Part shown: positions 1 to 64,000 of the stretch, piece after piece
Numbering within the stretch: the first letter of the stretch is position 1
How the letters are laid out: every line of letters begins with the position of its first letter
Assembly (NCBI GenBank): GCA_037042915.1
Contig: CM073201.1
Span: 2,666,001-2,730,000 of the forward strand
Length of the DNA: 64,000 bases
Direction of reading: 5' to 3'
From: Auricularia sp. M13
Lineage: Eukaryota; Basidiomycota; Agaricomycetes; Auriculariales; Auriculariaceae
Notes under the pieces: generated by a model
What the model was told of the DNA's origin: nothing
What the model saw: the letters and a program-made list of their open reading frames with translations, nothing else
Databases searched by the model: none
Translations under genes and position numbers: made by a program

Positions 1-980
1 CACTAACATCAACGCGTAGAGCGACGCGCGACGCAGAAAACACATCAAGGCGTTCTGAACACTGTAGTAGGCAGGATACAAAAACAGGGCACCGAATCTT
101 CCATTGCGGACGTTATCAAGCGGCCAATAACTTCCGCGTCTGCGTTTGTCGCGATTTTGATACGAGCGACGGTCTCCTAATGGAATATAAGGACATGTCC
201 TATTCACACAGATGACTTGATGTGATAAACTCACATCGCCTACGCAGACGCTTAGAAGAAGCATATCTGCATTGCGTTCACAAATCACACAGCCATGCTG
301 GCTCAAGAGAGCCTTCATCGCGAGAGCGTCCATGACAATCTGGCGAACACGGATGTTCGTGAATGGGGAATTCTGGCTCGCAGATCCGCCTTAAATAACC
401 GCCGCCTTTTATCGTGACATTCGGGTCTAGATCTAGAATGTACCAGAACATACTCGGGACACAAAGCGGCGATGACGTCATGATCATTCACGTCAGAAAC
501 ATATTAATTATATTAATTATAGGGCATAGACCAAGCCAACGTCTGGGAATTAGGATAGCATACATGTTTTTGAGAGTTTTCGTCTTTCTCGACACAAAGT
601 GATAGTGGATGAAAACACAAAAAAAAAAGAAACACACGGACTCGGGAACGCGAAAGCAGGGTCCACATTCATAATCTACTCTTCGGGCGTTGCCGTTCTC
701 ATCATGACGCGCCGTCGCAACAGCTCCGCGTATGGTACGGCGACCAGCTGCCGCCCTCTTAGACTTCGTAGCCTCCTCCGGATTACTAAGTGGAAATCAG
801 AAATACGGCATGAACGCTGTTAACATGCCACAGACGTACACTGGAGCGGCCGGACTGGCCGCATCTTCCTCCACTGTCTCCTCCGGAACAGAAGCGTTCG
901 CAAACGGGTTGATTTCGCGGCTAGAACTGAAGCGGAATTGAATTACAGCGCATACAGCGCGCACAGAAACAGTTTTTGAC
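1..980. other. No recognisable gene at the left edge
   Basis: Only short open frames are present on either strand, and none shows a family motif or a convincing splice structure. A run of A residues near 620 and a short AT-rich patch near 500-520 are the only compositional features. This may be intergenic DNA or the remains of an element whose body lies outside the window. Confidence 0.5.
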
Positions 981-1733
981 TCACGATGGCGCGTTGGCGG
1001 ATGCTGGAGTCATAGGGAAGCGACGGCGTTTGGCGGGAGGGCCTCCAGCTTCAACCCGTGCGGCGGAGACGGAGGCCGGCCTGGAACCGACATTAAGCTG
1101 GACGTGCTCAACATCGACCATGATATGTCCTTCCGGCTCATAAACCCCAAACGCAGTACCGACGACAAAGACACCGGTTCCAGACGGTGGACGAGGCGTC
1201 TTCTTCCAACGTGGCTTATTACCGTCGAAACGACAACTGCAGCAGGGAAGTCAACCGACGTTTACACGATCAAGATGCGGACTCACTACACGCGCGACGA
1301 TCGCGATTGATCGCGCACGTAATCGGAAGCTTGCAACTGATAACCAACAGAGATACCATCGTCCATAATTTCCGCGCTAGCAGCCATGTGACCGAGTACG
1401 ATCAGGGTGGGGAAGGCGCTGCGGAATGTGGTCCTCATAGGTGGAAGAATCGGCATCACCGGGAAAGGGGATGATGTGGATGGCATCTAGTTGAACACCG
1501 CCCTTGGGAGGCGCGTAAACCTTCGCGAGAATGTCGACGATTGTACCGTCAGGTAGCAGCGCATCATTGTTCGGAGCCCAGTGCCTTATTTCTGCCGTTA
1601 AGTCGAGTCCGCACGTCTGGATAACAGTGTCGTAAAAGACGTGGTGAGTCGTCTTATGGGTAGACGCGTTCTCCGAAGCAATGCGCCGGCCACCTGACAC
1701 TGCGAGATAGCCAGCCAACAGGAAGGAAGTCAT
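981..1733 (-). pseudogene. Agaricomycete-specific unknown protein, frameshifted
   Basis: Read on the minus strand from an ATG at 1733 (MTSFLLAGYLAVSG...), the frame carries a block DALLPDGTIVDILAKVY...IPFPGDADSSTYEDHIP. Near 1420 the homology jumps by one base into FPTLIVLGHMAASAEIMDDG...SDYVRDQ. After a further gap, RWKKTPRPPSGTGVFVVG and MVDVEHVQLNVGS lead to a basic tail (AKRRRF) and a stop at 981. From memory, this order (substrate-like OB-fold strands, then a W..TP.P..G..VFVVG block, then VD.EH..LNVGS and a basic tail) recurs in agaricomycete hypothetical proteins of unknown function, often near repeats. No GT-AG intron repairs the shift near 1420, so I favour a pseudogene. A sequencing error or a missed micro-intron is the alternative. 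Confidence 0.5.
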
Positions 1734-1799
1734 TGCACGCTGGTGTATGTGGGTAGAGCCCGTACAGACGGAGGAGGTCCACAAAGTCTCATTTTATAG

Positions 1800-2351
1800 G
1801 GCGAGTTCAGCGAAGAGGAGCGTGTGCAGACAGCCGTGACGCAGTAGAGCAGACGACATAAGCCACAACGCAGCGAATATGACGGGCCATGCAGAAAAAT
1901 GCATGACATTGTGCAGATGACATAAGCGAAGGAATGGAATCACGTGCCCTAATACGTGTGACGTAGGACGCGTTTGGCCAAAGACACGTCACATGACGCC
2001 AGACAGAGAGTGCAGAAGAGGTGCGCAAAGGGCCACGTAGCCGCGGCAGAGCCGGCTGTCCGCGGCACGTCCAGCGCGCCGGCTGTCCGCGAGCTGCTAG
2101 CCAAGTCGTGGCATGCTAGCCAGGCCGGGCCCGGGGCAAGCCAGCAGTAACGCCTGCGCGGGAAGGCCAAGCAGTTGGCGGGGGCGGGAAGGACGACGCG
2201 AGCGAAGGAGAGGAGGAATTGGGCGCAAGCGCAAGGGGGACAGAACGGTGTGGACACGTCATAGAGCCGTGACGCAAGCGCAAGCGGAGAGCAAGGGAAT
2301 GAGCAAGGAGGAGGCAACAACGGTAAACAAAGAAAGTATATAAGCAGCAGG
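1800..2351. other. Intergenic, GC-rich, short internal repeats
   Basis: No coding signal is supported. The sequence GCCGGCTGTCCGCG occurs twice about 30 bp apart around 2050-2090, and GCTAGCCA recurs near 2095-2125. TATATAAGCAG near 2338 resembles a TATA box on the plus strand, but no gene start follows it. Confidence 0.4.
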
Positions 2352-2943
2352 TCAGGGCGGCGGGGAAAGCAGGCTGTAAAAGGAAATTGGGTCCGCGTTT
2401 GACAGATGGGGGGAGTTTGGGTAACAATACGGATATATATGTCCTACATACTGGTGTTCTGCAATCACATCGGATTTATCTTGACATGCTCTGGAAACAC
2501 TTAAGATATATCCCCAATGACTGAGGAGGCTCCCATCCCAGCGCTGAAGCTGCCCATCCGACTCGGACAAGAAGTATATCTTCCAAGATACCTGGTGGCG
2601 GCTGAAAGCAAACAAAGCCCGAGACATGGCCTGCAGGCGGAAGACGGTGCGCGGCGACAGCAGCGAGAGAAGGTCCAGAATCAGCTCGTCTGGCAATATA
2701 GCAAGCACTCCAAGACCGTCGACGCGCGCTTTACGAGCTCGAGAAGGATTTATGAGAGCATTACCCGAGGGCTTGAGCTGGAGTGGCTGATGAGAGGACG
2801 CAAATGGTGGTGGAGAGCCTCGCTTACACTGGGAAGCAGGTTTGGGGTCTGGCAGGGAAGGGTCAAAGCGCGCGCGTTCGGCGGGACGCGTCGTAACAGC
2901 GCCGCGCTGGGAGACTGAGCACGCGCCAGTGCGCTGACCATCG
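2352..2943 (-). pseudogene. F-box gene fragment, apparently truncated
   Basis: The minus-strand frame begins before 2708 and reads LPDELILDLLSLLSPRTVF followed by RLQAMSRALFAFSRHQ..WK, a good F-box. A WDGS motif follows, as in fungal proteins that couple an F-box to a JmjC domain. The frame then ends at 2352 without any JmjC sequence (no HxD/E...H iron-binding set), and nothing resembling it lies downstream. A candidate first exon starts at an ATG near 2943 (MVSALARAQSPSAALL...), but the donor and acceptor phases I can find between 2765 and 2725 do not join cleanly. This is therefore either a truncated remnant or a gene with an unresolved structure. The F-box assignment is secure from the sequence; the JmjC relationship is inference. 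Confidence 0.45.
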
Positions 2944-3370
2944 TGAATTTTGAGCGAAGGTCGCGTTTGCGGCCTCGAACTCCGCGCGCCGCTCTTGCTT
3001 TACACCAGCTGCTCACGATAATTTCCGCGTTGTTCTGCGTGTCTCCCTTTGCCCCGTACCTTTGACGACTGGGTTTACGACTACGGCTACCTGCATTATA
3101 GCTCTCAAACACGTCTGATAGCACTTCCGCTCGTTTTTCTTCATTGGACAGCGAACATTGCTCTTTGTTAGCTTGGTGGCTCGCGGTGTCTCCACCTGTG
3201 AACGGGTCTCTCTGCCTAGCGCTTATCCGAACATTGCATGGTGCTCGTGCCTCGGATTCCCTTCCATCACTCGCATACCTATCGTGATTTGCAGATTTTT
3301 CTGGTGTTGCTGAGCCATGCATTCCAAGCTTCACGAGCAGCGGTCAGCTGACCAAATACTGCTATGTTGA

Positions 3371-3493
3371 CGGAATATTCGCGAATGAACGACACCAAGC
3401 GCGACGGTGGCACCGAAGCCGCGGAATTTTCCAGAGCGTCCCACACACGTCCCGCGATACTTCTGGAATACCCAGCCCTGGACGCTATATAAA
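3371..3493 (+). promoter_or_regulatory. Heat-shock promoter: HSEs and TATA box
   Basis: GAAtaTTCgcGAA at 3373-3385 is a perfect three-unit heat-shock element. GAAttTTCcaGAg at 3424-3436 is a near-perfect second one, and TTCtgGAA at 3461-3468 is a two-unit half-site. TATATAAA at 3486-3493 lies about 90 bp before the Hsp20 ATG. Hsf1 binding is inferred from the family rule nGAAnnTTCn. Confidence 0.85.
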
Positions 3494-3583
3494 CCCGCAC
3501 TGTGCACTGGTAGTACCTCAGCAAGAACTTAACAAACGCATTCGCCAAGCGACTCACAGCTTCTACTCAAACACTTGAACGAC

Positions 3584-4117
3584 ATGTCTCTCTTCTGGAC
3601 CTCGTTCCCCTTCGACGACGTCGACCGCGTCTTCGACGAGGCCTTCAATGGCTTCCTCCCTACTGGCGCTAGCAGCCGCCCGCGCATCCAGGGCAGCAGC
3701 AGCGATGACCAGTCGCAAGTTTCCCGTGGCTTCAGGCCAAGGTATGTTCCTTCTCTCGTTAGCTGCGCCAAGTGACTTCATGTTAACACCTGCCACAGGA
3801 TGGACGTGCACGAGAACAAGGAAAACAACCTTGTGACCGCCACATTCGAGCTGCCCGGCCTGAAGAAGGACGACATCACCATCGACGTGCACAACGGCCG
3901 TCTCACTGTCTCGGGCCAGGTCGAGACCTCTTCCGAGGAGAACAAGGACGGCTACCTCGTGCGCGAGCGTCGCTCTGGCAAGTTCTCCCGGGCGGTGCCG
4001 CTCCCCACGGGCGTAAAGGCTGAGGATATCTCGGCTTCGCTCAACGAGGGCGTCTTGACCGTCACCTGGCCGAAGACGACCGCGGAACAGCAGGCGAAGC
4101 GAATCGCCATCAACTAA
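3584..4117 (+). CDS. Small heat-shock protein, Hsp20/alpha-crystallin family
   Basis: Cytosolic ATP-independent chaperone that holds unfolding proteins during heat stress. Two exons, 3584-3741 and 3799-4117, joined by a 57-nt GTATGT...CACAG intron in an Arg codon, give 158 residues. The N-terminal region MSLFWTSFPFDDVDRVFDEAF is typical. The second exon is almost entirely alpha-crystallin domain: ATFELPGLKKDDITIDV, then GRLTVSGQ, ending with the diagnostic GVLTVTWPK. The usual size for the family is 150-160 residues. Strong heat-shock elements and a TATA box lie directly upstream, so heat induction through Hsf1 is likely. The Met at 3584 is preferred because no ATG precedes it after the TATA box. 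Confidence 0.95.
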
Positions 4118-4570
4118 AGTTACTAAACTCAAAAATGTTTGAAGTTCATTGTGTATTATTATTGCTGGTTTGCACATCCTTCCTGTATCAATTAACATCT
4201 TTGGGAATGAAAGCACGCTTTCGTTGATAGTCACATGCAAACGTGAAGGAGTCCAGTAGTGATTTGTTCCTTGATTGACAGTATAGTAGAAGCCTCCTGC
4301 AGTTGTTATCGTGAGTTCAGAAAACAAACGAGACACCGATGCAGTCTCCCTACGATATCCATCGCAGACTTTTTGAACGTTCGAAGATAATCGTTCAAAG
4401 TAAAACAACGATGATGTATTGGCGGGAGGGAGTCAAAAGTATACTGTATGTACGAGGACCGCCGGGGTAACTGTAATCAACAATAAACATGGACTGGAGA
4501 GAGGGGCATGGAGGAGTTCAAAGTAGTTTACCGGAGTTAATTGAAAAAGCGACAAAAGACAAAGGTCAAT

Positions 4571-5413
4571 CTACTTCTGTGCCATCCCGAAGAACTGTGC
4601 GAGGTCGGATAGGTCGCCCAAGGTGGCGTTGGTGTAGCCCTCAAGTCGGCGGCTAATGAACTTCATGACGAGGACGTCGCCTTTCCAAGCGGCTCTGCCA
4701 GACGTCAGGCGCCAGATGGCGCGGTTGACAGTGGTCGCGCCGCCGGAGCAGAACCAGATTTGTAGCGGGCTATGAAGCGCAGCCCTGGACCGTTCGGTGA
4801 GCATGACGTGCACGGGCGGGTAGCTGGCGGAAGTCCGGAGGTAGGGCGCGACCATCGGCACCGGGCACATGGAGACGCTGGGGTCGGCGGGCGGCGTGCA
4901 GGCAACTTGGACGAGACGCGCTGACTCTTCGTCTTTGGGGAAGTAGATAGCGTGGAACACTAGAGATTGCGACGCAGGCGGCATCTGCTGGAACGGAGCG
5001 GCCCTCGGAGGCGGCGCATTTTGCTGAGGACGAGACTGGAACGACGGGTGGCCGTACGGGGCCGTCGCCGCTGGCGCGGTGGCCGCCACATACGCAGGGC
5101 GTTGCTGAGGTCTAGGCTGGACCGAGTTGAGATTGTTTGGAATAGTATGCATGATGATTTAACTCACTGCCTGGGGATGCTGAGGAGCATTGGGGATGGT
5201 AAAGTTGAGGGGGGTCGCGAAGCTGTCGTCGTTGTACCCGAGTCCAGCAATGTCGCGCACGGCCTGTACGCTCATCATCAAATCCTGTGCGGCTCGTGGG
5301 GCGCCCGGGGTGAGGTCCAGTGGTGTCACGCTGAGAGCGAAGTTTCTGTCACATTGCGTGCACCAGTTCGAACTCTTGTGGCGGCAATTGGCGCAAGGTT
5401 GGAAGGGAGGCAT
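4571..5413 (-). CDS. Unknown protein with N-terminal CxxC...CxxC motif
   Basis: I do not recognise this gene. The first exon, 5413-5168, encodes MPPFQPCANCRHKSSNWCTQCDRNF: two CxxC pairs spaced like a small zinc ribbon. A 51-nt intron (5167-5117, GTGAGT...CCAG, phase 0) joins it to 5116-4571, for about 263 residues. A Pro/Gln/Ala-rich linker (PQQRPAYVAATAPAATAPYG) separates the zinc motif from a folded-looking C-terminal half with SLVFHAIYFPKDEESARLVQV and APLHS-like strands, ending DLSDLAQFFGMAQK. No catalytic motif is visible. It lies tail-to-tail with the Hsp20 gene. The zinc binding is inferred; the gene model itself is well supported by frame and splice signals. Confidence 0.7.
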
Positions 5414-5998
5414 GTCAAGCTGGGGAGAAGGAGACGATGAGTATCTCTTTCGGGGGGGAACAACGGAGAGTGCTTGCCGCGGATTATATAGGTTTCATGG
5501 CGTGGTGCGTCGTAAGTCTCGTACGCTTCCTTCGCTTCCCCACCAGTCTTGAGAACCACGTTCATCACACGTACCGCCTTTGCATATATGCATGGTCAGG
5601 ACCATCCCGTTCAGTAGCATTACCTTCCCAGACGGTTCCCCATGTCAGAAGGCAGAATGCTAGATGAGAAAATGCATGGTCCTGGCGAAGGATGTGTTTG
5701 GAGGTTATCCTCCGGTAGAGACCTTCCCCGACACCACGCTCCGTCTAAGCGAAGTGGTATGATGGACGCTTCCAGAGCCACGCTGGCCAATGATTGAAAC
5801 TGCGCGTCACCGTCACGCCCAGACGATTTTGCTACCACGCCCGCGAAAGACGAGGGACTCTGATGTCTTGAATTGCGCGGGCAAGAGTCTCACCGCTCCG
5901 AGGACATTTATTTTCTGGAGTTCATCGAAATACTGTTCCAATGGTTTTGCAGCCTAGTGTAACACGAGTAAATGGGACCATACATGTTTTCAGCTCGC
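5414..5998. other. Intergenic, no feature seen
   Basis: This stretch contains the upstream region of the zinc-motif gene and the 3' flank of the DUF1772 gene, both on the minus strand. No conserved coding frame is seen. Confidence 0.5.
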
Positions 5999-6631
5999 TC
6001 AGCAAGCCGCCAGCTCGACGACCGACAGGACAAAGGCAAGGCTGTACGCGAAGGTGCGGACGAGATGTTGCTTGTCCCATTTGACAATGCCCGCGTCCGT
6101 CTCAAGGCCAATAAGGCTGGCATCTTTCTTTCCGGAGTCCACTGCAGCATGGCATTGTCAGGCAAATAAATTCGAATCATAAACAGTAGCAAGTCACGCA
6201 CGCTCGACCTCAATGCTCTTCAGCTTCTGGATGTTGGGCATCATGACCAGGACCGTCCAGGGCACCATCAAGCCAGCGCTTGCGCCGGCTAACGAAAGAA
6301 TGAGCTTGCGGTTCTCGCCAACAAAGCCACGCCCGACGACGGGGTCAGCGTAGTAGGCCGCGATACCGAGACACAGGCAAGACAACGACGCAACGGGCGC
6401 AATCTGCGCCTTCCCGCGCTCGTAAAGGTCAGACCAGAGCTTAAGGCGCGCGGCGGGCTGCAGCGTCTTGTACATGGGCGGAAGATACATGGTCGTGGTC
6501 GACGCCGACGCGCCTGCAGGACGTGAGTCCGTTGCGCGTGTTCATCATGCAGTGTGCGCACCGGCCAAGAGTCCCAGACCCACCGTGCTGATGATGCGCA
6601 GAGTGTCAACGTGCTGGGAAATATCGACCAT
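5999..6631 (-). CDS. DUF1772 / anthrone-oxygenase-like membrane protein
   Basis: Three exons (6631-6562, 6513-6202, 6141-5999) give 174 residues. The order is MVDISQHVDTLRIISTVGLG, then GASASTTMYLPPMYKTL, then WSDLYERGKAQIAPVA, helices around CLGIAAYYA and AGASAGLMVPWTVLVMMPNI, and a last exon WDKQHLVRTFAYSLAFVLSV. Four hydrophobic segments, an MMPN-type motif after the third and a short LVRT...AFVLS end match the DUF1772 fold (PgaQ/AgnL2-type anthrone oxygenases and many uncharacterised relatives). Length fits the family. The last exon is easily missed because the second exon runs into a stop soon after its GTGCGT donor. No polyketide genes are adjacent, so a role in pigment synthesis is not supported here. 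Confidence 0.8.
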
Positions 6632-6929
6632 GGCGTGCTGTTGCTAAGTTGCTCGAGGATGGAATGGGCGAGAGTTACTGTTACCGGTATAAGGCAAGTG
6701 ACGCGTTCTGGGCTCCGCAGTCATGCGGAGTGATCGGAAGTTAAGAAGCAGAACCCTGAGGATCTCTTGCCTTCCCCCGATTCCTGCGTCTGCCTCATAA
6801 TGAAATGCCGAGGTACGCGGTACAACGGGTAAAGGTCAGTCTGAAAATAGAAATCAAGATAGAAATTACTTTGTGACCCAGATTTTCCTTTGAATTGGTT
6901 TGAAACCTGCTGCAATGCCCTGGGTCGTT

Positions 6930-7781
6930 AACTCAGAGGAATCAGTGGTGCTATTGTGGCCATACTCGCGAGAACTTCAATCATGCTGTATGGCAAACAA
7001 AGGGTCAGGGCGAGTCTTAATGTGCCGAACTCGGACTTGGACACAACATGTTTTGGAGACACAGACGATACAATTGCTTGAGCACAGCATGTACGGGCCA
7101 CGGCCAGCAGAGTCAGAGCCTCGGAGAACGAGTCCGCCACGAACGCAGCTAGTCCCAGGTTGCAGAGATTGTGGTACAGCACGCTGAGATGCGGGATGGC
7201 GGAGATCGCGGCCGTCGTGAGCAGCGCTGCGCGCACGACGGATAATCCGGATCCGGATTCCTCAGACGCAGTACTGCTCCCGCGTTTACCGCGGACGAGG
7301 AGCCAGGCGCGTTGGAACAGCCAGATGTAGCCCGGGAAGACCTGCCAGTATGCCGTGACGTATTCGTCCTGCAGCATGAGCAGGGCCGCCGTGGGGAGTA
7401 CATATGTATCCCAGCAGCACGCCGGCAAACACAGATTCCGACTGGGCGCGCGCGGTCGCTGCGGCCGACAGAGGACAAGATGAATGCCAGCCAGGCCAGT
7501 GGCATGATGCCCGCGCCGCTGAGAAGCTGATAGCCAAGACCAACAACCAGAGGGATGACGCGCGCGCTGTCCGTGCGCAAGCTCTCGATGCGGTACGCGA
7601 GGAACACAGGCGGAATTCCCGCGAGGAAGTGCTCGGTGTGGCCCATATTCGTCGGCATGGAGCAGAATCTGATCCCCGAGAGGGAGAGGAAGGTTATCAG
7701 GGCAGCTACACGGTTTGCAATTGTGAGTGAAAGTCCACAGGAGCGACGCAGTCAAAGCTTACCCGCTCGTAGCAAACTCAT
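6930..7781 (-). pseudogene. Decayed inverted copy of the 10.2-kb membrane-protein gene
   Basis: Starting at an ATG at 7781 (MSLLRAG then GTAAGC), this stretch mirrors the intact gene at 10189-11290 on the opposite strand, including its first intron. It retains HFLAGIPPV.LAY, VGLGYQLLSGAGIMPL and GSSTASEESGSGLSVVRAAL, but in shifting frames. At least three internal deletions are visible. One removes the segment between the first membrane helix and MGYT, one removes about 40 codons before ADSFSEALTLLAVA, and one joins that motif directly to sequence resembling the intact gene's 3' untranslated region (TGTGCTCAAG...GTCTGT). Copying at the DNA level, not from mRNA, is shown by the retained intron and 3' flank. 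Confidence 0.85.
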
Positions 7782-7998
7782 GGTTGAGAAGGATGAGTGC
7801 GAGCAGAGCCATAATATCCTACGAAGTAGTATGATTCTGGTCACCGATCGGCATGCGCAGCGACTGCATCCCCCATTACTTGATTGACGGCTCGTTGAGG
7901 TGTTTTCTGAAATTGTGAGCGAACAGAACACATAACTTCAAGTGCACAGGGTACTGATACACGATGTAGAGATACAAAACCTGAATGTTCGCGGGTGT

Positions 7999-8740
7999 CT
8001 ACTTCTTCATGGAGCCAAAGCCCGCGAAACCCATCATGGCAGCCATCTCGTCTTGCTCCGCCTTTACCTGGGGATCGAGTATGAGCTCGGCGCGGGCGGC
8101 CTCTTTGGCACGCTGCTTCTCGAGCTTGCGCTGCTCGCGCAGCTGGTTTTCCTTGTCGCGGATTTCGTTCATGCGCTGCGCAAAGTCGTAACTCTTCGCC
8201 TGGCTCGCGTCCCGCGTCTTCTCGCGCAGCATGGCGATGCGGGCGCGGACTTGCTCGACTGACGAGCGCTCGAGACGCGTCGTCTGGCCGAGCTGCCGGA
8301 GATGGTGGCGCGAGTTCAGATGGTCGAGGTAGCCCGTCGAGTCCTTGCAGTTGCGGTCGCATACTTCGCAGTAAAAGCCTGGCTGACCAGCACCACTGCG
8401 GCGGTTGGAATTGTTCGCCACGATCATGGTTTTGCCCAAGTTCTTATCAAGCTCGAGAGGCGCCTCGCGTTGTTTCATCGTTTCTGTGGGCTTAGGCAAA
8501 TCCTCCTTCTTGACGCCTTTACGTGGCTTCTTGCCTAGGTAATAGTCAATCAAAAAGAAATATATATTCATAAACAAAAGAAATACCTTTGCGCATGAGC
8601 TCCTCGTTCTCCTGCATCCGCTCGCGCTCTTCGCGATCCTTTTCGCGCGCCTTTTCGCGGTATGCCTCGGTGTCCCATTTACGACGGTGCGAGCCGTCGC
8701 TGGCAGCATTGCCATACGCGCCCGTCTTTGTTTCGCTCAT
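7999..8740 (-). CDS. SNU23: Snu23/ZMAT2-like U4/U6.U5 tri-snRNP zinc-finger protein
   Basis: Splicing factor of the spliceosomal B complex. Exons 8740-8587 and 8534-7999, joined in a Gly codon, give 229 residues. The N-terminal part is charged (RRKWDTEAYREKAREKDREE). A matrin-type C2H2 finger follows (FYCEVCDRNCKDSTGYLDHL then NSRHH), with the family hallmark QLGQTTRLERSSVEQVRARI directly after it. A basic coiled stretch and the ending GFAGFGSMKK are as in human ZMAT2 and yeast Snu23. Length matches ZMAT2 (about 200). An upstream in-frame TTG is not used; the ATG at 8740 is the first. Its start lies only 47 bp from that of the divergent uS9m gene. Confidence 0.93.
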
Positions 8741-8787
8741 GGCTGTAGGAGGCAAGTGTCGGTCGGCGAAATGCCGAATTTTCTTGC
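8741..8787. promoter_or_regulatory. 47-bp bidirectional start region, SNU23 / MRPS9
   Basis: Only 47 bp separate the two start codons of divergent genes. There is no TATA box between them, so transcription start sites probably overlap or lie inside the opposite gene's 5' end. That is inference from spacing alone. Confidence 0.5.
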
Positions 8788-9947
8788 ATGCTTTCTGCTT
8801 TCCGACGAGCGTACGCGACGACCACGACCGTGGGTCCGCGCGTCCCCCGCGGAGGCCCTGCGGCCGGTCTGGGCGGCGTAAGGCGCCCGTCTGGTGGCCG
8901 TAACGAGCGCGACCAAAATCGACAACAAGGGCCGCCAGGGCCTGGCGGGCGACGGCAAGGCCGTCTGGCCAAAGATTCTTTGGAAGACGCTCAGCGCGGA
9001 AATATGTTCAAGTACCCGCGACAAGCTGCAGCTTCCCCAGCATTTTATACGGGAAATGCGGCCTTCAACGATACGGTCGCGACTCTGGAGCGCGCCATCT
9101 CGCATGCGCGGCGAATTTTGACGGCGCGCCAGCTGCTACCTGTGCCCGACTTTGCGCGCGCGACGTTCCCGCAGGCGACGCCGAGCTGGAAGAGCGCTGG
9201 ACGCATGTCTGCCGTCGTCGGCGTCAAGCTGCGGCCCAAGACGTACAAGCGCGTGACCAGCCTGCTCAACCAGCTCGCCGAGTGCTACACCGTCGCGCGA
9301 CACGGCGACGCGCCATCTGTCGAGCGCGTCACGAAGAGCATACTCGATATTTTCGGCTCTGTCGACGCCGACCCCAACGCCGGCCGCAACCAGAAGAAAC
9401 CGGTCGAGTTTGACGCCTTCGGCCGTGCCTACGCCCGCGGCCGCCGCAAGGAGGCTTCCGCGCGCGTCTGGGTCATCGCGAGCAAAACGGACAGCAACCC
9501 GTCCGTCACCATGCGCGACGACGCCGACTTCTACGAGCCCGAGGTCACAGACGCCTACAAACTCAACCGCGACGTGCCGCTCACCACCGTGCTCATCAAC
9601 AACGTGCCGCTCGCAGAGTATTTCGCGAACCCGGCCGACCGCGAGCGCGTCCTGCGCCCGCTCAAACTCACCGGCTTGCTCGGCGCGTTCAACGTTTTTG
9701 CCATTGCACGCGGCGGTGGCACGACTGGCCAGTCTGGCGCTGTCGCTCACGGCCTCGCCCAGGCCCTCGCTGCACACGTTCCAGAATCCGATCTCATCTT
9801 GCGCAGAGGTGCGTCCTCGGAGTTATCCCAGCTTTTCGTATTTATGATCTTTCAGCACTACTGCTCCGTCGCGACCCTCGTGTTGTCGAGCGGAAAAAGG
9901 CCGGCCGCGCAAAGGCGCGCAAGAAGTACGCTTGGGTCAAGCGTTAG
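8788..9947 (+). CDS. MRPS9: Mitochondrial ribosomal protein uS9m
   Basis: Component of the mitochondrial small subunit. Exon 1 (8788-9808) and exon 2 (9856-9947), joined by a 47-nt GTGCGT...TTTCAG intron, give 370 residues. The N-terminal about 40 residues (MLSAFRRAYATTTTVGPRVP) are Arg/Ser/Thr-rich and acid-poor, as expected for a mitochondrial presequence. A fungal extension precedes the S9 domain (FGRAYARGRRKEASARVWV, then VPLTTVLINNVPLAEYF). The S9 signature is GGGTTGQSGAVAHGLAQAL. The second exon supplies the conserved C-terminal tail RRDPRVVERKKAGR...YAWVKR that reaches the decoding centre. Missing exon 2 would leave the protein without this tail. Confidence 0.95.
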
Positions 9948-10188
9948 ACGCGACCGAAGGGTTCCAAAGTACTTTACCTCCCGCTTCACATACATTATTG
10001 CTTTCTCTGGACGTGAGCGCGCAAAGTCTCATATGAAGTCGCGTAATCCCGAATCCGGAGTGATTTCGAAGCTCAAGCCTGACTCAAGGGCCTGTCGATC
10101 CGTGTTCGGAAAGGTCAGGTACCCAGCTGATCAAGTGATGACCGGTCGATGACCCCCCATTCTCCCCTCGTGTACTCATCTCTCCGCG

Positions 10189-11290
10189 ATGAGCCTCCTG
10201 CGACGAGCGGGTAAGCTGCGTTTCGGTCGCTCCTGGACGATCACTCACAATCGTGAACCGTACAGCCGCCCTGGCAACCTTCCTCTCCCTCTCGGGGATC
10301 GGATTCTACACGGTGCTGTACCACATAAACGCCTCTGGAGGCGATCGCGACATCCAGCAACTGTGCCCGCAGCCGCCGACGTACAGGCAGCCCCCGCAGC
10401 TGCGCTACACGGGCCTCAGCATTCCCGACGCTGTCCTCTGTCCCCTCGTCGCGTTCTTCCATGCGAGCTTCGTGCCGCAGAACATGGGCTACACCGTGCA
10501 CTTTCTCGCGGGGATCCCGCCGGTGTCCCTCGCGTACCTCATCGAGGGTTCGCGCGCGGACAGCGCGCGCGCCGTCGTCCCTCTGGCCGTCGGTCTTGGC
10601 TATCAGCTTCTCAGCGGCGCGGGCATCATGCCGCTGGGCTGGCTGGCGTTGGTCCTGTCCTCCGCCGACCGCGCGCGCAAGCCGCTCACGCGCGCGCAGG
10701 GGGAATCCGCGTTCGCCGGCGTGCTGCTGGGATACATACTCCCCACGGCGGCCCTGCTCGTGCTGCAGGACGAATACGTCACGGCGTACTGGCAGGTCTT
10801 CCCGGTCTACATCTGGCTGTTTCAGCGCGCCTGGCTCATCGTCCGCGGTAAACGCGGGAGCAGTACTGCGTCTGAGGAATCCGGATCCGGATTATCCGTC
10901 GTGCGCGCGGCGCTGCTCACGACGGCCGCGATTTCCTCCGTGCCGCACCTCAGCGTGCTGTACCACAATCGCTCCAACCTGGGACTGGCTGCGTTCGCCC
11001 AGTGGTGGCCCTCGTTCAGCGTCCCGGACCCCAGCGCGACGACGTACTACACCGCTGCCTACCATTTGTTACAGTGGGACTCAATCGTCTGGTATACCTG
11101 TTCAGTGCTCGCTGCGGCGTTCATGGCGGACTCGTTCTCCGAGGCTCTGACTCTGCTGGCCGTGGCCCCGCTGGCATCCGCCGTCGTTAGCCCTGGCGCT
11201 GTCGTCGCGTTCTACTGGCTGCGGCGCGAGCAGAAGCTGGTTGCCCTTGATAAATCGACTCGCGTGTCTAAGGACAGGAAGAACCGTTGA
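10189..11290 (+). CDS. Polytopic membrane protein, unknown function
   Basis: A short first exon (10189-10210, MSLLRRA) is joined by a 55-nt intron with GTAAGC donor to 10266-11290, giving 348 residues. Hydropathy by eye suggests seven or eight membrane helices, for example ALATFLSLSGIGFYTVLYH, ARAVVPLAVGLGYQLLSGAG, GVLLGYILPTAALLVLQDEY, YWQVFPVYIWLFQRAWLIV and SVLAAAFMADSFSEALTLLA. The ending LRREQKLVALDKSTRVSKDRKNR is basic. A GSSTASEESGSG loop is likely solvent-exposed. The fold recalls fungal integral membrane proteins found in terpenoid clusters, but no diagnostic motif is seen and no such cluster is here. A decayed inverted copy lies at 6930-7781. Confidence 0.85.
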
Positions 11291-11623
11291 GATATTTCCC
11301 GATTGTCAAGAGGTTGACCATGTGCTCTGTACTGTGCTCAAGTTGTCGTACTGTCTATGCTCCGGCTATCTGAAACTATGTTGTGTGTACTGCTTGTTGC
11401 AGCAAACTCTTAACTATTCGGCACGTTGTCCGTTCGACTCTTTTGCTGGCATTCTGATTCATCAAGGACTTCAAAACGTGATCGAGGCAGCAACGTGCTG
11501 CACGGCTGGCACGTCGCACATTCCAATGAAGCACCTCCGCAGGGAAGACGCGATCGACACCGTAACTCAACCCATTTCAAAGGAGCGAGCTGCAGAATAT
11601 ATTCATCCAACCGAATTAATCGT

Positions 11624-13017
11624 CTACTTCTCCAAATCCGCATCCACATGGACAGGAAGGTAGCCATCGCGCTCTCTCTTCCCCTCACCGAGCCATCTCC
11701 GCAGATACGGACGCCCGCCGCAGAAGTAGAACGCCGCAGCAGGCACGGCAAGGACGATGAATCCGACGAAGAGGTAGTAGAGCACACCGAGCAGACCGAG
11801 CGAGCCGTCGGACACGGGGCGGACGGAGTCGACGACGGGCGCTGGGGTGGGCTTGATGAGCTCCGGATTCTTACTCACGCTGGCCGCTGGCGCGGCCGGC
11901 GACGGAGGCGATGCCTGTGGGACGTACGATGAATATTTTTTGGGGAGGGCAACTAGAGCTCGGCGCGGAGCGGCACCTGTTTGCCTTCCTCGTCGGTCAC
12001 GGGGTCCACGGGCAGCTGTGTTCGCGGCGGCGTGAGTTGCCATGTTCGACGTTGGACGAGGAGCTGCGTACCTCGCCAGAGTCGGCGATGATGATGGGCT
12101 GCTCAGGGCGGTCCTGCCTGCCCGTCGGCGAGTTCTCTTGGGAGACGTCAGCTGAAACGAACATGGGGAACGAGGAAAATGCGCACCGATGGCAGTAACG
12201 ACATCAAGGCCCTCGATGACTTTGCCGAAGACGACATGCTTGCCGTCGAGCCAAGAGGTGGTCACTGTGCAGATGAACTGTGACGACCCTGAGAATCCTG
12301 CTTCAAGCCAATTTGGCGAAACATACAAATTGCGACCCGTTCGTGTCCTGGCAGATTTCATTAGCGTAGTTGGACGCCGGGCATGCTAAACAGCGTACCT
12401 TTCCGGCGTTGGCCATGGAGAGAATGCCGGGACCGGTGTGCTTGAGCTTGCTGCAATGCAGTCAGCAACAAGCGCAGGCTTTCCGAAAGTTAAAAGCGCA
12501 CAAGTTCTCGTCGGGGAAGCGGTCACCGTAGATGGACTTTCCGCCAGTACCGTCGCCCTTGGCTAGATAGCGGTCAGGGACGACCGAAGCCTAGCAAATC
12601 GCTACTTACTGAAGTCACCGCCCTGGATCCTGAGCTGGGAGTTGAACAAGGTTCCAGGATCCTGATTAAGCACGTACATGAAGTTCTTGATGACACGGTG
12701 GAAGCCAGAGCCCTTGTAGCCGTAGCCAAGAGGGTTGCCATCCTTGTCCTTGCCAGTCGCCAGCGCACGGAAGTTCTCCGCCGTCTTGGGCACGGTCTTT
12801 CCGAAGAGGCCCATAACGACTGCAGCGCGTGGGGCTTCAGCGCGGAAAAACTAATAGAATTCTGCCACGTACCCCGGCCCAGCGGCTTGCCGCCTTGCTC
12901 GATGTCGAAGTAAACCTTGTGGGTAATGACGGGCCCACGGGCGGCCTCCACTGAGGAGGCGTAGAAGACCAGCGCCAGGAGCACCGTCACAAACGACAGC
13001 GAGAATGGATTCAGCAT
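11624..13017 (-). CDS. ER cyclophilin with C-terminal membrane anchor
   Basis: Peptidyl-prolyl cis-trans isomerase of the secretory pathway. About nine small exons begin at the ATG at 13017 with a signal peptide ([23 protein letters not shown]). The cyclophilin domain reads [93 protein letters not shown] and [20 protein letters not shown]. The active-site Arg, the QGGDF and SQFF motifs and the drug-contacting Trp are all present. Unlike plain cyclophilin B, it continues past [19 protein letters not shown] through a Pro/Ala/Ser linker into a membrane helix ([20 protein letters not shown]) and a basic/acidic tail ending at 11624. The number and borders of the middle exons are read by eye. Divergent from DBP7 with 49 bp between starts. 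Confidence 0.85.
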
Positions 13018-13066
13018 GGTAAGGGAAAAGGATAGGATAAACCAAGGCAAACTCCGAAAGCTGCTC

Positions 13067-15507
13067 ATGGACGACGACGATGGCTTCGTGCTCAACCTCG
13101 CGCAGGATGATAGCGTCCCCGCACGCAAGGTGGCCACGAAAAAAACTGGTAAATGGACTGATAGGTGGGTCCTCGTATTTTTACTATTTATGTTCAGTAT
13201 TAAATTTATTCATTCAGATTGAAAGCAAAGCGTGTGGCCGAAAAGAAGCGAAAGCTCCCACAGCAGCGCAATAGTACTGCTGGAACTGGCGACGAGGAGC
13301 TTGAAGCCAGCCCTAGACCGCAGAAACGCGCTCGCGTTGAAACTGTGGCAGGTCCGAAGCCAGCAGCCAAATCCGCACCTTCCAAGAATTTTATTTCATC
13401 GCTTTTCACATCGAATCCGAAAGAGAAGCCAGCGACAACAGCAGCTGTGATACCGACAACTTCGGCACCTAGCAATGCACCTGTCACCGACTCGTCGACA
13501 TTCACGGGACTCGGACTGGATCCGCTGCTCGCCAACCACCTTCAGACGAAGCTCAACATTCAAAAACCGACAGCAATTCAACGTGCAACGTTCCCGCTGC
13601 TTCTATCAGCTGAACACACTCGCGACGTTTTTATACAATCGCAGACGGGTTCCGGCAAAACGCTCTCGTTCCTGCTCCCCATTATCCAGGACCTCCTACC
13701 GCTCTCGAAGGAATCGTATATCGACCGGTCCATCGGCACCCTGGCTATCATCATCGCGCCAACGCGCGAGCTGGCCAAGCAAATTTCGGACGTGCTCGAA
13801 TCGCTGTTGACAATGCGCCTGCGTACAGACGACAGCAGCGACGAGCCGCGGCTAACGCGATGGATGATCGCGGGGCTGCTGACGGGCGGTGCGACGCGCA
13901 CTCATGAGAAGGCGCGCCTGCGAAAGGGCCTGCCCATCCTTGTCTCCACGCCCGGTCGCTTGCTCGACCACCTTCAGAACACTGCGTCGTTTAACGTCGG
14001 CAAGTGTCGCTGGCTCGTGCTCGACGAGGCCGACCGCCTCATGGACCTTGGCTTCGAGGAGACTATTACTGGCATCTTGAAGAGCCTGGACGGACGCCAC
14101 AACCTTGCTGCACAGGCGGCCAAGGAGGGCACCAGTATGGACGTAGGCGGATGGGACTGGTCCCGGAGACGGCGGACGGTGCTATGTTCGGCTACCATCC
14201 GTGAGGACGTGCAGAAGCTTGCCGGCCAGGCGCTCAAGGATCCCGTCGTCATCAAGGGCAGCACCGACGACGAGACCAGTGGCGAGAAAGACGAGAAAGA
14301 GGAAAAGTTCGCCGCGCCCGCTCAGCTGCAGCAGAAGGCCATCGTCGTGCCACTGAAGCTGCGCCTGGTGACACTCGTCGCTCTGATCAGGTCGCTCGTC
14401 TCGAAGGCCATCGCGCGCGGGAAGAGCCAGGGGCAGGCGATCAAGATCATCGTGTTCATGAGCTGCACAGACTCTGTCGATTTCCACTGGGACCTTCTGT
14501 GCAAGACGAGCATGGAAGATTCATCCTCGGACGCGGACGACTCGTCCGATGAGGAGGAGGAAGAGGACGGCGATGCAGACGACGCGAAGTCGAAACGGCC
14601 CAAACGCGACCCCATCGAAGGCCACTCGCCGCTCCTCCCGGACACCTCGCTCTTCCGGCTGCACGGCTCGATGGCGACGCCCGCGCGTCTCGCGTCGCTG
14701 AAGCTCTTCGCACACAGCTCTGTGAGCCCCGCGTCGGTGCTGCTCTGCACGTCGGTCGCCGCGCGCGGGCTGGACCTGCCGCACGTGCGCGCCGTGATCC
14801 AGTACGACCTCCCGACGGAGGGCGGTGCGACGGAGCACGTGCACCGCGTCGGCCGCACGGCGCGTCTCGGCGCGCGCGGCGAGGCGTGGGCGTTCGTCGC
14901 GCCCAGCGAGGAGGGCTGGGTCGAGTGGGTGCAGGCCCGCACGGACGCCACCATTGCGCGCGTCGGCGTCGACGCAGTCCTGCGCGGCGGCTTCGGCGGC
15001 GGCGATACCCATGCGGCCGAGGCGCGCGCGACGCAGGTCCAGCTTGCGTTCGAGCGTTGGGTTCTCCGCCGGCCTGAGGTGCGTCTTTTGCTTTTATGGT
15101 TTATCGATACTAACCATGTGTCGTAGAACGCAGAACTGGCGCGCAAGGCGTTCAAATCGCACGTGCGCGCGTACGCGACGCATCCGGCGGACGAGAAGGA
15201 GATGTTCCACGTCAAGCACCTCCACCTCGGCCATCTGGCCAAGGCGTTCGCGCTGCGCGAGGCGCCGTCCAACATCAAAGGGCCCGGCTCCGCGGTCAAG
15301 ACGAAGGGCAACAACAGACACTCGAAGGGCAAGCTGGAGGTCGACCGTGACACAGGCAAGACCGAGGCGCGGATGTACGAGGTCGTGCGGAAGCAGGGAA
15401 AACTCACCAAGAAGGGCGGTGTCGCTGTCATGAGTGGGGCTGACGAGTTCCAGGCGGTGTCCACCGCGGACTTGGAGAAGCTGGCGGCAGCGTTCTCGCG
15501 TCGCTGA
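13067..15507 (+). CDS. DBP7: ATP-dependent RNA helicase Dbp7/DDX31
   Basis: DEAD-box helicase of 60S ribosome biogenesis in the nucleolus. Exons 13067-13164, 13218-15078 and 15127-15507 encode 779 residues. The N-terminus [15 protein letters not shown]...[18 protein letters not shown] is typical of Dbp7. Helicase motifs in order are Q-motif KPTAIQ, I QTGSGKT (about residue 175), Ia PTREL, Ib TPGR, II DEAD (about 302), [18 protein letters not shown] and [10 protein letters not shown]. An acidic insertion [17 protein letters not shown] lies between the RecA lobes. The C-terminal exon ([20 protein letters not shown], then [21 protein letters not shown]) is the family's DUF4217 region. The first intron acceptor falls in a Lys/Arg-rich stretch. 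Confidence 0.95.
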
Positions 15508-15973
15508 CCTGTGTGACGCTCCGTGTGCTTTTTGGGGTTTGACCATATACATTGTGGTTTTTAATGCGGGACATTCACTGCCTTGCTCACCGTATGCGTA
15601 CTGAAGGACCTAGCTTTCTTATTACAGCCACCTTTCGGCACATGTGGATGCGGATTTGGCGGGCATACTAATACGCTCACATGAACTGGGCAATGGTTTG
15701 ATGCTGGGTTGTCAGAATATTCCTCACTTCTATTTTACTCACTGACCATCGAGCGCGCCACGAACACCCCCATGAAGCCAATCGGGAAACAACGCGCGAG
15801 ATCTTCGCGGCTACCAGCACCATCAACTCTGCGATTGATCCCTCCTGCCTCCCCTCGCGGGAGGATAGCAGCGATTTCGCGACAAAACTCACATCAGACA
15901 TCGGAACCACCCGAGCCAATCCCAGTCACCTGGTCCTCCGAGTCCACGCACACCTCGAGCTCAATCTGGTTCG

Positions 15974-16366
15974 TTGGCCTTTTCCAGTCTTTCTCTACTT
16001 CCACAGTCGCTGACGGATGGAGTCATTCCCGATGACCTGCGCGATGTTTCCGAGCCTCTATCTGAACGCTCGCACACCGAACCGCCGGCTGCAGGAATCA
16101 GCACCTCCGGTGAGACGCAAGGCCTCGGAAAGCGATCGAGCACGCCAATAAACGTTGATACGCTAATTTACGGACAAAAGCACTGTTTCGGCGGGTGCGG
16201 GAAGAATTACTCGAGGAATGAAGGCAGAGATAAGCACTGGATCGGCTACCCTCGGTGCAAAGCCCGCCATGAAGAGGCAGTCAAGGGAACGCCCTTCGAG
16301 GAGTTTAGGAGACTTGTGGCGAGAAAGGAAGGATTTGTGATGTGGCATCCGTACTCTAGAAAATGA
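15974..16366 (+). CDS. Possible small protein with Cys/His motif
   Basis: I do not recognise this reading frame. It ends IYGQKHCFGGCGKNYSRNEG then RDKHWIGYPRCKARHEEAVK and FRRLVARKEGFVMWHPYSRK. The spacing CxxxC-x12-H-x5-C-x3-H resembles a degenerate C2H2 finger and the C-terminal part looks like real protein. The 5' end is unresolved: an ATG at 15772 opens an upstream Ser/Pro-rich frame, but I cannot find a splice that joins it in phase. It may be a fragment of a larger or decayed gene. Confidence 0.35.
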   Translation: MAFSSLSLLPQSLTDGVIPDDLRDVSEPLSERSHTEPPAAGISTSGETQGLGKRSSTPINVDTLIYGQKHCFGGCGKNYSRNEGRDKHWIGYPRCKARHEEAVKGTPFEEFRRLVARKEGFVMWHPYSRK

Positions 16367-16560
16367 TCTACTTCGTGGTGGCTACCCCGAGGAAATCTTG
16401 ATTCCGGCCATGCAATGGTAAGTTAACAGTGGTCAATGTCTTCGCCGCGGAGATGCTTGATTGTTTGTCTGAGATTAGGCACGTGCGCGCGCGAACGGGA
16501 GTTGCCGCTTACCCGTTCCTTTCGTTCTCCCGTTTTCTCGTATCTTCCTGCTCTTTGAAA

Positions 16561-17774
16561 ATGGCTTCAAGCGCGCCTAACCCATTGTCCGACGTGTCGA
16601 ACGTGCAGCGCGACCCCGCGGCAGCGCAAGGCAAGACACAGAAGCGCCAACGCGAGGATGTGGCCGACGACGCCGCCGACGCTCCACAAGTCGACGCGCC
16701 CGCAGGCTTCATCGCCATCAACGGTTTTGCCGACGAGCTCTGGTCTAAGGATGCACTTGAGCTGGTCGACACGATGACGGCCGAGGCTGCGAAGCGTGAC
16801 CCGGAGGCTCATAACGTCCGTTTGCTGGCTCGCCGCGTCGTCGCATGCTAACTGGTTGTTCAGATCGCCTTATTCGGCAGCTTTTACTGCTACGCGTTGT
16901 ACGACCTCATCGAGGGCGAACTGCACAAGTTCAATGTCAAGATGCGCAAGAACGCGAAGGACCGCGATACTTTTGTGCTGCTCGAGGCGATCACGTTCTT
17001 CATCGCCGTTGACGAGGGCACATTCGAAGGTAAGGGATTATGTTATATTTTGGGCCTCAAAGCTGACAGGTGGTCATAGGGATTGACGACGGCGATCGTT
17101 TCGAGGCGTTCGCGCACCTCTTCGCGGCCGCGTGGCACACGCTCGCCGCGCGCCTGCACACCGCGAAACCTGATTCGCTGCTTCCAAATATCCCCAATGC
17201 GTCGAACGTCATCCTTACCGCTGCGCGCATTATCATGATGTGGGACGAGATGCTCAGCGGTGAGCTCAAGGACGTGGTCACTCTTCTCCAGATCATGCTC
17301 TGCCGTGACGGCCTGCCGTACCAGCTGAAGAAGGTGTGCATCCGCGGGGAAGACGGTGAGAAGCCGTCCGCGGAGCGGATGACGAAGAAGCCCAAGGTTT
17401 GCCTTCTTTCCTTATAGCGATGCTGCGGCAATTGCAACTAACGATGATGGTTCTGCAGATCGACAATGAAATCGAGCACTATGCAGAGATGACGTTCCGC
17501 AAGGCTGAGAAGGAATTCGACGTGTCCGCTGAAGCACCGTACAACTTTGCCAGTGAGTCGCTATCGTCGCCACGCCAGCGCTTTCGTAACTCACCCGTCG
17601 AATGAAGACCTCTGGAGGGAATATTCCCAGGTTCACCGCGGACAAGGGCTGGCGGTGTTATTCCGCTATGTCGGGGACGCCGCTCCCGTTGGCGGCTGGG
17701 ATATCACGAGATGGGGCGCGGAGGCTCGCGTGAAGTTCTCTTATGATCGCTTTAATGATGAGGACTCATCCTGA
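16561..17774 (+). CDS. Fungal unknown protein, copy 1 of duplicated gene A
   Basis: Five exons (16561-16815, 16864-17029, 17080-17396, 17459-17552, 17608-17774) give 332 residues. Not a family I can name. An acidic/basic low-complexity start (QKRQREDVADDAADAP) leads to PAGFIAINGFADELWS, then FYCYALYDLIEGELHKFNVK, GIDDGDRFEAFAHLFAAAWH, TLAARLHTAKPDS, ASNVILTAARIIMMWDEML, LQIMLCRDGLPYQLKKV and a C-terminal block WDITRWGAEARVKFSYDRF. No membrane helix or signal is seen. It is convergent with a decayed gene B (17850-18600). The same pair, inverted, stands at 42.0-44.8 kb, where the partner of this gene keeps the same blocks (ALYDLIE, AWHTLAARLHT, VMLCRDGLPF, FDITRWPARERAKYEL) at lower identity elsewhere. 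Both copies look coding, which suggests selection. Confidence 0.85.
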
Positions 17775-17849
17775 AGTGGACCGCTGGGGCGCTTGGGGAG
17801 GTTGAGTGACACCTGTACTGACTTCGACTATTGCAGCATGACCCATATT

Positions 17850-18600
17850 AATCGCGACCGTTTGACCTCCTCGGAACGAGGATGAATCGCCCCTTGGATT
17901 CTGTTGTCGACAGCGAAGCTTCGCTGCTAGACATGAATGACATAATCGAACTGAACGGTTTTTCGCCCAAGTTTTGCCTCTTCACCGCTGGAGCATCACG
18001 CTGTGACGCGGCATTTCGAAGGATGCCGTGAGCCACGAGCATATCTAGGGTCCTCCCGGATCTCCATAATCTCGCGCTTCATCTTGGGGGAACTCAGGTT
18101 CAAGGCAGGCCGATCAGTCGACGAATGGAAACTGCGTAGATCGGAGCGCACATTGGCAGTGCGGGTGAGGGTGAGCGAGCAGGCGGTTTTGATAACAGAG
18201 TGGCAGCCAACGAGAAGTCCTTCGTGCACGATGTTGACGGCTTGCCTACCGGGCTTGACGGCGTGTTCGAACGCGTGGTCGCCGATGGCGGGGCGTGTGT
18301 GCTTCATCACCGCGGGCGGAGCGTTCTAAGTTCGTCGTTGTCGTCGTATATAGCAGCGCAGCAGGCGCTTGAACAGCGGGAGCAGGCGCAGGGGCGAGGT
18401 GACGGACTGGACGACATGATTGGACGGCGGCTGGACATACATAGGGCGTTCGACAAAGCGCTTCAAGTTGTGCACCGCCGTCGACGCGGGTCAGGACTCC
18501 GCTGTACTATTGTACGATGCGTCCGACTCCCCGCATTCCACACGGCGGCGGGGACGCAGTCTCGCGCCACTCCGGCTGACTCCGACATGCATACGTGGCA
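17850..18600 (-). pseudogene. Decayed copy of gene B (intact copy at 42.0-43.1 kb)
   Basis: On the minus strand the frame HTRPAIGDHAFEHAVKPGRQ...EGLLVGCHSVIKTA matches LVRPATGNHAFKPVNHAAKP...DGLLEGFNSAVKAA of the gene at 42006-43145. Nucleotide similarity continues upstream through the Pro-rich region and downstream through the intron into KMKREIMEI versus VKREIISEI. Frames are broken: no single frame spans the whole stretch, and the N-terminal signal peptide is not recognisable. It sits tail-to-tail with gene A, exactly as the intact copy does with A'. Confidence 0.75.
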
Positions 18601-18609
18601 CCTGAACGT

Positions 18610-19148
18610 GTTCTGAGCCCGTTTATTCATGTCAGGTGCCAATAGAGCACTTAAACTGACGCGCACCATAGGAAGCTCCGAACGTAAAGTCTGCGACGGA
18701 GACTACATAGGAAGGTAGGCAGGTATATTAACGGTTCTCCTTGGGTTCCCCAGCCCACAAGAGCCTACTTTCTACCTCCACTTTCATGCAATGGTGGACA
18801 AGATGTTAGCCAAAAAGCAGTTGAGTCAAGGATTTCTGCGATACTGTAGAACCTACAGCGAGAACGCATTCTCGAGAACGCTCACCGCGTCCAACATCCC
18901 TCGGTAACTGGGAAACCTTAGTTGAGAGCGTAGTATGTCAAAACACGGCATTGGCGCGCTCATTACAGCCCGCCTGCGTGCAAATCAAGCTCCATTGCAG
19001 GGACCGCCCCCCGGCTGTGGCACAGCTCATGAATGTGGGCGTGGACGACGATGCTGTCGCTTTCAACTTCCTCAGCCTCAACTGGTGCTTGGAACCAGAC
19101 GAAGATCCAGATGTGTCTGGGCTCCCTCAGATCCTGTTGCACACGGTA
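18610..19148. other. Intergenic, no feature seen
   Basis: Between the decayed gene B and the MITE-like element, no supported coding frame or RNA gene was found. Confidence 0.45.
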
Positions 19149-20152
19149 CTCAGGCCCAGTCAAGTCCGCCCCCGCCAAAACCCGTCAGAAGGCGACAAAA
19201 ACCGCCCAGCCAAAATCTGTCTGGTTTTGGTGTGTTTTGACGGGAATTTGCCACAATAATATGCCAAAACTCGACAGAACTCGACAGTTCAAGACATCTG
19301 GCTGATCTGTCTGAATTTGTCCACCGCGTCCCGGCCTATCATCTGCGTTGCTCAGCATTCTTATTGAATCGTTATTGGCTCATGCATTGTGCTTTCGGGG
19401 TAAATGAGGCTCATATATAATGCAAATCTAGCTATAGTAACTACGCAACGAACGGTGTACGAACACAACACTACACGCGCCAAAAAATGCGAGAAAGCGG
19501 CGTCAGTACCCCTATGGCTGTCTGAGGCAAGCGGCAAATCTACAAGGGTACGTTAGGAGAGGCTAGAAAAGTATAGAAATCACGTACCACGGAGGGCGCG
19601 TGACGCAGCAAAGGTAAAAGCTTTCTGTCGGGGACTGGTCAGCCATGTCGCATAGTAACGCCGCTGCATCAAGGACGCACCACAGGTAGACCAGAGCCCT
19701 GTGATCAAAACTCTGCTGGCTGTCGCCCTCATTGGTCAGCATCACACAACCGGGCAGCGAGTGACACGCACCACGCGTCGTACGGTGGACTAACAGCTAC
19801 GGAGCGGGTGAGTACCGCGCCGACGAGGGTAAGCACCGCGTCGACAAGGGCCGCGGCATGCGCACCAAACGGCTGGCACAAGGGACTTGGGAAAAAAAAA
19901 AGGACGAAGGCAAGAAAGATCGTCTGACTCCCAACCCGGCCGACAGTCTTTTAAATTTCAGCGTGCCGAAACGCAACCCAGCGGGCCTTGAGCGAATGAT
20001 ATCGTTCGTCGCATTGATCAAAATGCCGCACAGAACAGCCATGTCTCCGAGGTTATTTCAGGACAGCGGGTTTTGGCGGGTTTTGTCATCGGACGAACAA
20101 AAGTGTCGTTTTTTGACGGGTTCTGGCGGGGGCGGACCTGACTGGGACTCAG
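19149..20152. mobile_element. MITE-like element with 49-bp terminal inverted repeats
   Basis: Bases 19149-19197 and the reverse complement of 20104-20152 match at about 42 of 49 positions; both contain CCCAGTCA, GTCCGCCCCCGCCA and AACCCGTCA. The element is 1,004 bp long and has no transposase frame, so it would be non-autonomous. Inside the ends, the motif GACGGGttTTGGCGGG recurs in both orientations. No clear target-site duplication is visible at the outer edges (…GGTA and GTCGG…), so the true ends may be a few bases off, or the two arms may be separate insertions of one repeat. Confidence 0.6.
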
Positions 20153-20215
20153 GTCGGACTACACATAAGACGTTCACGGCACATACTGCCCCCCCGCCCC
20201 CCCTCATAGCGACAA

Positions 20216-20330
20216 TTCGCCTGAGGAAGAATAAAAGCTTGGAACGGGTTAATCGAACGGATTGACAAGGCATTTCGCCTGAGGAAGAATAAAAGCTTGG
20301 AACGGGGTAATCGAACGGATCGACAAGCAT
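20216..20330. repeat. 58-bp tandem duplication, two copies
   Basis: The unit TTCGCCTGAGGAAGAATAAA (first 20 bases; it continues ...GCTTGGAACGGG.TAATCGAACGGAT.GACAAGGCAT) appears at 20216-20273 and again at 20274-20330 with a handful of differences. It lies just inside the flank between the MITE-like element and the U2 gene. Confidence 0.85.
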
Positions 20331-20422
20331 TTCCGGTATTCATCGCATCGTTGGACACGTTGCCGAACTGGCTGGTCACAACGACCCCATGAAAGCGCGA
20401 AAAGCGAAGAAGGGAGGCCCTG

Positions 20423-20609
20423 ACGACACAAGCCGGTAGTGCAGTGGCAAGGTCATCGTGTGAAGCGCCTTGAGCAAGCCCAAGAACGCGACACGGGCTG
20501 TCAAAAATAAGATAACAACGAACAGACCCCATAGGGTCGTTATAGTTGTTAAACTATAAAGAACAGATACTACACTTGATCTAAGCCAAAAGGCCAGAGT
20601 GGTAAGGAT
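20423..20609 (-). ncRNA. U2 spliceosomal snRNA
   Basis: The minus strand contains the near-invariant U2 5' region: GGCCTTTTGGCTTAGATCAA followed by GTGTAGTATCTGTTCTTTA. The branch-site recognition element GTAGTA is inside it. Stem-loop IIa (TATAGTTTAACAACTATA), IIb (GACCCTATGGGGTC), an Sm site (TTATTTTTGA), stem III (GCCC...GGGC) and a terminal stem IV with loop ACTGCACTACC (U2B''-type) follow in the right order. I place the 5' end at the ATCC at 20609 by analogy with other U2 RNAs and the 3' end just after stem IV, for 187 nt, the usual size. A TATA-like box lies about 25 bp upstream. It is downstream of, and on the same strand as, the Topors-like gene. Confidence 0.92.
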
Positions 20610-20629
20610 TCACTGCCGTCCGAGGGAAG

Positions 20630-20641
20630 GCATATATACTC
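20630..20641 (-). promoter_or_regulatory. TATA-like box of the U2 snRNA gene
   Basis: On the minus strand AGTATATATG lies about 22-31 bp before the inferred U2 5' end. That spacing fits a TATA box setting snRNA initiation. Nothing resembling a second conserved proximal element was identified. Confidence 0.6.
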
Positions 20642-20813
20642 TCGGACTTTGCTTCCGGTGCGCACGGACGCGAAGCGCGCTCGACGGCTGTTACCAAGCA
20701 TGTCGACGTCGGGTCTTCGCGGCTTCAGTTGCTTGGTCAACACGTGAACACTCAACAAGGCTGGATGCAGTATAATCAGAGCCAGAACTTCCTTTCACGG
20801 ACGAACAGCTAGA

Positions 20814-23186
20814 TTACAGGGGTCGTGAGACTTGCGCGCCGCTTCTCGGCCGCCAGCCGCGCCGCTTCTCGGCCGCCAGCCGCGCCTTCAGCTTCAGACG
20901 GCGCTCCTCCGCATCCGAGGCAGGAGGCGCCGAGGCCGCTGCCAGCTTCTTCTTCTCTTCCTCCAGTCGCGTGAGCAGCATGTCCCGCAGGGCCGCCATC
21001 TGGGGAGCCGGTTCGGAGGGTTGCGCGGACTCCTCCGAGTCCGTGGCTGGCATGCAGTCCTGTGCCTTCAGAGCGGCAAGCCGTGCGCGTGTCCGCGCCA
21101 TGATCTCACGCGCCGAAAGACGGGACGGTCCAGCTTCGGGCTGCGTCTGCGTATCGTCCGCCACAGGGTCCAACGCAAAGTCTTGCTCTGGGGCAGGCTC
21201 CAGGATCGGAATGCTGGTGTCCTCAGGGGCGGACGCGACAGGAAAGTCGTCCGCAATTCTTTCCGCCAGCGGCTTACGGTCGATCTTGACTCGTCGTGGT
21301 TGTGCTGCCCCATTCTGCGCGACGCCCAGATGCGCCTGGATACTGGAGAGCGCCGTCTGTCGTGGCGCACGAGCCGGGGGACGCGGGCGAGTTGTACTGT
21401 GACCCGGCTCCTGTGGCGGCGGCAAGCTTGCAATTGCTTTTCCTTTGCCCTTCGCGTCCACCGTCTCTGAGCCGCTGGCAAGAACTGTAGGACCCGAGGT
21501 AGAATCAGGTTCAATCGCGTGTGGTGCATGGGAAGGAACGGGCTCCGCCTGGTCTGGAGAAGCGGTTCGGGTTCTTGGCCGTGGCTCAGGTGACTGTGAC
21601 TCTCGCGAGCGCACACGGGGAGACGATGGCGTACGGCGTCGAGGAGAGGGTGAACGCGTCGCTAGTCGCCTATTCTTATGGCGCCCATGCCTTTCCGGCC
21701 GATCCGACGCAGTGTGCGCCTTTGCACGATGTCGCTCAGGCTGTTCGCGCGAACGACTTCTGGAGCGACGAAGAGGCGGGGAATGGATAGATGAGGGCGA
21801 GCGAGAACGACGACTACGAGCGGGAGACCGTGCACGGTAGCTTCGAGATTGTGAGGGGGATCGTCGCCCGCTTCGGTGGCGGTCCCGAGATCTCGAGCGC
21901 GAAGGAGGCCGGTACCCGCGCGAGTGCATCGACTCGTTGACATTCGACGCGCGGCGCGAACTGGATACCCGCGGTGATTGCGGGAGATTCGCCCATCTCT
22001 TAGACGGGCGTTCTTCGAATGGCGGGGAGCCTTCTGGCGGTGAGTCATACTGGATTAAGTCAGTGGGGAGCTTGAAACAAAAAGTGCGTACACACACCTG
22101 CACATGTCTGTCGTACACAGTCAAATCCCTGAATGGCGACCGAACGTAGCTGTACACCTCTTGAACGGGTATCAATAAGAAATCGACAAATCGTGTTCCT
22201 TCAGTGGATGCTTACCATGGGCAAAATGCTCGGCATTGGGATATCTGTTCCCTTCTACGTATGGGTTACCCATATCGAGGAATTCAGAGAGCAGTTTGAC
22301 CGCGGTCTCGGAGCGAAGATCCAGTGTCTTCATGAGCGATATAACGAAAGTCGTTAGGAAGTCTGCATCGATGTTATTCCATGCAGACAATTCGCGCTTT
22401 ACGAACGCAGTCGTGCGACTGATCAGGTCCGGCTGCGATGCAAATTGCGAGGGCGTTGGGTGCGGTCGGTACTTGGTGTACGTATTGGACGCGACATGCT
22501 AAAAGCGAGTCAGAGAATGAACGGGCCGACGGACGTCGAACGGACCTTGGCGTAGAGATGATGGCGATAGACCCAGCGGCGCTTCTCGATGGTCCGCTGC
22601 TCCTCCTCTTCACGCCGTCTGTCTTCACGCTGGCCCCAGACACGTGCGCGAGCAGCCCGAGTGCTTGGCTGCCGATATGAACTCCGGGGCGGCGGCCGCT
22701 CCGCGGCAGGCGACAGGCGCAATGGCGGCAGGAAATATTTCTGGTAGTCGAATTGCGAGCGCACATGGTGTATCAGGTACGGGCCTGTTGCGCTGGGCTT
22801 CAAAATATTGCGCTTTATGGCTCTGCAGGCTCACGCGCACCAATTTCCTGCTGGCACAGAGGACACTGGACGCCAGGCGAGGACGTAAGGGCGTCAGCCG
22901 GAGCACCGTCATATAATCACTCGGCCAACCTTCCTGGATTGCTCTGCGCGAGCCACTTAGCCACTGCCAGGAGCGCACCGCGGGCGCCGGGGGCCAGCGC
23001 ACCTGTCCATACGACGACGCATTCGAAGCAGAATTTCTCGTGCGCGCAGTTGGGCAGCACGGTCCTGTCGGCAATGTCCTGCAGGCATATGATGCAGTGC
23101 TCCTTGTAGTCGTCTTCAGCCCCAGGCGGTGGCGTCGGTGACGACTCGAGCTTGACGCGCTTAGGCGGTGGTCCGGGCGACGGCAT
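20814..23186 (-). CDS. Topors-like RING E3 ligase with SR-rich tail
   Basis: Probable nuclear ubiquitin/SUMO ligase. From the ATG at 23186 (MPSPGPPPKRVKLESSP), the RING reads CIICLQDIADRTVLPNCAHE then KFCFECVVVW. The last pair, CPLC, comes after an intron whose acceptor abuts it near 22890. Later exons give IGPYLIHHVRSQFDYQKYFL, a basic helix ending RRWVYRHHLYAK, then FVKRELSAWNNIDADFLTTF, EHFAHE, VYSYVRSPFRDLTVYDRHVQ and YDSPPEG. In human TOPORS the same order (RING, F.YR..LY, LKREL, EHFIHEF..ARSPF, Y) is conserved. The last exon carries a long RS/SR-dipeptide tract followed by acidic and coiled segments, ending VSRPL at 20814. The donor between the RING halves is not resolved, since an in-frame TGA lies between them. 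No transcript was available to fix it. Confidence 0.85.
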
Positions 23187-23324
23187 GCCACGCGGCGCGG
23201 GCGGGTTATAAGGAGAGCCTGCACGACGGCAACTGCCGCCACGCCCTTGCACGCCTCTTGCGCCCATCCACGTCGCGCCGGACGTCTCATCTCCCCCGCA
23301 CACGCGTCTTCGCTGCCAGTAACC

Positions 23325-24872
23325 ATGGAGAGCCCGGGCGCCGCTGTGCCGCTGCGGGACGCGCGTCTGCACTGGTCCAGCCGATGGATCTTTCACCCCC
23401 AGCCGGGCGAGCAGGAATCGGCATGCACGGCAGTCGCCTGCTGGGCGGGCTCCACGCTTCGTTTCTTCGTGCGCGGGACACGCGTCTCCGTACGTACTGG
23501 CGCGAACGAGCGCGTCGACAACGACAACGGCGGCCTCCCGATGCTCGTGACGCGCGTCGCAAACATGGAAACCGGCGAGGAACACGACAGAATGTTTGAC
23601 CTGCTCGAGCCCGGGGCCGTGCTGCACATCGTCGACGAGGAAGAGCTCGAAGAGGAAGGCACCAGGGACGTGCTGTGCATCCAGCTCGTGATGAGCGACT
23701 GGGCGGCGCGGGTCGAGGTCGTGTCAATTACCGTGGACGACGTGCGTGCCGAGACGCGCATTTTGCCCATTGTGCATGCCACTCAATAGCGTGCATTTTT
23801 TACCAGGTCGACTGTCTCCTTCCTCTGGACCCTTTCCCCACGATTCAGCCGAGTATACGCGCCCTCTGGATCGGCGACTCGATCACGTGCGGCTTTTCGA
23901 GTTGGGAAGAAGAATCCGACGACGAAGACTCACAAATGCCGCGCGGCTGCTGGGACGCCTTTCCATATGTCGCCGAGGACGCGCTAAGGGACGCGCTCAA
24001 GCTCAGTCCCGCATCGCCCGGAGTCGAGACAGAGATCGCGGCGTTCCCTGGAGCCACGCTCGTGGTTCTGACGGAAGAAGACAGAATCAACAGCGAACCG
24101 CCCTCGGACATCGAGGACTACCCTCGGTCGGAGGAGGACCAAAAGATCGAAGCCCCCATACCCTTCGGCTGCGGCTTGAGTGACAAGTTTTTCCATGTAT
24201 GACGTGTGAACCGGTTTTTACGCTGCATTACTGACTTCAGATATGCCGTAGGAGTCACCACATCCATTCCACAGCGAACGGACACGACTTGAACGATGCG
24301 CGCCAGACATAATAGTGATCGCCCTCGGTGCGTAGCCAAACACTCGACGACAAGCTGTCAAAACTGAAAGTTTCCGGGTGTATGTGTAGGCACGAACGAC
24401 GAAGACTACGGTATCAGGCCCGAGCGCTTCCTCGCTACGCTGGAAGAATTTCTCGTCAACCTAACAGGGTTCTTCCACGAGACGCTCTCGCACATCGTCA
24501 TCCTCGTAAGCCACCCTCTTTCCTTTCGTCCTCCCTCGCTGAGATGAGACGCTACCGCAGCGCCCGTTCCCCTGGTTCGGGACCTACACGCTTCCGGAAT
24601 GGCCGACGCTCGCGACGTGCGATCTGTCCGGGGCCATAGCCGCCGTCGCACAGGCGGACTTTGCGCGCGGCGTGCGCTTCCACGTCTGGGACATCGCGCA
24701 GCTCAACGGCTACGACGAGTCGCACACCACCGACGGCACGCACCCCACCTTCGACGGCCACTTCGTCCTCGGCGCGAACTTTGCGCAGCTGCTGCAGGAG
24801 GAACTGTCCGAACCCTCTAATACGTGCGCTTGCAGGCTGTGTGGCCTGTTTCGCGCCGCGGAGCACCCCTGA
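23325..24872 (+). CDS. SGNH/GDSL esterase with N-terminal beta domain
   Basis: Probable carbohydrate or lipid esterase. Exon 1 from the ATG at 23325 encodes a beta-rich region (HWSSRWIFHP, STLRFFVRGTRVSV, IQLVMSDWAARVEVVSITVD). The hydrolase part follows: block I WIGDSITCGFS with the nucleophile Ser, block II near AFPGATLVVL, block III PDIIVIALGTND (split by an intron in the Gly), and block V TDGTHPTFDGH with the Asp/His pair. The two-domain order resembles carbohydrate esterase family 2. The first intron is ambiguous: a 65-nt GTGCGT donor or a 35-nt alternative both keep frame. No signal peptide is obvious, so the protein may be intracellular. It is divergent from the Topors-like gene, with 138 bp between starts. 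Confidence 0.8.
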
Positions 24873-25831
24873 GACCCGGTGAAACGTAACGTTGTCTATA
24901 TAAAAGGTCTATAATCGTTGTAAGAATATAACTCCCGCATTCCTCCGTGACAGGCTGTAGCTGTGAATGTGAACGACAGCGAAACACTTCTAGGAGCTTA
25001 CTGCGGGTCAGTGAGCCGTCCGTCTGAGCTTGACTGGTCTGCCATCAAGTTAGGCAGCATCCACATATGCGTGACATGTGGTTTCCTGCGGTCGGAGTAT
25101 AACGGCTTTACCTTTCACTGTTGGGTGTGTGGTGCAGCTTCGCACAGAACCAGGCACCTATGATTCTGGACAGCACGTCAATCTCGCCCTGCGAGTGCCT
25201 ATGACGCATTATTGCTGAGCTGACGAGAGCGAGCCTCCGTAGCCAGCGGGTACTATATTCCTGTGGACCAATAGCGAGCGAAGAGCACGGCGACGAAGTC
25301 ATGCGCCGGGCTGACTGCTGGAATAAGCGCTCTCCTCCTGGCACCCTGCCCAAGAGAGTAACTGCCGCGTAGGACATTTCCCCTTTCCCTTGACCGAGCA
25401 GGTGCAGGGGACGCTTCTCCCGAGGTAATATAGTGCAGGGAATGACCAATAGACAATTCGGAGCACCGTTCAGGGTCGGGGTGCAGTTTTGCAGCCAATT
25501 ACGAGGAGCGTATTGATAGGTTCATAGAGTTCCAAGTCTGAGCACCTAGCAACGCCGACCTGCAAGGACTCGCAACCAGACTAGAGGTACCAGAAGACGG
25601 CTGAATCTGCAACGAAACAAAGCGTTTCATCAAGAAGAAGAAGAATATTACTTGCCTGGGCTGTCGAAACCAGGAGTTCTATGGCTTCGAGGAGACCGGC
25701 ATTTGGACCAGGAGATGGTTCGGGCAGTTTTCTTTGTTTGCCGAGTTTGTTGTTCGCCCAAAGCATCAAACGTCCGTCGGAGCCGGGAGCCGGCCGAGTC
25801 ACCTGAAATTTTGCGGCCGTCGACGACGAGC
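24873..25831. other. Intergenic between esterase and Esa1 genes
   Basis: TATATAAAAGG near 24897 resembles a TATA box but no gene follows it. No supported coding frame or RNA gene is seen; the right part should hold the ESA1 promoter. Confidence 0.45.
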
Positions 25832-27470
<1,639 letters not shown>

Positions 27471-27644
27471 GTTTACATTGTTTTCGCGTCGCGGTCGTGT
27501 TGTGTACGTTACGCAGTTACTTGACGTGGCTTGCAATATGTATAGGTGTAAAGTTTTTCAGGGGGTCCCATACTTACTACTAGTTGTAAAATACACCGCG
27601 CACACAATACACACGCTCAAAACCTCTAAGCACGCCAGGTCGCT

Positions 27645-28303
27645 CTAGTGCACAGCGGCGCGTTTTCGAAGACTGCCTGTCCCTGTATTGGCACCGGTGG
27701 CAGGGGTGAGGGCGCCGAGGTCGACGAAGGACGAGGAGGTGCTGGACGAGCCGGCCAGACTGCCCTTGCGGCTGCGGCGCACGAGCTCGGGCGACGCGGC
27801 GCGCGAGACGATGGGCGAGAAGATGCCGTCGCCCGCGAGCGCCGTGTTGGAGTGCAGGTGCTCGCTGGGGCTCGTGCCGCCGCTGCTGCTGCCGACGCCA
27901 TAGAAGCTCTCGTGCTCGTCGGCGGGCGTGATGGACAGCGTGAGGCCCAGCGCGCCGCTGTGCCGCCGCGTCGCCTTGGGGGCATGCTCCTTCTGCTCGG
28001 CGTCGTGCGCGTCCGCGGCGACGTTGCGCACGATGGTCGCCGGCGGCAGGTCGGCGCTGATGGTGCCCATTGTGCGCATGATCAGCCAGGACGCGATGTC
28101 CTGCAGTGGGCGCCCAGGTCAGCAGGTCGTCGCTGGCGGCGAGCTCAGCGCACCAGGCCGGTAATAAACGCCATGGGTAGGAGGATCATAAGCGCGAGCG
28201 CGTAGAACGTCGACGCGACGCGCGCCACCCAGGACGCCGGCGGCGGGTGCAGCAGCGTCGTCGCGTACCATCGCCAGACTGCATGCGCGAAGTTGCTGGA
28301 CAT
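27645..28303 (-). CDS. Small membrane protein with Ser-rich tail, unknown
   Basis: Exons 28303-28154 and 28100-27645, joined in phase 0 by a 53-nt GTGCGC...CTGCAG intron, give 201 residues. The N-terminal third has one membrane helix (VASTFYALALMILLPMAFIT) preceded by WRWYATTLLHPPPASW. A possible second amphipathic segment is IASWLIMRTMGTISADLPP. The rest is polar: repeated Ser (GVGSSSGGTSPS, GSLAGSSSTSSSF), RRSRKGS phosphosite-like sequence and a basic end (GSLRKRAAVH). I do not recognise the family. It converges on ESA1 with 174 bp between stops. Confidence 0.75.
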
Positions 28304-28799
28304 GGCGATTGCAGGCGGATTCAGACTGTCAGTGTTCACTTGTGACTGGTGCCAGCCGCGGATGCATTCAGCCGGTGGCAGTACACCGCTTGCTCGGACA
28401 TTCACGTTCACGTTCACGAACACAAGTATCTCAGTGCAATGGTTGCTGTTTTTCGAGGCGGTAATCGTACAAACGACAGGCGACGGGCATGCAAGACACG
28501 CGGACCGGACGGCGACTAGCAGAGGGAGCGACGACGACAACGACAATGAGGGAGTGAGGGTAGCTTTGCTGGGGTAATAGTACTATGAGAAGAAAAAGCT
28601 ACTGAGAGAAGACGGGAGAGAGAATGACACAGTAGTCAGAGACGGGCCATCCACATGAACAGAGTGCAAGCGACACAAGCAGCCCAAATTAGAAAGAACG
28701 AACCGGAAAGCGAGGAAAACGAAATCGAAGGGGGGGTAGATCGAGTGAATGATGAGATGGGTAACGAGACGAATCGTGTGTGGACACCGGGCATAACAT

Positions 28800-31700
28800 C
28801 TAGGGATACATGCAGTTCGACGGGAACACGACCCCGTCGCTGCGTACGAGAAGAATGGGCGACCGCCGCGGCGGCGTCTTGTCCTGCTCGGGCGGCAGAC
28901 ACGCCAGAACCTCGGTGCACCGCACCTCGACGTGCGGGCTGGGCTGTGCGCCAAAGAAAATAGCGACGGGATCCGACTTGGAAAAGTTGGAGCCATACAC
29001 GGTCAACATGCGCGCGCTATGCTCCGACACCGCCACCGAGCGCGACGACGAGCACTTGGGCACCTCCGCCGCACGATCCGGCGGGAGGTACTTGAGCACG
29101 TCGGGGAACGGCGTGACGGGCTTGGTGGGCACCGGGTGGAGGAACGGCTGCGGCGCCGTGCCATGCGGCTCGAAGAGCGCAGGGGGGACGAAGAAATTGT
29201 ACCGCACCTGGTCAGTGCCCACGATCGTCCATATGGACGTCTCACCGACGTCGATACCCCACAGCGCACCGGAGGTGGCAGCCCCAGCAGGGGGAGCCTC
29301 GTTCCCGCTCCCGCCGCGGTTCGAGCCCGTCGAACTTTGGCGAGCACGGCGGCCCTTCGCGCTAGCCGTCGGCGCGCGCCCCTCGCGTGACGACGAGTTG
29401 CGCTTCCGTCGCACCCGCCCGCCATCAGAAGACGGGAAGTCGTGATCACTAGGCGACATCCCACCAGTCCCGTTGAAGTATTCGCCGCTAGCACTCGTCG
29501 CGCTCGTTGGAGTCGAGATAATCGGCGACCCTGGCAGGCTGGGCGAGTGCGACGCGGGAGAGCTATGGATAGGGTTGTTCCACGATCGCGGCTCCTCGGG
29601 ATGGTGCGTGTTGACTTTCTCACCCACGCAGGAGAGGAAGGAGCCGCTGACACCCGGGTGGCCCAGCTCGGGTGCGCCCTTGGTCGCGTCGAATACTTCG
29701 AAAGCGATCTTGTGCAGCTGCGACACCGGGTCGCCGCAGACCTCCCCGGGCGCACAGTACAGGTCAGGCACGCTTTTCCCGGCGTCCTGGGCCCCTCCGC
29801 CCACCACTACAGTAGAGTGATCGACCTTCCGGATGATCAGCACCGGAGAGACGACTCCCGAGGTGAGACACTGCAGGACGACCGTCTGGTTGTAGTACAC
29901 GGGTATCTGCGAGCCGTTCGACGAGAACAGGACCGCGTTGGGTGGTGGGGACGGGAATTCTGGCATTGGTGGCGGAGGGGGGACTGCATCGTTTGGTGCT
30001 ACCGGCCGGTTGACGTCAACGATATACATGATGAACGAATCTGAAATTCGCCGTCAGTCATTGTCGATAACCATGCAGGGCACGATTTGCAAATCGCGAT
30101 CAGGGACAAATGCTTACCCCAGCTAGTCGTCTGGGCCGCAAAGGAAGGCGACACAGTTCGGTGCGGCGTGGTATCGTGCAATGGGGCTCCGTCAGATCCC
30201 TTGAACGCCGTGCCGGACCCTGAGACACAAAGGTACTTGGTGGACACTGTTTGGGCACGTAACCTGTGGAAGAGTGCGATTGTCGATCCGTGGTTGATGC
30301 ACACTACGGCAAATGACGGGTGAGTCCCAAATCCACGCTGTGAGGGGAGAATAAGCTGCGACTCACATTCCAGATTCTTTGCGCTCTGCCGCTTCTTGCT
30401 GGGCTTGCTGATGACCTTGATGGGCCGGCTCTTGAAGATACCGATCACGCGCTCCGGGCCATCGTCGACGGAAGGGGCCGTGACATGAATGAGAGCCTCC
30501 ACCTTCTTCTTTTTCTCATCGACCTCGGAGATGAAAAGCTGTTTGCCAACGGCACGGCCGATAAAGGTCGTCGCATCCTTCGGAGGAGGGTCGGCAGGGT
30601 CGAATGACTTGCCCGCAGCGCTTATCCAGTCGACAGTGCACTCGGGCGGCGTCGGCTCTCCCGAGATGGAGACCACAACGCGCGGTGGGAGGATCTTGCC
30701 CTGGTCGCTGCCGGGTCTTGCAATCTCGGACCACCAACTGTTGCCGATGAAGACGGCCGTGGGCGGCGGGCAGAGGAAGCTGCGTCGGGCGTCACGAGTC
30801 AGTCACGCTCGTCTCGCAGGATGTCCAGCTGCAACAACGGCCGATCAGAAGGCCTTGCAGCACGCACCGCTTCTCTGTCCCATAGCTCTTTTGGGCCACT
30901 TTCGAGGACATGACTATGATAGTCCGCTCGCCGTACGCGATACGATTGGGAGCTTTGACGTATTGCTCCAAATACGGCCTGCAAATAGCCAATGATGAGC
31001 CTGGGCGAGCACATGCAGGGGCGCGCTTCTCGCGAGCGTGCAGGCACGCACCGCATGAACGAGGCAAAATCCGCACCGGGCGGGCCATGGCCCGGCTGCA
31101 AGTTGAGCTTCGCGAGCTCGTCGCCTACAGAGATGTTGTTGGCGGGCGACGCGAGCCCGATGTGATCCTGCTGCTGTTGCTGCTGCTGGGGCTGGGCGGG
31201 CTCCGGCGGCGTGAAGTGCATCGGGTCGAAGCAAACATCGGACGCAGCGTCCACGCCGGCTGCGGGCGCTCCCGCCTGCGCCGGTGCGGGCTGCGCGTGA
31301 TACGATGTGTCAGGCGGCGGCGGCGCGGCGTAGGCGACGCCGCGGTCCTGATACTGGTCGAGCGGGGGAGAGATGGTGGGCGCGAGCGCGGACGCCAGTG
31401 CGAGGCCGTAGTTGTCGGTGGCGTAGCCCGCGCGCTGTCGATCGGGCGACGGCATGAGCACCTCAGGGTACGCGCCCTGCGGTGCGAGCGCTGTGCCCGC
31501 CACCGAGCCGGGCTGCTGCCCATAGCCGTATGCGCCCTGGTAGGCCGGGTCGCCGGGCGGCGCATGGGCGTGGCCGTGGAACGGCGCCTGCTGCGCCAGG
31601 CCGCTCAGCAGGTCGTGCGATAGCGACTGGTGCTGGTGCTGGTGCTGGCCGCCGCCGACGCCCAGCGGCTCGCCGTACAGCGGCTGTGGCGGCTGGTACA

Positions 31701-31992
31701 TGTATTCGTTCGCATAGCCGTACTGGTTCTGGGCCTGCTGCTGCTGGTGCGGGTGCTGGTGCGCCACCGTGTGCGGTTGCTGGTGATCTAAGGCCGAACC
31801 GGGCTGGCCGTAGCGTGGCACCGCGGCATACGTCGAGTGCGCAGACGGGCCAGCCGCTGCATACTGTGCGTACGACAGCTGGTCCTGCAACGGGAAGCGG
31901 TCGTGCGCAGCATCGAACGGCGGCAGCTGCTGCTGCTGCTCGTGGTGCAGCGCCGGGTCCAGCTCCTGGTAATTGGAGAAGTCGAGCGACAT
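28800..31992 (-). CDS. CSL-family (CBF1/Su(H)/Lag-1) transcription factor
   Basis: DNA-binding factor of the fungal CSL class, which lack Notch and act in adhesion, cell cycle and stress control in yeasts studied. The first large exon, from the ATG at 31992 (MSLDFSNYQELDPALHHEQQ), is about 300 residues rich in Gln, His, Pro and Tyr. The Lag1/N-terminal Rel-like domain follows (RRFLCPPPTAVFIGNSWW, later IGIFKSRPIKVISKPSKKRQ then SAKN). The beta-trefoil domain reads CINHGSTIALFHRLRAQTVS then TKYLCVSG, and later VLQCLTSGVVSPVLIIRKVD. A long Ser/Arg/Gly-rich insertion lies inside the beta-trefoil, before SIWTIVGTDQVRYNFFVP. The C-terminal IPT/Ig-like domain has MLTVYGSNFSKSDPVAIFFG and ends PSNCMYP at 28800. 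The insertion and long N-terminus are typical of fungal CSL proteins. Confidence 0.92.
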
Positions 31993-34900
31993 CCGAGAGA
32001 GAGACAGAGACGTCCGGCGGCGCGTCTGCTACCCGGGCTCTGGCTGACTTCAAGAGTGGAAGGACAATTTTGCCGCGATCGAACGGAAACTCCGCCCAGA
32101 CCTCCCCGCGAATATCAAAATCGGCTTACTACTAGTCGCGCTGGCTCTATATTACTGATCACGGACATGATTATCCCTATTGCCAAATAGTGTATTGCTA
32201 TAGCTATCTCCGTCGCCGTCACGACAGATGAAACCATGGCGGGCGCTCGCGGCCTCCACTTGTGTACCGCTCTACGCATCGCCTCTCCCGGCGAGTACAG
32301 TCAGCAGCAGCAGAGCGGGCAAGAAAAGCATCAAGGGGACCGAGGCTTAACTCTACTCGCGTCAACGAAGCAAGATCTGCAGTCAACAGGTGCATCACAC
32401 CGGGTATGACCATGCACTGATGTCCGCTGCAGGCGCCAGGCACCTTGGAGCTTCGGAGGACAGGGCGCATGGACGCCGCTTCGACGTGCAATATGCATCC
32501 TGGGGTCATCTCTGGTCATATCTCGGCGCTGCCATAATTATGTTGCTGTGCACATAGCGTCATGGGCGTCTCGCCGGCGCGCAGTGCTGCGCGCACATCG
32601 TCCGTAAGCATCCAACGGCAGCTTGACTGATACGTCCGACCACGACAGCTGAAGCACAAACACTATCCCCCGCGTCGATTAGAAAGAAGCATAGTCAGGC
32701 CCCGGCCGCTCTACACTCGTCGAAATAGCATTCCGGGCCACCATTGTGTTTCGAAGTCGAAGCACGCCGCCCTGAGATTCAGGACGCTGTCAAGAACGCA
32801 GTCGATGCCGCCTAAGCTCAGATTCGGACGAGGTCTGGAGCGCGCGGCGCCGCGCGCGCGCCCAGGCACAAATACTACTGACAGAGAAGCGTCGCGAGCC
32901 GGGCGGCCGACGGAGAACGAGAAAAACAGACTGCTTGCGAGTGGAGCAATCGCCCATAGAGTGCGCGGACCGGACGAGAGCACATGGCGCGTGGCTCGGC
33001 TTGTCTAGCATCCCGAACCTTAGCCGGACCTGGGCAGACGTGCGGTGGCTGGAGATCTGAGCACATTGTATGTAACCGTCGCGCTCGCACGCGGAAGGGG
33101 GCAGTGAGGAATGACCCGGGCGCGACGAATGCGGGCAAGCGTTCGGAGTGACTTACGCTCGGGGCCTCGACAGGTTGTTTGTGTGCAGTGGCAGAGGATT
33201 CCTGAGGCCCAGTCAACAGAGCAAGCTTCGAAAATTAGATGCCTGAGCGGGGTCTGGGCTGGCGCAGGGGCAGCATCAGACTCAAATGCAGGCCATCAAG
33301 CTGAGGTTGGGCGACAGGCGTGGGGACCGTCGAGAGCGAAAGCGTTCAAGACTGGCGGCCGGCGCGTCTAGAAGGGTGGCCCATCTCTGAGCCTGAGCGC
33401 CACCTCGCGTGCGTTGCTATGTGCGTGACGAGATGGGCAGCGTGTGTGGAAGAAAAAGCAGGGCAAGGGCGAGGCGGCGAGGTTAGCGGACAAGGACAAA
33501 TCGAAAACTTCCGCTCGGAACGAGCCTGCCAGTGAGCTTTTGAGTTTGCGAGCTCTTGAGCTGAACCCGTTTTGACCCATCCTTCTGCCCTGACTTGCCA
33601 TAACCCGCGGTTCTTGAATCTGATAAATTACTGCTCAGGATGTGAAACCAGTAATCCAGCAATATCTCATCATCGCAAGTCCTGACAGGACCTCCTACGC
33701 CGACACCACGGATGCAATATAGAAGAAATGATACAACGGTATTGATAATAGTAGAGTAAGAAAAAGGATGCGCAGGTATCAATCGTATCTCACTACCTTA
33801 ACCATTCTACGTATTCCCGGCCCTTTCATGACAGTTGAAGCTTGTTGAATCTTCGCCTCCGCCTGGCCAGCTCCTCAAAGCAAGCCGCTGCTGTTAACTC
33901 GTCTTCCGTCCGGCGAGCGGGCGGATGCACTGCGTGCGGCCTGATATTCGAGGAGGACTGCAATGGAAAGTGGCGGGTGTGGATGGTGAAGAGCGTGCCA
34001 GTCAACTTGCCCTCATCTACGAATCTTGATCCAGCGTCACACTAAGGAGAGAGGGGAGGGGCTGGCTTCCGAGATTGCACAGACAATGGCGCAGACAGCG
34101 CGAGCATAGCAAATTCCAAAGCCACGCCGTCAGAAAATAGCTCGAGAAAGCACCGGACTTACAAACTTGTACAGTCTGCGATGTTCCTGCCGTTCCTGCT
34201 GTGTCACGTTGCTACGAAACAAAAGTTTCAACCAACAGAGATTGGCCTCCAGCCGCTGCACAACTTCTCTGACACTCGCGCACATAGCATCAAAGAGCCT
34301 GATTAACCCTATTCCCATAGCAAACTGAGGACCTTTGGCCGTCGCTTCTGTTGCAGAAGTCCAGTGGGAAAGGAGTCACAACGGGTCCGCCGCCTGGAGT
34401 CCGCATTGGATGCGTTTGGTCGCGATACACCTCACAGGACCGACCTATTCTTGAGGATCTCTGAAGTTGAAAGCACGGCCTTCAGCTGAAGTCGGTTGAT
34501 AGTCATCGAAGTGGTTGGGACCAGAAGCCTTCAAGTCTACAGGCTACAGGTCCCAGAAAGAGTGACTCCATCACTGAGGCTGAACACCACTTTGCGTGCG
34601 TTCCTAAGTATGAGACGGAATGGATAGCACCCGTGTGAAGAAAAAGCAAAGGCAGAGCGAGGGCGCGACGTAAGCGGACAAAGACGAAGAGGCCATCCGG
34701 GAGCTTCCTGTGCACCCGCAACCCTTTGTGCGCTGTACAGTACCGGGCCATCACGCTGGGGCGGCCGTCCAACTGGCTGGGCGCGATGGAGATGGCGGCA
34801 AGCGGCGCAGACGGTGAGATGGATGTGCGCAAACTGTTGGCCGGTCCAGGGGCACGTGCCCATCCCGTCACGTCGCGGCACGGAGGACATGACCCAAGTG

Positions 34901-35257
34901 ACGCTTGGCCTCCCGCTCTCACTCGTACGGCCAGGCATCCAGGCACGGCGGCGGCGACAGAGCGCACGCGCCCAGCAGCAGCCCGCCAGCAGACGGCGAG
35001 CGTAAGGGTGCATTCTCGGATCGGACGAGCCGAATCTAGCCGCGCTGCCCATCTCAGCTGCGGTGCACCGTGCCACTGTCCATCATCATCCCGCCAGTTA
35101 CTCTCTCTCACCGACTCTGCTGGCGCGTCCGTTCGATCCCGCCCCCGGCCAGCTTTTTGCAGCTTTTTTTTTCTCGAGAGCAACTGCACGCCAGCGCTAA
35201 GGGGCAGCCTCCGCACGCGCCCGCACACGCACAAGCCCGTTCCAACGCGCCCTCACA
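31993..35257. other. 3.3-kb gene-poor gap
   Basis: The gap lies between the CSL gene (minus) and the next plus-strand gene, so it contains both upstream regions. I found no frame with family motifs, tRNA or snRNA. A diverged repeat pair lies within it (see 33384 and 34568). The right end is rich in TCTCTCTC and poly-T near 35160, as is common upstream of fungal genes. Confidence 0.5.
33384..34700. repeat. Diverged direct repeat, about 120 bp, two copies
   Basis: Bases 33384-33500 and 34568-34690 share CTGAGcCTGAgCgCCAC.T, GCGTGCGTT and GTGTG.AAGAAAAAGCA. They also share a GCGAGG/GAGCGAGGGCG stretch and TAGCGGACAA.GAC. The copies are in the same orientation about 1.2 kb apart. They may be remnants of one duplicated promoter-proximal segment or of an old repeat. 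Confidence 0.6.
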
Positions 35258-37170
35258 ATGTCTTTGACTGGCTACCGTCCCATGATGGACAGCGCGCGCG
35301 GACGTCCGCCGCCGCTGCGGCTGCATAGCTCGAGCTACACGGACCAGACACCGCTGGAGGACATCGGCCCGGGCCCGCTATCCTCGCATTCGCTGCTGCA
35401 GTCGCCGACGAGCCCCGCGTCGCCCGGTAGCACGTTCCAGAGCCGCCGGCTGAGCAGCTCGACGATGGCTCCGCCGCAGGTCAAGAGCGGGCGCCGCAGG
35501 ACGAGCGGCACGCCGCCGCCGAACCGCGCGTCGACGCCGCTGCAGGCGACCGCGCAGCGCCACGCGCTCGAGGACTTTGCTGCCGCCTGCCGCGCCTAGT
35601 GAGTCTATTCATTGAGCTTCGAGCAATTTCGCGCGTTATTGTCTTCTGGTGCATCGTGCCCGGCACGCTGCACGTCATGACGTACGCGCTGACAATCAGG
35701 ATTCTGACTGCATTGCCCTCGCAGCTTCTACCACCAAGACCAGGCCGCCGAGGAGAAGATGACGCGCAGGCTCGCGACGCTCAGGCCGCAGGAAAAGGCC
35801 CAATATACCAAGCTGCAGGCCAACATCCGCGCCGCCTTCCACCGCGACACCACCAACCGTCGCCGCGCAGAGTTCCGCGCCCACCTCACCTCCACCATCC
35901 CCGGCGGCTCGCTATCTCCCGCAGCGCGATTAGATGCCTCCCGCCAACCCGCCGAGCGCGCGGACCGTTTCGCCAAGTTCGTCGCGACATGGTGCAGCCC
36001 TGCATTTCCGGGCACCGCGCCTTTTTTCGACGCCCTCTATGCAGTCATGCGCCTACAGACGCTGCCCGAGGAACTGGGCGGCGCGGGCGGCCGACGCATG
36101 GAATGGGAAGTCGACGATGCCGTCTTCCAGGAGGCCGCGTGAGTCGGTTGTTATGTCGTCATGCGATCTTATCTGACCCGCGCGACGCCAGCGGCAAGGG
36201 CTTCATGCTTGAAGCCATCGACGTTTTGAAAGGGGTAAGTCTTGTCCGGTTTGACACGTCCCGTACGGCGCAAGTCCGTGTCGTCAGGCGCAAGCAAAGC
36301 GGACATGGTGCAATCCTCACGTGCCTCGCTCTCCGAGCGGATTGCATGCGGTTTTGCACCATGCGCTGCCGGTCCATGTCCCTTGCTGAGCGTTTCTGCT
36401 GATCGCGACTCCGTAGCGCTGTGTTTCTGTCATGGGCGAAACTAACACATGCAATTCGGCAGGTTCTTGCATTTGATGAGTCGGGCGACACGCGGAGCCC
36501 GCAGGCGAGCCCTTCGGACGTTGCTCAACTCATCAAGACCTCGGCCGTCGAGCGTCCCTCCTCGGCCAGCATCACAGCCAACCGCCCGCGGGCAATTTCG
36601 GACCCATTCCTCGACACCCCGCCCGCGCTCTCGCATTCGGTCCCGTCGACCGTGTCTTCGCCGTACCAAGCGGCAACGACCCTCCCAGCGCCAGGCTCGT
36701 CTTACGCGTCGACGTCGAGCGCGCTCATGCCGGGCACGCCGGAGAACGAGCTCGACGGCGACGACGTCTTCCTGCCGCCGCGCCCGTCGGAGCTGAGCCT
36801 GAACCTGGGGCTGCAGCTCGACTCGCCGGTGTACGACGCGGAGGACGACGAGGAGGACATGCGGCGCGTGTGGGTCGCGCCGGACCTGCCCAACCACGAG
36901 TACGCGAAGCTGCTCGAGGCCTTCCCGTCGTCCGTCACCGGGCGGCAGCTGCCGCGCTTCAAGGGCGCGCCGAAGGCGCCCGCGAAGCGCAAACGCGCCG
37001 ACGCCGACCTCGACCTGGAGGCCGGCGCGGAGGAGCTCGTCGGCGCGGAGCGCCAGACGCTGCGCCACGGCACTGGCACGCTGTGGCTCGGCGAGCGCGC
37101 GCGGAGCCCCGGATGGCGCAGCTCGTGGTGGCAGCGGCTGCTCTCGTGGTGGCATCGCGTGTTCTGCTGA
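35258..37170 (+). CDS. Unrecognised 501-residue protein
   Basis: Four exons (35258-35598, 35725-36138, 36192-36234, 36463-37170) join cleanly in frame. The N-terminus is Ser/Pro-rich (PLSSHSLLQSPTSPASPGS) with RR[ST]SG phosphosite-like sequence. A helical middle follows (FYHQDQAAEEKMTRRLATLR then PQEKAQYTKLQANIRAAFHR; RFAKFVATWCSPAFPGTAPF then FDALYAVMRLQTLPEELGG). A 43-nt exon encodes GKGFMLEAIDVLKG. The last exon is acidic and low-complexity (YDAEDDEEDMRRVWVAPDLP), has a KAPAKRKRADAD patch that could be a nuclear signal, and ends in an amphipathic Trp-rich helix (WRSSWWQRLLSWWHRVFC). I cannot name the family. The 228-nt intron before the last exon is long for this genome. Confidence 0.8.
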
Positions 37171-37929
37171 ACGGCTCCCATCCTGAATGACACTGGACAC
37201 TGTAGATAGCGGCCCCCCCGGGCGCGCGCGGACTCTGTCTGGCTAAGAGCCGTGCGCTCGAATGGGCCGCAATGCGTACATCCCATCCCCTCCCTCACAT
37301 CCGGTTCTTTATTGGTTACTTTGCCCCCTCAAGCCCGCCTGCTCATCGCGCTCACGCACCACGCACGATTGTCTCCCTCCTCATCACCCCTCTCTCCTCA
37401 CTCCCTCCATCCCTTGCTGTCACCTCAGGCTGTCCGTCATACTCGGTGTATTTTTACATGCAATGCGCCGCTGTTGTTCAGTTTACATACATACGATTCC
37501 TGACGCGTTTGCAACTCGGTTTGTGCACATACACACGGTGCAGCGGTGCTGCTATTCGGTGCTTGTGTGTTTGCCTCGTGCTGGTCCATCGTCTCCATAC
37601 CATGGCGGACCCGTCAACGCGGGCGCCTGCCGTCTAAATCCAACTTCAACCTGTTAGTTTGTTATCTGACAGCTCCCTTGCGCCTTTGTTCCCAGCTTGT
37701 CTAGTCTGTTTCTGTTTTTGCATGGCCATATTTGTTCTGGCGGTGCGGCCCGCCGCGTTTGGGCAATTGAATGAGACGGCTCAAGGTCAAGGTGCTTCCA
37801 GTGACTTACACTGGTACGTCACGATACCCCGTCTGCTATCTTATGACCTTGGTGACTTTGCTTGTCGATCGCTCAAGGGAACGGATTGGCCGCCAAGTTA
37901 ATGCCTGGCAATGTGCACGAGAACACCGG
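37171..37929. other. 3' flank, pyrimidine-rich, no gene supported
   Basis: CT-rich sequence after the stop at 37170 holds overlapping open frames of biased composition without motifs. It is most simply the 3' untranslated region and terminator area of the preceding gene. Confidence 0.45.
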
Positions 37930-38300
37930 AGGCGCGTCCTATCGGCGGTTTCCAGAGTGATGAGCATCGTCTTATCAGTGAGAAAAAAACCATGAAGCGT
38001 CGCTGTAGAATTAAAGGCGGTAGACCTTGTTTGATCCGCTTTGTCGTGAACGAGACGGCACAAACTGAGGATCGTAAACCTTGAGCACTGCCGCACTGCG
38101 GACCAGTAACGCAGAGCACGACAGGAAGGTGGAAAAGAAAAGCTTGAGCTAGATTAAACGTCGTAAAGGCCTTCTTGACCATGGCCGCAGTGGTCCCAAG
38201 TCTCGGGGCTTCCTCTGAAAAATACTGCCAGATATGAAGGCCATTGAAACTCGAGAAAAGCGCAGCTATTCTTCCATGTGTACTGAAAGTCTTCACGAGT
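37930..38300 (-). pseudogene. Kinase-like N-lobe fragment beside the transposon
   Basis: The minus strand reads MVKKAFTTFNLAQAFLFHLP and, after a frame change, AVLKVYDPQF. The decayed gene at 63.3 kb reads VVRKAFTPFTQAQVLLVDVV and AILKIFDPRF. Both have the look of the first strands and the VLK lysine of fungal protein-kinase-like proteins. Only the N-lobe is present, the frame is broken, and the Tc1-like element begins about 110 bp upstream of it. Function is lost or unprovable. Confidence 0.4.
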
Positions 38301-38411
38301 TTGGCTTTGCCCATGGTTGTGATAAATAAGTGTATTATTGTGTATGATATGCTCGGGACGAAAATATATACTTCCGACGACGCCGCGGAGGTCCTGGGCC
38401 ATTCACAGCTA

Positions 38412-38470
38412 AGGTAGGAACCGTGTATATTCAACCGACCCCCGTGACATGTCCCGATTAGGCAATTATG
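38412..38470 (+). repeat. Left terminal inverted repeat
   Basis: The first 30 bases pair with the right end with one mismatch. Weaker similarity (GTGACATG.CC.GATTAGGCA) continues to about 38470. Confidence 0.85.
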
Positions 38471-38644
38471 ATGTGTCCTGCGACACATTTCCTTCCTTTG
38501 CAAACCACACAAAGTATTTGAGCAAAATCGGTCTCGATGAGAAATTCAGAACATGTCCAAAGATGAAGTCTATGTAAGAACTTTGTGAATTCGGTGTCAG
38601 TTGGCGGCGGAGACCGCCGAACACCGTTGCTTCCACTTCTTTCG

Positions 38645-41247
38645 ATGCCGCCGACGAAGGCCTGGCGCAAACGGCGGGCCGCAGTGCTGCAAGGCACGCA
38701 GAATACGCTTGCTCAAACACTTACCAGCGTCAAAAGTGGCCTGAAAAGGCTTGGTTCACCTCGTAAATCACCTAGTAAAAAAGCCCGTCTGCAGGATTCC
38801 GAAAATGCGGTCCGTACAGATGATTGACAGCCATGCTTGTTGTCTAAATTAGCTTACAGGTTCCCGAGGACCATCAGCCTGTCGAGGCTCTGTCTGACTT
38901 GCACACTGGTTCCGGGTCTACACCGCGGACACCCAGTCGGGTTGCCCGCATGTTCTCGGCCTTTCCGTCTCCCACCCGGGCTCTGTTCCGTGTCCTCAAT
39001 GGAAATACACCTGTTGCTCCATCCATCCAGCCTTCTTTCACCACTGGAAAGGCGTCGGCCGATGTTTTTTTCTCCCCATTGTCCACGCCGGCACCAGCTC
39101 CTCCGTCGTTCATCCTCCAGCCACCTGCTTCACTTCCCAGCCGTCGCGCAACTGTGGAAGACATCACAGACGAGGACTCTGCATCTGTTCGTCGATTTGG
39201 CTCTGATTCAACCGCTGAATTGCCCCTGCTTCCCAACGGCGATGATTACGAATCTGACGGTGACGCTGAGGATCAGATTGTGCCCGAGTCAGTTTCTTGC
39301 CCTCCATTGGAGGACCTTCGCGATGGCATTCTCCGAGAAGCTCCCAGCATTGACATTGCGGCCAAGGCTCTGGACGACATACGCTTGAAATTTCGCAAGC
39401 ACCGTACAGATCGAAAGGGCTACATCTATTACGACATGGACCCATTTGTTCGTGCCCGGCTCGAGGGCATGAGGAACCTGCTCAGCTTTTACACCGACAA
39501 GCTCTCTGCTACCTATGGGCGCTGGGCTCAGTCTTCAGTGCAGGCGGCAGTTTCCCTAGGTCGCGGACTGCATTGTGCACGCCTGCTTCGCCAGATGGTC
39601 CGAGCATACATTGCCGACCGCACTGTTCTTCCTCTCAACCCCTATGGTGCCTGGCGAACGGCTATGCTTTGCGACCAGGATCTTGCAAATGATATTTCTC
39701 TTCATTTGCAAGAACTTGGCACGAACATCTCTGCCCAGAGCCTAGTCGACTTTCTCAGCCGTCCCGAGATTCGTGCGAAGCATGGTATCAACAAAACTAT
39801 CTCCCTTACCACTGCGCGCCGCTGGCTACATACTCTGGGCTTCCGATATCGATACGAGGGACGTGGGCAGTACACGGACGGCCATGAGCGGAAGGATGTT
39901 GTCTTTTATCGTGATCATGTCTATATTCCTGCACTGCACAAGGTCCGCACCTCCGGGCACAAAGGTATTTTGCTGACATGTTGTAGCACCTCCCTAGGAC
40001 CAGGGAGTACAACAACAACGGCGAAGAGATACATCCACAGACGCGGGAAGTGGCCACTGGGCGGCGGGTCGTTATTTGGTACCACGATGAGTCCATCTTC
40101 TATGCGCACGATCGCCGCAAAAAGTCGGACATTGACCTTGCTGTGGTGCTCTCTGACATCTTCGCAGGTGCTGGTATCACAAGGATGCTGCGCCAAAGCC
40201 CTACAAGAAAGGCGAGGGTGCCTCCCTTATGATCGCGGACTTCGTGTCCGCGGACTTTGGCTGGCTGCGCTCCCCAGATGGGAAAGAGTCTGCGCAAGAA
40301 GTATTTCGTCCCGGTGCAAATCGGGACGGCTATTTCACGAGTGAGGACATTTTGAAGCAGGCTGAACGTGCTGCGCAGCTCGTCACAACCCATTATCCCG
40401 ACTTCGAGCATGTGTTCATCTACGACAACGCGACTACACACCGCAAACGACCCGACGACGCTCTCTCCGCTCGACGCATGACCAAGTTCCCCTCAAAGTC
40501 GTCGGACAGCAATTGGATGCTTGAGCGCACTGTTGTGGATCCGGTGACCAAACGGCCCGTTCGGGGGGCCAATGGCAAGTCCTATCTCAAGGAGCGGATC
40601 CGGGTCTGCGATACCGTGAACCCCACGACCGGCGCAGCCCAGCCTCTCTATTACGCAGATGACCACCCTGTTCATCCTGGGTGCTTCAAAGGCATGGCTC
40701 AAATTCTCATTGAGCGTGGCTTTGAAGCATCTCAGTTCACCCGCGGCGGTGCAAAGAAGGCCGAGTGTCCCGGATTCAAATGTGCGGACACCGCGGCGGA
40801 CTGCTGCACTCGCCGCATGCTCTACAACCAGCCCGATTTTGCGAATGTCCCCTCCCTCTTGGAGCTTGCCATGCAGGCACATGGAATAACGGTGTTGTTC
40901 CTGCCAAAGTTCCACTGTGAACTGAACCCGATTGAGCAGTGTTGGGGGTATGCAAAGCGGGTATACCGTCTCAACCCCGAGAGCTCAAAGGAGGAGCACC
41001 TCTCTCGGAATGCTCTGGCTGCGCTGGATGAAGTTCCTCTGGTTTCTATTCGCCGGTAAGCCTTTATGGCCATGTTGGTATGAGAATGTTAACTAGTCTC
41101 AGCTTCTTCAACCGGGCACACCGGTTTGCCGATGCATACGGCTCCGGTCTCAATGGCAGGCAGTCAGCATGGGCTTGTAGGAAGTACAGGGGGCATAGAA
41201 TCGTGCCCTGGAACATCATGGAGCAGTTGGATAAGGCTGGAATATGA
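38645..41247 (+). CDS. DDE transposase, 805 residues, five exons
   Basis: Exons 38645-38809, 38860-39942, 39987-40123, 40168-41055 and 41103-41247 join in frame. A basic start (MPPTKAWRKRRAAVLQGTQN) and an acidic linker precede helix-turn-helix-like sequence (SLVDFLSRPEIRAKHGINKT then ISLTTARRWLHTLGFRY). The catalytic core follows: first Asp in VVIWYHDESIFYAHDRRKK, second in EHVFIYDNATTH, and Glu in FHCELNPIEQCWGYAKRVYR, the DDE_3-type signature of Tc1/mariner/IS630. Between the second Asp and the Glu lies a Cys-rich insertion (CPGFKCADTAADCCTRR then MLYNQPDF). All four introns are 44-50 nt with CTGAC-like branch sites. Removing them is needed for the frame, so expression depends on host splicing. 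Confidence 0.88.
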
Positions 41248-41424
41248 CTTTGTACTGTCTGGAGACATATTTTTGGGATCTGCTCTGTGAATACACCTCC
41301 CAACCTGACCATATTGGGAATCCAAAGTGGTCTTGTATGAATACTTAAAATCATCGTGACAGATCTCGCCCAAGTCTCATATTATAGGAGCAAGAGTGCT
41401 AACATCTATTTCCAGCGGCTGATT

Positions 41425-41490
41425 ACTGCCTAATTTGGGCATGTCACGTCACGTGTGACCGGGTCGGTTGAGTATACACGGTTCCTACCT
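41425..41490 (-). repeat. Right terminal inverted repeat
   Basis: This is the mirror copy of the left end. It is slightly longer because of a short GTCACGTCACGTG insertion relative to the left arm. Confidence 0.85.
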
Positions 41491-42005
41491 TAGAAAATTA
41501 AACCCGATAGTACTGGCCTACCCCCACTTTGACATTCCCTTCGCAGCGATTGATCTTCCCGAGTGGATAGACCAAATAGATCAGGGACTGGCGCAACGCA
41601 AAATGTTCACTTTGCACACCAGCATTGGATACGATTTGCTCCAACTGTACGAAGCGTTGCTGGGTGGGAATTTGCGGATGAGCATGCATATGAGCAACAT
41701 CGTCGATCGCCACCTCCGCGGAAATTCACGCCGGCAGATTCCGCCACATCGAAAGCATTATCTGATACCTTGTCTTGCGGATAGTTTAACCATTTGATAA
41801 TTCTTCGCATCCAGAAGTCTATTCCTTTATTACATTGGCCCGCAGAGCCGTCCTTGGAAAGGGGCGTTTACCGCCGATAAATGCGAGCGGAACATTAATC
41901 CCCCTCTTCAGTCTCTTACCTTCTCCTGCCATCTCGCCCCACAGGTCCTCAACAGCTCATCAATTCCAACGCGTTACCACAGACCGCTATCACACATCTA
42001 CCACA

Positions 42006-43145
42006 ATGCGCACCGCTGTCCTCATTCTGTCTGCCGCTGCGCTCGTCGCACCCGCTATGGCGCGTACTTCCCCAACGCTGTACACCCCCTTTACAATTCT
42101 CACGTTCTTCTCATTCACACACAGGCCATCCATGAGGCTGTAAACGACGCGATGCCCGTCGGCGTCACCAGCAACAGCGTCGGCGTCACGGAACGCGGAA
42201 CGCCCGACTACGGCGCGGCCGCCCCGCCGCCCTATGCCCCTGAGTCCGGCGGCGCATCGCCTACAAGCGCCGCGGAGCCCGCTCCTACTGCAGCGCACAA
42301 GCGCGACGATGCGCCCGCTCCCGCGCCCGACGCGCCGGTCTCAGCATCCGACCTGCCTGTCCCCGTGTTGATGGCAGCGCGCAAGCGCGGCGACGCGCCC
42401 GACGCGCCCGCACCCGACACACCCCTCTCCACGCCCGACCTGCCCCTCCCCGCGGTTATGCGCAAGCGCCAGGACACGCCCGTCCCCGCACCCGCCGCGC
42501 CCGTCCCCGCGCCGGAGGTGCCTGTCCCCGCGGGCGTGCCGCCCAGTCACGTGCTCCCGTCCGTCACGCCGCCCAGTGCGCCCGCTCCCGCCGTCGAGAC
42601 GCCCGCTGCGGCGGTCACCACGACCACGACCACGACCTCGGCCACGGCCAGCGCGACGGCGACCGCCATGAAGCTTGTACGCCCCGCCACCGGCAACCAC
42701 GCGTTTAAGCCTGTCAACCACGCCGCCAAGCCCGCCACGCACCACATCAACGTCGCACGTGACGGGCTCCTCGAGGGCTTCAACTCTGCTGTCAAGGCCG
42801 CCCGCTCGATCGTCGAGACGCGTCCCGCCGCTGTGCGTTTCCCGACTCTTCGCATTCCCGTCTGGTTGGAGCTGACAGATGTATTTGTTGCAGGTAAAGC
42901 GCGAGATCATCTCTGAAATCCGTAGGGCGTTGGACCAGCTGGCGCAGATGGGCGTGCCCCAGGCCGCCGCGCCGCAGGACGATGCGCTCGCCGCGAAGAA
43001 GCAGTACACGGGCTCGTCCGATGGCGAGAACGTGCAGCTGCAGGGCCTCAAGTTCGATCATGAGACCCAACCTCTCGCTGCGGAGGGCGAAAGCGTCCCC
43101 GCTGCGGAGGAAGAGGAGGAGCCGACGTACTCTGCGAACGTATGA
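42006..43145 (+). CDS. Secreted Pro/Ala-rich protein, gene B copy 2
   Basis: The N-terminus MRTAVLILSAAALVAPAMA is a clear signal peptide with an AMA cleavage site. The next exon (from about 42125) reads IHEAVNDAMPVGVTSNSVGV and a long region of PAP/VPA repeats punctuated by HKRDD, RKRGD and RKRQD dibasic sites, suggestive of Kex2 processing. A conserved block LVRPATGNHAFKPVNHAAKP...DGLLEGFNSAVKAA follows. A 66-nt intron then precedes VKREIISEIRRALDQLAQMG and an acidic end (EEEEEPTYSANV). The first splice is unresolved: the natural junction AMA/AIHEA needs a donor inside GGCGCGTACTT that does not keep phase with GT. No enzyme motif is seen, so it may be a cell-wall or peptide-precursor protein. 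Convergent with A'. Confidence 0.7.
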
Positions 43146-43603
43146 TGACGCTTCTAGCGCCGATTTCGACTGTCTTTTCCGTCTTTTGGTTGTATCGTTG
43201 TGCGGAAATCCCAAATTGTAGCTCCTGAGAATGGCATTGCACCGACATTTTCTTATCCGAGGATGACTGAGGGCTCGGGCTGGATGAGGATTCGCACGAT
43301 GACGTGCGGTGACTCCCGGATTCGGAGTCGTTTCGTCACCGTTGTTCTCTTCCTCAGTTTCCCGTGGCCCTTTTGAACGGCTCCACGGGGAGCGTAGAAG
43401 AGAGTAGGTAAAGGTGACGTAGCACAGGGTCGTGTATTTGCTACAGGAAATTCTAGTACGAGTATTGATACACTTTCTAGTCGTGAATGCCCTCTCCTCG
43501 GATCCGAATTCGATGAATGACACTCTACGGTGACGTCTCATCGTCAGCACCCATTTCTTTCCGCGCGTAGATGGGGAGATCACATACTAGGCCATGCCGG
43601 CAG

Positions 43604-44833
43604 TCAATAATGCACCTGGTGCGTACGGTTCGCGAGCTCGTATTTTGCGCGTTCCCTGGCCGGCCAGCGCGTGATGTCGAATGCCAGGGCTCCGCGCTTG
43701 CCTGCGGAGAACGTGCGCTCGTAGGCTTTCCAAACGGCTGAATGGAATGGGATCAGCGGATGATGACGGAATGTGAGAGGAAGGTGCGGCGGCGTACTGG
43801 ACCAGGTGTAGTCTTCCGCCTCCGGGCTGCGCCGACGTATTTGCTGCTCTGCTTCGCTGAAGGGGAGCCTTGCCATACACTCGATGAATGCTGCGTCCTG
43901 GTCGAAGGGCGTTGTATGAGTGAGATTGGCCGGCGGGAAAGTTGCGGGGCAGGACTGGCAGGCTCCTCACCGCGTCATTACTCCCAGAGCTACGTATCCG
44001 CTTTGCGTTGGGCTCAGCCGGCTCCCTCTGCAAGAGAATGGGGACTCGTTTGGGAGAGAAGGGCAGGCCGTCGCGGCACAGCATGACGCGGACGAGCGTG
44101 GGCATGGGCTCGCGCTCGCCGTCCTCGAGCGCGAGGTCGTCGCACCAGGCGTCGACGAGCGCCGCGGCGGTGAGCAGGACGTTGGGCGCGTTGCGGACGC
44201 GGCGGAGCAGCGCGAGGGGCGAGGTGTGCAGGCGCGCGGCGAGCGTGTGCCAGGCGGTGCTGAAGACGCGGAGGAGCGCGACGAAGCGCTCGTCGTCGTC
44301 TATGCCTGCGATCGCGGGCGTGTCAGGAGCGGAGATAGGGGAGTTAAGGAGAAAAACGCGGGATGACGCACCCCCGATGTCGCCCTCGCTGAGCACGGTG
44401 GTGGAGATGAAGAGCGTGAGCGCCTCGAGCGTGTGCCAGGTGTGCAGGCCCGTCGGACTCGTCTTGAACTGGCGGTCCCATTCGCGCAGCTGCATCTCGA
44501 TGAGGTCGTAGAGCGCGAACGAGTAAAAGTCCGTGTAGACGTGCATCTGAGATGAATAATGTCAGTGAGAAGACCCACTGCGAGCTGGCGAGTATTTACG
44601 TTGAATAAGTCGGGGTTGCGTTTATCGGCCTCCTTGTTGAGTTCGTCGACGATTTCGACGGCACGCGTACTCCAGAGCTCTGTTGGCACATCGTTGAGCA
44701 TGACGAAGCCCTCCGGCGGCTCGTTTTTCGTGCTGTGTCTGGACGGCGCTGGCCGTTTCCGCGACGAGGACCTGGGCGACGTGACGGTCACGGTGGGAAG
44801 GCAGGATAAAGAGGAAAGCTTGCTGCGAGACAT
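43604..44833 (-). CDS. Fungal unknown protein, copy 2 of duplicated gene A (A')
   Basis: From the ATG at 44833 (MSRSKLSSLSCLPTVTVTSP), exons encode EGFVMLNDVPTELWSTRAVE, YSFALYDLIEMQLREWDRQF, TLEALTLFISTTVLSEGD, GIDDDERFVALLRVFSTAWH, TLAARLHTSPLALL, NAPNVLLTAAALVDAWCDDL and VRVMLCRDGLPFSPKRVPIL. The last exon ends FIECMARLPFSEAEQQIRRR then WKAYERTFSAGKRGALAFDI and TRWPARERAKYELANR. Each block has a counterpart in the gene at 16561-17774 in the same order and with introns at equivalent places. The two have clearly diverged, so the duplication is not recent. A run of Leu/Val replacements keeps the hydrophobic pattern. Function unknown. Confidence 0.82.
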
Positions 44834-45764
44834 TGCGCGAGATCGCCAGTGCAGGGCAGAGAGAGAGACGCTTTTGAAGGGGGCCCGGAGGCGTCGACGT
44901 CAGTGGCTCCGAGGAGCTGTGGCGCCCGCTGGTATTCTATACACTGTACAACTCCAAATCGCCGATCCCGGTGCGTATTCTCCCAGACAAGGGCATCATA
45001 GTGACGCGTAAATACGAGTTGCGCCGATCTTATAGATAGTTGATAAAAGATGTAGGCGATAAAGATGTAGGACTTGAACGATTTTGACTGGGCAAGCGCA
45101 GGCAACGATGTTTTGCTCCACCATCTGCCCCCGCTGGCCAGCACAACAGAGTAGGAGCAGCCACTGAGCAGCCCAAAGCGACATAGTGTACCAGTCCGCA
45201 AGAGTGTTTCAAAACTATACAGTTGCCGGCTGTGTAGTGGGGTGCTAAGGGTCGAGCGTCATCGCAAGTCTAATGGCGCCAACAGTCTTGAGAAGACTGA
45301 AATACGTCGGATACCGCACAGAATTCCGGACAAGTGCGCGCAGAAGCAGCGGAAGACAGCGGAGATGGTAAAGACAGGGTCAGCCTTATCTTGTCGCCAG
45401 CAATGGGAGTACCCACGCTGCAGCGACGCTGACATGCTATACCAGCTGCGCCGCTTGTGCGAGAGAGGCCTAAAACACAGCATCGGTCATATAGTAGCCA
45501 GGCGCTTGTAGTCCGTGTCGGAAAATTGTTGCACAAGACTATTTTTTGTTGCAAAAGAACTGCATGCGGGCTCCCAAAACAATGTAATCCCAAGCCTGGA
45601 CGACAGTGACGCCTCTCTGAACGTTCTGGAGTCAGTGGAGTCGCGGGGTTTGTGGCGCGTTGACGGTTCGGAAGCAGGCGCGCATCACGTGTTGGGTGGG
45701 TACAACGCACGCGGGATCAGATTTCGAGGTCCGCCACCACGCTTTACCCCTCATCTGCAGCGCT
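44834..45764. other. Intergenic upstream of gene A' and WEE1
   Basis: Divergent upstream regions of A' and WEE1. No further gene or RNA is supported. Confidence 0.45.
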
Positions 45765-48700
45765 ATGACTATCACCACTATGCACACACCAAGACAAACG
45801 CGCCCGCCGCTTGCACCACTCTCGTTTAAAGCCCATCGACATTCGAACGCGGCCCAGGCCATGTGCCTCGACGCCGACTCTGACAGTCCCGACGCCTCGC
45901 CCACCGCGCGCAAGTCGCGTGCCCCAGTGACGCCGCAGGGCCCTGGGTCGCCCATGGCTCAAGACTCGCCGGTTGGCCGACGCCTGCAGCTGCAGCGGCA
46001 CGTCGGGCTCAGCGACTACGAGTTCGACGACGACACGGACGGCGACGTCGAGAACGGCGACGTCTGCGCCATAAAGCGCCCACAGGACTCGCCCTGGGGC
46101 AAAACGTCGCCCGTGCGCTTCATAGCACCCTTCAAGACGCCCGTGCCGGCGCGCAAGCGGTCACTTGACGACGAGGGCCTGTTTTTTCCCGCCACGGCGC
46201 CGCGCCCGTCGACGCGGCCACCAGGGCCGTTCGTCTTCCAGGCGTCTTCGGCCATGAAGCGCCGCCTGACCGACTCGGGCTCGTCGCGGAGCTCGCTGCC
46301 CAGGCCTGGGCTCAAGAAACAGGCCGTCGGCGCGCCTACGCCTACGCCGCGAGTCTCGCGCGTCCCGCAGACGCCGGCGGAGGCCAGCCGCATGCTCATG
46401 CACCAGACCAACTCGATGAAGAAGCTCACGCTGCGCGACGACGACGAGCTCTTCAGCGGCGCGGCCCCGTCGAGTCACATCCCCAAGCGCCGGCCACGCC
46501 GCATTTCCACCACGGCCGCCAAACTTACAACCACCGCTCCCAGCACTAATAGCGCGACCGTAACCCGCGCCACAGCAAACATCTTCTCGTCCGCGAATGA
46601 CACGCCCACGGCCCCGACTTTCCCGCACATGTCTTCGCCACAGCCGCCCAGGCAGCAGCGCCCCAACTTCAAGAACGCTCGTGTTCAGAGCACAGCTACG
46701 CTCCTATTCGGCGGCCCCAAGATCCCTTCGCCCACGGACAAGGAAAATGTGCTCATGTCGGATTCAAGTGTCGCGGACGCACAACCACCTCCTATCCGCG
46801 TCGTGCCGTCCTCGCCTACACCGCGCAGGGGCCACGATGCGGACAGCGACTTTCAACTAGACTCGCTCATCAAGCGCATTTCGCCTCTTCCTTCGCCGAC
46901 GCTTCCGAAAAAGTACAGACTCGAGTCCGACATTGGCAGCGGCCTCGACGAGGACTCTGACAACGAAGGCCGCGACACGCTCGAGCCTATGCAGACCATT
47001 TTGCTTACCTATACACCCACTTCACACGATGACGCCCTTAATACGCCCAGCCTGGGTCCCGGACAGACGAGCAAGTGGCCGATGCTCGCCAGTCGAGAAC
47101 GACGTGACGTCGAGAAGAAGCTGAAGCAGCAGACCGCCCGATCGCCGTCGCCGGCCAAGAAGCCTGTCCCCGGGACGCCGGTCAAGCGGCCCAGCAATGC
47201 GTTCGCGCGTCCGTGGCTGTCCACGTCCAAAGCGCTCAATGCGCCCGCCACAGGGAAGGTCAACAAGAAGAAAGGTGCGCAAATCCCTGATCATGCGTGG
47301 ACGTGTCGCTGAAATAGCTTAGCGCCGCGCCAATCGCTGCCGCTGTCGTTCCCCAACTTGCAGGACTTGGCGGGCGGGGGCCATGAGGACGACGACGAGG
47401 AAGGCAGCCCGTCGATCCGCCCGTTGCTGTCGAAGCGGATGCGCGCCAGCGTTGGCGGGAAGCTCGAGACGGTTGCGATGCGCCGCAAGAGCGTGCGGGA
47501 GGCGTTGCTCACCAACTCGCCGTCTTCGTCGTCGTCCAGTTCGAGCGAGCCTCTTACGCGCGCCGTGCCGCAGCGGCGCCGATTCTCGTCCTCATCCAGC
47601 AGCGACTCCACCAGCGACAGCGACATGCCCGCCAGCCCCACCAAGAAGACGCTCTTCAAGCCGCGCCCATCTGTCGTGGAGGTAGAGTTCGAGGACTGGG
47701 AGCAGGCCAAGCGATTCCAGAAGAACTATATGGACACGTGCGAGCTTGGCCGCGGAGAGTTTGGCACGGTGCTCAGGGCGCGTCGCCGGGCAGACGGGAC
47801 GCTATGCGCAATCAAGCGTTCCAAAGAGTTCCAAGGGGTCCACAACAGGTGCGTGCGCATCGCGGGTTCTAGTGCTGCCACTAACATTCGGGCAGACTCC
47901 GTCTCCGCGAAGAGGCGCAGGTGCTCAAGCTGCTGACTGCGCGCGGTGGGCACGCGAACGTGCTGCACTACGTCGACAGCTGGGAGCAGGACGGCCAGCT
48001 GTTCATTGAGACCGAACTGTGCGAGTACGGCAACTTTGCGCGCTTTCTGGCCGACTTTGGCAGAGTCTACGACCGGCTGGACGAGGCGCGCGTGTGGAAG
48101 GTGCTCGCGGATGTTGCGGAGGTATGTCCGGTGGGATTGGCGGGATGCGCGGGATTCTCGCTGACGTCTGCTTGCGTTTCCTTCGCGGGACACATCTGGG
48201 TCCGGTCGCCAGGGGCTGCGGTTCGTGCACGATGCCGGCGTGATTCACCTCGATCTGAAGCCTGCGAATATCTTTGTCGGCGGCGACGGGCGGCTGCGGA
48301 TCGGGGACTTTGGGATGGCGAGCGAGTGGCCGCGTCAAGGCGGCGTCGAGGCCGGGTTCGAGCGCGAGGGCGACCGAGAGTACATGGCGCCTGAGGTGCT
48401 GCAGGGCGTGTACGGCCCTGCGGCGGATGTGTTCAGGTGAGTGGCTGCGGATTTGCGACGGGCGGTGCTGATGCGGCCCCCGCGCAGCCTCGGAATGGTG
48501 ATCCTCGAGACCGCGAGCAACATTATCGTCCCGAGCATGTGAGTTGTTGCCACTGAGACGAACCGGGGGGGCGCTGAGACTTTGCAGGGGCGAGCCGTGG
48601 CACAAGCTGCGGGAGGACGATTTCAGCGGGGTGGACCTGGGCAGCATCAGTGATGCGCTCGTCGAGCTCGTGCGCGCGATGATGCGCAGCGATCCTGGGG

Positions 48701-48855
48701 CGCGACCCGGGATGGGAGCCGTGTGCGCGCACGCGGTGGTGCGGCGCGCGCGGGAGGCCATGGACCAGCGGGCGGCGGAGAATGGGATGCAGGCGAGCCC
48801 GCTTGCGAGCGAGCGCGAGGGGTTCCTGTCGGAGGTGCTACTGGCGACGGACTAA
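45765..48855 (+). CDS. WEE1: Wee1-type CDK-inhibitory kinase
   Basis: Mitotic inhibitor that phosphorylates the CDK Tyr-15 equivalent. The ATG at 45765 ([20 protein letters not shown]) starts a regulatory region of roughly 600 residues rich in SP/TP sites ([33 protein letters not shown]) and Ser runs. The kinase domain begins [20 protein letters not shown] with the glycine loop [11 protein letters not shown], the Lys in [19 protein letters not shown] for helix C, the catalytic loop [23 protein letters not shown], and the Wee1 hallmark [20 protein letters not shown]. At least five introns interrupt it, several inside the kinase domain, and each join restores a conserved codon. The C-terminal tail ends [10 protein letters not shown]. 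The HLDLKPAN loop and [10 protein letters not shown] separate it from other families. Confidence 0.95.
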
Positions 48856-49233
48856 TTGCTAGGAATGCGGATATGCCTTTTGTTTTTGCTGCTCACGATG
48901 ACTACTATGTTACTACTTATCGCACGCTCTCATATGGAATACCTGATGCATTTGTTGGGGATTGCAGTTTCGTGTCTCGTGGCGCGCACCGGGATCGGAG
49001 GCGGGGACAGGAGACCCGGGTGCGGGAACGGGAGCTTTCAGCCCACCTCTCTTCCTCCCCTTTCGCCTTTTGCCCGTCCCCTGTGCCGCGTGCTTTTAAC
49101 GTCTCTCCAGTGGCCCGAGCGTGAGCCCGAGCCCGCCTTTGCCCTTTTCGAACCCCGCCGCCTGTCTCTGTCTCTGCCGCCGCCGCTGCCGCCGCCGCCG
49201 CCGACAACGACGACGCCGACGCCCACTTCCTCG

Positions 49234-51638
49234 ATGCAGAGCAGCGTGCCAATGAGCTTTGTGTTTCCTTCCGCGACCGCCGCCTACGGGCAGCAGCAGC
49301 AGCAACAGCAGCCCGTGGTGTACCCGCCGGTGCCGCCGCAGCTGAACCCGTACGCGGGTATGCCGATGTACGCCATGCAGCACCAGTACTACCAGCCCGG
49401 GCCCGGCGGCAAGGTGTACATGTACCAGCCCAACGAGATCCGCCACCGCAAGCGCACGAGCCGCCACCAGCTGCAGGTGCTCGAGGCCGTCTTCGTCGAC
49501 GACCAGAAACCCGGCCCCGCCATCCGCAAGAAGCTCGCCGTCGAGCTCTCCATGACCGCGCGCTCGGTCCAGGTACGCTGCCTGGCTTTATCTCGTTGCC
49601 TGGCGCATCGCTGAGCTCGTTGTCGCGCGCTCGCACAGGTCTGGTTCCAGAACCGGTGCGTTCGCAATTTTTGCTTTGTCCGCGTGCCTGGCTGATGGCC
49701 CGCTGCCCTGTCTCAGCCGCGCCAAAGACAAGAACCTGCAGAAGAAGGCCGCGCTCGTTGCCGCTCAGCAGAATGGCCAGCAGGACGCGTCCGTCGCCGC
49801 CTCAGTTTGCGAGCCCGAGTTGCCCGACGGCGGGGAAGGAGCCGGCCCGGCTGCGGATGTGGGCGCGCACGCGATCACCGACACCGACGAGCTTGCCAGC
49901 GCCCACGGCGAGTCTGCCAGTCCGCCGCCGCAACACGGCGAGAGTTCGGCCGCATCGCCTGCATCCCAGGCCGGTTCCGAGCACACGTCCCGAAGCGCGT
50001 CGGCTTCTTTGCCCCGGTCGTCCCCAGATCTCGCCATGCTCAGGCGCGGCTCGGCGCCCGCGCTCATGAACGACGGCGCCACCGCGTGCGGCGTCCATGT
50101 GCCGTTGGGCCCTCCGGACGCTGGCAGGCGGCAATCGCTGGAATTGAGCTTCGCCCGGATGCAGGCACACCCATATCCGAGTCGTCTCTCCGTGGCCCCG
50201 CCTAGCAGCTTCCGTAGGGCGCAGCTGGGGGGTAATGCGCTCGACATGCAGAGGGCGCAGCAGCGCCGGGGCTCTGCTCCCCGGGTCACGCCGCTTGCAG
50301 CGCCGGCTGTGTTTCACAATTCCCAGGCACCATCATCTGGAGCAACGAACGTTAACGGTTCCATCAGCAGCCCCGCCTTCTCCAATAATGTTGCGGGGTG
50401 GGTCAACCAGACTGCTGCCAATGCGGCTGCGCACACCCATGGCTTCATTCGTGCCCCAGCGCCGCAGCACCTGCCTGGCCCGCTCCCGGCCAAGGACTTC
50501 TCGTTTGGTGCCCCGCCGGCACCATCCAGCGACTTGCCACGCGTAGGCAGCGAGGAATCTATCGAGAGCCCCACTGGCGACGCGTACTCGCGCTCGGGAT
50601 CCTTCGCATCATTTGTCGATGGCGATCTTTCTCGCGCACCCCGTTTCGGATCGTTCGCGTCCGTCTCCGATAGCGACCCGACGCATGGCACTCGCTTTAG
50701 CTCGTTTGCGTCTGCCGCTGGCAGCGAGGCCAGCACAAGCACGTACTACTCTGCGCTGCCAACGCCAGACGGCTGGGCACCGGACTCGCGGAGATCCTCG
50801 TTGTGAGTCTGTTTTCGTTCGTGGATCAGCTCGTCTGACTGATGTGTGTCTGTGTGTGTGCCCTTCGCGACGCAGTGTCGAGTTCACAAACACGCTGTCA
50901 AACTTGCATGTCGGTGCCGCCCCGACAGGCGAACGTTTCCGCAAGAGCACATCGCCACCGCAGATGGACCCCAGCCTCTTCAGCAACTTCGAGTCGTCGC
51001 CCGCGTCCTCGAATAGCAGCACTGGCACGATGCTGTATGCCTCCTCGCCCCCTGCACCCCCTACTGGCATCTCCGACCAACAGGCACCCTCGAAGGGCCA
51101 CCACCAGTCTGAAATGAATTACGCCCTGATGTCCGCGAGTGTCTCTGTTCAGGTGAAACTGCTCGCGTTTGAACCGTACAGTGTTTGTTTACCGTCTCTG
51201 CAGGAAGCTCCGCGCCAGCAGTACAATCCGTCCAACGGCTACTACGACAGCTCACAAGTGCCAAATGTGCAGTCGAGCAGCAGTTCGTCTCTGTCTGGTG
51301 CGATGGGCGACAGCGCGCTTGGATCGACGCAGATGCAGACATCATCGTCTACGTCCAACTCCCTGAGCACTTCGTCCTCGTCTACCAGCTTATCGGGTCT
51401 TTCGACGCCACTGGACATGACGCATCCTTACATGGGACAGCAGCCCGGCGTTGTTACGCCTGAGAGTGCTCCGGTATTTCATGCACCCGCGCCTTCAGAG
51501 CAGATGAACTTCGTTGACACGAGCTGCTTCGATCCTCAAAATGGGTTTTACCCCACTGTGCAGGTTCAGCCGCCGAGTGCAGGTGTCGGCGGCATGGGGC
51601 TCGCGCTCGAACAGGCGTATCCGTTTTTCTCGGCTTAG
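49234..51638 (+). CDS. Homeodomain transcription factor
   Basis: The ATG at 49234 begins MQSSVPMSFVFPSATAAYGQ, then Gln- and Tyr/Pro-rich sequence. The homeodomain starts RHRKRTSRHQLQVLEAVFVD, with the loop DDQKPGPAIRKKLAVELSMT, and helix 3 ARSVQVWFQNRRAKDKN. Helix 3 is split: exon 1 ends after SVQ (49572), a 17-nt exon (49639-49655) encodes VWFQN plus two bases of Arg, and exon 3 begins at 49717 with RRAKDKN. The remaining about 500 residues are Ser/Pro/Ala-rich with repeated FASF/FASV motifs (SGSFASFVDGD, RFGSFASVSDSD, RFSSFASAAGSE). They end GLALEQAYPFFSA at 51638. It resembles mushroom developmental homeodomain factors outside the mating-type locus, but I do not assign a name. Confidence 0.9.
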
Positions 51639-54143
51639 TTGCCGTGTCGCCTGGTCTGGTTTGAGTCGATCGCTGTCGAATCTGCTGCTCGCTCTGCTCC
51701 TCTGTTGGTTCACCACTGCTCGTTCTCCTCGTCCCCAATGTCCCTGGGTGCCTGCTCTGCATCTCGTCCCTCTCCTGGTACTCTATAGCTCGTCACGTTA
51801 TTCCTGCTCTTACTCATTGGCCCGTCGTCAACAACCCGACACTCCCTCTCATCCATCTGTTCCAATCCTCACACGCTCTACGCGCACATCGGCGCGTTAT
51901 ACAACAACTCCCTGTCTCGCCCAAGCAACAGTCCTCATCCGTCCATGCGGCGATCTTTTGCAGCTCCCTCTCGATTACCTTATCATTGCATGTCTCTGCC
52001 CGCCGCGCGCGGCTGGGCTGGACTGTCTAGTACCACCACCACCACCACCCTCACCGGCCTTTCCAACCTTTGCCTCATCCGCTTACAACGCACACTCATA
52101 CCGCCCTTTGCTTCTGTTAACTTTATTGGTTTCCCGCATTGTGTAGAATATGGACTCTTTTCGTCTTCTCCTCTCCCCAAAGTGCTGTGTTCTGGCGCAG
52201 ATATCGCCCCTGCGCGAGGACACTCGTTTTTGTTTCGCCTTCCTCTTCGCGTGCTCCGCTTGTTTATTCGCAGTCTTCGGTTCGCCACTCTTCTTTATTC
52301 GCATTCTTTCTCTTTCTCGCGGACTACGTTTTCCCCAGTGTTTCTTTTCTCTTTTTTCTTCTTTCTCTTCTTTTAGGGCGGTCATTACTACTACTCTGCT
52401 TCTTTCTGTGCGTAACGGTGTTCATTATTCGGTCAGATTATTCATTCGTACCCTCCCGACCCCTTTCCTATCCCGGCACGGTGCTGTCTACGATCATTGT
52501 GTTACTTTTTCTCCCCTCCTGACCGCGTGTTGACCGATTAGCGTAGAAAAAAATGACTAGTGTATGTGCGCTGTACGTCATGGACGATCCCGAATTCCCG
52601 AGGAGGCCGAGTTGGGGCATTTATCGGGCGCCGGCGAGCTTCGCGGGGCCGCTTTTGGTGTTTGTTTGCGTCGTTGCGCTCGGTGGCGTGTGCGTGTGAT
52701 TGCTGGTCCTCGGAGATTTTTAGTGCATGACTCGGATGCGGGGCATGTGCGGAATTGTGTCACTGAGAAGAGGGCGAGGATCATCTGTCGACGCCGAATG
52801 ACTCGATGGCAGTCTGTTTGGTATTGTGATGTGCGGTTGGGGATTTATTAAATTACTTACGTGCACCGGAGTATGCCGGTGTGAAAGAATCTTCTTCAGG
52901 TGGCGGCAGTGGCGATCTTCTCGAACGAAGTTCTAGATGAAGACTCCGAGCGTCATGGATCGGCGCGTTCATGCATAAACGGGAAAACGGCGCACCTAAT
53001 CCAGCAGTCAGATAGTGCGCTCCGAAGACTGCTAGACATTCCCACCATAGGTAGCCTTGAGATCTGCCGGCGAGGCGATACTTGCCGCGCGCGCAGTTAT
53101 CCGCAAGGTGCTGTTCCTCGACGTTTCTGGCGTGCTCGGAGTTACGAGCCCCGCGGTGCTCGAGATCTTCGAGTAAGCTCGGTCAGAACAGTGTCGCGAC
53201 GAAACTTCGGGCTATGATAACAAGGTCTACCGGCCGTGGACTCTTCTGCACAAGATTGAGGCCGCCGAACGGTGAGCGTTGTTTCCAGCGAAAGCGCCGC
53301 GGCCGACGATGACGGCGGCAATGACAACGACGACGGCGGGAGCGATTGTGACCCTGTGGATTATGAAGATTGCTGGTCTCATGCGAGGAGCAATTCTGCA
53401 TCGAAAGCACCTGCTATGAGCGATTCTGTTCTCATCAAGGAAAATGTATCGTAATAATGTGCTACGTTGTCGCATCTCTGCACGCGGTGTTCCTTCACTT
53501 GATCCAGCGACGCCCCATCTCGCCTTCCTGCATTCTGCTCGAATATGTCGATGGCGACAACATGAGATTTTTCTGACGCCGTGCGCGTGCCTCGAGCTAT
53601 TTCCCGCGCACCGTGCACGCATTCGCCCGTTCATGTCCGACACGTTATTTGATTCAAATTTACGTTCTACCACCCCACCCACACCAAACGCCGGACCCGA
53701 CTGAAGGAGAAAGCTGGAGCGAGGCGGAGCGTATGTGCATAGGCAAGTGCGAGCGCATGGAGGGAATAGTAGGTGTAGGTGAGGCGGGAGGGTAGGCAGA
53801 GTCCGTACGGTAACAGTGTATGCTTGCGTATGTGGTACAACAGCAGCGGGCGGAACAATGCATGCAGAGAGATCGCGGCCAACAGTAAAAGGGACTACCA
53901 AACAGCAAAAAAAGGGGGGCAGAGATGAAGAGAACAAGAGGCAACGATTACACATGGGATGGGAGCGACGACATGAACAACACGGGCAAGGGCGGAAATG
54001 CATGTGTTGTTTCTGCAAGCGGGCGGGGGTCGGGCGGCGACGGGAAGGAAGGACGGGTGGAAAAAATCTAGTGTAACGTGGAACGAAAGGGCGACCAAAA
54101 AGTGTGTATGTCATGATCGAGCCCCCCCAAGCGTGCGCAGAGC
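51639..54143. other. 2.5-kb gap, long pyrimidine-rich 3' flank
   Basis: Bases 51640-52540 are strongly C/T-biased, with runs such as CCACCACCACCACC and TTCTCTTTTTTCTTC, and probably include the 3' untranslated region of the homeodomain gene. From 52560 to 54060 no frame shows motifs. The long open frame on the minus strand is antisense to the Pbs2 end and its flank and is not supported. Confidence 0.5.
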
Positions 54144-56980
54144 TCATGCGGAGCCGCCGTCGGAGAACACGCTGGCCGAGTGCGCGTTGTTGCTGCGGTA
54201 CTCGAGCGCGCGTGTGACCCAGCCGGCCATGTCGACCTCGCGCCCCTGGTCCGCGAGCAGGAACGGGTGCTGCAGCAGCTCGCCGTACGTTGGCCGCCGC
54301 TCCGGCTCCTTCGCGAGGCTGGACGAGCGTGAGCGGGGTCGGGCAGGCCGAGAGAACAGACGTACCAGGCGTCGACAAAATGATGCGCGTCCTCGCTGAA
54401 GCCGTCGGGCAGGTGTGGCGGGTCGCCGTGTACGATCGCCGTGAGCTGCGCGAACACGTTCGAGTACGTCTCGGGCGGGTATGGGTATGTGCCCATCGCG
54501 ATCTCGATCATGCTCAGCCCGAGCGACCACACGTCGCTCGACACAGTGTATGTCCCGAGCTTGTTCTGCGACTCGCCCTTGATGCGTTCAGGCTGCAGTA
54601 GCGTGAGCAAGATTGGAACACGAGTCCGCAACGACGCACAGCCATGTAACTCTGACACCCGATGTTGGTTTTTGCCAGACTCTTCTCGAGCTGGCCCGAC
54701 ACGCCAAAGTCGCACAGTTTCACGAGCCCAGCTTTGTTGACGAGCACGTTCGTCGGCTTGACATCTGACAGCGACAGGGCAATCAGCTACAGGCAGAGAT
54801 TGGAAGCAGGGGGCGCACCGCGGTGCATAATCTGGAGCTCGTCCTTGAGGAATTTGAGCCCACGGACCATATTGGCGGTGATGCGCGCCAGTACATCTTC
54901 GGGCACTCCTGCGCCTTGCAGTTTGTCCAGGCTACCTGCGTCCATGTACTCCATGCAGTAGTAGACGCAGCTCTCGATGAAGAACGCGCCGTAAAACTCG
55001 ACGATCTCTGGCGCAACGGCGCGATGGAGGATATCGAGCTCCATGATGATGGCATTGAGCTTGGAGTCCTCGAGTTCTAACCTGATTTCCTGCTGGTCGG
55101 TCAGCTCAATGCCCGACACGCTGCAAAAAGCAGATGAGAATGCCATGGGTGGGCCATGATCTGTAGGATGATTTCCAGTAGTATAGAACCTGTATCTCAT
55201 GAAGTCGCCTGACATAACGCAGGTGTGGCACAGCGGCGCCTGCCCACGCGGCCGAGATGCAAAAAACACATCCCAAGGAGCGGCGTGCCTTCATGGACGC
55301 ACAGCGCACGGCCGCGCCACAGCGGTCCACAGGTGTGCTACACCGGCGCCAGCACCGACATCAAGGGCACAGAATTCTGCCTCTGTAGCGTGTAGGCGTT
55401 CTAGCGCGACACAGCAGCGCACGAATGGGCTGCAACGACGACGCGTGCGCACCCGCCCATGCTGCAAGGGTCCCGAGCGGCAGATGGGATGGTACGCTAC
55501 AGCGGCGCACGGGTGGCTCGAAGGTGCGCAGTAGCGGAGTACCGGTATACCGCAGCGGCGGCCCGTCCATGGAGATATAGAACGCGTATCCCATGGAGCG
55601 GCGTGCCTACTCGTGCGCGTAGCACAGGCCCGTGCCACAGCGCTGCGCAGGTATGCTACAGCGGCGCACGATTGTCTTTGTGGCATGCAGGAAACACAGC
55701 ACAGTTGCAGAAAAGTGCAAGTGTGCGCCAGCGGTAGATAGGATAGCAGAACAGGGGGATGCTACAGCTACAGCAGCACGCAGATGTGCTGCAGTGGCAA
55801 TGGCCGCGCATGGATGTGGTGTAACGACGACGTGTGCGCTGCAGCGGCGACGCACATGTGCTCCAGCGGCATACGATTGTGGCCCTGGATAGCAATGCAC
55901 CGGCGTCCTACAGCGGCACACGGCTGCAGTGGCACATAGTAGGTGTACAGTAGTTGCGCATGTATTTTCTGCAGCGGCAGAGGTGCGCCGCAGCAGGGCA
56001 CCTGGACCCGCTGCGGGGGCGCTCAACCGCGAGCGCCATGTCACGGAGAGAGTATCCCATGAGTGTCAACCGGACACATGAGATACTCCCATACTCGTGC
56101 CTCAATACTTGAAGGCCACCCATGGGATGTAGGAGAAATAGATAACATAGAGGAATACGGACCTTCATAGCCATGGCGACATTTGTGGGTTTGTGCAGGA
56201 CCTTCTTGACGGTGCCGTAGTTGCCCCGACCGAGCTCCTCCTCGAGCTGGAGCTCGCCCATATTAATGGAGAACGATTGGCCGCTAGAGAAATTGACACC
56301 GGACGCATGTAGGACGGCCTTGCCGCCAAATCTGAGCTGGCCGGAGGGGTCACTGTTATGCGGAGGGGTATGACATCAGCGGCTGACGGCGGTTGAGTAA
56401 CTGAACGCGGGCGTACACGATCTTTGAGAAATTGGCGAACGGCGTGCCCAGCGAGCCCTGGGCGTTGCGGCGCGGCGCCATGTCGAGCGAGGGCCTGCCG
56501 ACGCCGAGGCCGGCGTTGGAGAGCGAGTCGCCGGGCGCGTTGCGGCCGCCGATGTCGCTGAGCTTGAGGCCGGGCTTGCGGCGTGCACCCTGCGCGAATG
56601 GCGATGAGCTCGGGCCTGGCATGACGGCCGAGTCGGAGAGCCCTGCGCGCATGAGGGCCGCTGTCGCGGCGTCGACGCCATTGCTCGATGCATTGCCGTG
56701 CGATTGCGCGGAGCGCGAGGCGAGCTGCACGATCGGGACAGCGGTCAGTACACTCGCTGCTCGTCGTCGTCGGCGGCGGCGATGGACGCACGGCAGTCAG
56801 CTTGTTCTGCAGCGACGGCGGCATGGGCATGCGCATCGGCCTGCCCGGCGGATTGGCCCGGGAGAGCGCGCCGACCGTGCGCGACGGGCCCGACGGCCTG
56901 GGCTGCATCGGCAGCGGCATCGGGCGCTGGGCTTGGTCGGCGGCGACGCCGTTCTGGGGCTCTGGCGCACTGGCGTCCAT
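54144..56980 (-). CDS. PBS2: MAP kinase kinase Pbs2 (HOG pathway)
   Basis: Dual-specificity kinase that activates Hog1 in osmotic and other stress. From the ATG at 56980 ([20 protein letters not shown]), a Pro/Ser-rich N-terminal region leads to [20 protein letters not shown] and FANFSKIV. Then [20 protein letters not shown] and [10 protein letters not shown] precede the kinase: [97 protein letters not shown] then GCQSYMAPERIKGE. The activation-loop Ser/Thr pair SLAKT is intact. [40 protein letters not shown] and a short tail end at 54144. The intron after AMAMK is 1,073 nt and repeat-filled, whereas all others are about 50-65 nt. An early 29-nt intron near 56730 is short, and its borders are uncertain. 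Confidence 0.95.
55090..56162 (-). repeat. Degenerate repeat array inside a PBS2 intron
   Basis: Within this intron, variants of GTGCTACAGCGGCGCAC (also CACAGCGGCGC, CTGCAGCGGC, GCAACGACGACG) recur dozens of times at irregular 20-60 bp spacing. Larger blocks are also duplicated, for example CCCA.GGAGCGGCGTGCCT at about 55263 and 55591. The donor GTCCGT and the acceptor CCAGCAG with a CTGAC branch site are normal. Confidence 0.85.
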
Positions 56981-57122
56981 CGGGCAGGCGGCCAGCGGAC
57001 AAGGAGCAACTGAACGGATGCTCCTTCGCACTCCGCCGCCATTCTTTTTCTCATCATTATTCGGTGCGCACGGCGCAGACAGCGGCCGCGGCACGCATAC
57101 AGGCTGCCCTTTGGAAAATTCT

Positions 57123-57167
57123 GTACATAATTTATAATTTATAATTTATAATATAATATATAAATTG
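57123..57167. repeat. AT-rich TTTATAA repeats between PBS2 and BAG genes
   Basis: Three tandem copies of TAATTTATAAT-type sequence followed by ATATAATATATAAATT lie between the divergent PBS2 and BAG start codons (267 bp apart). They could serve as a nucleosome-depleted, TATA-containing core promoter; that is inference from composition. Confidence 0.7.
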
Positions 57168-57247
57168 AGATCGGAAAAGAAACGGCTTCGCACTCCGCAT
57201 CCGCCTCCAAGCCTCAGCCCAAGCACGTACCCGGCCTGCACACTGAT

Positions 57248-58006
57248 ATGCATGTCTGGCTGACGGCGGCCCCAGTCCTGGTTGTGCTGCTCGTTCTCTG
57301 GCGCGCTCTGGGCGCCCACGCACGCCGCATATTCCCCGCCCGAGCCACGATGTCCGTCACCGTAAAATGGGGCAGCGAGCGGTATGCCACACAGAGCCCA
57401 GAGCGGCTCGCCATCGCGTCTGACGGCCGCCAGCCTGCAGGTGCCGCTGCCGTCGCCCGACACGAAGCTCGGCGTGCTGCGCCAGACGCTGGCCGAGCGC
57501 ACGTCGCTCGACCCCAAGGCCTTCAAGCTCATCTTCGGCGGCGCCGTCATGAAGGACGACAACGCGCCAAGTCAGTCCTAGTCCGCTGCATTGTCCCGGG
57601 GCTAACGTCCTATTGCCAAGTCTCCACATACGGCATCAAGCGCGGGAGCACGCTCGCGCTCGTCGGCAGCGCCGACAAGCCCGTGGACGCCAAGCCGCCG
57701 CCGCCGACCGAGGCGAGCACCATTGCGCGCGTCCAGGCCGAGCTCGCCGTCGTGCGCGACGCGCTCGTCCCCGCGGTCGACGCGTTCCTCGGCGCCGTCG
57801 CCGCGGAGAAGCCGCCCACGCGCGAGGACAGCGCACCGGAGCACAAGCGGCTCGACGAGCTGCTGCTCCAGAGCCTGCTCCGCCTCGACGCCATCACGCC
57901 CGACGGCGCCTGGGAGGACGCCCGGCGCGAGCGCAAGCTCGCCGTGCGCGAGGTCCAGGGCCTGTTGAACAAGCTGGACGCCGGCTGGAAGTCGCTGCCT
58001 CAGTAG
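57248..58006 (+). CDS. Membrane-anchored UBL-BAG Hsp70 cochaperone
   Basis: Nucleotide-exchange factor for Hsp70. Exons 57248-57381, 57434-57570 and 57621-58006 give 218 residues. An N-terminal hydrophobic helix (MHVWLTAAPVLVVLLVLWRA) then HARRIF looks like a signal anchor, as in yeast Snl1 at the ER. A ubiquitin-like fold follows: MSVTVKWGSERLQVPLPSPD, TKLGVLRQTLAERTSLDPKA, FKLIFGGAVMKDD, YGIKRGSTLALVG. The BAG domain is three helices: ARVQAELAVVRDALVPAVDA, HKRLDELLLQSLLRLDAITP, and ARRERKLAVREVQGLLNKLD. The conserved ..R...V..VQ contact set in the last helix is present. A Met at 57350 could initiate a soluble form lacking the anchor. Which start is used cannot be decided here. Confidence 0.9.
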   Translation: MHVWLTAAPVLVVLLVLWRALGAHARRIFPARATMSVTVKWGSERYATQSPERLAIASDGRQPAGAAAVARHEARRAAPDAGRAHVARPQGLQAHLRRRRHEGRQRAKSVLVRCIVPGLTSYCQVSTYGIKRGSTLALVGSADKPVDAKPPPPTEASTIARVQAELAVVRDALVPAVDAFLGAVAAEKPPTREDSAPEHKRLDELLLQSLLRLDAITPDGAWEDARRERKLAVREVQGLLNKLDAGWKSLPQ

Positions 58007-58177
58007 TATATAATGATACCTTCATAGAGTGTGTGTGTGTATATGTTGGATTCGTCTCGGCGATAATGCGACTCAGTGACGGAGATTAGCGCGGGGATCC
58101 GAGCGCGTGGCGTTGCATCGATAACTTTTGCTGCCACTTGTCGAGTCACCGCTCAGTCGCAGCGCTCAGCCTGCACC

Positions 58178-60364
58178 ATGTCCTTCCCGGCGCACGACAG
58201 TGAGCATACACGCGCATACACCGCCTGCTGGGGAGCTGACGACGCCGCCGCACGCAGTCTCGGCGCCGTTCAACTTTGCGAGCGAGGAGGACAAGGTCAT
58301 CGAGTACTGGCGCGCCATCGACGCGTTCAAGACCCAGCTCAAGCTCTCCGAGGGCAGACCCGAGTTCTCCTTCTACGATGGCCCGCCGTTCGCCACGGGC
58401 CTGCCGCATTACGGGCACCTGCTAGCGGGCACGATTAAAGTGCGTGCGGCGCGCGCGCTCTGCTGTATACTATACCGTGGCTGACGCCGGCGCCGCGCAG
58501 GACATCGTCACCCGGCACGCGTCCGCCAGCGGGTTCCACGTTGAGCGGCGCTTCGGCTGGGACACGCACGGGCTGCCCGTCGAGCACGAGATCGACAAGA
58601 AGCTGGGCATCACCGGCAAGGACGACGTGCTCAAGATGGGCATCGGCCAGTACAACGCCGAGTGCCGCGCGATCGTCATGCGCTACGCGGGCGAGTGGCG
58701 GCGCACCGTCGAGCGCATGGGCCGCTGGATCGACTTCGACAACGACTACAAGACGCTCAACACGCCCTTCATGGAGTCCGTCTGGTGGGTCTTCGGCCAG
58801 CTCTACAGCAAGAACCTCGTATACCGCGGCCTGCGCGTCATGCCCTACTCCACCGGCTGCACCACCCCGCTCAGCAACTTCGAGGCTGGCCTGGACTTCC
58901 GCGACGTCAACGACCCTGCTGGTAATGCGCGCTTAGAGCGGCCTTTTTGCGTTTCTGCTGACAACGACTGCAGTCACTGTATCGTTCCCTCTCGTAGAGG
59001 ACGAGACGACGGCGTTCCTGGCGTGGACCACGACGCCATGGACACTGCCGAGCAACCTGGCGCTATGTGTGCATCCAGACTTCACCTATGTCAAGGTGTA
59101 CGACGAGGAGCGCAAGAAGAACTTTATCCTGCACGAAAACCTGCTCAAGACGGTCTGGAAGGACCCGAAGAAGGCCAAGATTAAGATTGTGCAAAAGTAC
59201 AAGGGCTCCGAGCTCAAGGGCAAGCAATACGTCCCCATCTTCGACTACTTTGTCGAAAAGGTATCATCTACCACCCTTTCCTACTGCCGTCTGGTTGCTG
59301 AACCTGGAGGTAGTTCAAGGACCGCGCGTTCCGCGTGCTGTGCGACACCTACGTGACGAGCGAGGACGGCACGGGCATCGTGCACCAGGCGCCGGCCTTC
59401 GGTGACGACGACCACCGCATCGCGCTCGCACACGGCGTGCTGCGCCCTGACGACATGCCGCCGTGCCCGCTCGACGACGCCGGCCGCTTCACGGCGGAGG
59501 TGCCTGACTTCCAGGGCCAGTATGTCAAAGCCGCGGACAAGGGCATCCAGCACCTCCTGAAGCAGCGCGAGCGCCTCATCGTCCAGTCCACCATCAACCA
59601 CTCGTATCCCTTCTGCTGGCGGTGCGTAATCTTTTCTTTTTCTTCTCTTTCATGTTTTATACTTCTTCTATATTTTATATTTCATTTTTATATTCGACAT
59701 ATTTATTCTATATATTTTATATTTTCTACACTTTGGGATTCATTGGGCTGATGAGTTCGATGAAGGTCCGGCACTCCGCTACTCTACCGCGCCATCCCCG
59801 CGTGGTTCGTCCGCGTGCAGTCTGCGCAGGAGCAACTCGTCGCGGCGAACAAAAAGACGACCTGGTGAGCACCAAGCCGACTTCGCATGCCTTTGTTCTG
59901 ACGAACCTGTATGCATATAGGGTACCGCAAAATATCGGCGACCTGCGGTTTGGCAACTGGATCGCCAACGCACGCGACTGGAACATCTCGCGCAACCGCT
60001 ACTGGGGCACGCCCATCCCGCTCTGGGTGTCCGAAGATTACTCTGAGGTAAAGTACAACTGCCTGAACAAGGGAATTGCAACAACTGACGGCAAGTGCGC
60101 CTGCACGCATAGATCGTGTGCGTGAGCTCCATCGAGGAGCTCGAGCGGCTGTCCGGCGTGAAGGGCATCACGGACCTGCACCGCGACAAGATCGACGGCA
60201 TCACGATCCCCTCGCGCACGGGCAAGGGCGTCCTGCGGCGCATCGACGAGATCTTCGACTGCTGGTTCGAGTCGGGCAGCATGCCGTACGCGCAGCAGCA
60301 CTACCCGTTCGAGAACAAGGAGCGCTTCGAGAGCACGTTCCCCGCGGACTTCATCTCCGAGGGC

Positions 60365-60396
<32 letters not shown>

Positions 60397-62134
60397 TCTT
60401 GTCCTCGGCACGCTGCTCTTCGACAAGTCGCCGTTCAAGAATGTTATTGTCACCGGCCTTGTGCTGGCTGCGTCAGTGCATTCGTATACCTGCGTTTCTC
60501 CTGGCGGAACGACTGATAATTTTGTGGCTTTTCAGAGATGGCAAGAAGATGAGCAAGAGTCTAAAAAACTACCCCGATCCGAACCTCGTCATTGAGCGCT
60601 ACGGCGCGGATGCCACACGGTCAGTTCAATTTATTGCTATAGCATATATATTCATCACTGACTCCGCCTGCAGGATGTTCCTCGTAAATTCGCCCATTGT
60701 GCGCGGCGACAACCTGCGCTTCCGCGAGGAGGGCGTGCGCGAGGTCGTCGCGCGCGTGCTGCTGCCGTGGCTCAACTCGTTCCGCTTCCTGCTCGGGCAC
60801 GTCGCGCTGCTCGAGAAGGCGCACGGCGTCAAGTTCCAGTACCAGGCGCACCTCGCGCAGTCGCCCAACGTCATGGACCGCTGGATCCTCGCGCGCTGCC
60901 AGTCGCTCATCCAGCTCGTGCGCGAGGAGATGGCTGCGTACCGCCTGTACACCATTGTCCCGCGCCTGCTCGACCTCGTCGACGAGCTCACGAACTGGTA
61001 CATCCGCTTCAACCGCAAGCGGCTCAAGGGCGAGGACGGCGTCGAAGATACCGTCGTGGCGCTCAACACGCTGTTCGAGACGCTCTTCACGCTGTGTCGC
61101 ACTATGGTACATTCTTGACTCTTTGATATAATATAGTCTGAAGAGCTGACATCGTGCATAGTCGTCGTACACGCCGTTCCTGACGGAGAGCATCTACCAG
61201 GGACTGCGGCAATTTATCCCGGAGTCGGGCGACCAGGACGTCCGCTCCGTGCACTTCCTGCGGTTCCCTGAAGTCAAACAGGAGTACTTCGACGCGGACA
61301 TCCAGCGCCAGGTACAGCGGATGCAGAGCGTCATCGAGTTGACGCGCCATATCCGCGAAAAGAACCAGCTCTCGCTCAAGGTGTGTGCGCATGTGCCAGT
61401 CCTGTTGAGGTCCTTGAACTCAGTTATCTTGTTTTTCATAGACGCCATTGAAGGAGCTCATCGTCTTCCACCCCGACGAGCAGTTTCATGCAGACGTACG
61501 GCCGCTGGTGCGCTACATCCAGTCCGAGCTGAACGTGCGCGACGTCGTCTTCACGACGGACGAGGAGCGGTCCGGAGTGCAGTACCGCGCGTCGGCAGAC
61601 TGGCCGACGCTGGGCAAGAAGCTGCGCAAGGACGTCGGCAAGGTGCGCGGCGCGCTCGACACGCTGACGTCGGACGACGTCAAGCGCTACGTCGAGACGG
61701 GCAAGATCACCGTCGCGGGCATCGAGCTCGTCGCGGGCGACCTCGCCGTCTCGCGCTACGTCGCCGGCAGCCAGGAGAAAGGCGGCGACACGGGCACGAA
61801 CACCGACAACGACGTCGTCGTCATCCTCGACCTGCGCCTGCACCCCGAGCTCGAGAGCGAGGGCTTTGCGCGCGAGATGATTAACCGCATCCAGAAGCTG
61901 CGCAAGAAGGCTGGGCTGCAGGCCACGGACGACGTCGAGATATTCTTCAAGTTTGAGGAGGGCGATGGCGAGGCGCTCCGCGCGGCTACGCGGGAGCATG
62001 CAGAGACTATCCAGAAAACTTGCAGGGGCTTACCTGTGGATGTATCACAACGGAAACCAAACGCGCTGGTCATCATTGAGGAGGAGCAGGAGATTAACGA
62101 GACCACATTTTTACTCTCTTTGACACGGGTATAA
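58178..62134 (+). CDS. ILS1: Cytosolic isoleucyl-tRNA synthetase
   Basis: Class I aminoacyl-tRNA synthetase charging tRNA-Ile. A 22-nt first exon (MSFPAHD) joins [20 protein letters not shown]. The HIGH motif is HYGH at residues 58-61 ([18 protein letters not shown]). The tRNA-synthetase core includes [20 protein letters not shown], and the editing domain includes [20 protein letters not shown] and [36 protein letters not shown] and [16 protein letters not shown] precede KMSKS in [18 protein letters not shown]. The anticodon-binding region follows ([29 protein letters not shown]), then the eukaryotic C-terminal extension ending FLLSLTRV. About ten introns interrupt it. One (59624 to about 59760) is strongly AT-rich, unlike its flanks. 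It has no targeting presequence, so it is the cytosolic enzyme. It follows the BAG gene head-to-tail at 171 bp. Confidence 0.97.
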
Positions 62135-62299
62135 TGATGGTGGTCGAATAACAATTTGATTCTTTATGTACTAGACCCTGTATGCAAACGGTGAGCTGAA
62201 AGCCTGATCGCGATAGCAGACGTCAGCTCCGCAGGGGACAATATGTTGACAAAGCAGAAACACATCAGCGGCAGCCAAAAGGCATTCATCGATAGGCCG

Positions 62300-63480
62300 G
62301 TGACCCTGGCCGAGGCGGGTCAACGTCGACCTTGGGGCTCATGAGCCACTGCTCGACCTCAGGCTTAAGCCTCCATCGGATAGGCTCCTCCAATTGGATA
62401 CCCTGCGGACTGACCCAAACTTCACGGATGGGTTCCACCCACCGAGGATGTAGTGTCGCCCACTGATTCCACTGAAGAAAATGTTAGCTTGAAGATTACC
62501 GTGTGGCAGACGAGGCATATGCGTACATCCATGGCGCCTCAAGGGAAAAGACCAGTCCGCTGAGGTTCAGGGTCCTCATACCGAATACCCACGGTGAAAG
62601 TCGCAACAAGCGCGTTTGAAGTCCCAGTTGTTGTTGATGATCTCAGCCCACAGTTCGTCAGTGTGGTAGGGCCTGCGGTAGCAAGCTCCTGCGAAGTCGA
62701 TGATAACAGCACGCGTCACCTGCTCTCCAGAAACATTCGACGGCGAGAAGATATAGTTCCCGGCATGAAGGTCGGCATGGCATACGCCAAACCACCATTG
62801 AGCAGAAACTCAGCTCTCCTGCAGCCAGGAGAGGCTTCCTGCATTATGTGGACATTGTATCTAAGTACCTTCAGGTGTCTCATGGTTCAGGAAAACCTTC
62901 CAGGGGCATTTTGGTGGGTGTATAGCATGTGAGAATGTCTGGTTAAGAGTAATTAACCCGTAAGTCAGTGACCACTTTAGACTTAAGCCTTAATAAGGAA
63001 ACCCTTATTAACCCTTAATCGAATTTAAGGCTTAACCCTTAAAGCCAACACTGCGCTGCCAACAGCGTCGATGGCGAGCAAACCATAAGCATCAGAAGGA
63101 GAAGCGTCGTGCAATTGCTGCACACGCAAAGCTCGGCGCTCGGCGGCCTGAATCTCGCGGCGAAGACACCATGGACGGTCGACCTCCCCACAAGCAGCAT
63201 CGCGATTTCGATGAAACCGGGGGTCAAAGATCTTCAAGATGGCAGTGTTGACAACAGAGGGCAAGCCTACGACATCGACGAGCAAGACCTGGGCCTGTGT
63301 GAATGGCGTAAAGGCCTTCCTGACCACAGCGCCAGGTAGAAAGGCCTTCGAGGCACCAGGACCATAGAGCTCGTCCTTATGCATTATGGGTCGTGCTTTT
63401 GTCCGAAGTTCTGCATAGTGGCAGGAGCCAAGGGCCGTCCCGGTATCTTGTCTATGCTGTAGGGATGTCCCAGCCACAAG
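62300..63480 (-). pseudogene. Protein-kinase-like gene, probably decayed
   Basis: Upstream on the minus strand (63480-63050), VVRKAFTPFTQAQVLLVDVV and AILKIFDPRF suggest a kinase N-lobe. At 62780-62600 the catalytic part reads FGVCHADLHAGNYIFSPS and VIIDFAGACYRRPYHTDEL: an HxD...N loop and an IDF motif like the DFG of kinase-like folds. At 62470-62310, WNQWATLHPRWVEPIREVWV and IRWRLKPEVEQWLMSPKVD form a family-typical tail. The helix C to helix E region is missing, replaced by about 150 bp of TTAACCCTTAA-like sequence and non-coding DNA, and frames do not join across it. Fungal proteins of this type are numerous and poorly characterised. A single intact gene cannot be built here. Confidence 0.55.
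62985..63050. repeat. TTAA/CCCTTAA-rich low-complexity patch
   Basis: The patch holds CTTATTAACCCTTAAT, TTTAAGGCTTAACCCTTAAA and TTAAGCCTTAATAAGG in imperfect inverted order. It interrupts the kinase-like remnant. The unit is not the fungal telomere repeat TTAGGG. Confidence 0.6.
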
Positions 63481-63535
63481 TCAGAAGAACGATCTGTTTC
63501 AAATTCCGCGGTGCATCTTTAGCCTAAGCCTTCTC

Positions 63536-64000
63536 ATGTCACAGACCGTCAACTTCCCAGGGCCATTCGACGAAGAAGGCCGTCTTGTCTGCTTTCGCTG
63601 CTTTGGGCCCACCATTCATCGCCCGTCTGGACAGCCTGGGACGCTTGGAAGGTCAGTACTTGAGACCGTCCGATACCGTGCACTGCCGGCAGGACATTTC
63701 GCTAAATGGCATTATTCAGAGTATTCTACAAGTGCGAAAACAAGCCTGGTATCCAATGCGAGCGATTCTTCAGTGCGTGTTTATCCCATACCCTTGCGAT
63801 TGTCATATTCTGATAATACTTCTACAGAATGGCAAGAAGACGTAGACAAGCTTAGAATCGCACACGGTGTCCCAGACCCAGAGCCTCAGCCTGCTTCAGC
63901 GCCTACCACCATGGTTGCTTCAGCTCCCAGCACGCCCGCACGTTCTAGCACACAGCAGCCTTCTCAGTCGACCAGTTCGCAGCCGTCTGGTTCGCAGCCG
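63536..64000 (+). CDS. GRF-type zinc-finger protein, 3' end beyond window
   Basis: The ATG at 63536 starts MSQTVNFPGPFDEEGRLVCF. Exons 63536-63651, 63720-63772 and 63828 to the window edge join in phase through introns with GTCAGT...TTCAG and GTGCGT...CTACAG. The spliced protein reads CFRCFGPTIHRPSGQ...GR, VFYKCENKPGIQCERFFKWQ. That is the C-x2-C ... GRxFYxC ... CxxFFxW pattern of the GRF zinc finger, a single-stranded-nucleic-acid-binding module of TOP3A, APE2 and many fungal proteins. A Ser/Pro/Gln-rich tail (PEPQPASAPTTMVASAPSTP) follows and is still open at 64000. Reading straight through without splicing is also open but breaks the zinc-finger pattern. Confidence 0.75.
   Translation, partial: MSQTVNFPGPFDEEGRLVCFRCFGPTIHRPSGQPGTLGRSVLETVRYRALPAGHFAKWHYSEYSTSAKTSLVSNASDSSVRVYPIPLRLSYSDNTSTEWQEDVDKLRIAHGVPDPEPQPASAPTTMVASAPSTPARSSTQQPSQSTSSQPSGSQP

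Follow-up and report, generated by a model that had tools for sequence, protein, structure and literature searches.

A probable autonomous IS630-Tc1-mariner transposon with unusually wide catalytic spacing in Auricularia sp. M13

Families of IS630-Tc1-mariner (ITm) transposons are defined by the spacing between the second and third catalytic residues of the transposase (D2-E). Among the families described in the parts of the literature available to us, this spacing is usually 34-41 residues. Tc1 is DD34E, mariner is DD34D, and the transposase of Tc1-CE1 has 343 amino acids (PMC9977792, in part). Sailor elements (DD82E) have been reported from 12 fungal species. According to the accessible part of PMC8533490, they have a D2-E spacing of 78-111, a target-site duplication that is mostly TATA, tips that are usually GT or CC, and a transposase of 323-676 amino acids. 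The yeast element Tc1-OP1 (DD40E) has a 50-amino-acid insert of its own between the first two aspartates and a D2-E spacing of 40 (PMC9977792, in part). The pogo/Fot1 elements, which are common fungal relatives within the ITm group, have a DDxD triad (DD30-35D) and a CENP-B-like domain (PMC7386202 and PMC7325037, both in part).

We analysed a window of 64,000 nucleotides from Auricularia sp. M13 (CM073201.1 in GCA_037042915.1), which is C9:2666001-2730000 in the 52.1-Mb, 14-contig assembly. We name each element after its contig (C9, C4, C5, C8, or C11). The C9 element lies at 38412-41490 on the forward strand of the window (3,079 bp without its TAs) and is the only full-length match in its own genome. 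An initial annotation had described matching inverted ends with TA on both sides, and this holds. The terminal inverted repeats (TIRs) are 33 nt long and 97% complementary. They lie at 38409-38441 (left, + strand, with the tip AGGTAGGAACC just inside the TA) and at 41461-41493 (right, - strand), and, counted inwards from the TA, the ends are alike at 30 of 31 positions. The TA pairs (38410-38411 and 41491-41492) sit immediately outside the element and are presumably its target-site duplication. Further in is a second inverted-repeat pair (27 nt, 81%) at 38443-38469 (+ strand) and 41422-41448 (- strand), with the motif CGTGACAT..GGCAAT, which is also present in the C4-type and C9-like short elements described below. 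This inner repeat is a candidate binding site for the transposase. The five open frames that surround the element had no Pfam matches at E 0.01.

Our gene model for the element (38645-38809, 38860-39942, 39987-40123, 40168-41055, and 41103-41247, all on the + strand) gives exactly the 805 amino acids that had been annotated, with zero internal stops. Exon 1 (55 codons from the ATG) has a homologous start in C4, and it is followed by intron 1 (38810-38859, 50 nt, GTCCGT..TTACAG). Exon 2 includes an HTH-like region ahead of the catalytic domain. After intron 2 (39943-39986, 44 nt, GTCCGC..TTGTAG), exon 3 has the first catalytic aspartate, which is residue 450 (YHDES). Intron 3 (40124-40167, 44 nt, GTCGGA..TCGCAG) separates this from exon 4, which encodes D548 (YDNATTH), a cysteine-bearing insert, and E718 (NPIEQCWG). 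Intron 4 (41056-41102, 47 nt, GTAAGC..TCTCAG) precedes exon 5, which ends with the stop codon TGA.

The frame is open once these four introns are removed, as the annotation had stated, but this is weak proof of the introns: there are 4,680 intron combinations around the four places that are equally open (with GT or GC donors, AG acceptors, and lengths of 35-130 nt), so the absence of stops alone does not fix them. By eye, introns 1-3 have weak donors; intron 4 is canonical. The boundaries that we chose, and hence the predicted splicing, have support from two relatives and from purifying selection on the protein. C5 has no intron at places 2 and 3, and its protein aligns there without gaps. C4, which is 71% identical, has intron-like gaps of differing sequence at all four places (by eye); its introns 1 and 3 would require a GC donor or a shifted GT donor. 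At place 4, C5 has a gap in the same place as well.

The predicted transposase has the D-D-E triad that had been annotated (D450, D548, and E718), with 97 residues between the two aspartates and 169 between D548 and E718. The D2-E spacing in relatives from the same genome is 165 in C5, 165 in C4, and 137 in C11, and the spacing of the first two aspartates in C5 is also 97. Exon 4 matches Pfam's DDE_3 (E 2.8e-11, with a score of 43.9 bits that exceeds the cut-off of 28.6) and NCBIfam's IS630 profile (E 1.6e-11, with a score of 44.3 bits that is far below the equivalog cut-off of 100). Upstream of the catalytic domain, there is a match to HTH_33 that is under the cut-off (E 0.05-0.13). The N-terminus is long and probably disordered. 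In the D2-E insert, four cysteines and an LYN..DF block are invariant in an alignment of four rows (C9, C5, C11, and C4), and our guess is that these cysteines might bind zinc. A single-sequence structure prediction for the open frame of exon 4 alone was unusable (mean pLDDT of 36.3). Sequence searches of the PDB found no relative (two chance-level matches in one search, with E of 0.71 and 0.93, and zero in the other).

The transposase is under purifying selection, as judged by comparing C9 to C4. In exon 2 (354 codons, 66.9% amino acid identity), dN is 0.25, dS is 1.56, and dN/dS is 0.16. In exon 4 (290 codons, 80% amino acid identity), dN is just 0.13 and the synonymous sites are saturated (pS 0.75). 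Selection this strong might be expected if the transposase were a domesticated host gene with leftover ends. However, the TIRs are intact, nearly identical, and at TA sites; the short relatives are mobile; and mobile lineages likewise show selection across a divergence as long as that between C9 and C4. We therefore consider domestication to be very improbable.

We assign the C9 element to the ITm group by its domain (DDE_3 above the gathering score, and the IS630 profile under its equivalog cut-off), its TIRs (33 nt, 97%), and its TA target, for which the direct evidence is the single TA at sites that are free of a short element, as the C9 copy itself has TA flanks only. The annotated type, Tc1/mariner-IS630, is correct in that the element encodes an IS630/Tc1-related DDE transposase and has TIRs and TA, but "Tc1/mariner" is too narrow. 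Tc1 and mariner require a spacing of 34, as against 169 here and 137-165 in the relatives. Sailor and pogo/Fot1 also differ from the element in defining features. As Sailor is described in the available part of PMC8533490, its spacing is 78-111, as against 169 here and 137-165 in three relatives; moreover, none of nine left flanks has TATA at the junction, and the element-free sites have a single TA. As to pogo/Fot1, the third catalytic residue is E718 instead of an aspartate, and there was no match to a CENP-B domain at E up to 1.

The element does resemble each of these systems in part. Like IS630 and Tc1 (DD34E), it has a DDE_3 domain, the motifs HDES, DNA, and NPIE, a TA target, and a single gene bounded by TIRs. 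Unlike them, it has a D2-E spacing of 169 instead of 34-41, a protein of 805 amino acids instead of the 343 of Tc1-CE1, four presumed introns, and AGRTAG tips. It shares an enlarged D2-E spacing with Sailor, whose consensus HCELNPIEL is close to HCELNPIEQ in C9, but compared by description it differs in the extent of that spacing (137-169 if the relatives are included), in its TA and AGRTAG, and in protein length (PMC8533490, in part). Tc1-OP1, too, has a fungal transposase of the IS630/Tc1 type whose N-terminus is long and whose DDE domain contains an insert (PMC9977792, in part).

Another group that targets TA, such as Zator, PHISTA/ESTA, or a PlavakaA-like group, might be proposed instead, because duplication of TA is not diagnostic by itself, and the presence of cysteines between D2 and E is reminiscent of the C(2)C motif of Plavaka, EnSpm, and Transib (both from the accessible part of PMC12730594). 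We think this is very unlikely, as the motifs HDES, YDNA, and LNPIEQCW and the matches to DDE_3 and IS630 all point to the ITm group, and scans of Pfam and NCBIfam at E up to 1 gave no other transposase family.

Our searches of open-access literature found no description of a DD166-171E family, and a D2-E spacing of 169 does not fit the spacing of any family that is described in the available parts of PMC7386202, PMC7325037, PMC8533490, and PMC9977792. A tentative proposal, which we think is rather less likely than its opposite, is that these elements form a separate family-level ITm lineage in fungi (DD137-169E, with TA followed by AGRTAG) that is now moving in the Auricularia genome. In this lineage, the RNase-H domain would have acquired, between D2 and E, a domain with cysteines that perhaps binds zinc and that parallels the insertion domains of CACTA, Transib/RAG, and hAT.

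The annotation had also proposed that copies and their identity be counted in the genome. We did so, and the counts are lower bounds. C9 is a single full-length copy among at least six transposase-bearing copies, which fall into four subfamilies: C9 (one copy), C4 (two, head to head), C5 (one), and C8 and C11 (one each). The C8 and C11 elements are 99.3% identical over 3,260 bp. The transposase frames of C5 and of the C8/C11 pair are largely open too (their starts and introns are unassigned), so it is doubtful that C9 stands out by being unbroken, as had been suggested.

There are also at least 10 short relatives. Three have C9-like ends; they are 733-734 bp including the TAs, are 97-99% identical to the query copy, and have a resemblance to C9 (88% identity) that is confined to some 66-74 bp at either end. 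Four are of the C4 type. Two of these (C10:2933363-2934137 and C10:2974787-2975561) are 775 bp long and 100% identical, and they occupy two separate TA sites at a distance of about 41 kb; of the others, the copy on C11 is 92% identical and the copy on C12 is in pieces. The last three have C8/C11-like ends (76-88% identical). Five element types that we aligned have in common a tip of TA followed by AGRTAG. TA was present at both outer ends of nine of nine elements and then of four of four more, as well as at the one end that was found on C12; the tip patterns used for these counts contain TA, and BLAST positions give the same ends. The C4-type element on C12 (C12:228710-229825) has an interruption of about 495 bp with a 13-base overlap at the break, which is perhaps a nested insertion.

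The two C4-type transposons at C4:1060462-1066642 (L022:1962-8142) make up a palindrome of 6.2 kb that is bounded by transposon tips. A single 16-nt tip is common to both heads, and the left outer end has that tip twice. This arrangement could have arisen if the transposon inserted itself into the tip's inner TA and the arms were then inverted. Outside the outer and central tips, the only differences between the arms are ten single-base indels, nine of them at homopolymer runs; there are zero substitutions. These indels resemble the errors of unpolished long reads and may account for the break in the frame of one arm. We doubt that the palindrome is a fold-back in the assembly, as its limits fall on transposon tips and not in flanking DNA.

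A short element at C2:1823301, which is C9-like and has tips near-identical to those of C9, sits inside a dispersed repeat. When its flanks were joined over one TA, the joined sequence had at least 25 full-site matches (86-100% identity) and two partial ones; this is a lower bound, because 40 of 71 candidates were scored. An uninterrupted site with a single TA was present in all 10 of the element-free places that we fetched. This demonstrates both TA duplication and recent movement for this short element. As the element-free sites are up to 100% identical, an enzyme that uses C9-like tips was recently present. These sites tell us neither about the movement of the C9 copy itself nor which transposase acted. 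Copies of the dispersed repeat that contain the 25 element-free sites are 86-100% identical over about 183 bp. Separately, the C5 relative (L041:1422-4391) interrupts the reading frame of what is, by eye, a Ty1/copia-like polyprotein, and there was no uninterrupted copy of this site among the genome matches listed.

The annotation had suggested that C9 is a recent insertion and possibly active. Recent movement is seen in short elements whose ends are similar to those of C9 or belong to a sister type. But C9 has no second full-length copy, and in this genome its flanks, when joined, have no match besides themselves, so this copy cannot be dated, and its own recency is plausible but unproven. 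For the other seven sites, too, the joined flanks had no match away from their own location, except for one 60-bp match (90% identity) beside the C8 element.

It could instead be that C9 is complete but silent, a single copy that is old or came in by horizontal transfer, and that the recent movement is due to sister transposases of the C4 or C8/C11 types. Such a reading agrees with the proposed structure of C9 but not with its being active now. We give this explanation a substantial chance, although somewhat short of even. It would account for there being one full-length copy, for the brief similarity between C9 and its short relatives, and for the clearest recent movement (the two identical 775-bp elements) being of the C4 type. 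On the other hand, the frame of C9 remains open for 805 codons, some user of C9-like tips was recently present, and no other full-length element with that tip was found in the genome.

We are quite confident that C9 is an ITm-group DNA transposon of the cut-and-paste kind, complete and autonomous, with a single spliced gene, and it is perhaps functional. In the 805-residue transposase that this gene would encode, a long N-terminus and an HTH-like region for DNA binding would precede a DDE domain of the RNase-H type, in which an insert would bring the D2-E spacing to 169 residues. The 31-nt ends and the inner CGTGACAT motif would be the binding sites of this transposase, which would cut the element out and insert it at a TA, duplicating that dinucleotide. 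The short non-autonomous elements were probably moved by C9 or by a sister enzyme.

We also searched for relatives outside of fungi. There were 16 pattern matches in prokaryote contigs and two in viral contigs, none of which were confirmed (the single-sequence search catches close relatives only), and there was no confirmed relative in plasmids. The only fungal collection that we searched was the window's own genome, so absence from the non-fungal sets says little. Similar proteins are common in the genomes of Agaricomycetes, so the C9-type lineage is probably not rare.

If this element is already catalogued in repeat databases, then it is merely one more transposon. Because ITm families are defined by their D2-E spacing, and spacings of 165-169 are well outside of those in the literature available to us, fungi may harbour a greater diversity of this group than has been described. 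An intact copy in a genome where short elements have recently moved would provide a natural setting for testing a fungal transposase that has a large insertion domain, and the C9 transposon would also be a candidate tool for mutagenesis of filamentous fungi.
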